Assembly: GCF_003482105.1 (NCBI RefSeq)
Contig: NZ_QULM01000004.1
Coordinates: 199,518 to 249,487, forward strand
Reading direction: 5' to 3'
Source: Coprococcus sp. OM04-5BH
GTDB lineage: Bacteria > Bacillota > Clostridia > Lachnospirales > Lachnospiraceae
Length of the DNA stretch: 49,970 nt
Position 1 is the stretch's first letter; the number at the start of each line of letters is the position of its first letter. The translations under genes and the position numbers were made by a program. Of the stretch, positions 1 through 49,970 are shown piece after piece. The notes beneath the pieces were generated by a model that searched no databases, had not been told where the DNA came from, and saw nothing but the letters and a program-made list of their open reading frames with translations.

Positions 1-332
1 AGTTCAACTTCATTTGCATTAAGTATACCATTCTCATGGAGATTATCCAATTCCTTTTTGCGTCAAGCTTAAAATGATATAGGGCTTCGGCGAGCTTTAA
101 TTTTGTTCTTTCTGTATAATGTTTTGCTTTTAACATACGGCTGTATAGTTGCACCTGTTGGAAGGGGATTAAGAGATACATTTTCTTTCTCGAAAGTTCG
201 GATACAGTTTCACTGGCGGATATACAGGGAAGGTCGTAGGTGACCATCTTGCCATCCGGCAGGTGCAGATTGACAGTTATCTTATATAATACATACAAGC
301 CAATGCTGGTTAAAAAAGATAAATGAGGTTGT
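1..332 (-). pseudogene. Frameshifted fragment, probably of an Rpn-type PD-(D/E)XK nuclease/transposase gene
   Basis: On the minus strand, the frame entering at 332 reads through a stretch containing YKITVNLHLPDG and LLIPFQQVQLYSRM. This resembles the C-terminal half of Rpn-family recombination-promoting nucleases (YhgA-like transposases) common in Lachnospiraceae; the match is from memory. Near 52-62 the coherent frame shifts: the sensible continuation (KKELDNLHENGILNANEVE) lies one frame over, in a run of five T on the + strand. An in-frame stop at 333-335 and no start codon show the N-terminal part is missing, and the other end runs off the window. I read it as a decaying gene remnant. A sequencing indel in the T run could explain the frameshift but not the missing start. 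Confidence 0.45.
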
Positions 333-482
333 TAATAAAAATTTTAGAACTATACAAAATGTACTGTTTGACTTACACATATTCCATCGTACATGAATAG
401 AAATTTTATATACCTTAAAAACAAAACCCCACCCGGCAATCCACTTAATTTTATTAAGAATTAAAATTAGGACTTGATTTTT

Positions 483-511
483 TTGACATACAGGAGTATC
501 CTACTGCTATC
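483..511 (+). promoter_or_regulatory. Possible promoter upstream of glnN
   Basis: A perfect -35 hexamer TTGACA (483-488) is followed after 16-17 bases by a poor -10 region (TGCTAT/GCTATC, 505-511). Transcription would start near 517, only about 16 bases before the hairpin at 533-567. The weak -10 makes this tentative. Confidence 0.3.
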
Positions 512-532
512 GAATAAATAACGAACTTGAAC

Positions 533-567
533 AAAGGTGTTCTCATTAGTTGAGGACACCTTTTTTG
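533..567 (+). terminator. Rho-independent terminator in front of glnN
   Basis: AGGTGTTCTCA (535-545) pairs with TGAGGACACCT (551-561) across a 5-base loop, with a single G-T wobble, followed by a run of six T. It sits between a possible promoter at 483 and the glnN start at 617. No intact gene precedes it, so it is either an attenuator in the glnN leader or the end of a short or vanished upstream transcript. Confidence 0.75.
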
Positions 568-616
568 TTATTTAGAAGTAGTATTAGGATGTTTCAACAG
601 AAAGGAAGTAAAGTGT

Positions 617-2725
617 ATGATGAACAAGATTTCAGCCGTGTTTGGCTCCCATGTATTTTCAGATCAGGTAATGAGAGAGCGTCTTCCAAAGGCAGTATAT
701 AAATCTCTTAAGGAAACTATAGATAAGGGTGCTCCCCTTGATACATCTATTGCAGATTCAGTTGCAGCAGCAATGAAGGAGTGGGCAATGGAGCTTGGTG
801 CTACTCACTACACACATTGGTTCCAGCCACTTACAGAGACAACAGCAGAGAAGCATGACTCATTTGTAAGTACTGTCGGTGATGGCGGTGTTATCCTGCA
901 GTTCACAGGAAAGGAGCTTATAAAGGCTGAGCCGGATGCTTCATCATTCCCTTCAGGCGGTCTTCGTGCAACATGTTCAGCAAGAGGATATACAGCATGG
1001 GATTGTACATCACCTGCATTTGTCAAGACAACAGCAGAAGGTACATGTATCCTTTGTATCCCGGCTGCATTCACATCATATACAGGAGAGTCACTTGATT
1101 ATAAGACACCACTTCTCCGTTCCATGGATGCCATAAGTGATCAGGCAATCCGTGTACTGAGATTATTTGGAAATACTACAGCTAAGAAAGTAACGGCTTC
1201 AGTTGGACCTGAGCAGGAATACTTCCTTGTAGATAAGGAGAAATTCGCAGGAAGAACAGACCTTAAGCTGTGCGGACGTACATTGTTCGGTGCAATGCCA
1301 CCAAAGGGACAGGAGCTTGACGATCAGTACTTTGCATCTATCAAGGACAAGATCGCAGGTTATATGACAGAGTTAAATGAAGAGCTCTGGAAGTTCGGTA
1401 TCCTTGCAAAGACACAGCATAACGAGGTTGCTCCGGCACAGCATGAGCTTGCACCAATCTTCTCAACAACAAATATTGCTACAGACCAGAACCAGTTGGT
1501 TATGGAGACAATGAAAAAAGTTGCTCATAAGCATGATCTTGAGTGCGTGCTTTATGAGAAGCCATTTGCAGGGGTAAATGGTTCAGGTAAGCACAACAAC
1601 TGGTCGATTTCAACAGATGAAGGTGAGAACCTTATTGATCCTGGTAAGGAGCCAGAGAAAAATCTCCAGTTCCAGTTATTCCTGGCTGCTGTTATTGCCG
1701 CAGTAGATGAGAATGCAGAGCTCTTGAGACTGTCAGCTTCATCAGCAGGTAATGATCACAGACTCGGTGCAAATGAAGCACCACCTGCAATTATTTCAGC
1801 GTATCTTGGAGAGCAGCTTGAAGCGGTAGTTGACCAGATCATAAATGGCGGCGAGGCTAAGGAATCTCCTAAGGGCAAGAAATATGTATCAGGAACAAGA
1901 ACACTTCCTACATTTACAATGGATGCGACAGATAGAAACAGAACTTCACCATTTGCATTTACAGGCAATAAGTTCGAGTTCAGAATGGTTGGTTCAACCC
2001 AGTCTATAGCATTTCCAATGATGGTTCTTAATACTATAGTTGCAGATCAGTTGGAGAAGATAGCCGATGAGCTTGAGAAGGCAGATGACTTCGAGGCAGC
2101 AGTAAAGGCAAAGACCAAGGAATTACTTACAGCGCATCAGAAAGTTATCTTCAATGGTAACGGATATTCAGAAGAGTGGGTAGAGGAAGCAGCTAAGAGA
2201 GGACTTCCAAACATACCATGTATGGTTGAGGCTGTTCCATATCTTGCCTCAGAGAAGAGCGTATCAATATTTGAAAGACTTGGTGTAATGAATAAGGCAG
2301 AGCTTGAAGCCAGAGCAGAGGTAATGCTTGAGAATTATGCTAAGAAGATCAACATTGAGGCACTTACAATGATAGAAATGGCAAATGAAGAGATCATTCC
2401 GGCAGTTATGGAATATCAGGCAGATCTTGCCAAGGGTGCAGCCGAGATCAAGGCACTTGGCATTGAACCATCAGTACAGATATCATTGCTTAAGACAATA
2501 TCAGAGAAGCTTGCAGAACTTAAGGCTGCTACAGTTGCTCTTGAAGATAAGGTTGCCGGTGCTCATGCCCTTGAGGATGACATACCTGCATGGTCTAAGT
2601 ACTACCATGATGAGGTGTTCGGATCCTTCGATGCAGTAAGAAAGCCTGCCGATGAACTTGAGAAGGAGCTTCCTAAGGATGCATGGCCATTCCCAACATA
2701 TGAACAGCTTCTGTTTGAGCAGTAA
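617..2725 (+). CDS. glnN: Glutamine synthetase, type III (GlnN)
   Basis: Makes glutamine from glutamate, ammonia and ATP; the cytoplasmic entry point for ammonium assimilation. At 702 residues it has the length of the type III enzymes (about 700) rather than GlnA (about 450-470). Recognisable motifs include GPEQEYFL near residue 195 in the metal-binding catalytic core, NGSGKHNNWS near 323 in the nucleotide/glutamate region, and EFRMVGS near 455. The C-terminal third is a long helical extension typical of GSIII. The start ATG follows AAAGGAAG; a second ATG three bases on is equally possible. The gene stands alone, with a terminator-like hairpin before it (533-567) and another after it (2811-2851). 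The leader hairpin hints at control by antitermination, but no recognisable ANTAR-type double hairpin was identified. Confidence 0.95.
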   Translation: MMNKISAVFGSHVFSDQVMRERLPKAVYKSLKETIDKGAPLDTSIADSVAAAMKEWAMELGATHYTHWFQPLTETTAEKHDSFVSTVGDGGVILQFTGKELIKAEPDASSFPSGGLRATCSARGYTAWDCTSPAFVKTTAEGTCILCIPAAFTSYTGESLDYKTPLLRSMDAISDQAIRVLRLFGNTTAKKVTASVGPEQEYFLVDKEKFAGRTDLKLCGRTLFGAMPPKGQELDDQYFASIKDKIAGYMTELNEELWKFGILAKTQHNEVAPAQHELAPIFSTTNIATDQNQLVMETMKKVAHKHDLECVLYEKPFAGVNGSGKHNNWSISTDEGENLIDPGKEPEKNLQFQLFLAAVIAAVDENAELLRLSASSAGNDHRLGANEAPPAIISAYLGEQLEAVVDQIINGGEAKESPKGKKYVSGTRTLPTFTMDATDRNRTSPFAFTGNKFEFRMVGSTQSIAFPMMVLNTIVADQLEKIADELEKADDFEAAVKAKTKELLTAHQKVIFNGNGYSEEWVEEAAKRGLPNIPCMVEAVPYLASEKSVSIFERLGVMNKAELEARAEVMLENYAKKINIEALTMIEMANEEIIPAVMEYQADLAKGAAEIKALGIEPSVQISLLKTISEKLAELKAATVALEDKVAGAHALEDDIPAWSKYYHDEVFGSFDAVRKPADELEKELPKDAWPFPTYEQLLFEQ

Positions 2726-2810
2726 TGTCCATATGAAATTATGGGACGGCATTTAATGCTACAGGTTTTGTGAATAAAACATATAAATCTACATATAATA
2801 CAGCTTATAA

Positions 2811-2851
2811 GATCACCTTGTTTCCTACGCGGAGGCAGGGTGGTTTTTTTT
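2811..2851 (+). terminator. Terminator of glnN
   Basis: ATCACCTTGTTTCCT (2812-2826) pairs imperfectly, with G-U wobbles, with the right arm GGAGGCAGGGTGGT (2831-2844), followed by an uninterrupted T run to about 2851. It overlaps the 3' end of the convergent response-regulator gene. Confidence 0.65.
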
Positions 2852-3541
2852 CGCTCCGGATATACACTTGCGTACCGAAGAAAGATATGATCTGCCTATA
2901 AGCAGGCTGCGGCCATTTGACATATATGCGTTGTTTCCCCGTATGTGTTCAACATGCCTGATGTTGATTATACTTGACTTATGGCATTGTACGAATTGGG
3001 ATGGAAGCTTGGCCAATACACCGGACAGGGATGTACGTTCGTTGTAGGTCTGCCCTGTAGTGGTACAGATATGTATATAGTGTGCCGACTTTGCTATGCA
3101 TACAATGTCATCAAAGGCAATCTGTGTAATATGACTTCTGTCGTTTATGTAGTAGAAATTGCCGAGCTGGGTATCTATCGCACGCTTCATAACACCCGAT
3201 AAGCTGTCGTGGGAAAGGGGCTTTAAGATGTAGCCTGCAGCACTGACATCATATCCCTTAAGGGCATAATCCCTGTTATTTGTCAGGAACACCAGACTGT
3301 TATGATATCCAAGCTCGCGTAATTCTCTGCATATAATGAAACCGGAACCGGTGTGATCAAGATCTATATCTGCAAATAATATATCAAATTTATCTTCTGT
3401 GAATGTTTTTAATATCTGATCATCTGTAAACCTTATTATAGCTGTATTTATACCCCGCTCCTGAGACCACTCACTTATAAATAAGCAGGCATTTTCAAAA
3501 TCTTCGTTGTTGTCTTCAAGTATTGCAACCCTTAAGCTCAT
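2825..3541 (-). CDS. LytTR-family response regulator
   Basis: Two-domain DNA-binding regulator of about 238 residues. The N-terminal receiver starts VAILEDN, with acidic pocket residues E9-D10 and likely phosphoacceptor D58 in LFADIDL; TNN and the lysine in YILKPL complete the receiver signature. The C-terminal half has LytTR features (FYYINDRSHITQI..., FVQCHKSSIINIRHVEHI). I place the start at 3541 because AGGAG sits six bases upstream of that ATG; the ATG six codons earlier has no such site. No histidine kinase gene is adjacent. A LytTR-type direct repeat at 3803-3835 in the divergent intergenic region suggests that this protein controls the secreted-protein/ABC transporter genes on the other side. 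Confidence 0.88.
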   Translation of the reverse strand: MSLRVAILEDNNEDFENACLFISEWSQERGINTAIIRFTDDQILKTFTEDKFDILFADIDLDHTGSGFIICRELRELGYHNSLVFLTNNRDYALKGYDVSAAGYILKPLSHDSLSGVMKRAIDTQLGNFYYINDRSHITQIAFDDIVCIAKSAHYIHICTTTGQTYNERTSLSGVLAKLPSQFVQCHKSSIINIRHVEHIRGNNAYMSNGRSLLIGRSYLSSVRKCISGAKKNHPASA

Positions 3542-3802
3542 TGTTCTCCTCCATAGCATAAAACCCCATAAAATGGAAGGCTGAATTTAGTAATATTATT
3601 AAGTAATGGCAAAAATGTTTCTCTGAAATATGCAAGAAAACTCATATGAGAATTGGTATTGATTATAGTGCGGTGAAATGCTACTTTAAAAAACTTCTTC
3701 CCAAACATATAATCTTGACTATATAAAATCCCTTTAAAACATGTCATCATGGTAATTATATCACGGCTCATAATTTAATTAAACACTAAAAACGCAATAA
3801 AA

Positions 3803-3835
3803 ATGCAGTTCACGACCATTTTTATGCTGTTCACG
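3803..3835 (+). promoter_or_regulatory. Candidate LytTR operator (two 12-base direct repeats)
   Basis: ATGCAGTTCACG (3803-3814) and ATGCTGTTCACG (3824-3835) differ at one base and are spaced exactly 21 bases start to start, two helical turns. This is the usual architecture of LytTR sites (9-base repeats resembling ACAGTTNRN with a 12-13 base gap). The site is 118 bases before the secreted-protein start and about 260 bases upstream of the divergent LytTR gene. The sequence and spacing are seen directly; binding is inferred. Confidence 0.65.
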
Positions 3836-3877
3836 CCAAGAGGATTGATAGAACTCGAAAAATGTTGTAAGCTTAAA

Positions 3878-3919
3878 ATGTAATGCATTACATCTTAAAA
3901 AATATACTGTATTCAGTAT
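3878..3919 (+). promoter_or_regulatory. Leader region with 16-base palindrome and small inverted repeat
   Basis: ATGTAATGCATTACAT (3878-3893) is a perfect 16-base palindrome overlapping a possible -10 (TAAAAT, 3874-3879). It is followed by ATACTG-TATT-CAGTAT (3904-3919). No good -35 lies at the right distance, as expected for an activator-dependent promoter. The palindrome could be an operator for a second, dimeric regulator. The rest of 3560-3952 holds no convincing gene. Confidence 0.4.
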
Positions 3920-3952
3920 CGAAAAAATAATTACGTACAAGGAGGGAAAACA

Positions 3953-4330
3953 ATGTTTTCAATTAAGAAAAAGATAATAACATGTACACTGGCTGTAGCT
4001 ATGGCAATGGGGGCTCAGGCAGTGCCGGTAAATGCAACAACTATAACTACTGATGTAAAAAGCACATCCGGAGGGTATACATACTACGTTAGGAAATCAG
4101 GAACTGGTGCAGAGTTAGGAACCATGAAACTGTGGAAGGACAGCGGTACTGTGTATAATTTATTCACTGCGAGTACAAAATGCAGTGTAGTTAAATCTTA
4201 TGTTTCTCAGAATAATTCCGGATTTAAATCCAATACTGCATATGATGTTGGAGCTAGTGCATCCGTGCTTGCAACTAAATCTGTAAGCAATCCGACAAAG
4301 ATATATGGATATTGCAGCGTAACATATTAA
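3953..4330 (+). CDS. Secreted small protein, possible bacteriocin-like or signalling product
   Basis: A 125-residue protein with a clear Sec signal peptide: basic MFSIKKK, hydrophobic core, and a probable cleavage near VNA-T at residues 26-29 (or AQA-V at 21-24). The mature chain of about 97-102 residues is rich in Ser, Thr, Lys, Tyr and Gly, with a cysteine in CSVVK mid-chain and another near the C-terminus (YGYCSVTY), so a disulfide is possible. Size, signal peptide and position before an ABC transporter recall lactococcin 972-type loci, but I see no diagnostic sequence match. GGAGGG lies six bases before the ATG. A strong hairpin follows the gene (4360-4392), so it may be expressed more highly than the downstream genes. 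Likely controlled by the LytTR site upstream. Confidence 0.7.
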   Translation: MFSIKKKIITCTLAVAMAMGAQAVPVNATTITTDVKSTSGGYTYYVRKSGTGAELGTMKLWKDSGTVYNLFTASTKCSVVKSYVSQNNSGFKSNTAYDVGASASVLATKSVSNPTKIYGYCSVTY

Positions 4331-4359
4331 GATTTAAAAGATAAAAACTAAATAAATTG

Positions 4360-4392
4360 CCATGCCCAAGGTGCATTGTGCCTTGGGCATGG
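4360..4392 (+). terminator. Strong intercistronic hairpin after the secreted-protein gene
   Basis: CCATGCCCAAGG (4360-4371) and CCTTGGGCATGG (4381-4392) form a perfect 12-bp stem with a 9-base loop. The following sequence is not a T run, so it may act as an RNA-stabilising hairpin or partial terminator, setting different expression for the gene before it and the genes after it. Confidence 0.6.
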
Positions 4393-4456
4393 TCAGTGTT
4401 ATTAAAAGTCAATATATTGTATTTAGTGCATATTTAGAAGGTGAAAGGATGGGGCT

Positions 4457-5707
4457 ATGAGGAAAAAAATAATTATTATATCATGTGTAATTTTAGGAAT
4501 ACTGCTTATTGCTACCGGAGTGTATGTAATTCCACGATTGTTGAGGAGATTTCCTGATAAGGCGGCATATGCAACTTATTTAAAATGCTACAGTGAGGAC
4601 GGGCTGTATTATAAGAAGGGCAATAAAATATATTTTCTTGATGCAGATACCCATAAGAGTGCCGTGGTGTGTAGTAAGGCTAATTGTAATCACGATTCAG
4701 AGGACTGTAATGCCTATATTGAGGGTGCCAACATGTTCATGTATTATGATGGCTATGTGTATGTATCAAGTTTTGTAGTTGATGCTAACTCCGATAATGG
4801 TGAAGTTGAGTTTTTCGGTGGGGCAAGGTTGGATGGCATATCCTGTGATGGATCAAAGAGGGTGAATATATATAACGCTGATTGCGGGGCTGTTTTGTCT
4901 GTAAAGGCGATAGACGGGGATATTTATTTCACAGCGTATAAATTCAGAAATGAAAAGGATTTTACAGATCCGGTGCATGATAATTATCTGTATAAGTATG
5001 ATCTGAGATGGAACAAGAGTACATGCTTGTATGAATATAATGACGATTCGGAGAGCCAGTATAGTTCGGCATTAGAGATTGCAGAGGGGGATTCGAAGAA
5101 TATATATATACAACATAGCTGGTGTACCGATAGCAGTGGCTCAGAACCCGATATAAATGTTGATCTTTTTAAACTGGAAGATGATCAGATGCAGCTTTTG
5201 GATAGTTGGGAAAATGTTTATTGGATAAATGTTTTGGATAATGAAGAGTATGGAATTGCATCTGTAAAGGGGCAGGAAGAAGATGCAGATACGATCATCT
5301 ATGAATTTAAAGACGATAAGATTGGTGAAACTGAGCTGATGAGGATAAAAGATGGATATGGAGATATTATGCATGAATACATAAGTGTTGTGAACACAGA
5401 TTATAAAAAACTGCTTTATGATATAAAAAATAATAAATACTACATAGCGAATACCACATTTACAGAAGAGGGAACGTATATCTCCGATGTGCATGATATT
5501 GACGAAGAACATAACAGGATATACATAGATAATCATGATTATACAGGAATGTTGCCTGGAACTGTTTATACTGAAGATATGAGTGATTATGGCGTGGTGG
5601 ATTTTGATGTGTTCAGAGACACCTTTTACACAGAACTTGATGATCTCACAGATGAGCAGAGAAAGCAGTTTGATGCTATGGATTGGATAGTTATCGGGGA
5701 AAGGTAG
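4457..5707 (+). CDS. Membrane-anchored extracellular protein with Cys/His motif, beta-propeller-like
   Basis: A 416-residue protein with one N-terminal transmembrane segment (about residues 4-26) and a large, acidic, presumably extracytoplasmic domain. It carries a compact motif, C72-x4-C77-x-H79-x4-C84 (CSKANCNHDSEDC), which could bind metal. Repeated short Y/I-Y-F strands followed by D/N-G turns (IYFLDAD, GDIYFTAYK, YLYKYDL) suggest beta-propeller-like blades, reminiscent of DUF5050-type proteins that sit beside ABC transporters in Lachnospiraceae; that comparison is from memory. The ABC ATPase follows after about 25 bases, so the three genes probably form an operon. The function is unknown; an accessory, sensor or immunity protein for the exporter fits the context. 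Confidence 0.65.
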   Translation: MRKKIIIISCVILGILLIATGVYVIPRLLRRFPDKAAYATYLKCYSEDGLYYKKGNKIYFLDADTHKSAVVCSKANCNHDSEDCNAYIEGANMFMYYDGYVYVSSFVVDANSDNGEVEFFGGARLDGISCDGSKRVNIYNADCGAVLSVKAIDGDIYFTAYKFRNEKDFTDPVHDNYLYKYDLRWNKSTCLYEYNDDSESQYSSALEIAEGDSKNIYIQHSWCTDSSGSEPDINVDLFKLEDDQMQLLDSWENVYWINVLDNEEYGIASVKGQEEDADTIIYEFKDDKIGETELMRIKDGYGDIMHEYISVVNTDYKKLLYDIKNNKYYIANTTFTEEGTYISDVHDIDEEHNRIYIDNHDYTGMLPGTVYTEDMSDYGVVDFDVFRDTFYTELDDLTDEQRKQFDAMDWIVIGER

Positions 5708-5735
5708 ATTTGTTCAAACAGGGGAGGATATGGTT

Positions 5736-6470
5736 ATGGAATTGGCGTTAAAAGGGATTACGAAGCAATATGGCAGCAAGAGGGCACTGGATGATTTCTC
5801 ATATTCCTTTGAGGAGGGAGTATATGGATTACTGGGTCCTAACGGTGCCGGAAAGAGCACACTTATTAAGATAATAACCCATAGTGTAAAGCCCACAGGA
5901 GGCGAGATCACTCTGGATGGTGACGATATATTTAAGCAGAAGGAGGAGTATAGAAAACGTATAGGTTATATGCCGCAGCAGCAGACTATATATCCGTTTT
6001 ATACCGGAAGGCAGTTCCTTAATTATATGGGATTGTTAAAGGGAGAGGACAGGAAAAGCCTTGATGACAAGATACAGTTCTATCTTGAGAAGGTAAATCT
6101 TATATCTGTGGCGGATAAGAAGATCGGTACATATTCCGGAGGTATGAAGCAGCGTCTGCTTATTGCCCAGACCTTTCTTGGAGATCCGGATATAATGATC
6201 TTTGATGAGCCGACTGCAGGACTTGATCCTAAGGAGAGGATACATGTCAGAAATCTTATACATGATAATTCTGCAGGCAAGATAATTATTGTTGCTACCC
6301 ATGTTGTACAGGACATAGAAAGTATTGCGGATTGTATAGTACTTCAGAAGGAAGGAAAGGTTGCGGAGGCTGATGCACCGGACAAGCTGGTAGAAAAGAT
6401 GGGGGTTGATCCGGATCAGGGACTTGAAGGAGTATACATGAAGGTGTTTGAAGAGACAGAGCTTAAATAG
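5736..6470 (+). CDS. ABC transporter ATP-binding protein
   Basis: Cytoplasmic ATPase of about 244 residues powering the permease encoded next. It has a complete motif set: Walker A GPNGAGKST, the Q-loop in YMPQQQTI, signature YSGGMKQR, Walker B IMIFDEPTAGLDP, and switch histidine in ATHVV. I prefer the ATG at 5736, eight bases after GGGGAGG; the in-frame ATG at 5730 (two extra residues) lies only two bases from it. It is sandwiched between the membrane-anchored Cys/His protein and the permease, ten bases before the latter. The substrate is unknown; the upstream secreted protein or self-protection against it are candidates. Confidence 0.92.
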   Translation: MELALKGITKQYGSKRALDDFSYSFEEGVYGLLGPNGAGKSTLIKIITHSVKPTGGEITLDGDDIFKQKEEYRKRIGYMPQQQTIYPFYTGRQFLNYMGLLKGEDRKSLDDKIQFYLEKVNLISVADKKIGTYSGGMKQRLLIAQTFLGDPDIMIFDEPTAGLDPKERIHVRNLIHDNSAGKIIIVATHVVQDIESIADCIVLQKEGKVAEADAPDKLVEKMGVDPDQGLEGVYMKVFEETELK

Positions 6471-6480
6471 GAGGTAGGAT

Positions 6481-8535
6481 ATGGTATGTTTAGTTAATGA
6501 ACTTAGAAATATGCTGCATAACCGTAAGATCTGGATGGCCTTTTTGATACTTTTGTTTCTGAATGGTGTATTTTATGTTCTGTATATTAATGCTGATACG
6601 CTGGATCATTCCACATACAGGGATATGTGCAACAGGATAAACACAGGAGAACTTGAGATTGGTGATATCCTCATGGAAGCCCAGGAGTCCGGTGAAGCCC
6701 AGGACATAATTGATGAATATATGGCAGTGGCTGATTATGATATTTATCTTGAGAAGGTACAGACTGAGGCGGATAATAACAGAGATATATCTATATTCCA
6801 GAGCAGATATTCTATTAACAATATAGAGAAGACAAAACAGGCTTATGCCAAGCTTAAGGGTGTTCAGCCTGAGTTCTTTGGATCACGTGGAATATGCAGA
6901 TTTTTCGGATATTATGGAATGATCATAGTGGTGGTTATATTTGCAGCAGTGTTGTCTATAGAAGGTGTGATGAGAGATAAGAAGAATGGTCTTCTTAACC
7001 TGTATAAGACAACAAGGAAGGGCGACAGCAGGCTCGTCATAGGCAAGTACCTCGCATCCGCAATAATACTGCTTCTGATGTGGGCGTGTGTGTATGTATC
7101 CGATATATTTATAACCGAGATCATGTATGGTGCAGTGGATAAGAGCCTGCCGGTACAAAGTCTGGCAGACTATATTGATTTCGGCTACAGGATGAATATA
7201 TATCAGTTTATGCTGGCAGATTTCCTGTGTAAGTATATAGGGCTTCTTGCCGTACTTTCCCTGATAATGCTTATGAACATGATATCGGCAAATGAAGCTA
7301 TGGCCTTTGTGAAATGCATCATAATAGTCGCCTTGGCAGGTGCTGCATCAGGGGTGGCGAAGCTGGCTGGAAATGAGCTTGGATACAGAGTGTTTGGAGG
7401 CAGCATATTTAATAGTGAAAGGTTCTTCGGATACCTGAATTACAATATATTTAATAATGCCGTAAGTGCAATTATGGTTGACATAATTATATTTGTAGTA
7501 ATCATTGTTGTTGGCATATGTATTTCGTGCGTATATTTCATGAACAAGGAGATCTACTATAATCAGATAATGATTGGAAGCAGACTGAAGGCAAGGCTTT
7601 TTGGAGGCTACAGGATCCGGGGGCTTGGGGCGTTGGAGTCTTATAAGCTGTGGATTGGATATAAAATGATATTCGTTCTGTTGCTTCTGGTGTTCATAAT
7701 AGGCTATATGTATTATGGTAAGACCATGAAATGGGGGATCAGTGAAATTTACTATAGGTATTATGTAAACCAAATCGCCGGAGATGTCACTGAAGAAAAG
7801 ATGGATTATCTGGAGTCGGAGAAAGAGAATTTTGATAAACTCAGACTTGAATATGAAGAAGTAATTCAGAAATATGATGCCGGAGAGATATCCTATGATA
7901 AGTATAACAGGGCAAATGACAGTATCCAGGAACAGTTAAATAAAGAACCGGGGTTTGACCGGTGCAGAGAGTATGTTGAGTATGTTGTTGAAAAGAATAA
8001 GGACAATGATGGAGCGGAGCTTGGCTTCGTGTATGACAGAGGCTATGATCTGCTTATTGGGGATAAATCAGTAGAATCCCGCAGACTTAATGCCATAATG
8101 TTTCTGACATTTGGATTTATAATCCTGTCATTTATGTATCTGTCAGATTACAAGGATAAGATAAATGAACTGGTGATGACTACAGAGAAATACAGGACGT
8201 TAGATAGCATAAAGACAATAAAGTCGGTTGCTGTTCTTGTGTTTGCTTATGTGGCTATCTATGGGACGGAGTTCTTGTGGATCACGAAGAACATAGACCT
8301 TGAAGGCAGCGGTTACAGTATCTACAGCCTGTACAGTATGAGAGAGACAGCTTTTAATGTGACGATATTACAGTATCTGATCATAGTGCAGCTTGTGAGA
8401 ATATTGATATTTGCCCTGTTGTCGGTATTGTTTGTCTTTATAGGAAAGAAGGTTAAGAATACATTTTATATGCTTGGTGGAGCACTTTTGATCGTAGTGC
8501 TGCCGCTGGTATTCATGTATGTGTCAGGAATGTAA
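6481..8535 (+). CDS. ABC-2 type permease, large, with two similar halves
   Basis: Integral membrane protein of 684 residues, partner of the preceding ATPase. The layout repeats. Half one has a transmembrane segment at about residues 15-35, an extracytoplasmic loop, then a cluster of about five helices (about 145-360). Half two has a transmembrane segment at about 397-415, a charged, coil-prone loop (about 430-530), then more helices (about 540-684). The two loop-preceding helices and flanks look alike (NRKIWMAFLILLFLNGVFYV versus a similar segment starting KLWIGYKMIF), suggesting a fused duplication of an ABC-2 half-permease. One polypeptide could therefore supply both membrane halves. A strong terminator follows at 8567. 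Confidence 0.82.
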   Translation: MVCLVNELRNMLHNRKIWMAFLILLFLNGVFYVLYINADTLDHSTYRDMCNRINTGELEIGDILMEAQESGEAQDIIDEYMAVADYDIYLEKVQTEADNNRDISIFQSRYSINNIEKTKQAYAKLKGVQPEFFGSRGICRFFGYYGMIIVVVIFAAVLSIEGVMRDKKNGLLNLYKTTRKGDSRLVIGKYLASAIILLLMWACVYVSDIFITEIMYGAVDKSLPVQSLADYIDFGYRMNIYQFMLADFLCKYIGLLAVLSLIMLMNMISANEAMAFVKCIIIVALAGAASGVAKLAGNELGYRVFGGSIFNSERFFGYLNYNIFNNAVSAIMVDIIIFVVIIVVGICISCVYFMNKEIYYNQIMIGSRLKARLFGGYRIRGLGALESYKLWIGYKMIFVLLLLVFIIGYMYYGKTMKWGISEIYYRYYVNQIAGDVTEEKMDYLESEKENFDKLRLEYEEVIQKYDAGEISYDKYNRANDSIQEQLNKEPGFDRCREYVEYVVEKNKDNDGAELGFVYDRGYDLLIGDKSVESRRLNAIMFLTFGFIILSFMYLSDYKDKINELVMTTEKYRTLDSIKTIKSVAVLVFAYVAIYGTEFLWITKNIDLEGSGYSIYSLYSMRETAFNVTILQYLIIVQLVRILIFALLSVLFVFIGKKVKNTFYMLGGALLIVVLPLVFMYVSGM

Positions 8536-8566
8536 CATTAATAAAAGGGTGATGGTTATCATATGT

Positions 8567-8598
8567 ATCGAGCAGGCTTCTGCCTGCTCGATTTTTTG
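8567..8598 (+). terminator. Terminator of the ABC transporter operon
   Basis: CGAGCAGGC (8569-8577) pairs perfectly with GCCTGCTCG (8582-8590) over a TTCT loop, followed by ATTTTTTG. A textbook intrinsic terminator. Confidence 0.9.
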
Positions 8599-8607
8599 CT
8601 TATATTG

Positions 8608-8636
8608 TTTCAAAAAAGCTCTGTTTGATATATAAT
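8608..8636 (+). promoter_or_regulatory. Probable topB promoter
   Basis: A perfect TATAAT (8631-8636) inside TGATATATAATGG lies 17 bases after a weak -35 TTTCAA (8608-8613). It comes right after the upstream terminator and about 30 bases before the topB start. Confidence 0.45.
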
Positions 8637-8668
8637 GGAGAGAAATGAAAAAATTCCGGAGGTAATAT

Positions 8669-10639
8669 TTGAAGAATTTATATATAGCAGAGAAGCCCAG
8701 CGTGGCAAGACAATTCGCTGATGTGCTTCATGTTAATGGAAATGGAAGAGATGGATATCTTGAGTCGGAGGACTCTATCGTTACCTGGTGCGTAGGACAT
8801 CTTGTCACTATGAGTTACCCGGACGCCTATGATGAGAAGCTTAAGCGGTGGAGCCTTGACACTATTCCGTTTGTTCCGAAAGAATACAAATACGAGGTTA
8901 TACCTGCTGTTGCCAAGCAGTTTAACATAGTGAAGAAGCTCCTGAACAGAGAGGATGTAGGCTGTATATATGTGTGCACTGACTCCGGACGTGAGGGAGA
9001 GTACATATACAGGCTTGTGGACGACATGGCGGGACATCCTGATAAGGATAAGCGTCGTGTATGGATAGACTCCCAGACTGAGGAGGAGATACTCAGAGGC
9101 ATCAGAGAGGCCAGGCCGGAATCAGAGTATAACAGCTTAAGTGACGCCGCATACCTCAGGGCGAAGGAGGACTACCTTATGGGTATAAACTTCTCCAGAG
9201 CTTTGTCACTTAAGTACAGCTATGTGGTGAAGAGTTATCTGGGCCTGGACAAGTGTGTCATAGCTGTAGGCAGGGTGATGACCTGTGTCCTTGGAATAAT
9301 CGTTAAGAGGGAGCGGGAGATAAGGGAGTTTGTCAAGACTCCTTTCTATCGTGTTGTGGGAAATATTGCACTGTCAGACGGACAGTTTGACGCAGAGTGG
9401 AAGGCTGTGAAGGACACAAAATATTTTCAGTCCCCGCTTTTGTATAAGGAGAACGGCTTTAAGAAAAAAGAGGACGCCGAGAAGCTTATAGAGGAGCTTA
9501 ATGCAGGCGGAATGGACGCCAGGGTGCTTTTCGTGACCAATAAGCAGGAGAAGAAGGCACCACCGTTGTTATATAATCTGGCGGAGCTTCAGAATGACTG
9601 CTCCACACTTTTTAAGATAAGTCCCAGCGACACTCTTAAGATAGTTCAGGAGCTTTACGAGAAGAAGCTTGTGACATATCCGAGAACCGACGCCAGGGTA
9701 TTGTCCACGGCAGTTGCCAAGGAGATATATAAGAACATAAATGGTCTGACAAGGGTACAGAATATGCAGGGCTATGCTGCCGAGGTGCTGCAGATGGGAA
9801 GCTATAAAAAGATAGCGTCCACAAGGTATGTGAATGACAAGCAGATCACAGATCACTATGCAATCATTCCTACCGGGCAGGGACAGGCTGCGTTAAATGG
9901 TGTGTCTGATATCCATAAAAAGGTGTATGAGATAATATGCAGGAGATTTTTAAGTATATTCTACCCTGCGGCGGTTTATAAGAAGACTGCTCTGGAGGTA
10001 CTTAAGAATGGCGAGCATTTATTTGCCAATTTCAAATATCTTATGGACCGGGGGTATCTTAAGGTGGCAGATAACAGCTATTCCAAGAAGAAGGATGAAG
10101 AGAAGTACAGCCCTGAATTTGTTGAGGCATGCGGCAAGGTGAAGAAGGGAGACATCCTTCAGGTGAACAGCTTTCAGGTTAAGGAGGGTGAGACCACACC
10201 TCCTAAGAGGTATAACTCCGGTTCTCTTATCCTTACCATGGAGAATGCCGGCCAGTTCATCGAGGATGAAACCTTAAGAGAGCAGATCAAAGGTGCGGGG
10301 ATTGGAACCAGTGCCACAAGAGACGGAATAATAACCAAGCTGGTGAATAACAAATACATATCTCTTAACAAAAAGACACAGATCGTTACACCGACACTTC
10401 TTGGAGAGGTGATCTATGATATTGTATATTATTCCATCAACGGATTGTTGCGGGCGGACCTTACAGCGTCCTGGGAGAAGGGGTTGTGCGGTGTGGCTGA
10501 CGGAAGTATATCCGAGCAGGAATATACTGATAAGATGACTTCGTTTGTGATCAGGTATACCGATATGGTGAAGAAGATCAACAATCAGAACCGCATAACG
10601 ACAGTATTTGACCGGGCGAAGAAGTATTATAAGAAATGA
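8669..10639 (+). CDS. topB: DNA topoisomerase III
   Basis: Type IA topoisomerase that cuts and passes single strands, resolving recombination and replication intermediates. The Toprim domain starts at once (LYIAEKPSVARQFADVL) and includes the acidic/basic cluster CTDSGREGEYIYR near residues 109-121. The catalytic tyrosine is Y337 in VTYPRTD. The C-terminal portion contains the IGTSATRDGIITKL and LLGEVIYDI segments typical of TopB. At 656 residues it is somewhat shorter than E. coli TopB (653 plus variable tails elsewhere) and has no zinc-finger tail. The start is TTG, ten-odd bases from a strong CCGGAGGTAAT site; the ATG inside the Shine-Dalgarno region is not used. It is followed after 43 bases by the beta-helix gene. 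Confidence 0.93.
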   Translation: MKNLYIAEKPSVARQFADVLHVNGNGRDGYLESEDSIVTWCVGHLVTMSYPDAYDEKLKRWSLDTIPFVPKEYKYEVIPAVAKQFNIVKKLLNREDVGCIYVCTDSGREGEYIYRLVDDMAGHPDKDKRRVWIDSQTEEEILRGIREARPESEYNSLSDAAYLRAKEDYLMGINFSRALSLKYSYVVKSYLGLDKCVIAVGRVMTCVLGIIVKREREIREFVKTPFYRVVGNIALSDGQFDAEWKAVKDTKYFQSPLLYKENGFKKKEDAEKLIEELNAGGMDARVLFVTNKQEKKAPPLLYNLAELQNDCSTLFKISPSDTLKIVQELYEKKLVTYPRTDARVLSTAVAKEIYKNINGLTRVQNMQGYAAEVLQMGSYKKIASTRYVNDKQITDHYAIIPTGQGQAALNGVSDIHKKVYEIICRRFLSIFYPAAVYKKTALEVLKNGEHLFANFKYLMDRGYLKVADNSYSKKKDEEKYSPEFVEACGKVKKGDILQVNSFQVKEGETTPPKRYNSGSLILTMENAGQFIEDETLREQIKGAGIGTSATRDGIITKLVNNKYISLNKKTQIVTPTLLGEVIYDIVYYSINGLLRADLTASWEKGLCGVADGSISEQEYTDKMTSFVIRYTDMVKKINNQNRITTVFDRAKKYYKK

Positions 10640-10682
10640 TCAATAACCTATATTATATAAATGATCACAGGAGGAAATGATG

Positions 10683-11363
10683 ATGGAAGCAGTAGAAAAC
10701 AGAGTGACAATAAAGGAATTATATAAGGAGCTTGACGAGACAATGGCGAAGGAGCTGCTTGACAGCCTCGTATATCCATGGGAGGCACTGCCCCTTATTA
10801 AGGACTACATACTTAAGATAGGAGCCACATTAAGTGAGGATGAGTATGACAAGAGGGCTGATGATATCTGGATCCATAAGACCTGTAAGGTATATGAAAC
10901 CGCCAGTATTACCGGACCATGTATCATAGGTGAGAAAACAGAGGTGAGACCATCAGCCTTCATCAGAGGTAATGCTCTTGTGGGTAAGAACTGCGTTATA
11001 GGTAATTCCACAGAGCTTAAGAATGTTATCATATTCAACAATGTGCAGGTGCCACATTACAATTATGTGGGAGACTCTATCCTTGGATTTCATTCCCATA
11101 TGGGAGCCGGAAGTATCACTTCAAATGTTAAGTCAGACAAGACCCTTGTATGTGTAAATGGTGATGGCTTCAAGCTTGAGACAGGAATGAAGAAGTTTGG
11201 TGCCATGCTTGGTGATTATGTAGAGGTTGGTTGTAACAGCGTGCTTAATCCCGGTACAGTAGTGGGAAGCCACACTAATATCTATCCTCTGTCAAGAGTA
11301 AGAGGCTATGTGCCATCAGACAGTATCTACAAGGATAAGGATGATATTGTGAAGAAGCACTAG
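10683..11363 (+). CDS. Left-handed beta-helix (hexapeptide repeat) protein, nucleotidyl/acyltransferase-like
   Basis: About 226 residues. After an N-terminal helical segment (LYPWEALPLIKDYI-like, residues 30-45), isoleucine/valine-rich hexapeptide repeats run from about residue 65 to 205 (CIIGEKTEVRPSAFIRGNALVGKNCVIG... and VEVGCNSVLNPGTVVG), forming a left-handed beta-helix as in the acetyltransferase domain of GlmU. There is no N-terminal pyrophosphorylase domain, so this is not full GlmU. Proteins of this type are often labelled UDP-N-acetylglucosamine pyrophosphorylase-like. Three ATGs stand in a row (10677, 10680, 10683); the third has the best spacing from AGGAGG. The substrate cannot be read from sequence. 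Confidence 0.75.
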   Translation: MEAVENRVTIKELYKELDETMAKELLDSLVYPWEALPLIKDYILKIGATLSEDEYDKRADDIWIHKTCKVYETASITGPCIIGEKTEVRPSAFIRGNALVGKNCVIGNSTELKNVIIFNNVQVPHYNYVGDSILGFHSHMGAGSITSNVKSDKTLVCVNGDGFKLETGMKKFGAMLGDYVEVGCNSVLNPGTVVGSHTNIYPLSRVRGYVPSDSIYKDKDDIVKKH

Positions 11364-11371
11364 GCAGCAGA

Positions 11372-11905
11372 CTATTCAACCACTGCTGCTGTAAGGGCTT
11401 CCTTAATGGCGTTACATATGACGGATGTGGTGTACACGTTGTCAGATGAACAGGTTATGTCATCAATGGAATTTACATATTCAAGCTGGGTGTTTATATC
11501 CTGTATGGTTTCTTCCATAAGAGGATACATGGTCTTGACCGCGTCATCCATGTTGGACAGAGATACGGAGGTTACGGATTCTTCATTACATGTGACCATT
11601 ACACTTAAGGAGCCGTCACCCATTGACAGGGTTGCACTGTAGGTTCCGGGCTTGTAATGTACACCTGACATGTCCCCTGTATCAGTTGTGTCAGCCACGG
11701 CTTCATCCTCTGTTGCAGAGTCTCCATCAGGCTGGACGGTGGCTGTTTCTTTGGTGGCTGAGTTACCGGCCTGATCGTTTTTTCTGTCGGCAGATGGTTT
11801 GAACATGGATTTTAATATTATTATCATCAGTACCACAAGCCCTATAAACACAGCCGTGTACAGGATTTCTTTGGATTTAAGCACGATTAATTTAGTATTT
11901 GCCAT
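11372..11905 (-). CDS. Membrane-anchored protein with FMN-binding-like domain
   Basis: About 177 residues. One transmembrane helix (about residues 15-35, ILYTAVFIGLVVLMIIIL) is followed by a Thr/Asp/Glu-rich linker, then a C-terminal domain from YKPGTYSATLSMGDGSLSV to NVYTTSVICNAIKEAL. This matches the shape of FMN-binding domains (PGxY...G...V.V....I.SV... and a final S-A-T-x-T-S-x-x-I region). However, the usual SGAT flavinylation motif is replaced by SSDNVYTTS, so covalent FMN attachment is doubtful. GGGAGA seven bases before the ATG at 11905 fixes this start; a longer reading from 12013 lacks a site. It is convergent with the beta-helix gene (8-base gap) and divergent from addB. Confidence 0.6.
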   Translation of the reverse strand: MANTKLIVLKSKEILYTAVFIGLVVLMIIILKSMFKPSADRKNDQAGNSATKETATVQPDGDSATEDEAVADTTDTGDMSGVHYKPGTYSATLSMGDGSLSVMVTCNEESVTSVSLSNMDDAVKTMYPLMEETIQDINTQLEYVNSIDDITCSSDNVYTTSVICNAIKEALTAAVVE

Positions 11906-12014
11906 GAGTATTCTCCCGTAATATATAAGTTTAATACTATACTTTATTCGGGGGTATGGGAGAATATGAATACAATTTTCCCCTTTTTTATGACATGAAA
12001 TATCAGGAGGCATA

Positions 12015-15000
12015 ATGTCGGTTCAGTTTGTTTTTGGTGTATCCGGTTCAGGTAAATCGGAGGAGATATACAGAAGAATAATAGAGGCGTCCATGGAACA
12101 TCCGGACAGGAATTATTATCTTGTTGTTCCGGAGCAGTATACTATGGAGGCTCAGAGAGATCTGGTGGCGAGACATCCCAACGGAGGGATATTAAATATT
12201 GACGCCATTGGCTTTAACAGGATGTGCTACAGGATATTTGACGAGTTAAATGAGCCTGTGGAGTCTGTGCTCATGGATTTCGGTAAAAGCATGCTCATAA
12301 AAAAGGTTCTTGATAACCACAGGGATGAGCTTATGGTCTATGGCAGATGTGCAGGGAAGATCGGCTTTGTTGATGAGATGAAGTCCATGATGTCTGAGCT
12401 GTTCCAGTACGGTATCACAAGAGATCAGGTGGCACAGGTTATGGAGGGGCTTGACCCGGAGTCTGTGCTGTATAAGAAGCTGGCAGATCTTCTGTGTGTG
12501 TATGACGGTTTTACTGAGGAGACCGGCAGGGCGTATATTGTGGCCGAGCAGCTTATTGAGAAGCTTATACCCGTGGTGTCAGGTTCCCGGATAATGAGGA
12601 ACAGCACCCTTTATTTTGATGGGTTTACAGGCTTTACCCCGGTTCAGATGAAGCTTATAGGCGAGCTTATGGGCATATGTCCTGATATGACATTTTCATT
12701 TACCATGGATCCTGATGATATATCCCTTGCTGCCATAAAGCCCTATGAATTGTTTTATCTCAGCAAGCAGTCGGTAAAGGATATAACCCACATGGCCATG
12801 GAGGCGGCCTGTGAGATACTTCCTCCTGTTCTGATGAGAACAGATTCTGCAAACAGGTTCTCGGACAACCCTGAGCTTGCCCATCTGGAGAGCCAGATAT
12901 TCAGATTCCCCTATAAGAAGTATAAGAAAAGTTTACATAACATAGAGATGTGGGCTTCTTCCGACCTTAACAATGAGATACGTTTTGTGGCGGATAAGAT
13001 AAGTGAGCTGGTGAAGAGCGGCAGATATCGTTACAGGGATATAGCGGTTGTTGCGGGAGATCTGGAGACTGCGGTCCACGGCTACAGCAAGATAATGGAG
13101 GAGTATGGTATTCCGGTATATATAGATACGAATACTGTCCTTGGGGCAAATCCCTTCACTGAAACCATAAGAAGTGTAATATCCCTGTACAGTGAGAACT
13201 TCTCCTACGACAGTGTCATGAGATATCTTAAGGCGGGGATGACTGGAATAGATAACAACAGCATTGAGTATCTGGAGAATTATATTATAAAACGCAATGT
13301 CAGAGGGTATGCCGCATGGAACCGGGAGATACCGGAGAAATATGAGAAGTATCCGTTTGTGAGTCTTGAGGGCTGCCGGCAGGAGTTTATGGCAACTTTG
13401 GTTGACATAACTAATTGCTTTAAAAAGCGGAATGCTACAGTGAAGGACTATGTTGACGGTCTGAGGGCATTTGTGAAATATATCCACATGGAGGACAAGC
13501 TGGAGCTTAGGTGCAAGGAACTTACAGGATCCGGAAGACTTTCGGAGGCGGAGGTATATGGACAGGTTTATGAGAAGCTTGAGAATTTATTCGACAAGAT
13601 AGATGAGCTTATCGGCACTGAGAAAATGAAGATAAAGGAGTTCTACGACATAGTTGATGTGGGACTTTCAGAGCTTGAGATAGGTACTGTACCGCCGACC
13701 ACCGACAGGGTTGTCATTGGAGATATAACCAGATCGAGACTTAACCATATAAAGGTGCTGTTCCTTACCGGTGCAAATGAAGGCATAATCCCGAAGGCTG
13801 CCAAAAAGGGCAGGATATTGTCGGATACTGACAGGGAAACTCTCGAGGCGAAGTCCATAAAGCTTGCTCCGTCAGAGAAGATAAATGCATTTGTGGAGCA
13901 ATTTTATATCTATCTTGCCATCACAAAGCCTTCGGACAGGTTTTACCTGTCCTACAGAAAGGTGAGTGAGTCCCTTAAGGCCATGAAGCCTTCGTATCTT
14001 ATAACCAGAATAACAAATCTTTTCGAAGACATTAAGATCAATGAGTATGATCCCATGGAACGGAGGCCCGGCAATATTGGGGCTGCCTTAAGATATGTTA
14101 CAGGCAACATCTGGAACAGGGATAAGCAGGTGCTTAATAATACCTATGCCAGGATATTAAGGGAGCAGGGCTTTGATACATATATTAATGCCATGCTTAA
14201 GGGTGCCAGGTATGTGAATACGGAGAAGCCTTTAAGCAATGAGACGGTGAAGCTGTTGTACGGAGAACAGCTTAAGCAGTCGGTGTCCAGGCTTGAGACA
14301 TTTGCAGAGTGCAATTTCAAATACTTCCTCAGATACGGGCTGGGACTTAATGAGCGTGACACCTATGAGGTGGACAGCCGCAATGTGGGAACCATATTAC
14401 ACAGTGTAATGGAAAAGGTGTTCTATAATGTAAAGGATCACCATAATAATGACTGGAACACCATAGATGATGAACTCAGGGATGATCTGGTGAAGAAGGC
14501 TCTGGCTGAGGCGGCAGAAAGTGTCAGTGGAAGCTTCTTCCGGGATGTTGCCAGAAATGAATACATGTATCATATGCTGGAGCGTATATCCTTAAGAACC
14601 ATGAAGGTGCTCCAGCGTCAGATAAAGCTTGGAAGCATGAAGCCTGTTATGATCGAGGAGACCTTTAATTCCGAGAGGATCAAGGACTCGGGATATAACT
14701 ATATACTTGAAAATGGTATGAAGATGTCCCTTACAGGTAAGATCGACAGGGCGGATATGGTTTTGGAGGACGGAATTGTGTATGTGAAGCTGGTGGATTA
14801 CAAATCTTCCTCCATGGATGTAAAGTTTGATGAGATAATCCAGGCAAGGAAGCTGCAGCTTATTGCCTATTCGGGAATAGTGAGGGAACTGGTAAGGGCA
14901 AATTACAGGGATCATGATGTTGATATGGCAGGCATACTGTACTATGCCTTTGACGACCCTATAATAGACGGAAGCCTTGATGATGAAGATCATGAGGAGG

Positions 15001-15374
15001 CGGCTATGAACAGTCTTAAGATGAAGGGATTTGTTCATTCAAGCACTGACGTGATAAAGCTTCTTGACAGGACCATGACAACGGCTGTTCCCGTGTCCCT
15101 TAAGACAGATGGTATAAAGAATACCGAGAGCACCCTTACAAGGGAGCAGATAGATAATCTTATTGAGACCACAAGGGAGAATATAGGTGCCATAGGCAAC
15201 ATGATGGTCAGGGGTGATATAAGCAACAGCCCTTTAAATAAGTCAAATGCCTGTGATTATTGTCCCGGAAGGAATGTGTGCAGATTTGATGTGAAGTACG
15301 GAGGAAATTCCGTGAAATACAGTGTGTTTGAGGAAGGAGGTGCAGCCCATGAAGTGGACAAAGGGACAGAGTGA
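12015..15374 (+). CDS. addB: ATP-dependent helicase/nuclease subunit B (AddB)
   Basis: Subunit of the AddAB helicase-nuclease that processes DNA double-strand ends for recombination and reads Chi-type sequences. 1119 residues, usual for AddB. Walker A is GVSGSGKS at residues 8-15. A RecB-like nuclease domain lies near the C-terminus, with GKIDRADM followed by VDYKSS (D928, K930). Four cysteines frame it (C766, C1080, C1083, C1089 in CDYCPGRNVC), matching the iron-sulfur cluster that staples the AddB nuclease. AGGAGG precedes the ATG closely. The 3' end overlaps addA by 26 bases, so the pair is co-translated in one operon. Confidence 0.95.
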   Translation: MSVQFVFGVSGSGKSEEIYRRIIEASMEHPDRNYYLVVPEQYTMEAQRDLVARHPNGGILNIDAIGFNRMCYRIFDELNEPVESVLMDFGKSMLIKKVLDNHRDELMVYGRCAGKIGFVDEMKSMMSELFQYGITRDQVAQVMEGLDPESVLYKKLADLLCVYDGFTEETGRAYIVAEQLIEKLIPVVSGSRIMRNSTLYFDGFTGFTPVQMKLIGELMGICPDMTFSFTMDPDDISLAAIKPYELFYLSKQSVKDITHMAMEAACEILPPVLMRTDSANRFSDNPELAHLESQIFRFPYKKYKKSLHNIEMWASSDLNNEIRFVADKISELVKSGRYRYRDIAVVAGDLETAVHGYSKIMEEYGIPVYIDTNTVLGANPFTETIRSVISLYSENFSYDSVMRYLKAGMTGIDNNSIEYLENYIIKRNVRGYAAWNREIPEKYEKYPFVSLEGCRQEFMATLVDITNCFKKRNATVKDYVDGLRAFVKYIHMEDKLELRCKELTGSGRLSEAEVYGQVYEKLENLFDKIDELIGTEKMKIKEFYDIVDVGLSELEIGTVPPTTDRVVIGDITRSRLNHIKVLFLTGANEGIIPKAAKKGRILSDTDRETLEAKSIKLAPSEKINAFVEQFYIYLAITKPSDRFYLSYRKVSESLKAMKPSYLITRITNLFEDIKINEYDPMERRPGNIGAALRYVTGNIWNRDKQVLNNTYARILREQGFDTYINAMLKGARYVNTEKPLSNETVKLLYGEQLKQSVSRLETFAECNFKYFLRYGLGLNERDTYEVDSRNVGTILHSVMEKVFYNVKDHHNNDWNTIDDELRDDLVKKALAEAAESVSGSFFRDVARNEYMYHMLERISLRTMKVLQRQIKLGSMKPVMIEETFNSERIKDSGYNYILENGMKMSLTGKIDRADMVLEDGIVYVKLVDYKSSSMDVKFDEIIQARKLQLIAYSGIVRELVRANYRDHDVDMAGILYYAFDDPIIDGSLDDEDHEEAAMNSLKMKGFVHSSTDVIKLLDRTMTTAVPVSLKTDGIKNTESTLTREQIDNLIETTRENIGAIGNMMVRGDISNSPLNKSNACDYCPGRNVCRFDVKYGGNSVKYSVFEEGGAAHEVDKGTE

Positions 15375-18300
15375 TGTTATTACCTCCAGAGGCGGCGACC
15401 TTCTTGTATCAGCGGCGGCAGGCTCCGGTAAGACTGCTGTTCTGGTTGAAAGGATAATCAGGATGGTGCTTGGAGATGAGAGTGAGGATGGTGCTTCTTG
15501 CGGCATAGATATAGATGAGCTTCTGGTGGTGACATTTACCAGGGCTGCGGCTTCCCAGATGAAGGAGAAGATCGAGGCTGCCCTTGAGAAAAAGGTGGAG
15601 GAGAGACCTTTTGATGAGCACCTTATAAAGCAGTTATCCCTGATACACAGGGCAGATATAACCACCATAGACAGCTTGTGCCTTAACATTGTGAAGGAGA
15701 ACTTCAATGTGGTGGGACTTGATTCTTCCTTCAGCATAGGAGATCCCGGAGAGCTGGAGCTTCTGGCAGGGGATGTTATGAAGGATTACATGGAAGAGCT
15801 TTATGGCAGTGGGGACAGTGACTTTTATGATCTGGTGGACTGTTTTTCCAGGAAACACTCCGATATGGCTGTTGAGAATATGATAAGGGATGTAGTGAAG
15901 GTGGCAGACAGCTATCCCGATCCCAAGAGATGGTACAGGAACGCCCTTAAGGCACTGGAGATAAACACTGTGGAGGAGCTTGATGAGACTCCGTGGATGA
16001 AGGATTATCTTGAAAATGTAAACAATACCCTTAAGTCCGTGGTGCTTGACATAAGGGGTTATATAGATATGTGTAATCTGCCGGGAGGACCTTATACCTA
16101 TGAGGGAACTCTTCTTGAGGATATAGGTCTTATAGAGAGCGTAGGCTGTGTGAAGTCGGTAAGCAGACTTGCAGGCCGGGACATTAAATTCCCAAGGATG
16201 GCAAGGAAGCCTGCGGATTCCGATCCGGACATTGTGGACTATATCACAAAGGGCAGGAAGAAATACAAGGATACGGTTACAGGACTTTTTCTAAAGAAGG
16301 ATGTGGATACCATACTGCTGGAGCAGAAGTATATCGGAAATCTCATGAGCACGCTGGTAAGGATAGCAGATGGCTATCGGGACAGGCTGCTTGAGGCTAA
16401 GAGGGACAAGAATATATTTGACTTCTCGGATATAGCACAATTTGCCCTGTCTGTGGTGTGCGACGGCTATGACAGCGAGGGAAACTGTATCCCTTCCGTT
16501 GTGGGCAACAGGATCTCGGAGCAGTACCGGGAGATATTCATTGACGAGTATCAGGACAGTAATTTCCTTCAGGAGGATATAATCAAATGTATATCCGGTC
16601 ATGGTGAGGGAATAGATAATATGTTCATGGTTGGAGATGTGAAGCAGAGCATATACCGTTTCAGAATGGCAAGACCTGACCTGTTCATAAAGAAGTACAA
16701 TACCTATGGTGCCCCGGGGGATGAGGATCACAAGCGTATACTGCTGTCAAATAATTTCAGAAGCTCTGAGATAATATTAAATACAGTCAACAGTATATTT
16801 GCAGGGATAATGGGGGCAGATCTTGGAGAGATAGAGTATGATGAGGCGGCAAGCTTAAAGCCGGGACTTATAAGACCGGAGCTTAACAGGGATACATACA
16901 GATCCGAGCTGTTGCTTATAGATATGGATGACAAAGAGGCTGAGACCGGTAGTGTGACAGGTACTCTTGACAAGAATGAGACAGAGGCTGTTGCCATTGC
17001 CAGAAAGATAAAGGAGATCGTGGATGGTCCGGATCCCCTTATGGTCACAGACGGAGAGGACGAACAGGGAAATACCCTGTTCAGGAAGGTCAGATACGGA
17101 GATATCGCCATACTCCGGCGTGGGGTTAAGGACATATCCACGACCTATGATTATGTGTTTGAGGAGTATGGGATACCCCTCTATCAGGAGAGTGACAATG
17201 GATATTTTGACGCTACGGAGATCCGTGTGCTCCTGTCAATGCTTGCGGTTATCGATAATGCCCATCTTGATTATGAGCTGGCGGCAGTGCTGAGATCACC
17301 TATAGGGAATATGGACTCCAATGAGCTTGCCTTGGTGGTTGGCTCATATAGGAGAGACATGGAAGCGGCGGATGCCGGTTCAGGCGAAACTGAAAATACA
17401 GGCTTGGGTGAAGCCGGACATACAGGTTCTGTAGAAGTGACATACAGGAACGCAGATCTGTATGACAAGATTTGTAGTTATGTAAACTTGCATAATGATG
17501 ACACAGCAGCGAAGCTTGCAGAATTTCTTGACCTTCTTCTGTATCTTAAAGAGCATAAAAATTATATGTCAATCAGCGAGATAATAAATTATGTTCTTGA
17601 TAAGACCGGGTATTACTGGTATGTGGGAGCCATGAGAGCGGGAAAGAAGCGTCAGGCGAATATCGACATGCTCATAGATAAGGCTGATAAGTACGAGGAC
17701 AGCATATACAAGGGACTTTTTAACTTCATAAGATATATGGAGAGACTTAAGGTAAATGAGGTGGATTTCGCCGAGGCGAATGTCATATCCGATGAGGATG
17801 ATGTGGTAAGACTGATGACCATGCATAAAAGTAAGGGACTGGAGTACAAGGTGGTATTTGTGTCAGGTTTACATAAAAAACTAATGAACCTGGATGCCAG
17901 AAAGCCTGTCTATGTACATCCTGACTATTATCTTGCCTGTCATGCCATCGATCCGGTAAAGAGGATAAAGCAGAAGGATACCTTTATGAGAAGTGCATTT
18001 GTCCAGTTCATGACCAGGGAGTATTACAGTGAGGAAATGCGTATCCTTTATGTTGCATTAACCAGAGCGAAGGAGAAGCTTTATATGACAGGCTGTGTCA
18101 AGGAAGCTTATGGTTACCTGGAGGCCATGTCAAGAACTGCAAAGGATCCTGAGGGACACATCAGTTATCTGAGTAAGCTTTCTGCGGGAAGCTATCTTGA
18201 CTGGATATTGATGGCAAGAAGTGATATTGCTGCCCTTGAAAGCCATGAGGATGGGAATATCAGCATAAAGGTTCTAAAAGCCCGGGATATTGTGACGGAG

Positions 18301-19137
18301 AGAGACTTCAGGGCAGTGAAGAATATAGCTGAGAGATCAGAGCTTATAGATACTGACAACATAGATCAGGATATCTACAATGAGATTAAAGGCTCTGTAG
18401 ACTTCAAATATCCATATGCCAACAGCAATATAAAGAGCAAGCTGTCTGTAACCGAGATAAAGCGTATGAAGAATCGGGGCGAGGAAAATGAAGGAACCGA
18501 ACTGAGATTCTCCGATAAAACAGCGAATGCAGAAGGTGAAGATAAATCTTCAGATGAAATTGAAAAAACAGAAGGCGAAGATAAGGCTTCCGATAAAATT
18601 GAACGTGAAGGCAAGATAAAGGGCAGTGATATAGGAACTGCCATGCATAAGTGTATGGAGCTTCTTGATCTTGACCGGGGCAGCAGGGAAGAGGTGCAAG
18701 CCCAGGTTGACGGCTTCTTTGAACTGGGAATATTCGATGAGGAGCTTCGCCCGTATATAAGCATTTACAGACTTTCGAGAATGTTGTGCAGCGACCTTGG
18801 AAGACGTATGGCAGCAGCCGGTGAAAGAGGTGAGCTGTACAGGGAGCAGCAGTTTTACTATGGAGTTAAAGCAGGCGACATCTATGGCAGAAATTGCGGT
18901 GATGCTGATGAAATGATACTTGTACAGGGAATAATAGACGCTTATTTTATAGAGGATGGTGGACTTGTTATAATAGATTACAAGACCGACAGGGTAGACA
19001 GTCTTGAAAAGCTAAAGGATATGTATCATGTCCAGCTTGATATGTATGCGGATATAATCAGTAAGCTTACGGGACTTCCTGTGAAGGAGAAGGTGCTGTA
19101 TTCCTTTAACCTGAACGACAGCATATCATTCGGGTAG
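15349..19137 (+). CDS. addA: ATP-dependent helicase/nuclease subunit A (AddA)
   Basis: UvrD/Rep-like helicase plus nuclease, about 1262 residues, partner of AddB. Walker A AAAGSGKT at residues 22-29; Walker B IFIDEYQDSN; motif III-like GDVKQSIYRFR; motif VI MRILYVALTRAKEKL; C-terminal RecB-type nuclease motif IIDYKTDR (D1210, K1212). The start is the ATG at 15349 after GGAGGTG, inside the addB 3' end; the earlier ATG at 15322 lacks a site. Two hydrophilic low-complexity inserts stand out: a Gly/Glu/Thr-rich linker near residues 675-705, and an imperfect repeat (EGEDKSSDEIEK/EGEDKASDKIER) near residues 1063-1086 just before the nuclease domain. Confidence 0.95.
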   Translation: MKWTKGQSDVITSRGGDLLVSAAAGSGKTAVLVERIIRMVLGDESEDGASCGIDIDELLVVTFTRAAASQMKEKIEAALEKKVEERPFDEHLIKQLSLIHRADITTIDSLCLNIVKENFNVVGLDSSFSIGDPGELELLAGDVMKDYMEELYGSGDSDFYDLVDCFSRKHSDMAVENMIRDVVKVADSYPDPKRWYRNALKALEINTVEELDETPWMKDYLENVNNTLKSVVLDIRGYIDMCNLPGGPYTYEGTLLEDIGLIESVGCVKSVSRLAGRDIKFPRMARKPADSDPDIVDYITKGRKKYKDTVTGLFLKKDVDTILLEQKYIGNLMSTLVRIADGYRDRLLEAKRDKNIFDFSDIAQFALSVVCDGYDSEGNCIPSVVGNRISEQYREIFIDEYQDSNFLQEDIIKCISGHGEGIDNMFMVGDVKQSIYRFRMARPDLFIKKYNTYGAPGDEDHKRILLSNNFRSSEIILNTVNSIFAGIMGADLGEIEYDEAASLKPGLIRPELNRDTYRSELLLIDMDDKEAETGSVTGTLDKNETEAVAIARKIKEIVDGPDPLMVTDGEDEQGNTLFRKVRYGDIAILRRGVKDISTTYDYVFEEYGIPLYQESDNGYFDATEIRVLLSMLAVIDNAHLDYELAAVLRSPIGNMDSNELALVVGSYRRDMEAADAGSGETENTGLGEAGHTGSVEVTYRNADLYDKICSYVNLHNDDTAAKLAEFLDLLLYLKEHKNYMSISEIINYVLDKTGYYWYVGAMRAGKKRQANIDMLIDKADKYEDSIYKGLFNFIRYMERLKVNEVDFAEANVISDEDDVVRLMTMHKSKGLEYKVVFVSGLHKKLMNLDARKPVYVHPDYYLACHAIDPVKRIKQKDTFMRSAFVQFMTREYYSEEMRILYVALTRAKEKLYMTGCVKEAYGYLEAMSRTAKDPEGHISYLSKLSAGSYLDWILMARSDIAALESHEDGNISIKVLKARDIVTERDFRAVKNIAERSELIDTDNIDQDIYNEIKGSVDFKYPYANSNIKSKLSVTEIKRMKNRGEENEGTELRFSDKTANAEGEDKSSDEIEKTEGEDKASDKIEREGKIKGSDIGTAMHKCMELLDLDRGSREEVQAQVDGFFELGIFDEELRPYISIYRLSRMLCSDLGRRMAAAGERGELYREQQFYYGVKAGDIYGRNCGDADEMILVQGIIDAYFIEDGGLVIIDYKTDRVDSLEKLKDMYHVQLDMYADIISKLTGLPVKEKVLYSFNLNDSISFG

Positions 19138-19149
19138 GATTTTATAAAC

Positions 19150-19188
19150 AATGGGAGAGATTCATATTTTCTATGAATATCTCCCATT
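19150..19188 (+). terminator. Hairpin after addA
   Basis: AATGGGAGAGATTCATA (19150-19166) pairs with TATGAATATCTCCCATT (19172-19188), 16 of 17 positions matching. No T run follows, so it may stabilise the addBA mRNA end or act as a weak terminator. Confidence 0.6.
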
Positions 19189-19297
19189 ATGTGTTAGAAT
19201 AGGAAGGTAAGACTTTGACCGTGACAGACGTGCTTTCTGCGGTATGGAATGGGAGGCATATAACATAAATAAAAACATCACAGAAAGGATATAGGGG

Positions 19298-20017
19298 ATG
19301 ATAAAAGCCAGCAATTTAAGGAAGGTCTACGGAGGGGATTTCGTATCTGTGGATAACTTAAGCTTTGATATAAATAAGGGTGAGATCGTGGGCTTTGTAG
19401 GTCAGAATGGTGCCGGAAAGACTACAACCATAAAAATGCTTACAGGTATACTTAGACCCACCTCGGGAACAGTGGCAATAAATGGAGCAGACATAGAAAA
19501 GGAGCCGGTAAAGGCTAAGCAAGCTATCGGATATATAGCGGATAATCCTGATATATTTCTCCATCTCACAGGATCTGAATATGTTAATTTCATAGCAGAT
19601 ATATACGGAGTGTCGGAGGCTGACAGGAAGAAGCGTATAGAGCAGATGGCTGACCGCTTTGGAATGGAAGACAGCCTTAACAAGAAAATGCTTGGATATT
19701 CCCATGGCATGAGACAGAAGATGATGGTAATCGGAGCTCTTGTACATAAACCGCCTGTATGGATCCTTGATGAGCCTATGACGGGACTGGATCCGAATGC
19801 AGCCTACGAGCTTAAGAAGATGATGCGTGAACATGCAGATGAGGGCAATTGTGTATTCTTTTCTACCCATGTTCTTGAGGTGGCAGAGAAGCTCTGCGAC
19901 AGGATAATTATGATAAAGAAGGGCGAGAGTATATATCAGGGAACCCTTGAGGAGCTTTGTGAGAAGCATAAGAATAAATCTCTTGAGGATATATTCATTG
20001 ACATGACACAGGAATAA
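19298..20017 (+). CDS. ABC transporter ATP-binding protein
   Basis: 239-residue ATPase with Walker A GQNGAGKTTT, signature YSHGMRQK (His in place of the first Gly, common in ABC-2-type exporters of this kind), Walker B VWILDEPMTGLDP and switch histidine in FSTHVLE. It pairs with the 554-residue permease that follows 62 bases later. Exporter rather than importer, since no binding protein is encoded nearby. The substrate is unknown. Confidence 0.92.
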   Translation: MIKASNLRKVYGGDFVSVDNLSFDINKGEIVGFVGQNGAGKTTTIKMLTGILRPTSGTVAINGADIEKEPVKAKQAIGYIADNPDIFLHLTGSEYVNFIADIYGVSEADRKKRIEQMADRFGMEDSLNKKMLGYSHGMRQKMMVIGALVHKPPVWILDEPMTGLDPNAAYELKKMMREHADEGNCVFFSTHVLEVAEKLCDRIIMIKKGESIYQGTLEELCEKHKNKSLEDIFIDMTQE

Positions 20018-20079
20018 ATCTTGCAGGATTTCAAACGGTTTATATAATGACATATATTCAATGACAGGTAGGAGACTTA

Positions 20080-21744
20080 ATGAAAAATTATCGTGTTTTA
20101 CTTAACGTAATAAGAAAGAACTCAGAGCTTGTGGTAAATGAAAACGGCAAGAAGAATAAATCCTATGAGATAGCCGGAAGCCTTGCGATGCTTGCCATAA
20201 TGCTTCCCTGCTGTTTTATCGTAGGGCTTGTGGTAAATGTAATGACCCAGGCACTTATGGAATCAGGGGGAATGACAGAGGGACTGGAGCTGGTGATATT
20301 GCTTCTGTCTGTATTCGGAGTAATATTCTCCGTAATGGTCATATTTAATGTGTTGTATTTCTCATCGGATATTGAACAGCTTCTTCCCCTTCCGGTGAAG
20401 CCTTTTGAGATTGTGGCAGCCAAGTTTACCTATTCATATCTGGCAGAAAGTGTAATGGAGTTTGTAATACTCATAAGCGGATTTATAGGTTTCTTTATTG
20501 CCGGCCCTAAGAATGTGGTATCAATTATAACGGCGGTGCTCGGAGTGTTCCTTCTTCCGGTGCTTCCCCTTGTGTACTGCGGAATATTTGCCCTTATAGC
20601 AATGGCATTCTTCTCGAAGGTAAAGGCGTTCAGGAATGTTGACCTGATGGTTGGAATCGCAACGATTTTATTTGGCGGATTATTTGTATATTCATTTATC
20701 CGGATGGATAGTATTAATATAAACAACTATATAGAAAGCCTTATGGATGGCAGTAATATATTCATGAATATAATGGATAAGATATTCTTTACTGTGCCGT
20801 TTTTCCTTAAGGCACTGGGTGAGGGAGATGCCCTGGCAGGCATAATATTCGTAGGGATAAATGCTCTGTTTATTGCCGTGATGTTATTCCTTGGAGACAA
20901 GCTTTATCTCAAGGGAGTGTACATGGCAGGCTCCGCAGGAAGAAGCGGACGCAAGAGCGTGGCAAAGGACAGATATGATTACAGGGCAAGGAAACCATTT
21001 GCAGCTTATGTAAAGAAGGAGTGCAAGATATTGTTCAGGACTCCCGCGTACAGAAAATATTGTGTAGTGGTAAATATAATATGGCCTCTTCTGGCAGTGG
21101 GAATATTTGTGATCCCATCCACAAGGAATTTCATGGTGAGCATGACAAAGCTGCTTCATGCAGGATATGTGGCGTCTGACATTATAATGCTGCTTACGGT
21201 CATAGGTGTTGCTTTCTTCGCTACAGCCATGAACAGTATTGCTTCAACGGCATTTACCAGAGAGGGCGGGCACCTGGCATTTGTGAAGTATATCCCATTT
21301 GATTACCGGGAGCAGATAAAGATAAAATATTTCGTTAGTATGCTTTACAGTGGAATTACTGTTGCCATAAGTGTTATCATATTCAGTGTGATGATGAATG
21401 GTGGTGTGGTACGGACCATATATCTTCTGGTCATAGGACTTATGTGTACTGCCATATGCACATATATAGGCGTTATGCTTGATGCAGCCCATCCTAAGCT
21501 TAAGTGGGAGGATGAGTACGGTGCCCTAAGAGGAAGCGCCAGCGTATTTTTTAATATGGCTATTGCCATACTTATAGCAGGTGTTTTATGCGGCTTTGGA
21601 TTTGTACTTTTTAAGTTCACAAGATTTTACTCTGACACCATTTACGCAGCTTTTTTTGTTGTGCTGCTCATAAGCTGTATTGTTATCAGAAGAGTGTCCA
21701 TGGCCAGATCGGTTGACAGCATTGTAAATGATATTGACGCGTAA
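20080..21744 (+). CDS. ABC exporter permease
   Basis: 554 residues with about ten to twelve hydrophobic segments, including residues 25-50, 65-90, 120-150, 155-180, 190-210, a middle set near 250-275, and a C-terminal set from about 340 to 540. The hydrophilic stretch at about 280-320 carries many Lys/Arg and is probably cytoplasmic. General form and size resemble the 'putative ABC exporter' permeases of Firmicutes; that family assignment is from memory. GGTAGGAG lies nine bases before the ATG. It is partnered with the preceding ATPase. Confidence 0.8.
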   Translation: MKNYRVLLNVIRKNSELVVNENGKKNKSYEIAGSLAMLAIMLPCCFIVGLVVNVMTQALMESGGMTEGLELVILLLSVFGVIFSVMVIFNVLYFSSDIEQLLPLPVKPFEIVAAKFTYSYLAESVMEFVILISGFIGFFIAGPKNVVSIITAVLGVFLLPVLPLVYCGIFALIAMAFFSKVKAFRNVDLMVGIATILFGGLFVYSFIRMDSININNYIESLMDGSNIFMNIMDKIFFTVPFFLKALGEGDALAGIIFVGINALFIAVMLFLGDKLYLKGVYMAGSAGRSGRKSVAKDRYDYRARKPFAAYVKKECKILFRTPAYRKYCVVVNIIWPLLAVGIFVIPSTRNFMVSMTKLLHAGYVASDIIMLLTVIGVAFFATAMNSIASTAFTREGGHLAFVKYIPFDYREQIKIKYFVSMLYSGITVAISVIIFSVMMNGGVVRTIYLLVIGLMCTAICTYIGVMLDAAHPKLKWEDEYGALRGSASVFFNMAIAILIAGVLCGFGFVLFKFTRFYSDTIYAAFFVVLLISCIVIRRVSMARSVDSIVNDIDA

Positions 21745-21851
21745 AATGCTGATCCCGTACGTTATATGTATTGCGGTGATTGGTATATCTGCAACTTGGA
21801 GAATAATAAAAAGATGATATATATCTTGAAGAAAGGAAGCTGATTTAAATT

Positions 21852-23231
21852 ATGAAGAGAGAAAATGCCTGGAAGAAATATGGCAGGGAAGAGCTTAAGG
21901 AGTTAGATTCCCTGTGTGAGGATTACAGAGAGTTCCTGAATAAAGGAAAGACAGAGAGAGAATGTGTCAAGGAAATAGTAAAGGCTGTTAAGAAAGCGGG
22001 ATATGTTGATATCAATGATATCATTGATGAAAAGAAGAAGCTTAAGCCGGGTTCAAAGGTATATGCAGTATGGATGAACAAGACTGTTGCCCTCTTTAAC
22101 ATCGGAACAAAGGATATTGAGAAGGGAATGAACATACTTGGAGCACATATAGATTCCCCTAGAATGGATGTTAAGCAGAATCCTCTTTACGAGAAGGAAG
22201 GATTTGCATATCTTGATACCCATTATTATGGCGGTATTAAGAAGTATCAGTGGGTTACACTTCCACTTGCCATACATGGTGTTGTAGCTAAAAAGAATGG
22301 CGATGTAGTTGACATAAATATTGGTGAGGATAAGAATGACCCGGTATTCTGTGTTACAGATCTTCTTATACACCTTGCAGGAAACCAGATGGAGAAGAAG
22401 GCAAGTAAGGTTATCGAGGGAGAAGAGCTTGATATCTTATTCGGAAGTATTCCTCTTAAGGATACTGAGAAGGAAGCAGTCAAGGCAAATGTCCTTGAGC
22501 TTATAAAGGACAAATACGGCATGAAGGAAGAGGATTTCATATCTGCCGAGCTTGAGGTTGTTCCTGCAGGTAAGGCAAGGGACTGTGGAATAGACAGAAG
22601 CATGATACTTGCTTACGGACAGGATGACAGAGTATGTGCATACACATCTCTTGTAGCCATGATCGAGGCAGACAAGGTTGAGAAGACCACCTGCTGTCTC
22701 CTTACAGATAAGGAGGAGATCGGAAGCGTAGGTGCAACGGGTATGCAGTCTCATTTCTTTGAGAATACAGTGGCAGAGATCATAAATGCTCTGACAGATT
22801 ACAGTGAGCTTAAGCTCAGAAGATGTCTTGCTTCTTCAAGAATGTTATCATCAGATGTATCAGCCGGCTACGATCCGACGTTTGCCAGTGCATTTGATAA
22901 GAACAATGCGGCAATATTCGGTGAAGGTATGGTATTTAACAAGTTCACGGGAGCAAGAGGAAAGTCAGGTTCCAATGACGCAAACGCTGAATATCTTGGA
23001 GCCATCAGAAAGATCCTTGATGATGAGAAGGTGTGCTACCAGACCGCAGAGCTTGGCAAGGTTGATATAGGCGGCGGCGGAACAATAGCTTATATCCTGT
23101 CTCTCTACGGCATGGAGGTTGTTGACTGTGGCGTTGCAGTACTTAACATGCACGCACCATGGGAGGTGACATCCAAGGCTGATATTTATGAGACTAAGAA
23201 GGGCTATGTGGCATTTCTTCTGAATGCATAA
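21852..23231 (+). CDS. M18 family aminopeptidase
   Basis: Cytoplasmic zinc aminopeptidase of 459 residues. M18 hallmarks are present: AHIDSPRMD (first zinc His and Asp), DTHYYGGIKKYQW in the substrate-binding region, AYGQDDRVCAY (bridging Asp), TDKEEIGSVGATG (catalytic Glu pair), DVSAGYDP, and LNMHAPWEV (final His). It probably recycles peptides, with preference for acidic or bulky N-termini as in the family. Single gene between the ABC exporter and the sensor gene; AGGAAG lies slightly far (13 bases) from the ATG. Confidence 0.92.
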   Translation: MKRENAWKKYGREELKELDSLCEDYREFLNKGKTERECVKEIVKAVKKAGYVDINDIIDEKKKLKPGSKVYAVWMNKTVALFNIGTKDIEKGMNILGAHIDSPRMDVKQNPLYEKEGFAYLDTHYYGGIKKYQWVTLPLAIHGVVAKKNGDVVDINIGEDKNDPVFCVTDLLIHLAGNQMEKKASKVIEGEELDILFGSIPLKDTEKEAVKANVLELIKDKYGMKEEDFISAELEVVPAGKARDCGIDRSMILAYGQDDRVCAYTSLVAMIEADKVEKTTCCLLTDKEEIGSVGATGMQSHFFENTVAEIINALTDYSELKLRRCLASSRMLSSDVSAGYDPTFASAFDKNNAAIFGEGMVFNKFTGARGKSGSNDANAEYLGAIRKILDDEKVCYQTAELGKVDIGGGGTIAYILSLYGMEVVDCGVAVLNMHAPWEVTSKADIYETKKGYVAFLLNA

Positions 23232-23282
23232 TATATTGACATCAGGTTTCCCCGGAGATCTGATATATACCGGTAGGAGCTT

Positions 23283-26200
23283 ATGAAAAAAACTGTTTTA
23301 AGAATAAAATGCATAGTGCTTATATGCGCCATGGTGGTGTGTTCACTGCCATGGCTTAAGTTGTATGCGGATGATACATTTACTTCAAATTACATACAGA
23401 GGGAGATGTCCGAGGATCAGGGCTTTGAGAGTGGAGAGGCAAACTGTCTGTGCCAGAGCGGTTCAGGGTATATATGGATAGGTACTGACAGCGGTCTGTA
23501 CAGATATGATGGAAGTGAGTTTGTTCTATACACCATGGATCCCAAAGTTGATGGTTCAACCTATAAGATAAATGCACTTCTCTACACTTCCTCGGGAGAT
23601 ATCTATGTGGGAACAGAAGGTTCGGGACTTTTCCTGTACAAGGACGGAAGCTTCACCAGAGTGTCGGAGATGTACAATCTGGGTGTTACCACAGTAAGGG
23701 CAATGTGTATGGATTCCGATGGATGTCTGTATGTGGGCACCACCGCAGGTGTGTACAGACTGGCGGAGGACGGAGCCTCAAGAATCGAGGATTCACGTCT
23801 TATGGGTGACGATATAAATGCCATTGCGGCATATGACAAGGATGTCTATGCCATTGCAAATAACGATACATTTGTCACAATAAAAGACAATGAGGTCACA
23901 TATTACGAGAAGAAGACAGAGGACATTATAAGCGACCTTAACAGCATATATATAAGCGGGAACGGTACCAGATATTACGGAACCTTAGGACACAGCATTG
24001 TGAAGATATACGGAAATGGCAGTACGGATGTTATATCAACAGGAAATCTGTCCGGTATCAATAAGATGATATACGACGGAACCAAGATATGGGTTCTGGC
24101 AGATAATGGTGTCGCCTATATAGGAACTGACGGCAGGATAAATCTGGTGAGCGGACTTGACATGAATGAATCCATGAGTGACATGCTGGTGGATTTTGAG
24201 GGAAATTATTGGTTCACATCCTACAGAAGAGGACTTACCTATCTTGAGAGAAGTAAATTTACAAGCCTTAACAACATATATGGTCTTACCAGTATCGTAA
24301 ACTGTGTTACGGAATTTGACGGCTGTCTGTACATAGGAACTGATGACGGTCTTGTGATAGTTGATAAGGACGGCAGGATCATAGCGGACAATGAGCTGGT
24401 GAATATGCTGGACGGCATAAGTATACGAGATCTTTATGTAGATTCCAAGGATACTCTGTGGATATGTACCTACAGAGTATACGGTGTGGTACATCTTATA
24501 AATAATGAGTCATACGCATATTTCAACAGAAATGTAAGTGACCTTATAAGCAATTCTGTGAAATGTATCACTGAGCTTAATGATGGATCAATGGCCATCG
24601 GTACTGAAAATGGTATATCCATCCTTCGGGACAATAAGATCGTGAAGAATTTCAAGAGAGACGACAATCTGGGAAACAGCAATATTACAGCTATATATCA
24701 GGATGAAGACGGACTTATCTATGTGGGAACCGACGGCTCGGGATTATTTACCATTGATGGAAATAACAGGGTTACACCGGTAGGGATTTCCGATAATCTT
24801 GATGCCAAGATCATCTCATCAATCACGAAGGGAGCAAGTGGTATATGGATAGGAACCGATAATGGACTGTATTACAAGGAAGGTGTCATCAGGCAGATAA
24901 GTGCTGTTGATTCCACTAACAGTATATCGGATATAATAATAGACAAAGACGGATATATGTGGATATACAGCTCCAGAGGTCTTCTTAAATATTACGAGAG
25001 TGATCTTTTAAGTAGTTCAAATCCGGAGTACAGCCTTTATAACAGAAATGATGGGATTATTTCCTCCATTACAGAGTCAAGCTTTAATTATGTAAGTGAT
25101 GCAGGGCTTGTGTATGTGTGTTGCGATGAGGGGTTGTGTTATCTTGATACAAATAGTATTTATGTGAACCAGAATGCGCCTAAGGTTAGGATATCATCTA
25201 TTTCAGTTGATGGAAAAGAATACAATATACCTGATATAGCCGGTAATATTTCTGTTCCCGGAAATGCTCAGCGTATAACGATAAAGTTTTCTGTGCTTAC
25301 TTATGTAAACCGCTCTGATGTGGAAGTCAAGTGCTATCTTAAGGGCTTCGACAGTGAGGAGAGAGTACTTAAGGGAACAGATCCTCTTGAGGTGGAATAT
25401 ACCAATCTTGAGGGCGGAACCTATGAATTTATCCTGTCTGCTTATAATTCTGACGGAGAAGAGTGTGAGCAGGTGGTTTCATTTGGAATAAATAAGAAAT
25501 TGAAATTCTGGGAGACTGACTGGTCAAGGCTTATTGTGGCAGTTATCCTGGTGTTTGCAATTATATGTATATTCCTTCTGGTGAGACTGTTCCTTAAGAT
25601 ACTTAAGAGCAAGACCAGAGAGGTGGAGGAATTAAGCAAGAAGAGTGCGGCTGCCATGAAGTCCAACGAGGTTAAGAATGAGTATGTCAACTATCTCAGC
25701 AACGAGATACGTGCCCCTCTTAATTCTATTATAGCTTTAAGTGAAATGCTCATAAGAAACAATGAAAATGGTGACTCAGAGACCCTGAGCCAGTTGGAGA
25801 ATGTCTACAAGTCAAGTCATGCCATCCAGGGAATAGTTGATGGTATAACCAGACTTTCGGGAATAAAGGACGGAACCATTGATCTGGATGAGAAGGAATA
25901 TGCAGTTTCGGATGTAATATATGATCTTTCAGGTCAGTTTAAGCAGATGGTGAACCGGGATCAGGTGGAGCTCAGGGTAAGCATTGAGGATGATATACCT
26001 AACGGACTCTACGGCGATGTGGACAAGGTGAAGGAACTGGTGACAAATGTATTCCAGAGAGCAGCCAGCACCACAAGAGAGGGATATATAAGTATAAACA
26101 TAGACTGGAAGAAGGTGGAGAGATCTTCATTATATGATGAGGACGGCACACCGGAATATGAAGATATATATCTTGATTTCACCATATCCGACACAGGAAT

Positions 26201-27509
26201 GGGCATAAAGGAAGAGAGGATTGATTATGCATTTCAGCTTGATGACTCCTACGACCGGGAGGATATAGGAAGATTTGACTTAAGTGTCGGCATGGCAATA
26301 GCCAAAGAGCTGGTGGAGCTTATGGATGGTGAAATCGACGTGCAGAGCGAGTATGGTGTGAGCACTACCATACATTTCTATATAAAGCAGGAAGTGTTTG
26401 ATCACAGACCTGTCAATTATAACAAGAGGAAGAAGAGGGAGCGTGAACAGAAGAACTCCAAGCTCCGTATCTGGCTTCCTGATGTCAAGGTTCTGGTGGT
26501 TGATGATTCCGAGGTGAACCTTCAGGTTGAGAAATCCCTTCTTGAGACCTATGGACTCCAGGCTGATGCAGTATCCACAGGCTTTGAAGCCATAGATAAG
26601 ATTATGATGAACGATTATGACATGGTATTCCTTGATACGGTTATGCCGGTTATGGATGGCATGGATACGGTAAGAGAGATAAGAAGCCTGGACGGACAGG
26701 AGTACAAAAAGCTTATAATCATTGCCATGAGCGAGAACATTATCGATGGAGGCAGGGAAGATTTTATTATCTCAGGCTATAGTGATGTACTTGAAAAGCC
26801 TCTTGAGGTTGATATTATTGAGCGTCTGTTTAGGAAGTATATAAACAAGGATAAGATAAAGAAAAAGGCAAATGATGTTAAGCAGTATATTGAGGTGAAT
26901 GACTACGAGCAGTACCTTGGCATGCTGGAGCAGAATATAAATGTAGAGGGCGCCCTTAAGATAATGGGTGGAAATATTGATGTATTTAACAATTACGTTG
27001 AGAACTATTACAACGAGTATGTTAATTATGTTGATCATCTTGGTGAGTGTCTTGACGGTGACGTGAGACATTTCAGAGGACTTCTTCATGATATCAAGAG
27101 CAGCAGTGCCAATATCGGAGCCTACAATATCGAGCAGAAGGCATTTAACATTGAGTCGGCTATAAATATTGGAAACCTGCAATATGCAAGGCTTCATATA
27201 CATGAGCTGGTTAGTCCTATGAAGGAGCTGTTAGTCAATATTAATAATTATCTTGTTAAGATAAAGGGAGAGCAGGAAAAGACTGAAAGAATCCACCTTG
27301 AGGAAATCCCAAAGGAAATGCTCAAGGACATGAAGCGTTTTCTGTCGGCAGGTGATGTAGACAACGGACTTAAGGTTCTTGAAAACATTGAAGCATATGA
27401 TTACGGCGAAGATGACAGAGAGTTTCTTGAGGCACTTAAGATGACATTGCAGTCCATGGATTATCCGGGGGTGGCAGATATCATCGACCAGTATCTTAAC
27501 AGTAAATGA
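23283..27509 (+). CDS. Propeller-containing hybrid sensor protein with degenerate histidine kinase core, receiver and HPt domain
   Basis: 1408 residues. Order: signal peptide or anchor (1-29); extracellular two-component-regulator propeller repeats (about 45-620; many YIGTDSGLYRYDG-like units); Y_Y_Y-type beta domain (about 645-735); transmembrane helix (about 746-772); dimerisation/H-box region (about 795-870); ATPase-like domain (about 885-1040); receiver (about 1065-1185); HPt (about 1220-1320). The H-box reads LSNEIRAPLN: the histidine that should be phosphorylated is N807. The N-box second Asn is R926, and the G2 box is degenerate (DLSVGMAI), though DTGMGI is kept. The receiver has D1118 (FLDTVMPVMDG) and Lys in LEKPL; the HPt has H1269 (LLHDIKSSSANIG). 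So autophosphorylation in cis looks lost while phosphotransfer modules persist. No DNA-binding output domain. Confidence 0.88.
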   Translation: MKKTVLRIKCIVLICAMVVCSLPWLKLYADDTFTSNYIQREMSEDQGFESGEANCLCQSGSGYIWIGTDSGLYRYDGSEFVLYTMDPKVDGSTYKINALLYTSSGDIYVGTEGSGLFLYKDGSFTRVSEMYNLGVTTVRAMCMDSDGCLYVGTTAGVYRLAEDGASRIEDSRLMGDDINAIAAYDKDVYAIANNDTFVTIKDNEVTYYEKKTEDIISDLNSIYISGNGTRYYGTLGHSIVKIYGNGSTDVISTGNLSGINKMIYDGTKIWVLADNGVAYIGTDGRINLVSGLDMNESMSDMLVDFEGNYWFTSYRRGLTYLERSKFTSLNNIYGLTSIVNCVTEFDGCLYIGTDDGLVIVDKDGRIIADNELVNMLDGISIRDLYVDSKDTLWICTYRVYGVVHLINNESYAYFNRNVSDLISNSVKCITELNDGSMAIGTENGISILRDNKIVKNFKRDDNLGNSNITAIYQDEDGLIYVGTDGSGLFTIDGNNRVTPVGISDNLDAKIISSITKGASGIWIGTDNGLYYKEGVIRQISAVDSTNSISDIIIDKDGYMWIYSSRGLLKYYESDLLSSSNPEYSLYNRNDGIISSITESSFNYVSDAGLVYVCCDEGLCYLDTNSIYVNQNAPKVRISSISVDGKEYNIPDIAGNISVPGNAQRITIKFSVLTYVNRSDVEVKCYLKGFDSEERVLKGTDPLEVEYTNLEGGTYEFILSAYNSDGEECEQVVSFGINKKLKFWETDWSRLIVAVILVFAIICIFLLVRLFLKILKSKTREVEELSKKSAAAMKSNEVKNEYVNYLSNEIRAPLNSIIALSEMLIRNNENGDSETLSQLENVYKSSHAIQGIVDGITRLSGIKDGTIDLDEKEYAVSDVIYDLSGQFKQMVNRDQVELRVSIEDDIPNGLYGDVDKVKELVTNVFQRAASTTREGYISINIDWKKVERSSLYDEDGTPEYEDIYLDFTISDTGMGIKEERIDYAFQLDDSYDREDIGRFDLSVGMAIAKELVELMDGEIDVQSEYGVSTTIHFYIKQEVFDHRPVNYNKRKKREREQKNSKLRIWLPDVKVLVVDDSEVNLQVEKSLLETYGLQADAVSTGFEAIDKIMMNDYDMVFLDTVMPVMDGMDTVREIRSLDGQEYKKLIIIAMSENIIDGGREDFIISGYSDVLEKPLEVDIIERLFRKYINKDKIKKKANDVKQYIEVNDYEQYLGMLEQNINVEGALKIMGGNIDVFNNYVENYYNEYVNYVDHLGECLDGDVRHFRGLLHDIKSSSANIGAYNIEQKAFNIESAINIGNLQYARLHIHELVSPMKELLVNINNYLVKIKGEQEKTERIHLEEIPKEMLKDMKRFLSAGDVDNGLKVLENIEAYDYGEDDREFLEALKMTLQSMDYPGVADIIDQYLNSK

Positions 27510-27678
27510 TTTAAAATATAGGATCTAAAATATAAAGAATAAGATCCAGAATATAAAAAATATAAAGTATAAGATACAAGATATAGGATATAAGTGACGT
27601 CAGATGCCCTGACAAATTCACATTTTCTTATGTGGGTATAAGGTTATGGACAGATGTCAGAACAATAAGGAGTCATAC
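27510..27678 (+). repeat. A+T-rich imperfect short repeats between the sensor and nuclease genes
   Basis: About 27510-27598 consists of degenerate units such as AAAATATA, ATATAAAGAATAAGAT and ATATAGGATATAAG, nearly all purine plus T on the + strand. It looks like slippage-grown low-complexity sequence. No terminator hairpin is evident. The remaining bases to 27678 hold the Shine-Dalgarno AAGGAG for the next gene. Confidence 0.5.
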
Positions 27679-28932
27679 ATGAAGATAATACACTGTGCGG
27701 ATATTCATCTTGGTTCGGGAATTTCTTATATAGAAGATCCGGCAAAGCGGAGAGAAAGACAGGATGAGCTTTTAGAGACCTACCGCAGGATGTTCAGGTA
27801 TGCAGTATTAAATGAAATAGAAGCAATCATAATAGCCGGAGATTTATTTGACACGGATCAGGTTGCAGCCCCCTTGATGGGGGCTGTGATCCGGGAGATA
27901 ATAGATCATCCGGATATTTCTGTTTATTATCTAAAGGGAAATCATGATGTAAATATAAAAAGCGGCATAGAGAATATCCCCAATCTGCACTGCTTCACGG
28001 ATGTGGTGAAAGTATATGGTTTACATAATAACGCACTGCCGAAAATGAATGATATACATGATTTACATGGTGATACGGATGTGATTAGAAGTTTACATAA
28101 TTCAAATGAAATTCGGAATGACCGTGTAAATGTCAATATCGCCGGTGTGGAGCTTACACCTGACAATAGAGACAGCTTTTATGACGAGCTGAATTTCGCA
28201 CCGGAGGATTTTAATATCCTAGTCCTGCATGGACAGTTGTATGAAAATGGCGGAAGTAATGAGCTTGCCATAAATAAAAGGCTTCTTCAACATAGAAATA
28301 TTGACTATCTGGCACTGGGGCATATCCATGCATACAGGTCAGGAGGCATAGATGCCAGAGGAATATACTGTTATCCTGGATGCCTTGAGGGACGTGGCTT
28401 TGACGAATGCGGCTCCCATGGATTTGTAGTGCTGGATATTGACACGGCAGATGGAAACTGTAAAAGAAGCTTTGTAGAATTTGCCCGGAGAAAGCTTCAT
28501 GAAATACAGGTTGACATAACTGATATGACAGGCGGGGCGGAAATCTTAAATTCAGTGGAAAAGAGCCTGGATAATGCCAGATGTCCGGAGCAGGATATGA
28601 TAAGGGTGGAGCTTACAGGAATGGTGGATCAGGAGCTTTCACCTGTTTGTGCGTACATAAAAAAGGTACTGTCGGAGAGATATTATTATATTAAGGTCAA
28701 GGACGCTGCAAAAAAGACTTATAGTTTACATAATAACGCAAACTGTAATGAAAAAATATATGGTTTACATAAAGATAAACAAATGGATGATAAATCAGGA
28801 GGGTATGACCGAGTTTCCTTCAGAAAAATGTTCACAGATACAGTTAGGAGCAAAAATGATATTTCTGAGGCTGACCGTGAGGAGATAATAAGACTTGGCA
28901 TAATGGCACTTAATGGGGAGGAATTGATATAA
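27679..28932 (+). CDS. SbcD/YhaO-type metallophosphoesterase (DNA repair exonuclease)
   Basis: About 417 residues. Calcineurin-like nuclease motifs in order: HCADIHLGSG, AGDLFDTD, LKGNHDV, VLHGQLYENG, LALGHIHAYR; this is the Mre11/SbcD fold. With the following ATPase, which carries membrane segments, it resembles the YhaO/YhaN pair rather than classic SbcCD. The start at 27679 has AAGGAG eight bases upstream; a reading from 27646 lacks one. Two odd segments, residues about 113-152 (GLHNNALPKMNDIHDLHG...) and about 347-372 (YSLHNNANCNEKIYGLHK), look like insertions. They contain four copies of the 10-mer GTTTACATAA in frame as Ser/Gly-Leu-His, two of them within an identical 17-base stretch. 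The next gene starts one base after the stop. Confidence 0.85.
   Translation: MKIIHCADIHLGSGISYIEDPAKRRERQDELLETYRRMFRYAVLNEIEAIIIAGDLFDTDQVAAPLMGAVIREIIDHPDISVYYLKGNHDVNIKSGIENIPNLHCFTDVVKVYGLHNNALPKMNDIHDLHGDTDVIRSLHNSNEIRNDRVNVNIAGVELTPDNRDSFYDELNFAPEDFNILVLHGQLYENGGSNELAINKRLLQHRNIDYLALGHIHAYRSGGIDARGIYCYPGCLEGRGFDECGSHGFVVLDIDTADGNCKRSFVEFARRKLHEIQVDITDMTGGAEILNSVEKSLDNARCPEQDMIRVELTGMVDQELSPVCAYIKKVLSERYYYIKVKDAAKKTYSLHNNANCNEKIYGLHKDKQMDDKSGGYDRVSFRKMFTDTVRSKNDISEADREEIIRLGIMALNGEELI
28019..28772 (+). repeat. Four copies of GTTTACATAA inside the YhaO-like gene
   Basis: Exact copies at 28019-28028, 28091-28100, 28724-28733 and 28763-28772; the first and third extend to the same 17 bases, GTTTACATAATAACGCA. 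A related GATTTACAT occurs at 28060. All are in the same reading phase (TTA CAT = Leu-His). The same 10-mer recurs elsewhere in the window on both strands. Confidence 0.7.
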
Positions 28933-28933
28933 T

Positions 28934-30721
28934 ATGCGGCTTCTCAGGTTACATGTTGCAAATTTTGGAAAAATAAATGATCTGACAGTGGATTTCTCCC
29001 GGGGGCGCAATGTATTTGCCCGGGAAAATGGATGGGGCAAGACAACCCTCACCAGATTTATAAAGGTAATGTTCTATGGATTTGAGGGCGAGAGAAGCAA
29101 AGCCCTAAAGGACAGAGAACGTAACCGCTATATGCCGTGGCAGGGTGGCCTGTATGGCGGCGAGATCATATTCGAAGCAGACGGCAGGACTTACATGATG
29201 AGGCGAGAATTTGGAAAGAAGCCTGCTGAAGACAGCTACATATTGTACAACGCAGACACTATGATGGCAGTAGATGATTTCGGGGCAGATGTAGGTGAAG
29301 AGTTGTTTCACATGGACGCAGAAGCCTTCATGAATACCATATACATAGGTGAAAATGACTGTAATATGGAGATAACAGGTGGCATAAGTGCCGCCATGAA
29401 CAACAGAAATCAGAATAACAACGTGACCGAAAAAAATATCCCCGGCGTGTGGGATGAGGCGGCTATTGGATCGTCTGATGATATTTCTTCACTAAATGGG
29501 CTGGTTGACAGGGACGTTGCCGGATATGATGTGGCAGATAAGAGGCTAAAGGATGCCATAAATAAACTGTCTCCCACAAGAGCTACCGGGATGTTATATA
29601 AGAAGAAGCAGGAGATCACTGCCATGGAGGCTGAGCTCAGGCAGTTGGCTGATGTGGAGGCGAAGCTTGATGCTACGGAAGAACGTGTAGATATGCTGGG
29701 TTCAAGACTTGCCGATACTGAAAGGGCATATGCCGTTGCGTTAAAGTCTGATGCTGATAAGTCGGGACGTTCCCCAAGACAGAGCTATAAAAAGGACAGC
29801 GTATACAGCAGGAATGGAATTAATGACAATGGATATAGAAGAAGCGAAGAAAGTGACTCTGGCAATAATGACGGACTTGAAAGTCGGGGTACAGTAATTA
29901 TGTGGCTTCTTGCGGTGTTAATGCTAATTGCCGGAAGTATTCTGATTGTTATTGGCAAGTCACTTGGAGTGGCAATGCTGGCTGTTGGAGTTGTTCTTGT
30001 ATTGATTATTGTGTGCCATAGAAAAAGCAGTATTTACGATGATAACGGAGATAATAATGATAAAAAATATTCTCGGATGGAATATAATCATAATGAAATC
30101 GGGGAGTATGGAGACCTGGCGGGGAACGGACAGTATGATGAACCGGCGGCGGAATATCGGAAGAAGGCGGAAGCTTTAAGGAACGAAATATTTGAGGGGA
30201 AGACGACACTCTTAAAGCTCAGAGAGAAAAAAACAGAGCTTGACAGATTATCCGGAAAACTGGAAATGCTTACGGAGGATTATAAGAAAGGTTTGCATAA
30301 GTATAAGCTTTTAAAGGAGTGTCGTACATCTCTTAAGGAAGCGAGAGAAAAGTATACCTTAAGCTACAGCACGCCATTGCTTGAGGCATTTATTAAATAC
30401 ATGGATATGTTTGATGACTATTATAAACAGAAACTCAATGGTACTTTTATAATAGACGGAGAAAATAATATAAGTCTTATGTCTGATGGGGCAAAAAGGA
30501 ATATTGAAAGTCTCAGCCGGGGTTATCGCGATATGACAGGACTGGCGGCAAGACTTGGCTGCATAGATGTAATTTGTGGTGAGGAAAAGCCATTTATAAT
30601 TATGGATGATCCATTTGCAGGATTTGATGATGAACATGTTAAGCTGGGGCTTGAGCTTTTGAAGACCCTAGAAGAGCAATATCAGATATTGTATTTTACC
30701 TGCAGCTCCGCGAGGATATAA
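28934..30721 (+). CDS. YhaN/SbcC-like ATPase with internal membrane hairpin, short form
   Basis: 595 residues. The N-terminal ABC-type half domain begins LLRLHVANFGKINDL with Walker A ARENGWGKTTL near residue 33-43. There is a first coiled-coil region (about 215-275), then two adjacent transmembrane helices (about 322-372: TVIMWLLAVLMLIAGSILIV and GVAMLAVGVVLVLIIV), a Tyr/Asn/Asp-rich linker, a second coil (about 400-480), and the C-terminal half with signature LSRGYRDMTGLAARL and Walker B PFIIMDDPFAGFDD. This architecture is that of YhaN, but B. subtilis YhaN is much longer, so the coils here are strongly shortened. Probably acts with the YhaO-like nuclease at the membrane; its exact job is unknown. 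Confidence 0.82.
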   Translation: MRLLRLHVANFGKINDLTVDFSRGRNVFARENGWGKTTLTRFIKVMFYGFEGERSKALKDRERNRYMPWQGGLYGGEIIFEADGRTYMMRREFGKKPAEDSYILYNADTMMAVDDFGADVGEELFHMDAEAFMNTIYIGENDCNMEITGGISAAMNNRNQNNNVTEKNIPGVWDEAAIGSSDDISSLNGLVDRDVAGYDVADKRLKDAINKLSPTRATGMLYKKKQEITAMEAELRQLADVEAKLDATEERVDMLGSRLADTERAYAVALKSDADKSGRSPRQSYKKDSVYSRNGINDNGYRRSEESDSGNNDGLESRGTVIMWLLAVLMLIAGSILIVIGKSLGVAMLAVGVVLVLIIVCHRKSSIYDDNGDNNDKKYSRMEYNHNEIGEYGDLAGNGQYDEPAAEYRKKAEALRNEIFEGKTTLLKLREKKTELDRLSGKLEMLTEDYKKGLHKYKLLKECRTSLKEAREKYTLSYSTPLLEAFIKYMDMFDDYYKQKLNGTFIIDGENNISLMSDGAKRNIESLSRGYRDMTGLAARLGCIDVICGEEKPFIIMDDPFAGFDDEHVKLGLELLKTLEEQYQILYFTCSSARI

Positions 30722-30755
30722 ATAAAAAATAAGAATAAGGATAAAAAACGGATAC

Positions 30756-31661
30756 ATGGAAGAAAACAATATTAGAAACAATGTATACAAGAAAGCAGGC
30801 ATAATAGGAGCAGGCAAGGCAGGCTGCTCTCTTGGGATGTTTATAAAAAATAAGTGTGGAGACGTTGAACTTCCGGACAAAAAAATGCTGGGGCTCTCCG
30901 GTTATTATAGTTTACATAAAACTAGCGCCGAAGAAGCTGCAGAAAGAACCGGAAGCATATGTTACGCTTCCATAGAAGAGCTTCTTATGGCTTCTGATGT
31001 ATGTGTGATCACAGTGCCTGACGGACAGATAGGCTCCGTATGGAATGAAGTCAGGAAATATGATATTAAGGGAAAGCTTATCATACATATGAGTGGAAGT
31101 GTGTCTGCGGCGGTATTTGAAGGAATTGAGGATACGGGAGCATACGGATATTCACTTCATCCGATGTATGCTATAAGTTCAAAGTATGAAAGCTATCAGG
31201 GATTTTCAAATGCTTTTTTCACCCTTGAGGGAAATGAAAAATATAAGGTTTACATAAAAACATTTGCAGATGAAGTTGCCGGAGGCTGCGTATGCATTGA
31301 TGGAAGCAATAAGGCACTATATCACGGAGCGTCAGTATTTGCCAGTAATCTTGTGGTAGGGCTTTTTGAAACCGCTTCAGAGTTGCTGGTGAAGTGTGGC
31401 TTTAATAAGGAACAGGCGGTGAAGGCACTGGGACCGTTATTTACAGGAAATGCCCTTAAGATAGCAGAGCTTGGAACTGAGGCGGCACTGACAGGACCTG
31501 TTGAGAGAAACGATATTGCTACAGTAGAGAAACATCTGGCTGTGCTTGATGATGATGAAAAGCAGATATACACAAGCCTGTCCGAGAAGATATTGAGGGT
31601 GGCAGAACGCAAGAATCCGGACAGAGATTATTCGGAGCTTGAAAAACTGTTAAAAAAATAA
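30756..31661 (+). CDS. panG: Rossmann-fold DUF2520 protein, probable PanG-type ketopantoate reductase
   Basis: 301 residues. The N-terminal NAD(P)-binding fold begins KAGIIGAGKAGCSLGMFI (GxGxxG variant), followed by VCVITVPDGQI and an MSGSVSA segment. The helical C-terminal DUF2520 domain includes YSLHPMYAIS and ALYHGASVFASNLVVGL. Members of this family act as an alternative ketopantoate reductase (PanG, first described in Francisella). The position directly before panB and panC, with no panE in view, supports that role: it would reduce the PanB product to pantoate for PanC. Assignment rests on family memory plus context. The ribosome site is weak (AAGGA about 12 bases upstream). Contains two GTTTACATAA sites, in different frames. 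Confidence 0.68.
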   Translation: MEENNIRNNVYKKAGIIGAGKAGCSLGMFIKNKCGDVELPDKKMLGLSGYYSLHKTSAEEAAERTGSICYASIEELLMASDVCVITVPDGQIGSVWNEVRKYDIKGKLIIHMSGSVSAAVFEGIEDTGAYGYSLHPMYAISSKYESYQGFSNAFFTLEGNEKYKVYIKTFADEVAGGCVCIDGSNKALYHGASVFASNLVVGLFETASELLVKCGFNKEQAVKALGPLFTGNALKIAELGTEAALTGPVERNDIATVEKHLAVLDDDEKQIYTSLSEKILRVAERKNPDRDYSELEKLLKK

Positions 31662-31972
31662 AAAATTGACGGATTTTATTTACATTTTAAGCTTCAGATG
31701 GTATTGTAGACCCGGATGGTATTCGAAAGAAACTATACCTGAAATTATAGAACACCCTTATATCAGGCGGCTACCAGTAAATGATGAATGAAGCATGCAG
31801 TCTGTGACGTGTGACTTTTGTATCGGTGAATCCATGATGACCGGTGGGATATAAGCAGTGTGACACAAGTATCATATGTACTTTATGGTATCTTAATTTT
31901 CTCAGGAAAACAGAAATGTATCTTTTCGATTCATCCTATAGAAAGTTGTATTAATTATATAGGAGAATTTTT
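31662..31972 (+). other. 311-base intergenic region before panB
   Basis: No open frame of note. It holds a short direct repeat GATGGTATT (31697-31705 and 31715-31723, period 18) and an A+T-rich stretch before the panB Shine-Dalgarno (ATAGGAGAA). No convincing hairpin-plus-T terminator, riboswitch or consensus promoter is recognisable, though a promoter for panBC must lie here or further upstream. Confidence 0.5.
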
Positions 31973-32800
31973 ATGAAAAACACAACAACCACGATCAAGG
32001 CCCAGAAGGGCACAGAAAACAAAATATCAATGATAACAGCCTACGATTACTCAATGGCCAAGCTTGTTGATTCAGCAGGCGTGAACACTATCCTTGTGGG
32101 AGATTCCCTGGGAAATGTTATGCTTGGCTACGAGGACACTGTTTCAGTTACCATGGAGGACATGATACATCACAGTGCAGCAGTGGCAAGAGGTGCGAAG
32201 AATGCATTGGTGGTAACAGATATGCCTTTTATGTCATATCAGACCAGCGTATATGACGCAGTTGTAAATGCAGGGCGTCTTATGAAGGAAGGAAGAGCCG
32301 GGGCAGTCAAGCTTGAGGGCGGTGTTGAGGTATGTCCTCAGATCAAGGCAATAACAGCAGCAGGAATACCTGTATGTGCTCATCTTGGACTTACCCCACA
32401 GTCAATAAATACTCTTGGCGGTTACAAGATCCAGGGAAAGACAGAGGAGGCAGCAAAGAAGCTTCTTGATGATGCCAGGGCAGTTGAGGAGGCAGGTGCA
32501 TTTGCCCTTGTTCTTGAGTGTGTGCCTAAGAAGTTGGCAACTCTTATTACAGAGAGCATTGGAATACCGACTATCGGTATCGGTGCAGGTAACGGCTGTG
32601 ACGGACAGGTTCTGGTAAATCAGGATATGCTTGGAATGTTCACAGACTATGTTCCAAAGTTCGTTAAGCAGTATGCGAATGTAGGCGAGATAATCAAGAA
32701 CGCAGTTGCGGATTATATAAATGAGATCAACACAGGAGCGTTCCCGGATGATGCCCGTTCATACAAAATAGACGATGAAGTAATAGAAAAGTTGTACTAA
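31973..32800 (+). CDS. panB: 3-methyl-2-oxobutanoate hydroxymethyltransferase (PanB)
   Basis: Transfers a hydroxymethyl group from methylene-tetrahydrofolate to alpha-ketoisovalerate, giving ketopantoate, the first committed step to pantothenate. 275 residues, normal length. Family signatures include [33 protein letters not shown] (metal-binding Asp), [18 protein letters not shown], and [15 protein letters not shown] lies eight bases before the ATG. It is followed by panC 23 bases after the stop, so the two are one transcriptional unit. Confidence 0.96.
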
Positions 32801-32823
32801 AGACATAAGAAAGGATAAGAAAA

Positions 32824-33669
32824 ATGAAGATCGTAAAGACAGTTGATGAGGTTAGAGCGCAGGTTAAGGAGTGGAGAAAGGCAGGTCTTTCGGTAGGTCT
32901 TGTGCCTACAATGGGATACCTTCATGAAGGACATCAGAGCCTTATAAAGAAGTCTGTAGAGCAGAATGACAGAACAGTAGTAAGTGTATTTGTAAATCCA
33001 ATGCAGTTTGGACCTACAGAGGATCTTGAGAGTTATCCAAGGGACCTGGAGGCAGACGCAAAGCTTGTGGAGAGCACAGGCGGAGATCTGATATTCAATC
33101 CGGAGCCTGAGGAGATGTATAAGGACGGCTTCTGCTCATTTGTCAATATGACAGGACTTCCTGACGCATTATGCGGACTTACAAGACCGGTTCATTTCAA
33201 GGGAGTCTGCACAGTTGTAAATAAGCTCTTTAATATCGTTAAGCCTGACAGGGCATATTTCGGTGAGAAGGATGCACAGCAGCTTGCCATAATCATGAGA
33301 ATGGTTAAGGATCTCAACATGGATATCGAGATAGTTGGCTGTCCTATCATAAGAGAGGCTGACGGTCTTGCCAAGAGTTCGAGAAATATCTATCTTACAC
33401 CGGAAGAGAGAAAGGCTGCGGTTATCTTAAGCAAGTCGGTTGCTCTGGGTAAGAAGATGGTGGCAGAAGGCGAGAAAGATGCGAAGAAGATAGTCACTGC
33501 AATGAAGGAGCTCATAAACAGCGAGCCTCTTGCGACCATAGATTATGTAGAGATGGTAGATATGGATACAATGAAGGCTATTGATGAGGTTAAGGGACAT
33601 GTGTTATGTGCCATGGCTGTTAAGTTCGGCAAGGCAAGACTTATCGATAACTTTATCGAGACATTATAA
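32824..33669 (+). CDS. panC: Pantothenate synthetase (PanC)
   Basis: ATP-dependent ligation of pantoate and beta-alanine to pantothenate. 281 residues. VPTMGYLHEGHQSLI carries the HIGH-like nucleotide motif; FVNPMQFGPTEDLESYPRD, YFGEKDAQQLAII and the KSSRNIYL (KMSKS-like) loop complete the signature. panD, which would make beta-alanine, is not in this window, so beta-alanine must come from elsewhere or be encoded elsewhere. A terminator follows (33688-33741), overlapped by the coaBC promoter. Confidence 0.97.
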   Translation: MKIVKTVDEVRAQVKEWRKAGLSVGLVPTMGYLHEGHQSLIKKSVEQNDRTVVSVFVNPMQFGPTEDLESYPRDLEADAKLVESTGGDLIFNPEPEEMYKDGFCSFVNMTGLPDALCGLTRPVHFKGVCTVVNKLFNIVKPDRAYFGEKDAQQLAIIMRMVKDLNMDIEIVGCPIIREADGLAKSSRNIYLTPEERKAAVILSKSVALGKKMVAEGEKDAKKIVTAMKELINSEPLATIDYVEMVDMDTMKAIDEVKGHVLCAMAVKFGKARLIDNFIETL

Positions 33670-33687
33670 TCAGGATAGAATATGACG

Positions 33688-33745
33688 ACCAGGTCTGGTT
33701 CTGTGGAGATATTGTGACTACAGTTGCCAGACCTGGTTAATTTTA
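33688..33745 (+). terminator. Terminator after panC
   Basis: ACCAGGTCTGG (33688-33698) pairs perfectly with CCAGACCTGGT (33727-33737); an inner CTGT/ACAG pairing shortens the loop. TAATTTTATT follows. Confidence 0.65.
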
Positions 33746-33752
33746 TTATAAT
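33724..33752 (+). promoter_or_regulatory. coaBC promoter
   Basis: TTGCCA (33724-33729), a 17-base spacer, then a perfect TATAAT (33747-33752). Its -35 region lies within the right arm of the panC terminator. Transcription would start near 33759 and leave an 80-base leader. Confidence 0.7.
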
Positions 33753-33838
33753 AGATACGATAGGCGTCTATTATATGGCTGATCAATGGTAATTGAAGAT
33801 GATCATTAGAATAGAATTATTTCTGAAAGGATAGAATT

Positions 33839-35059
33839 ATGTTAACTGGAAAGACAGTGGTTTTAGGAGTTACAGGAAGTATAGCTGCATATAAAATGGC
33901 AAATGTTGCCAGTATGTTGGTAAAGAAGCATGCAGATGTACATGTGATAATGACGCAGAATGCAACAAACTTTATAAATCCCATAACCTTTGAGACCTTA
34001 ACCGGCAATAAATGTCTGGTTGATACATTTGACAGGAATTTTCAGTTCAATGTTGAACATGTATCACTGGCTAAGAAAGCAGATATATTCATGGTGGCTC
34101 CTGCCTCTGCAAATGTCATCGGAAAGATTGCAGGCGGTATTGCGGACGATATGCTCACAACAACCATAATGGCGGCAAAATGTCCTAAGCTTGTGTCTCC
34201 GGCAATGAATACCAATATGCTGGAAAATCCTATAGTCCAGGACAATATAGGGAAATTAAGGCATTACGGATACGAGATAATTGATTCGGACTGCGGTTAC
34301 CTTGCCTGTGGAGATACAGGCGCAGGTAAGCTCCCTAAGGAAGAGGTGTTGGTGGATCACATTATGAGGCATATTGCCAGAGAGCATGACATGGAAGGTG
34401 TCAGGGTGATGGTCACAGCAGGACCTACAAAGGAGGCCATAGATCCTGTCAGATATATATCCAATCATTCAACCGGAAGGATGGGCTACGCCATAGCAAA
34501 GATGGCAATGCTCAGGGGAGCTGACGTTACTCTGGTAACCGGAGATGTGAATATTGAGCCACCTAGATTTGTAAATGTAGTTAACATAACATCTGCACAG
34601 GACATGTTTGATGCAGTAACGGAAGATGCTCCGTCCATGGACATAATAATCAAGGCAGCGGCAGTTGCTGATTACAGACCACAGACAGTTGCCGACAATA
34701 AGATAAAGAAGCAGGATGGAGATATGACCATTGCCCTTGAAAGGACTAAGGATATCCTTGCATATCTTGGCAGTAACAGGGATTCCTACGGCTATGAAAA
34801 TCCTCAGGGAAGGAAGCAGGTTATCTGTGGTTTTTCCATGGAAACTAAGGATCTTATTGACAATTCCCGTGCCAAGCTTCAGAAGAAAAACGTAGACATG
34901 ATAGCTGCGAATAACCTCAAGGTGGAGGGTGCGGGCTTTGGTGTCGACACAAATGTCTTAACATTGATAAGCAAAGATGATATAATGGAACTTCCATTGA
35001 TGTCAAAGGAAGAGTGCGCAGACAGACTCCTTGACGAATTAATGAAACTTCATAAATAA
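33839..35059 (+). CDS. coaBC: Bifunctional phosphopantothenoylcysteine decarboxylase / phosphopantothenate-cysteine ligase (CoaBC)
   Basis: Carries out two successive steps of coenzyme A synthesis. The N-terminal flavin decarboxylase (CoaC, about 1-180) shows GVTGSIAAYK, the catalytic-His region VEHVSLAKKADI, APASANVIGK, PAMNTNM and the Cys loop ACGDTGAGKLP. The C-terminal ligase (CoaB, about 185-406) shows VTAGPTKEAIDPVRYISNHS, GRMGYAIA, KAAAVADYRP and DNKIKK. 406 residues, normal. It has its own promoter though it sits after panBC, so CoA synthesis can be set separately from pantothenate synthesis. The VanZ-like gene starts 14 bases after the stop. Confidence 0.97.
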   Translation: MLTGKTVVLGVTGSIAAYKMANVASMLVKKHADVHVIMTQNATNFINPITFETLTGNKCLVDTFDRNFQFNVEHVSLAKKADIFMVAPASANVIGKIAGGIADDMLTTTIMAAKCPKLVSPAMNTNMLENPIVQDNIGKLRHYGYEIIDSDCGYLACGDTGAGKLPKEEVLVDHIMRHIAREHDMEGVRVMVTAGPTKEAIDPVRYISNHSTGRMGYAIAKMAMLRGADVTLVTGDVNIEPPRFVNVVNITSAQDMFDAVTEDAPSMDIIIKAAAVADYRPQTVADNKIKKQDGDMTIALERTKDILAYLGSNRDSYGYENPQGRKQVICGFSMETKDLIDNSRAKLQKKNVDMIAANNLKVEGAGFGVDTNVLTLISKDDIMELPLMSKEECADRLLDELMKLHK

Positions 35060-35073
35060 TCTGGAGGCTTGTT

Positions 35074-35535
35074 TTGAAGAAAAATGATACGGATAAGAGA
35101 CGTATTCTGTGTATAGTATTATTTGTATTATACATTCTGGCAATATTTTATTTTCTGGTGTTCTCCGATACCTTCGGAAGAGGCCAGTATGAGGAAAGAC
35201 GTATAAATCTTGAACCCTTTCTGGAGATAAAGAGATTTATATACTATAGGCAGTATTTTACTGTTACCAGCTTTGTGCTTAATGTGGCAGGGAATGTAAT
35301 AGGTTTTATGCCCTTTGGCTTTCTTCTTACTGTCGTAAGGAACAAGAAGACGAATTTTGTGGTGGCATTACTTTATTCATTTACGTTCACATTCCTCATT
35401 GAAAGTGTGCAGTACATAACAAAGCTCGGTGTCTTTGACATTGACGACCTTATGCTTAATACATTGGGCGGTATCCTTGGATACATAATTTACTTTATAC
35501 TATCTTGCGTGGAAAACAGGAGGAAGAAATCTTGA
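35074..35535 (+). CDS. VanZ-like membrane protein
   Basis: 153 residues. Transmembrane helices at about 11-30, 67-87, 96-115 and 125-147. VanZ family marks: RRINLEPF after the first helix, NVAGNVIGFMPFGFLL, ESVQYITKLGVFDIDDLMLNTLGGILGY. VanZ proteins occur widely outside vancomycin loci, and the family's general function is unclear; there is no glycopeptide-resistance context here. The start is TTG, eight bases after GGAGG. The stop overlaps the TTG start of the next gene (TTGA), indicating translational coupling. Confidence 0.85.
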   Translation: MKKNDTDKRRILCIVLFVLYILAIFYFLVFSDTFGRGQYEERRINLEPFLEIKRFIYYRQYFTVTSFVLNVAGNVIGFMPFGFLLTVVRNKKTNFVVALLYSFTFTFLIESVQYITKLGVFDIDDLMLNTLGGILGYIIYFILSCVENRRKKS

Positions 35536-35846
35536 TCAGCAGAAGGAGATTCAGTGCAGTTTCGGAGAGAACTGCCACGGATACGATTATTTCATATATA
35601 TTGGGAAGCCTCAGTCTGGTATTTCTCATATTGTCTGTTGTTAAATCCATTGCTTCCAAGGGGAACGTGGCTGCAATATACGGAGTGCTTATGCTCAGTG
35701 GTGCGCTCATGTCCATAACAGGAATAGTATTTGGCGTTACCGGATATTATAACGACAGAGGCGGAATGTATGGCAAGAAGATGGCTATACGGATGAATGT
35801 TGTACTGGTCATATTATTTGCGATATTTCTGATAAAGGGGTTATAG
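35532..35846 (+). CDS. Small membrane protein of unknown function (DUF6142-like)
   Basis: About 104 residues with three hydrophobic helices (about 19-40, 47-69, 84-102) and a basic N-terminus (MISRRRF). I choose the TTG at 35532 because AGGAGG ends eight bases before it and because it overlaps the VanZ stop as TTGA; the TTG at 35505 has no site. It resembles the small DUF6142 proteins of Lachnospiraceae, from memory only. Function unknown. Confidence 0.6.
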   Translation: MISRRRFSAVSERTATDTIISYILGSLSLVFLILSVVKSIASKGNVAAIYGVLMLSGALMSITGIVFGVTGYYNDRGGMYGKKMAIRMNVVLVILFAIFLIKGL

Positions 35847-35982
35847 AAACCGGGTATAAAAAACTTACAGAGATAGCAGATAAATGTAGAACAGGTAGGC
35901 TAAACAGAAAAATATAGATAAAGATAATACAAAGGTAGTAGCTATAGACATAAAAGAGACAGACATAGAAGGCGGAGATTAC

Positions 35983-38094
35983 ATGGCAGATTATTATAGA
36001 AACAATATAGAGGAGTGCGAGGACATAGAAGAGAGATATTCCCTTATGCTGGACAGGATAAAAGAGCTAGCTGATGAAAATGAAGCTCCGGAAAGCTACA
36101 GGGGATATTTTACAGCGGTGGCTGAGTTTATCCTTAAAACTGCAGATGTTCTTGAGCTTGTTAAGACAAAGGCTATAGACAACATGTCAAAGGAAGAGCT
36201 TGCAGCTCTTAACAATGACTTATATTCAGATATACTGGGAGACAATTACAATTATAGTTATGTAAACTACGAATATTCATATAAAGCCTTTGGCTGCAAG
36301 ACAGAGGATGATAAGACCGTATCCCAGATGCTGACATTTTTATTTGCGGAGATCAGGGGAATGATAGCGTATGCCTTTGAGGGCAGGATAATAGACATGA
36401 CTTTGTTCATGGAGCTGTTTGTTGAGGTTTACTCTATGATTGCAGGAGCCAATGCGGTTTCCGGTATCAGGAAATCCCTTGAAGAGGCAATCTATTATTT
36501 TGAGCATGACTATGCTGAGTACTTTGTGGAGTACAGGATAAGAGAGCAGCTTGATCCGGCACTTTCATTTGCAACGGATATAATCATGAACAGCGATCTT
36601 AATGACCTTTCATATCTGTACAGATACGGAGAATATATCTCGGATAATGAACTTAAGCTTGCAGAGTTCCTTAATACCCTTGAGGACTCAGAAATCGAAG
36701 CTATGGCTTCCACCTATACAGAGGGCTACAGACTTGGATTTGTTGCAGCACATATAGACCTTTCAGAGAAGAAGACGGTCAATATAAGATATGCAGTGGG
36801 GCAGGAGCGTATGGTGAGGGCTGCCATAAAGCAGTTTGAAGCCATGGGACTTAAGCCTGTATGTCACAGATATGCAGTAAACAGAATAAACAGACGGAGT
36901 ATAGTAAAAATCGGCTACGAGGCTGCCGGTGCTAACAGACAGTATGAGTTTGATCACCGAATGGATGAGGCACTGTTTATGGACAGACGTCTTATGGAGA
37001 GAAAGCTTGAGGTCTTAAGACTTGCATACAAGAATTATGAATATCAGGCTTCAACCTATGCGGGACCTGCCTGCATAGAGACCTTCGGCGGTGCGCCGTT
37101 TGAACCGGTAAACAGCAGCCATTCACCGGTGCTTTCAAAGAAGCAGCAGGAGATAGGCGTTGAGTATACCAATGTTAGCTCACAGATCGTAAACGAATAT
37201 ATACCGGGAGATAAGAGGAGCTTCACCATAATTGCATATCCAATGCCTGAGATCGGTGAGAATTTCCCTGAGATATTCCACGAGATAGTGAAGATAAATA
37301 CTCTTGATAACAACAAATACAGACGTATACATCAGAGCCTTATTGATGAGCTTGACAAGGCGGTGAAGGTAAGAGTTCTTGGCACAGGGGATAATAAGAC
37401 AGATATGCTGGTGAGCATGCACGAGATGAAGGATCATTCAAAGGAGACTAACTTCGAGAATTGCGTTGCAGATGTGAACATACCTGTCGGAGAGGTGTTC
37501 ACTTCCCCTAAGCTTACAGGCACCGAGGGGATACTTAATGTAAGTGATGTGTTTCTTAATGACTTGAACTTCAAGAACCTGACCATGACCTTTAAGGATG
37601 GCAAGGTTGATACCTATGACTGCGATAACTTCGAGGATCATGAGGCAGGCAGGGCATATATAAAGGACAATATCCTTATGGGCAGGGATACCCTTCCTAT
37701 AGGTGAGTTCGCCATAGGAACCAACACTACTGCCTATGTAGTGGCAAATAAATACGATATAGTTTACAAGCTGCCTATTCTTATAGTAGAAAAGATGGGA
37801 CCTCACTTCGCAGTGGGAGATACCTGCTACAGTCACAGTGAGGACACGATTCTCTATAATCCTGACGGCAAGGAGATAGTGGCAAAGGAAAATGAGTGCT
37901 CGGTAAAGAGAAAGACCGACATAGACAATGCCTACTTTAACTGCCATACAGATATTACTATCCCGTACAGAGAGATAGGTGCTATTTATTCAATCCATGA
38001 GGATGGCACCCGGGTGCCGCTTATCTTAGACGGCAGATTTGTCCTTCCCGGTACTGAGGAATTAAACGAACCTCTTGACGCAGCTGACTTATAA
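35983..38094 (+). CDS. Large M29-type metal aminopeptidase
   Basis: 703 residues. The C-terminal part carries the M29 (AmpS/AmpT/PepS) metal site in correct order and spacing: E504 in GEVFTSP, E575 in GEFAIGTN, H608 in GPHFAVGDT, Y616, and H655/D657 in CHTDI; the EVFTSP...GTEGILNVS strand region also fits. Usual M29 enzymes are about 370-410 residues, so roughly 370 N-terminal residues are extra. This acidic, helical extension begins EECEDIEERYSLMLDRI and has no recognised domain. Probably a cytoplasmic peptidase with a family-specific N-terminal domain. Preceded by a purine-rich 136-base gap and closed by a very strong terminator. Confidence 0.82.
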   Translation: MADYYRNNIEECEDIEERYSLMLDRIKELADENEAPESYRGYFTAVAEFILKTADVLELVKTKAIDNMSKEELAALNNDLYSDILGDNYNYSYVNYEYSYKAFGCKTEDDKTVSQMLTFLFAEIRGMIAYAFEGRIIDMTLFMELFVEVYSMIAGANAVSGIRKSLEEAIYYFEHDYAEYFVEYRIREQLDPALSFATDIIMNSDLNDLSYLYRYGEYISDNELKLAEFLNTLEDSEIEAMASTYTEGYRLGFVAAHIDLSEKKTVNIRYAVGQERMVRAAIKQFEAMGLKPVCHRYAVNRINRRSIVKIGYEAAGANRQYEFDHRMDEALFMDRRLMERKLEVLRLAYKNYEYQASTYAGPACIETFGGAPFEPVNSSHSPVLSKKQQEIGVEYTNVSSQIVNEYIPGDKRSFTIIAYPMPEIGENFPEIFHEIVKINTLDNNKYRRIHQSLIDELDKAVKVRVLGTGDNKTDMLVSMHEMKDHSKETNFENCVADVNIPVGEVFTSPKLTGTEGILNVSDVFLNDLNFKNLTMTFKDGKVDTYDCDNFEDHEAGRAYIKDNILMGRDTLPIGEFAIGTNTTAYVVANKYDIVYKLPILIVEKMGPHFAVGDTCYSHSEDTILYNPDGKEIVAKENECSVKRKTDIDNAYFNCHTDITIPYREIGAIYSIHEDGTRVPLILDGRFVLPGTEELNEPLDAADL

Positions 38095-38194
38095 ACTATT
38101 AAAACAAACTTACAATACGAGAATAAACCACATAAAGTACAATCCAGGTTAAAAACAGCGGTAAAACGCACTTTCCTTGTTGGAATAACAAAAT

Positions 38195-38261
38195 AAGGCT
38201 CCGGGTGTATATCAAAATCGTAGTGGATACGTTTTTTGATACACACCCGGAGCCTTTTTTT
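38195..38261 (+). terminator. Strong terminator between convergent genes
   Basis: GGCTCCGGGTGT-a-TATCAAAA (38197-38217) pairs with TTTTTGATA-c-ACACCCGGAGCC (about 38233-38254), followed by seven T. Nearly perfect stem of about 20 bp. It ends the M29 gene and may also end the minus-strand GGDEF gene, although A residues on the far side are fewer. Confidence 0.93.
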
Positions 38262-40578
38262 AGTCTAACTGCTTTATAACTGACATACGCTTATATCGTT
38301 TGTTGGAGTACAGTGCATTGTCTGCCTGTGACAGCAGATCCTCGATCTTCATATTATTATTACAATGAAATTCCGAAATGCCCACACTCATTTCAATGAA
38401 ATAAGGCTTGCCGCAGGTTTCGTTAAGCTCGTCCGACAGCTCGTTTATCCTGTCCTGGACATCTGCTATGAAATCCGTGTCATCAACAAAGGCGAAGCAT
38501 ACGAACTCGTCACCGCCTATTCTTCCGATGATGTCGGCAGGTCTGAAGCTGGCAGAAAGGATAGTCGCAATATTCTTGAGAGCAAAATCTCCATCCTTGT
38601 GTCCGAAACGGTCATTTACAACCTTGAGACTGTCCATATCGGCAAATAACATCATGGCGTTTCTGTCGTTATTTGCAGGGGACTTGATAAGAAACTCGAC
38701 CTTGTCCATGAAGCCGCGTCGGTTGTTGACACCGGTCAGCTCGTCAGAGGTGGACAGCATACTGAGCAGCTCGTTTTTCTCGTGGATTTCGTTTAATGAC
38801 ATCATGAGCTTGTTCTGCATGGTCTTCTGTTCACGGAGAAGAGAGAGGTACTTAAGGGAAGCACCTAGCTGCAGGCTGGTGGTATATATCTTGTTAAAAT
38901 TATCTACGGTGGTGTTGCAGATGAACAGACCGTGGTGCTGCTCATTTGTAAATATAGGAACGATAACATCTGTGAAGCGTTCCGGGTAGTATGTATACTC
39001 GTTGTCGAATAATTCGTAGGATGGAGTACGCCTTGCCTCGCCGCTTAACACGTCCGTATTGTTCTGGTTGTAGTATGCCTGTAGATACAGGTACTTTGGA
39101 ACAGTCCAGCTTCCGTCCTCATTGATCTTTATCTGCTTGTCATACAGGTATATGTAACTGGAATCAAAGGACAGCTCCTTTAACTTGTTCAGGATGAGAG
39201 AGAAGGACTTCTCTTCATCATCACCGTTGGTCAGCGTGTCTCTTGTTATATATGTTGATGACCAGGTGCTTGTGATGTTATCCTTCATCTTCGTATATAA
39301 CTGGGTGGACAGGAACTGGGATATGGTGCTGGTGATATGGGCGTCAAGCTTGTGATAGCTAGCCTTCTTGTCGTAGTTTGTGGTGTTGGCTGTGTACAAT
39401 GCAGTGAGTCTCCTGAACACAAATCCAATCTTCGAAACTGAGAAGAAAGAGATCATAGGGGAGTGGAGCATTATATTGAGCCTGTCTATTATCTCGTGCT
39501 TTGGAAAGGCATTGTTGTCAGGATCCATTATGACGTTTACTATATCTGTAAATATTATCTTGAAATTATCGAATATCCATGGTGAATAGAAGGAGTCCCC
39601 TATATTTCCAAGAAGTATCTGGCAGAGCATGTCAACCACATTCTCAACCGGTTCACCTTTCTCGGCAAGTGTGTCGAAGTCCACCTCTTCAGCGTCAGCC
39701 ATGTCGCAGTTGCAGGAGGTTCTCTTTATGAAACCTGACTCAAGAAAACTGGTTTTATAATCGGCAGAACCGCACATGCCTACCATGTCAAGTACTGCTC
39801 GGTATCCAACATCTGAGGAGCGTGCGTTGACAGTGGATAAAGGAGGATCCATAGTCACGGCAACGGGGGAATCGTCAAAGCCTATAACACTTATATCAGG
39901 ACCGATCTTTATACCCCGGCTTTTAAGTTCGGCATAGCCACCTATGGCCATCTGGTCATTTGCAAATACTATAGCGTCACAGTCGGGATTACAGTCAAGA
40001 AGCTTAGCTACATTGTTGCGGCTGTACTCGGAAAAGTCTCCGAATACCATCATGTCTTCCGTGAGTGGGAGTTCGTTGGCAGCAAGAACTTCCTTGTATA
40101 CCTCCAGGCGGTTGACAGCGTCATCGTTGTCCTTTGGACCGCCTACGAAACAGATCTTTCTTCTGCCGTGCACACTTATAAGGTGGTTAATGGCTTCCCT
40201 CAGACCAGTGGTGCTGTCTGCCTGTATGCATGGATAGCCTGGAATCTTACGCTCTAAGGTAAGTATAGGTATACCCTCAAAACCGGCAAGGAAGCTCTCA
40301 ATGTCCTTCTCGGACAGGAAGTCTGCTATGGAGCCTATGGATATAATCAGTCCGTCCAGGTTTTCCCTGTTGGCATAATAAAAGATAGAATTATATTGAT
40401 AATCGTAGAGCTGGTTCGCCGGATCATAAAATGACGCACTTAAAAACATGCCCGGAAATACAATAAGATTCACGTCTAATTCCCTGGCGGCATATTCCGC
40501 ACCCTTGCATATCTCCTGGGCATAGTCATTGTCAAGATGACAGGTGAACAGTCCGATGTTTAGTCTGTTATTTGTCAT
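38260..40578 (-). CDS. Diguanylate cyclase with cytoplasmic LacI-type ligand-binding domain
   Basis: 772 residues. The N-terminal about 1-300 is a periplasmic-binding-protein-like fold of the LacI/GalR effector type (LNIGLFTCHLDNDYAQEICKG..., VIGFDDSPVAVTMDPPLSTV), but with no DNA-binding helix-turn-helix and no signal peptide, so it should sense a sugar or similar ligand in the cytoplasm. The middle (about 310-590) is a GAF-like or unknown linker, followed by a coil. The C-terminal GGDEF domain (about 605-770) has LTGVNNRRGF, an intact GGDEF (688-692) and an RxxD inhibitory site (RPAD) exactly five residues before it, implying active c-di-GMP synthesis with product feedback. AAAGGGGA lies five bases before the ATG. 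Divergent from the purM operon. Confidence 0.88.
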   Translation of the reverse strand: MTNNRLNIGLFTCHLDNDYAQEICKGAEYAARELDVNLIVFPGMFLSASFYDPANQLYDYQYNSIFYYANRENLDGLIISIGSIADFLSEKDIESFLAGFEGIPILTLERKIPGYPCIQADSTTGLREAINHLISVHGRRKICFVGGPKDNDDAVNRLEVYKEVLAANELPLTEDMMVFGDFSEYSRNNVAKLLDCNPDCDAIVFANDQMAIGGYAELKSRGIKIGPDISVIGFDDSPVAVTMDPPLSTVNARSSDVGYRAVLDMVGMCGSADYKTSFLESGFIKRTSCNCDMADAEEVDFDTLAEKGEPVENVVDMLCQILLGNIGDSFYSPWIFDNFKIIFTDIVNVIMDPDNNAFPKHEIIDRLNIMLHSPMISFFSVSKIGFVFRRLTALYTANTTNYDKKASYHKLDAHITSTISQFLSTQLYTKMKDNITSTWSSTYITRDTLTNGDDEEKSFSLILNKLKELSFDSSYIYLYDKQIKINEDGSWTVPKYLYLQAYYNQNNTDVLSGEARRTPSYELFDNEYTYYPERFTDVIVPIFTNEQHHGLFICNTTVDNFNKIYTTSLQLGASLKYLSLLREQKTMQNKLMMSLNEIHEKNELLSMLSTSDELTGVNNRRGFMDKVEFLIKSPANNDRNAMMLFADMDSLKVVNDRFGHKDGDFALKNIATILSASFRPADIIGRIGGDEFVCFAFVDDTDFIADVQDRINELSDELNETCGKPYFIEMSVGISEFHCNNNMKIEDLLSQADNALYSNKRYKRMSVIKQLD

Positions 40579-40607
40579 AATATCCCCTTTTATAATACTA
40601 AATCAAT

Positions 40608-40637
40608 AATATAGTTTCTGACCCAAATTACTGTAAA
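40608..40637 (-). promoter_or_regulatory. Probable promoter of the GGDEF gene
   Basis: Read on the minus strand: TTTACA (40637-40632), an 18-base spacer, then TATATT (40613-40608), about 30 bases before the ATG at 40578. Confidence 0.5.
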
Positions 40638-40675
40638 TATTTTAGCATATCAGGTAAAGTTAGGCAATTACTTCC

Positions 40676-40704
40676 TTTACAAAGCAGACTGAATAAATTA
40701 TAAT
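40676..40704 (+). promoter_or_regulatory. purMND promoter
   Basis: TTTACA (40676-40681), 17-base spacer, perfect TATAAT (40699-40704). The start would be near 40711, leaving a 65-base leader before purM. No purine riboswitch is recognised in so short a leader. Confidence 0.75.
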
Positions 40705-40775
40705 CTATGGGAGTATTATTATGTATTTGCAAATAAAGACAAAATACCAATTAATAAACAGGAGGGCAATATACA

Positions 40776-41801
40776 ATGGATTACAAGAATGCCGGCGTGG
40801 ATATTGAAGCAGGATACAAATCTGTAGAGTTAATGAAGGAACACATTAAGAAGACAATGAGACCGGAGGTGCTGGGTGGCATTGGCGGATTTGCCGGAGC
40901 GTTCAGCTTAAACAAGATAAAGGATATGGAAGATCCAGTGTTGTTGTCCGGAACAGACGGATGCGGAACAAAGGTTCAGCTTGCCTACATTATGGACAAG
41001 CATGATACCATAGGAATAGATGCAGTCGCAATGTGCGTAAATGATATTGCATGTTCAGGCGGAGAACCGTTATTCTTCCTTGATTACATTGCATGCGGTA
41101 AGAACTATCCTGAGAAGATCGCGACCATCGTAAAGGGTGTTGCGGAAGGATGTATCCAGAGTGAGGCTGCTTTAGTAGGCGGCGAGACAGCAGAACATCC
41201 GGGTCTTATGAAGGAAGAGGAATATGACCTTGCAGGATTTGCAGTGGGCGTTGTAGAGAGAAAGGATCTTATAACAGGCGAGGATATCAAGCCTGGTGAT
41301 ACTCTTATCGGTATTGCTTCAACGGGGGTACACAGCAACGGCTTCTCACTTGTCCGTAAGGTGTTTGATATGACAAAGGAAGCACTGGACACATACTATG
41401 ATGAGCTTGGCACAACTCTCGGTGAGGCTCTCCTTGCACCTACAAGAATATATGTTAAGGCACTTAAGTCTGTTAAGAACGCAGGCGTTAAGATAAAGGG
41501 CTGCAGCCACATCACAGGCGGCGGATTCTATGAGAATATCCCAAGAATGTTACCTGATGGAGTAGTAGCGAAGATCAAGAAGGATTCATATGAGGTCCCT
41601 GCAATATTTAAACTCCTGGCAAAGACAGGAGATATTGAAGAGCAGATGATGTACAACACGTACAACATGGGTATTGGTATGTGTATCGCTGTTGATCCGG
41701 CAGATGTTGACAAGACCCTTAAGGCTCTTGAGCTTACAGGTGACAAGGCATATGTTATCGGCTCGGTGGCAGCAGGCGAAAAGGGAGTAGAATTATGCTA
41801 A
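40776..41801 (+). CDS. purM: Phosphoribosylformylglycinamidine cyclo-ligase (PurM)
   Basis: Fifth step of IMP synthesis: ATP-dependent ring closure to aminoimidazole ribotide. 341 residues, standard. Signatures: YKNAGVDIEAGYKSVELMK, GGIGGFAGAF, LLSGTDGCGTKVQLA, IGIDAVAMCVNDIACSGGEPLFFLDYIA, LVGGETAEHPG, GIASTGVHSNGFSLVRKV and HITGGGFYENIPRML. A perfect AGGAGG lies ten bases upstream of the ATG. The end overlaps purN by seven bases, so the two are translationally coupled. Confidence 0.97.
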   Translation: MDYKNAGVDIEAGYKSVELMKEHIKKTMRPEVLGGIGGFAGAFSLNKIKDMEDPVLLSGTDGCGTKVQLAYIMDKHDTIGIDAVAMCVNDIACSGGEPLFFLDYIACGKNYPEKIATIVKGVAEGCIQSEAALVGGETAEHPGLMKEEEYDLAGFAVGVVERKDLITGEDIKPGDTLIGIASTGVHSNGFSLVRKVFDMTKEALDTYYDELGTTLGEALLAPTRIYVKALKSVKNAGVKIKGCSHITGGGFYENIPRMLPDGVVAKIKKDSYEVPAIFKLLAKTGDIEEQMMYNTYNMGIGMCIAVDPADVDKTLKALELTGDKAYVIGSVAAGEKGVELC

Positions 41802-42421
41802 AGATTGCAGTTCTTGTATCCGGCGGCGGAACCAATCTGCAGGCCATCATAGACGCAGTTGCCGACGGAGGAATAAAAGATACAGAGATAACAGCGGTTA
41901 TAAGCAATAACAGGAATGCATTTGCCCTGGAGAGAGCGAAGAAAGCAGGTATAGAGGCGCTGGTGGTGGCTCCTAAGGATTATGAGGACAGAGCACAGTT
42001 TAATCAGGCATTGCTTGATACCTTAAACTCACTCAAGGTGGATCTTATAGTACTGGCAGGCTATCTTGTGGTCATACCGGAGGCTGTCATAGATGCATAT
42101 CCTAATAAGATCATAAATATACATCCATCATTGATACCGGCATTTTGTGGGACGGGCTACTATGGGCTTAAGGTTCATGAGGCAGCCTTAAAGAGAGGTG
42201 TCAAGGTGGTTGGAGCTACAGTCCACTTTGTAGACAAGGGGACAGATACAGGTCCTATCATCATGCAGAAGGCAGTAGCGGTGGAGAATGGAGATACACC
42301 GGAAATTCTTCAGAGAAGAGTTATGGAGCAGGCAGAATGGAAGCTTCTTCCGGCGGTTATTGACAAGATCGCCCATGGCAAGGTCAGGGTAACAGACGGA
42401 GTAACTGTTGTAGAAGATTAA
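41795..42421 (+). CDS. purN: Phosphoribosylglycinamide formyltransferase (PurN)
   Basis: Third step of IMP synthesis, using 10-formyl-tetrahydrofolate. 208 residues. Seen: LVSGGGTNLQAII (phosphate loop), VISNNRNA, LAGYLVVIP, the catalytic NIHPSLIPAF with Asn and His, and VHFVDKGTDTGPII carrying the catalytic Asp. Starts within the last codons of purM. The region between purN and purD (42422-42794) contains the structured repeat element, so purD is separated from purMN within the same transcriptional direction. Confidence 0.97.
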   Translation: MLKIAVLVSGGGTNLQAIIDAVADGGIKDTEITAVISNNRNAFALERAKKAGIEALVVAPKDYEDRAQFNQALLDTLNSLKVDLIVLAGYLVVIPEAVIDAYPNKIINIHPSLIPAFCGTGYYGLKVHEAALKRGVKVVGATVHFVDKGTDTGPIIMQKAVAVENGDTPEILQRRVMEQAEWKLLPAVIDKIAHGKVRVTDGVTVVED

Positions 42422-42440
42422 TCCCATAGTATACAGATTG

Positions 42441-42714
42441 TGTCAAGTTTTATATGAAAACTTGACATGCAGCGTCAGCCCTTTGCGGAGAGGAGGTCCC
42501 CATGCATCGTAGATGCATATAAAATGGTCCCGACGATATGCCGCCGAGAGATTGTGCCCATGCGTTGAAAACGCATATTTGAATGGCACAATCGACTTGC
42601 CGCCGAGTGTACACGAGGGGGCGTTACCCAGAGATTGTGCCCATGCGTTGAAAACGCATATTTGAATGGTACAATCGACTTGCCGCCGAGTGTACACGAG
42701 GGGGCGTTACCCAT
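42441..42714 (+). repeat. Structured repeat element, tandem copy (purN-purD intergenic)
   Basis: Parts in order. Hairpin H1: TGTCAAGTTTT (42441-42451) with AAAACTTGACA (42457-42467). Linker TGCAGC...CCCTTTGCGGAGAGGA. Hairpin H2a: inner stem ATGCATC/GATGCAT (42502-42518), then a truncated GCCGCCGAG (42540-42548). After this come two tandem 83-base units (42549-42631 and 42632-42714) differing at one base. Each has an outer stem ATTGTGCC/GGCACAAT, an inner stem ATGCGTT-gaa-AACGCAT, then GCCGCCGAGTGTACACGAGG-GGGC (H3), which folds on itself through G-A mismatches, and GTTACCC. The element lies in the leader of purD and could affect its expression. Confidence 0.8.
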
Positions 42715-42717
42715 AAT

Positions 42718-42754
42718 GGGAGGGGGCAATACCTATGAAGGCAAATTTTAAATG
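42718..42754 (+). repeat. Diverged copy of the GAGGGGGC...AAATGG flank repeat
   Basis: GGGAGGGGGCAATACC (42718-42733), then AAGGCAAATTTTAAATGGG, matches the flanking repeat at 48665 and 48825 (GAGGGGGCAATACC...GGCAATTTCAAATGG). This suggests that the element family extends to within 40 bases of the purD start. Confidence 0.6.
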
Positions 42755-42794
42755 GGCTGATATTCAGCTGATGTTTAAAGGAGGAAGATGTCAT

Positions 42795-44066
42795 ATGAAG
42801 ATATTGGTTGTAGGCGGTGGCGGCAGGGAGCACGCCATAATTACAAGTATTTCAAAGAGCAGTAAGGTTTCAAAGATATATTGTGCACCGGGTAACGCAG
42901 GAATAGCAGATCTGGCTGAGTGCGTTGATATTGGTGTAATGGAGTTTGACAAGCTGGTAGCATTTGCAAAGGAAAAAGAGATAGATCTGGTTGTGGTTGC
43001 ACCGGATGATCCACTTGTTGCAGGTGCCGTTGACGCGTTCAACGAGGCAGGCATCAGAGCTTTCGGACCAAAGGCAAATGCAGCCATTATTGAGGGCTCA
43101 AAGGCATTCTCCAAGGATCTTATGAAGAAATATGGTATCCCTACAGCAGCATATGAGAACTTCACCGATCCTGATGAAGCAATAAAGTATCTTGAGACTG
43201 CTGACATGCCTATAGTACTTAAGGCAGACGGGCTGGCTCTCGGAAAGGGTGTTCTTATCTGTAACACACTTGAAGAGGCGAAGGCAGGAGTTAAGGAGAT
43301 AATGCTTGACAAGCACTTTGGAAATGCCGGAAATACCATGGTAATAGAAGAATTCATGACAGGCCGTGAGGTTTCTGTACTCTGCTTCTGTGACGGCAAA
43401 ACTATCAAGCCTATGACATCAGCACAGGATCACAAGCGTGCAGGTGACGGAGACACAGGACTTAATACAGGCGGAATGGGAACATTTTCACCAAGCCCAT
43501 TCTACACAAAAGAGATAGATGAATATTGTATGGAGCATATCTACAAGCCGACCATAGCAGCCATGAGTGCAGAGGGAAGAGAGTTTAAGGGCGTTCTGTT
43601 CTGCGGACTTATGATCACACCAAAGGGTGTTAAGGTTCTTGAGTACAATGCAAGATTCGGAGATCCTGAGGCACAGGTAGTGCTTCCTAGAATGAAGAAC
43701 GATATCATAGATGTGTTCGAGGCATGTATAGACGGAACTCTTGATAAGATAGATCTTCAGTTCGAGGACAATGCAGCAGTATGTGTAGTCCTGGCGTCTG
43801 ACGGATATCCTGTTTCTTACAAGAAAGGACTTCCTATTTCGGGACTTGAGACCTTTAAGGATAAGGACGGATACTATGTGTTCCATGCAGGAACAAAGTT
43901 TGACGGGGATAAGATCGTTACAAACGGCGGCCGTGTGCTGGGTGTTACAGCCACAGGCAAGGATTTGTTTGAGGCGAGAAAGAACGCTTATGCAGCTACA
44001 GAATGGATAAGCTTTGATAACAAGTATATGCGCCATGATATCGGTAAGGCCATAGACGAACAGTAA
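42795..44066 (+). CDS. purD: Phosphoribosylamine-glycine ligase (PurD)
   Basis: Second step of IMP synthesis, an ATP-grasp ligase of about 424 residues. N-terminal MKILVVGGGGREHAI; PDDPLVAGAVD; ATP-grasp residues in PIVLKADGLALGKGV; QDHKRAGDGDTGLNTGGMGTFSP; LEYNARFGDPEAQVVLPRM. I start at 42795 because MKILVVGGGGREHA is the conserved beginning and AAAGGAGGAAG sits upstream; the longer frame from 42735 merely reads through the repeat flank. A terminator follows (44089-44121). Confidence 0.96.
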   Translation: MKILVVGGGGREHAIITSISKSSKVSKIYCAPGNAGIADLAECVDIGVMEFDKLVAFAKEKEIDLVVVAPDDPLVAGAVDAFNEAGIRAFGPKANAAIIEGSKAFSKDLMKKYGIPTAAYENFTDPDEAIKYLETADMPIVLKADGLALGKGVLICNTLEEAKAGVKEIMLDKHFGNAGNTMVIEEFMTGREVSVLCFCDGKTIKPMTSAQDHKRAGDGDTGLNTGGMGTFSPSPFYTKEIDEYCMEHIYKPTIAAMSAEGREFKGVLFCGLMITPKGVKVLEYNARFGDPEAQVVLPRMKNDIIDVFEACIDGTLDKIDLQFEDNAAVCVVLASDGYPVSYKKGLPISGLETFKDKDGYYVFHAGTKFDGDKIVTNGGRVLGVTATGKDLFEARKNAYAATEWISFDNKYMRHDIGKAIDEQ

Positions 44067-44088
44067 AGTGGGATGAAATAGCATTGAG

Positions 44089-44128
44089 GGGCTCTGTTTA
44101 TTGTAAGGATTTACAGAGCCCTTTGTTG
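44089..44128 (+). terminator. Terminator of the pur operon
   Basis: GGGCTCTGT (44089-44097) pairs with ACAGAGCCC (44113-44121) over a 15-base loop, followed by TTTGTTGT. Confidence 0.75.
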
Positions 44129-44140
44129 TAAATACCCAAG

Positions 44141-44156
44141 GGATATGAAGATATCC
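44141..44156 (+). promoter_or_regulatory. Inverted repeat upstream of clpC
   Basis: GGATAT-GAAG-ATATCC (44141-44156), extended loosely by flanking AAG/CTT, ends 34 bases before the clpC start. It could be an operator or small leader hairpin. No CtsR-type heptamer direct repeat (GGTCAAA-like) was found. Confidence 0.35.
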
Positions 44157-44190
44157 TTATGTGTAAAAATATAAAGCAGGTGATCTTAAT

Positions 44191-46650
44191 ATGAAACTGG
44201 AATTTAATGAACCTACGAAAGATATGCTTGAACATGCCAAGACAACAGCAAAGAAGTTAGGCAACGGTTTCGTGGGAAGTGAGCATATTCTCCTTTCCAT
44301 GTTGGATACGGAAGATATTACAGCACATTCTATATTATCTGAGAATAAAGCAACCATGCAGAACGTGCTTGCAGTGTACAAGGATCTGGTGAAGGTTCCA
44401 AAGGGGACAGGAAGCAGAAAGGGTGAGTATACCGAGAAAGCCAAGGCAGTGATCGAGGATGCCGGAAAGATTGCAAGACAGCTTGTGGACAGAGAGATAG
44501 GCTCTGAGCATTTGCTTCTGGCTATTATAGATAACAGGGAATGTCTTGCCTATAAGCTCCTTTTGAGCTGTAAGGCTGATATACAGAAGATAAAGGCAGA
44601 TACTCTCATAGTGTGTGGGATGAGTCCTTCAGAGGCGAAGAAGGAGAGTAGTATGCCCGGAAAGAAAAATTCCGGCAAGAAGAACCAGACACCTACCCTT
44701 AAGATGTATTCAAAGGATCTTACGAAGGAAGCTCTTGAGGGAAGACTGGACCCTGTTATAGGCCGGGAAAAGGAAATTGAGAGAGTAATGCAGATCCTTA
44801 GCCGGAGAATGAAGAACAACCCATGTATGGTGGGAGAGCCGGGGGTAGGAAAGACAGCCGTAGTTGAAGGAATTGCTTATATGATAGCAAGAGGTGACGT
44901 GCCTGATACGGTAAAGGGCAAGAAGCTCATATCCCTTGACCTTTCCAGCATGGTGGCAGGCTCCAAGTACAGAGGAGAATTTGAGGAACGTATCAAGAAA
45001 GTGATGGCGGAGGTTAAGGCTGACGGCAATATCATATTATTTGTAGATGAGCTTCATACAATTATAGGCGCCGGTGGAGCAGAGGGGGCAATAGACGCTT
45101 CCAATATACTTAAGCCGGCTCTGTCCAGAGGTGAGATCCAGATGATAGGTGCCACCACCATGGCGGAGTACAGAAAGTATATAGAGAAGGATGCTGCCCT
45201 TGAGAGGCGTTTCCAGCCGGTGTATGTGGAGGAACCCACAAGAGATGAGGCTGTTGATATATTAAAGGGACTCAGGCATTGCTATGAGCAGCACCATGAG
45301 CTTACCATAAGTGATGAGGCTGTCAAAGAGGCGGTGGACCTGTCCATCAGGTATATAAGTGACAGATTTCTCCCGGATAAGGCGATAGATCTTATGGATG
45401 AGGCGTGTGCAAGAAAGCGTCTGGGATTTTCCGATAAGGGAAGAAAGGTTGAAGACCTTGAGCTTGAGATAAAGAACCTTAATGATGAGTTGGAGGACGT
45501 ACTGGTAAGCGGTGATCTGGAGACGGCAGGCATGATAACCGGCAAACAGAGAAAGCTTGAGAACAGGATCCACAGACTTGTAAATGGCGAAAAATCAGCG
45601 AAGAATCTGGTGGTGACCGGTGAGGACATAGCCCAGGTAGTTGCGGTGTGGACCAAGATCCCTGTAAATAAGCTTACTGAGGGGGAGTCCCACAGGCTTG
45701 CAAGGCTTGAGGAAGTGCTGCATGAAAGGGTTATCGGTCAGGAGGAGGCTGTATCCTGTGTTGCCAGGGCTGTGAAGAGGAGCCGTGTGGGACTTAAAGA
45801 TCCTAAGAGACCGGTTGGTTCTTTCCTGTTCCTTGGACCTACAGGTGTAGGTAAAACAGAGCTTTCAAAGGCTCTGGCAGAGGCAGTGTTCGGCAGTGAA
45901 GACGCTCTTATAAGAGTTGATATGTCGGAATATATGGAGAAACACAGTGTGTCCAAGATCATAGGATCACCTCCGGGATATGTAGGCTTTGAAGAAGGCG
46001 GTCAGCTTTCTGAGAAGGTAAGGACAAATCCTTACTCCGTGATATTATTTGATGAGATTGAAAAGGCTCATCCGGATGTGTTCAATGTACTATTACAGGT
46101 GCTTGATGACGGACATATAACCGATTCTCAGGGAAGAAAGGTGGATTTTAAAAATACCATACTTATCATGACTTCAAATACAGGTGCGGAGCGTATCATT
46201 GACCCTAAGAAGTTGGGCTTTGTATCAGATAATAATGCAGAAAAAGAGCATGAAAGCATGAAGTCTAATGTTATGGAAGAAGTTAAACGCAGTTTCAAAC
46301 CGGAATTTATCAACAGAATTGACGACATAATCGTATTCAGAGCACTTTCTGAGAAAAATGTTATGGATATCTGCAATCTTCTTCTTAAAGAGCTTAAGAA
46401 GCGTACCGCAGATCAGCTTGGAATAGAACTCAGATACGGTGATACCTTGAAGAAGTATATATTTGACAAGGGCTATGACAAGAAATACGGTGCAAGACCA
46501 TTGAAGCGTGCTATCCAGACTTACGTTGAGGACGGGCTTGCCGAGGAGATTCTTAAGGAAAATGTGAAGCGGGGGGACAACGTGCTGATTACTGTAAGGA
46601 ATGATAAGGTTAAGTTCGTGAACAAAACAAAAAAGATAAAGAGCAAATAA
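44191..46650 (+). CDS. clpC: ATP-dependent Clp protease ATPase subunit ClpC
   Basis: HSP100 unfoldase that feeds proteins to ClpP and helps in protein quality control. 819 residues: two N-terminal Clp repeats (about 1-145); first AAA domain with Walker [11 protein letters not shown] and [19 protein letters not shown]; middle coiled segment of ClpC type (about 415-475); second AAA domain with [30 protein letters not shown] and the [13 protein letters not shown] pore loop; C-terminal D2-small domain to [10 protein letters not shown]. Unlike the common ctsR-mcsA-mcsB-clpC order, it stands without those regulators here, between purD and the small conserved gene. A weak AGCAGGTGA ribosome site precedes the ATG. 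Confidence 0.96.
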
Positions 46651-46669
46651 TTAAATAAATATAAAAACA

Positions 46670-46714
46670 CAATATTTACATGGTTTTCATATAGCCAGAA
46701 CCATGTAAATATTG
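46670..46714 (+). terminator. Long perfect hairpin after clpC
   Basis: CAATATTTACATGGTT (46670-46685) and AACCATGTAAATATTG (46699-46714) form a perfect 16-bp stem with a 13-base loop. No T run follows; TATAAT comes straight after (46715-46720). It may be a stabilising 3' hairpin of clpC mRNA or a poor terminator. Confidence 0.65.
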
Positions 46715-46839
46715 TATAATAAGTAAGAAAAGTTTTGTATGGATTGTACATACGATAATGAACTAAGGGAATGTTCCCATAAAATACCGCCAAACAAAGG
46801 TAGGGGTAACCATATAGTATACACAGGAGGATGAACATT

Positions 46840-47256
46840 ATGGCAGTAGTTAATGATCTTATAATAGCAGGAGAGGGCAGTCTTGATTTCGGTAATTACG
46901 AGCTTAAGTCAAAGACCAAGAAGGATAATTTCGAGTTTCAGGGCGATATTTATAAGATTAAGACTTTTAATGAGATAACAAAGCTTGAGAAGAACGGTAC
47001 ATTTGTATATGAGTCAGTTCCGGGAACAGCGGTACATGATTTTAAGTCATCAGAGTCAGACGTTTCATTTGTTGTTGAGGGACCTGAGACGTCGTCTATC
47101 ACACTTGAGCTTGAAGCGGAGACAGAATACAAGATACATATTGATGAGATCTATGCAGGCAAGGATAAGACAAACCTTGGAGGAAAACTCAATATAAGTG
47201 TAGATCTTGAGCCGGGCAGGGCAGTTAAGGTTGATGTAAAGAAAGTAGTTGAATAA
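46840..47256 (+). CDS. Conserved Lachnospiraceae protein of unknown function (often mislabelled endosialidase)
   Basis: About 138 residues, rich in beta-strand pattern, no signal peptide or membrane helix. Start at 46840 chosen because AGGAGG ends nine bases before it; the ATG at 46831 is directly abutting. The sequence (MAVVNDLIIAGEGSLDFGNYEL, FVYESVPGTAVHDF, TNLGGKLNISVDLEPG) matches from memory a protein widespread in Lachnospiraceae and automatically named endosialidase; at this size and without sialidase motifs that name is not supported. It precedes radA by 11 bases, so it is likely in the same transcript. Perhaps a small cytoplasmic structural or binding protein; function unknown. Confidence 0.7.
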   Translation: MAVVNDLIIAGEGSLDFGNYELKSKTKKDNFEFQGDIYKIKTFNEITKLEKNGTFVYESVPGTAVHDFKSSESDVSFVVEGPETSSITLELEAETEYKIHIDEIYAGKDKTNLGGKLNISVDLEPGRAVKVDVKKVVE

Positions 47257-47267
47257 TAGGAGCATAT

Positions 47268-48623
47268 ATGGCAAAGGAAAAACAGATATTTTTCTGCCAG
47301 GAATGCGGTTTTGAATCTGCAAAATGGATGGGGCAGTGCCCTGGGTGCAAGTCCTGGAATACATTTTGCGAGGAAAAGGTAGTAGTAGGCGCTAAGAAGC
47401 AGACTCTTATGAGGGAAGCTATAGCGCCTACAAGCATTTTACAGGTGGAAAAAACAGACGAAGTAAGATTTACAACAGGATTTGCAGAGCTGGACAGAGT
47501 GCTTGGTGGGGGAATAGTAAGGGACTCTCTTGTGCTGGTAGGTGGAGATCCCGGTATAGGTAAGTCTACAATTTTATTACAGATGTGCAGAAATATCACT
47601 GAGGCAGGCAAGACTGTTCTTTATGTATCGGGAGAGGAGTCCATGTCCCAGATCAAGATGAGAGCTGAAAGGATAGGGACATTTTCCAAGGATATGTTGT
47701 TGCTGTGCGTAAATGAGCTGGCATATGTGGAGGATTATCTTAAGAAGGCCAGACCTGACGTAATGATCATAGACTCCATTCAGACAATGATAACAGATGA
47801 CATATCCTCTGCACCAGGGAGTATATCCCAGATAAAGGAAGTTACAGCCAGACTTATGCGTATAGCCAAGCAGATGGGCATTGCCATATTCATAGTAGGA
47901 CATGTAACAAAGGAGGGAACTGTTGCCGGTCCGAGAAATCTTGAGCACATGGTGGATACGGTTCTCTATTTTGAAGGTGACAGGAATGCCGGTTTCAGGG
48001 TTTTGAGGGCTGTTAAGAACAGATTTGGCTCTACAAATGAGATAGGTGTATTTGAAATGACCGAGACGGGGCTTGCAGAGGTGAATAATCCATCACAGGT
48101 TATGCTGGATGGAAGACCGGAGGCGTCATCCGGTTCTGTGGTAGTATGCTCCATGGAGGGAACCAGGCCGCTTCTTATAGAGATACAGGCGCTGGTGAGC
48201 CAGACAAACTTTAATCTGCCAAGAAGAACGGCAGTGGGACTTGATTACAACAGGGTCAACCTCCTGCTGGCAGTCCTTGAGAAGAGGGCAGGGCTTATAC
48301 TGTCAGGCTGTGATGCTTATGTAAATATTGCAGGAGGAATAAGACTTGATGACCCATCCTCAGATCTTGGTATAATATATGCCATTGTGTCAAGCTATAG
48401 GAACAGGCCTGTTGATGAACACCTGGTAGCCTTTGGCGAGGTGGGACTGTCCGGTGAGGTGCGTGCCGTATCGGCAGCGGAGCAGAGGGTTTATGAAGCA
48501 CAGAAGATGGGATTCACCACCTGTGTAATACCAAAGTCCAATAAGGATAAAATGAAAAAAATAGAGGGAATGAAGGTTATAGGAGTAGCTTCTGTGACAG
48601 AAGCCCTTGAGATAATCGTGTAA
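47268..48623 (+). CDS. radA: DNA repair protein RadA (Sms)
   Basis: RecA-like helicase that extends recombination intermediates by branch migration. 451 residues. N-terminal zinc finger C10-x2-C13...C24-x2-C27 (FCQECGFESAKWMGQCPGC), Walker A GGDPGIGKST near residues 92-101, the RadA-specific KNRFG motif from K250, and a C-terminal Lon-like domain (about 290-451, including GVGIRL-like and FGEVGLSGEVRAV segments). Follows the small conserved gene closely. Closed by a terminator at 48627. Together with AddAB and topB this window is rich in recombination genes, though they are not one operon. Confidence 0.97.
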   Translation: MAKEKQIFFCQECGFESAKWMGQCPGCKSWNTFCEEKVVVGAKKQTLMREAIAPTSILQVEKTDEVRFTTGFAELDRVLGGGIVRDSLVLVGGDPGIGKSTILLQMCRNITEAGKTVLYVSGEESMSQIKMRAERIGTFSKDMLLLCVNELAYVEDYLKKARPDVMIIDSIQTMITDDISSAPGSISQIKEVTARLMRIAKQMGIAIFIVGHVTKEGTVAGPRNLEHMVDTVLYFEGDRNAGFRVLRAVKNRFGSTNEIGVFEMTETGLAEVNNPSQVMLDGRPEASSGSVVVCSMEGTRPLLIEIQALVSQTNFNLPRRTAVGLDYNRVNLLLAVLEKRAGLILSGCDAYVNIAGGIRLDDPSSDLGIIYAIVSSYRNRPVDEHLVAFGEVGLSGEVRAVSAAEQRVYEAQKMGFTTCVIPKSNKDKMKKIEGMKVIGVASVTEALEIIV

Positions 48624-48626
48624 AAG

Positions 48627-48659
48627 ATGTGCCGTATGTCCTACGGCACATTTTCTATT
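48627..48659 (+). terminator. Terminator of radA
   Basis: ATGTGCCGTA (48627-48636) pairs perfectly with TACGGCACAT (48642-48651), followed by TTTCTATT. Confidence 0.85.
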
Positions 48660-48664
48660 AATAT

Positions 48665-48712
48665 GAGGGGGCAATACCAAACAGGCAATTTCAAATGGAT
48701 GCTGCTCTATTT
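48665..48712 (+). repeat. Flanking direct repeat, left copy
   Basis: GAGGGGGC-aata-CCAAACAGGCAATTTCAAATGG-a-TGCTGcTCTATT. It recurs with few changes at 48825-48872, exactly 160 bases on, so the structured element lies between (and overlaps) two direct repeats, as for a transposed or duplicated unit. Confidence 0.8.
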
Positions 48713-48715
48713 ATT

Positions 48716-48837
48716 GTAATGATGTCTGAGACATCGTTACGTTGCAGCAACCCTTGCCGTAGGAAGCACCAAGTGTCGAAGACACATTTAGAATGGTGCT
48801 GACGACTTGCCGCCGAGTGTAAACGAGGGGGCGTTAC
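48716..48837 (+). repeat. Structured repeat element, single copy (radA-pilin intergenic)
   Basis: H1: GTAATGATGTC (48716-48726) with GACATCGTTAC (48730-48740). Linker TTGCAGCAACCCTTGCCGTAGGA. H2: outer stem AGCACC (48765-48770)/GGTGCT (48795-48800), inner GTGTC-gaa-GACAC (48773-48785). Then GACGACTT and H3: GCCGCCGAGT (48809-48818), loop GTAA, ACGAGGGGGC (to 48832), with mirrored G-A mismatches; ends GTTACC. Same order as at 42441-42714, but with different sequences in H1 and H2 arms that remain complementary. Confidence 0.8.
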
Positions 48838-48872
48838 CAAACAGGCAATTTCAAATGGTTGCTGTTCTATTC
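48825..48872 (+). repeat. Flanking direct repeat, right copy
   Basis: GAGGGGGC-gtta-CCAAACAGGCAATTTCAAATGG-t-TGCTGtTCTATT; pairs with the copy at 48665-48712. Here AACAGGCAA and TTGCTGTT could also form a hairpin. Its first bases are the right arm of H3. Confidence 0.8.
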
Positions 48873-48885
48873 GCATATTTATTTC

Positions 48886-48914
48886 TTGAGAAAAATATAA
48901 AAATATAATATAGT
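48886..48914 (+). promoter_or_regulatory. Promoter of the pilin-like gene
   Basis: TTGAGA (48886-48891), 17-base A+T spacer, TATAGT (48909-48914). Start near 48921, about 50 bases before the TTG start codon. Confidence 0.55.
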
Positions 48915-48971
48915 AATTATGTATAAATTAAATCGTTAATATGTATATATTAGATTTTGGGGTGATGTTAT

Positions 48972-49577
48972 TTGAAAGAAAGAAATAATAAAGGTTTTAC
49001 TTTGGTTGAATTAATAGTGGTGCTTGTTATACTGGCTATTCTTGCTGCCATTCTTGTACCTGCCTTGCTTGGCTATATAGATAAGGCAAAGGATTCACAG
49101 GATATATTAGCTGCCAAGAACATTATGACTGCAACACAGTCTAAGATGGCTGAGGCTTATGCCGAAGGTGGAGTTGCACAGGCTTCCAATGTGGCTGTTA
49201 ATGCCAAGAACAATGATGTGTCTCTTATAGGGACAGATTTTGCAAATGATATACTTAAGACGGCAGATGATGAGCCATATATGACAATAGTGGGGCTTGG
49301 AGATTATAATGAATATGGAAAGAACAGTGACATAAGCCAGAGACATAAAGCATATACTGTATATTTTGTTGTATACTGGAAGACGAAGGACTCTGATCCT
49401 TTGTTTTTTGATGGTACCAATTGGACTAAGACGTATCCGTGGAAGAGTAGCGGCGGCAATGTATTCATGGTAAAGGGTGAGAAGATTAAGTTACAGTTCT
49501 TTTTTCTTACGGCACCCAACAAGGCTAATCTGAGTGATAACTGGAACGAGCTCAAGGGCAAACTTAATATTAAGTAA
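48972..49577 (+). CDS. Type IV pilin-like protein (prepilin)
   Basis: 201 residues. A short basic leader (MKERNNKG) is followed by the class III processing site G8-F9 in GFTLVELIVVLVILAILAAILVPALLGYI; E at mature position 5 is present. The hydrophobic alpha-1 helix continues into the KAKDSQDILAAKNIMTAT helix, then a variable C-terminal globular part with Lys, Asp and aromatic residues. It should be cut and methylated by a prepilin peptidase and assembled by a pilus or pseudopilus machine, none of which is encoded in view. The start is TTG after GGGGTGATG. Neighbours are radA and a probable rRNA operon, so it is an isolated pilin gene. Confidence 0.85.
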   Translation: MKERNNKGFTLVELIVVLVILAILAAILVPALLGYIDKAKDSQDILAAKNIMTATQSKMAEAYAEGGVAQASNVAVNAKNNDVSLIGTDFANDILKTADDEPYMTIVGLGDYNEYGKNSDISQRHKAYTVYFVVYWKTKDSDPLFFDGTNWTKTYPWKSSGGNVFMVKGEKIKLQFFFLTAPNKANLSDNWNELKGKLNIK

Positions 49578-49611
49578 ACTGCATATGATCATGTAGATAT
49601 AGAAAAAACAG

Positions 49612-49655
49612 GGGCAGATGATGTATAGAATTAAATACATTATCTGCCCTTAAAA
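49612..49655 (+). terminator. Terminator after the pilin-like gene
   Basis: GGGCAGATGATGTAT (49612-49626) pairs with ATACATTATCTGCCC (49635-49649), 15 bp with a G-T wobble. The T tract is weak (TTAAAAAG). Confidence 0.65.
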
Positions 49656-49659
49656 AGTG

Positions 49660-49688
49660 TTGACATTTAACGACTGATTTAGTATTAT
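49660..49688 (+). promoter_or_regulatory. Strong promoter P1, rRNA-type
   Basis: Perfect TTGACA (49660-49665), 17-base spacer, TATTAT (49683-49688). First of three in tandem. Confidence 0.75.
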
Positions 49689-49764
49689 ATCACTTGCGCG
49701 GTCGAAAGACGCCGATCTTCGAATCAGGCCTGAGACATAAACGCAAAGGGAAATAAAAAAGTTG

Positions 49765-49793
49765 TTGACAGATGCTTCTAAATGTGATAACCT
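49765..49793 (+). promoter_or_regulatory. Tandem promoter P2
   Basis: AAAAAAGTTG precedes a perfect TTGACA (49765-49770), 17-base spacer, TAACCT (49788-49793). It shares the AAAAAAGTTGTTGACA...TAAATGTGATA frame with P3, 86 bases away, so one arose by duplication. Confidence 0.65.
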
Positions 49794-49850
49794 ATACAGG
49801 CTGTCGCAAGTGAGAAACACAGACGACAACAAAACAAAATAAAAAAGTTG

Positions 49851-49879
49851 TTGACAAACGGTTTTAAATGTGATATCTT
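49851..49879 (+). promoter_or_regulatory. Tandem promoter P3
   Basis: Perfect TTGACA (49851-49856), 17-base spacer, TATCTT (49874-49879). The stretch from here to 49970 has no gene and looks like a rRNA leader (A-rich, AACAACATGACAACCCTGAAATTTCTT near the end). The rRNA gene itself would begin beyond the window. Confidence 0.65.
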
Positions 49880-49970
49880 ATAAAAGTTGTTGCGAACGAA
49901 ATCGTGAAACAACAAAAACAAATGAACCATGAAAATTTAACAACATGACAACCCTGAAATTTCTTATAAA

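Follow-up and report, generated by a model that had tools for sequence, protein, structure and literature searches.

The covarying GA-cis hairpins of Lachnospiraceae are probably mobile DNA palindromes that settle in structured repeats, operons and protein genes

Two places in a 49,970-nucleotide stretch of the Coprococcus sp. OM04-5BH genome (hereafter the window), one between purN and purD and the other at 48.7-48.9 kb, carry the same series of hairpins, whose arms differ in sequence and yet remain complementary. This raises the question of whether the pairing reflects selection on an RNA or is a property of the DNA. A preliminary description, made from the letters alone, listed a hairpin H1, a linker, a hairpin H2 and a near-constant hairpin H3, and all of these parts were found, in the same order, in both composites. 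H1, the 5′ module of the surrounding repeat, is an 11-bp hairpin that is perfect at 42441-42467 and contains one G-T pair at 48716-48740, while the H3 loops are, as described, GTAC and GTAA. The H3 motif occurs three times in the window and was absent from each of 100 dinucleotide-preserving shuffles.

The description knew of no named family that matches these repeats. The H2-H3 core is, however, the Rfam family GA-cis (RF02987), with matches at 42488-42562 (36.4 bits), 42629-42715 (74.0 bits) and 48758-48842 (83.8 bits, E 9.5e-17), all above the covariance-model cut-off of 34.7 bits; GA-cis aside, no Rfam family exceeded its own cut-off in the window. The window copies share with the family the two hairpins and the tandem GA mismatches. 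An Rfam match is one of the outcomes that the description had named beforehand as refuting its proposal. The discoverers of GA-cis are said to have proposed a cis-regulatory role. Rfam types the family as ‘Gene; sRNA’, and its entry describes an RNA and, as far as it is visible, makes no mention of mobility, in-gene copies, nesting or DNA-type loops; a literature search turned up the name in one paper, on Rfam 15, which gives one added covarying pair for GA-cis.

The match at 42488-42562 reads as an interrupted copy (all parts of the composites are on the forward strand). Its 5′ half (42488-42543) comprises an imperfect H2, with two of the six outer-stem pairs mismatched in the Rfam alignment, and the start of H3, the 3′ half of which (GAGGGGGCAATACC; 42720-42733) ends as in intact copies. 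Two inner copies (42544-42626, repeat family D1, and 42627-42709) form an 83-bp tandem repeat of 98% identity; the former was matched at 42544-42629 by R1, a covariance model built from 25 in-gene copies, and the latter corresponds to the 74-bit Rfam match. When the interruption is read by eye, this tandem pair sits within H3 of the outer copy, a nesting of GA-cis in GA-cis that the description had overlooked. The second composite holds a copy at 48758-48842 with H2 arms AGCACCA/TGGTGCT and H3 at 48808-48833, while 48665-48711 is what remains of the tail of another composite (GAGGGGGCAATACC plus a host 3′ strand), a 91% repeat of 48825-48871 (family D9). A start like those of type IV pilins or pseudopilins (KGFTLVELIVVLVILAILAAILVPAL) is seen in the ORF directly after the second composite (48972-49577), and an 86-bp direct repeat at 49744-49915 (two copies, 72% identical) has in each copy a GTTGTTGACA-like sequence that is perhaps promoter-like.

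The description had also treated H1, the linker, H2 and H3 as one family, an order that is real but in which H1 and the linker appear to belong to a separate hairpin repeat around GA-cis. In both composites the linker can pair with a tail 3′ of H3, a feature that had escaped notice. The 5′ strand at 42476-42486 (CAGCCC then TTTGC) pairs with 42741-42759 (GCAAA ... GGGCTG), and that at 48745-48758 (CAGCAACC, TTGCC) with 48844-48864 (GGCAA ... GGTTGCTG). These duplexes have energies of -23.1 and -19.5 kcal/mol, respectively; 3/2000 and 1/2000 mononucleotide-shuffled tails were as good as the real ones, and swapping partners between the composites gave -12.2 and -13.1 kcal/mol. With two composites, these data do no more than suggest a host hairpin, for which Rfam returned no match at E up to 10.

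In relatives (G001, G466, G447 and L112), GA-cis copies were found with a 5′ hairpin, a linker and a tail of similar kind; there they lie in TwoAYGGAY (RF01731), the insertion point being the 3′ strand of its second hairpin. TwoAYGGAY is a different family (clan CL00106), likewise a structured repeat of the same bacteria, which has been tabulated as probably RNA and not cis-regulatory (PMC2864571). Three copies without GA-cis (L226, L234 and L236) scored 115-128 bits against its model and L228, with a match that spans an enclosed GA-cis, scored 97 bits; among further GA-cis-filled copies, L231 and L240 were just over the cut-off of 43 and several others were below it (16 of 18 loci were scanned here, the other two being the same places as L170 and L172, which were scanned separately). 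Because the analogous 5′ hairpin in relatives belongs to TwoAYGGAY, H1 was rejected as a part of GA-cis and, by analogy, most likely belongs to an unnamed host repeat that encloses GA-cis. The TwoAYGGAY copies of G001 and G466 (L225-L242, L170, L172 and L175) also display long outer inverted repeats, seemingly well beyond the Rfam model, that vary among copies of one genome and are still complementary. Nesting extends to a T-box leader of Butyrivibrio sp. VCD2006 (L044), in which GA-cis occupies 4510-4592 within a T-box match at 4347-4684 (108 bits) that is stretched to 338 nt for a 219-position model.

A genome scan with the H3 pattern identified at least 119 stretches, nearly all from records titled as Lachnospiraceae or Clostridiales; matches in Streptomyces and similar organisms were dropped as chance, and a match on a viral contig was not GA-cis according to Rfam. 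Eight carrier genomes contained from 1 to 66 copies, as lower bounds, and under stricter filters a GA-cis match was obtained in at least 18 of 250 genomes from the family, 17 of them over the cut-off. Comparison of 23 stretches of six sister genomes, in four syntenic regions of G006 and its sisters with 67-97% DNA identity, revealed an empty site in at least one relative for 23 of 31 parsed candidates. These collapse to 16 present/absent sites, one of which holds an irregular element; of the other eight candidates, one is a false positive, present in all the sisters compared, and the rest lacked a comparable relative or fell in an ambiguous gap. Sites A, B and G, the three that were measured, each show a net insertion of exactly 78 nt, and by our own reading the junctions replace 0-4 nt. 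Read by eye, target-site duplications vary among the sites (site A has none and site B has TCCAGA) and are not the fixed-length duplication of a MITE. The view that the repeats are ‘not mere copying’ cannot therefore be upheld, as they are mobile and have empty sites in sister genomes.

Copies less than 15 kb apart share 7.6 of 9 arm positions, compared with 4.9 for other pairs, a value reached in 0/10000 permutations, although the 10 near pairs are few and not independent and one of the 29 elements in the set (C31 71250) is a doubtful match, the underlying contig scan having also picked up matches that are not GA-cis. Neighbouring copies in the G006 and sister regions also have the same orientation, and this likeness in arms and orientation points to local spread. 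At site A an insertion common to two species has arms GCAGCTGCG/CGCAGCTGC in one and GCAGCAGCG/CGCTGCTGC in the other, a compensatory double change; as the copy at neighbouring site G has the same arms, conversion from that copy would be an equally possible origin.

GA-cis also resides within protein genes. Model R1 gave 36 matches in 1.14 Mb of G006, comprising 23 above 46 bits, which were used, and 13 weak ones, and in 21 of the 23 the match length leaves the same remainder on division by 3. Among the 22 copies mapped (L365 was left out), 21 lie wholly within predicted ORFs of at least 100 aa, 15 in antisense and six in sense, and one is intergenic. Of the 127 copies parsed from the first scan, 38 were well inside ORFs of 250 aa or longer, with 25 aa to either side. 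These comprise 22 antisense copies that encode an ETPPxxxSAA-like peptide, four antisense copies in another frame and 12 sense copies in three frames, and the element is thus open in five of six reading frames. Match lengths modulo 3 are distributed 67/17/3 in the in-gene group (n=87), frame being kept in 67, and evenly, 18/16/19, in the operon group (n=53); the groups were set by locus, not per copy, and truncated tandem units make up part of the 17. A survey of 15 host proteins, two of which had no family assignment, included MutS (insert between domains I and II, residues 163-187), MutL (between the N- and C-terminal domains, 426-450), MurD (within the Mur ligase middle domain, 309-333), PriA (517-540), RimO (436-460), farnesyl diphosphate synthase (29-52), a macrodomain hydrolase (162-186) and a sugar symporter (36-60). 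For the inserts in both MutS and MutL, sister genomes show the empty site. Genes that bear GA-cis also contain other short repeat or insert families (L146:5112-5205 and L146:2355-2487, e.g. GATCGTCCAGTGGACGATCGTTTAGCGCCG), which match many genomes of the genus.

The observation that hairpin arms differ and stay complementary holds far beyond chance in the wider family; in the window, the outer H2 stem of the 42488 copy is imperfect and the tandem copies, being 98% identical, are not independent evidence of covariation. In a first test 66 double-change cells were counted, compared with 19.4 after shuffling and at most 9 in slid controls; in a second test, with 135 distinct copies, the count was 677 compared with 190.8 and at most 109, respectively. 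Both the covariation score and the double-change count of the wider family exceeded all 500 shuffles. The covariation contains few G-U pairs. In an alignment that was fitted to the model, 2936 GA-cis pair cells comprised 2683 Watson-Crick pairs, 32 G·T (1.1%) and 36 A·C, whereas the 441 cells of 20 distinct tRNAs from the fetched sequences comprised 402 Watson-Crick pairs, 32 G·U (7.3%) and 5 A·C (Fisher p 2.6e-12 for G·U vs Watson-Crick, with sequences that are not independent). G-U is thus not tolerated over A-C overall, as it would be in a cis-regulatory RNA. The apical loops fit DNA mini-hairpins. C-GNA-G and GNAB are DNA mini-hairpin motifs, while GNAA is RNA-like. C-GNA-G accounts for 125 of 149 H2 triloops, and H3 loops of the common length (n=139), the third base of which was fixed by the search pattern for most loci, were GNAB in at least 83 cases and GNAA in 10 among the entries listed. 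The H2 tip of many in-gene copies is CGCGAAGCG, for which a calculated DNA melting temperature near 88 C has been given (PMC10527192); a literature search on GNAB found nothing with that word.

The reading that underlies the Rfam entry, in which GA-cis is a cis-regulatory element or sRNA and H2 and H3 control the downstream gene from its 5′ leader, draws on more than the ‘sRNA’ label. By our own reading many copies occupy the gap from a stop codon to the ribosome-binding site of the next gene, and operon copies show a slight G-U excess (12 G·T vs 5 A·C of 1101 cells), compared with 20 G·T vs 31 A·C of 1835 cells in the remaining copies. The predicted RNA fold is stable (z -2.6 to -2.9), although DNA folding energies fit too and the two were not discriminated. 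Set against this are the rarity of G-U pairs, the DNA-type loops, the many copies within ORFs, mostly antisense, and the state of the same gene junctions in relatives. Model R1, used in place of a degenerate H3 scan (5 substitutions) that proved unspecific, found GA-cis at 0/13 purN-purD loci (13 of the 21 loci read contained the junction and the remaining eight did not) and at 0/28 mraY-murD loci. The same model recovered a positive control, the GA-cis copy L121 of G001, a place at which G446, ~90% identical, has no GA-cis. At the two junctions tested the element is therefore not kept upstream of the same genes, as a cis-regulatory RNA would be. The mraY-murD gap of L389 and L412 holds a different hairpin, ending in GCGAAGCAAAATTAGGATG, that resembles part of H2 and was matched by neither R1 nor Rfam. 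We consider a functional RNA improbable as the explanation of the family. The description had allowed for selection on an RNA or DNA fold; the DNA alternative stands, but there is a better reading of the covariation than selection on an RNA. The balance of the data favours GA-cis as a non-coding mobile DNA palindrome that inserts in structured repeats, in operons and, in some lineages, in frame in genes, and this reading is probably correct.

According to this preferred reading, an element of ~75-90 nt with two hairpins, of which H2 has arms that vary yet match and H3 is nearly constant, inserts without a fixed target-site duplication into structured repeats, leaders and operon gaps and, in some lineages, also into protein genes, where only frame-preserving insertions persist, adding ~25 residues. 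Membership of the Rfam family, mobility, residence in frame, nesting, the lack of copies at the two junctions of relatives and a covariation poor in G-U pairs were all observed directly. The hairpins would act as DNA, either single stranded or as a cruciform, and would be recognized by a trans-acting enzyme or copied by template switching, both of which are candidate movers. One such enzyme, a transposase of the single-strand (HUH/Y1) type that acts in trans, as has been proposed for REP elements and for derivatives of IS200/IS605, is plausible without being probable. It accords with the hairpin structure, with the lack of a fixed target duplication, with the Y1_Tnp genes present in seven of eight carrier genomes searched and with a possible strand preference in G006, where 17 of 22 copies point against the local GC skew; orientation, however, also follows gene strand, which confounds that preference. 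In addition, none of 28 fetched Y1 loci (1.6-3.4 kb) held an H3-like motif, so that by this measure no RAYT-like gene is linked, and G466, which is rich in GA-cis, has no Y1 match. It is possible, but somewhat unlikely, that no dedicated transposase is involved and that template switching during replication copies a nearby element via short homology, keeping the palindromes perfect and so generating covariation without selection on RNA. Such switching is reported both to generate hairpin stems and to repair them, with compensatory changes at several bases (PMC8794818). The arms and orientation common to neighbours within 15 kb, the junctions that replace 0-4 nt and the double change at orthologous site A are consistent with this route, but the near pairs carry the limits given above, further copies occur dispersed over other contigs and in distant species, and gene conversion or local transposition would look alike. 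That the outer arms of H2 are instead copied from the target at each insertion can hardly be correct: a repeat of the 5′ arm region comes directly after some copies, but empty sites lack the arms, which come with the insert, and unrelated sites have arms in common, observations that refute the idea for in-gene copies. A fuller form of the copying model, in which GA-cis is a self-nesting DNA hairpin without its own transposase, local template-switching hops restore the palindromes and in-frame copies repeatedly add a peptide of 24-26 residues to essential proteins, among them enzymes of mismatch repair and wall synthesis, is offered as a tentative and rather doubtful proposal.

GA-cis has features in common with two groups of known repeats. 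REP/BIME with RAYT, and elements derived from IS200/IS605, are short hairpins without a fixed target duplication and with a possible single-strand route; REP are extragenic by definition and have a linked or dedicated RAYT. Short hairpins, the lack of a fixed duplication and the possible single-strand route are shared with GA-cis, near which, in contrast, no RAYT was found. To our knowledge, the only precedent for mobile palindromes in frame is from Rickettsia, and a literature search found no such report for Lachnospiraceae. Rickettsia palindromic elements are palindromic repeats that lie in frame in unrelated genes (PMC10969869); they are ~150 bp and known from Rickettsia, compared with the 75-90 nt of GA-cis in Lachnospiraceae. 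The likeness, judged by residence and not by sequence, is that GA-cis too resides in frame in unrelated protein genes, and we read it as working in the same way, although, unlike the Rickettsia elements, it is open in five of six frames and also lies between genes and in structured RNAs.

If the mobile-palindrome reading is true, a strongly covarying Rfam family would be mainly mobile DNA, and covariation alone would be no proof of a functional RNA; if template switching is the route, what looks like textbook covariation in a catalogued RNA family would be a signature left at the level of DNA. The count of G·U against A·C pairs and the type of loop would then serve as simple discriminators of RNA and DNA. 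The Lachnospiraceae would provide a case of mobile palindromes in frame within essential genes, and the dense present/absent polymorphism among sister species makes the mechanism of transposition directly testable.
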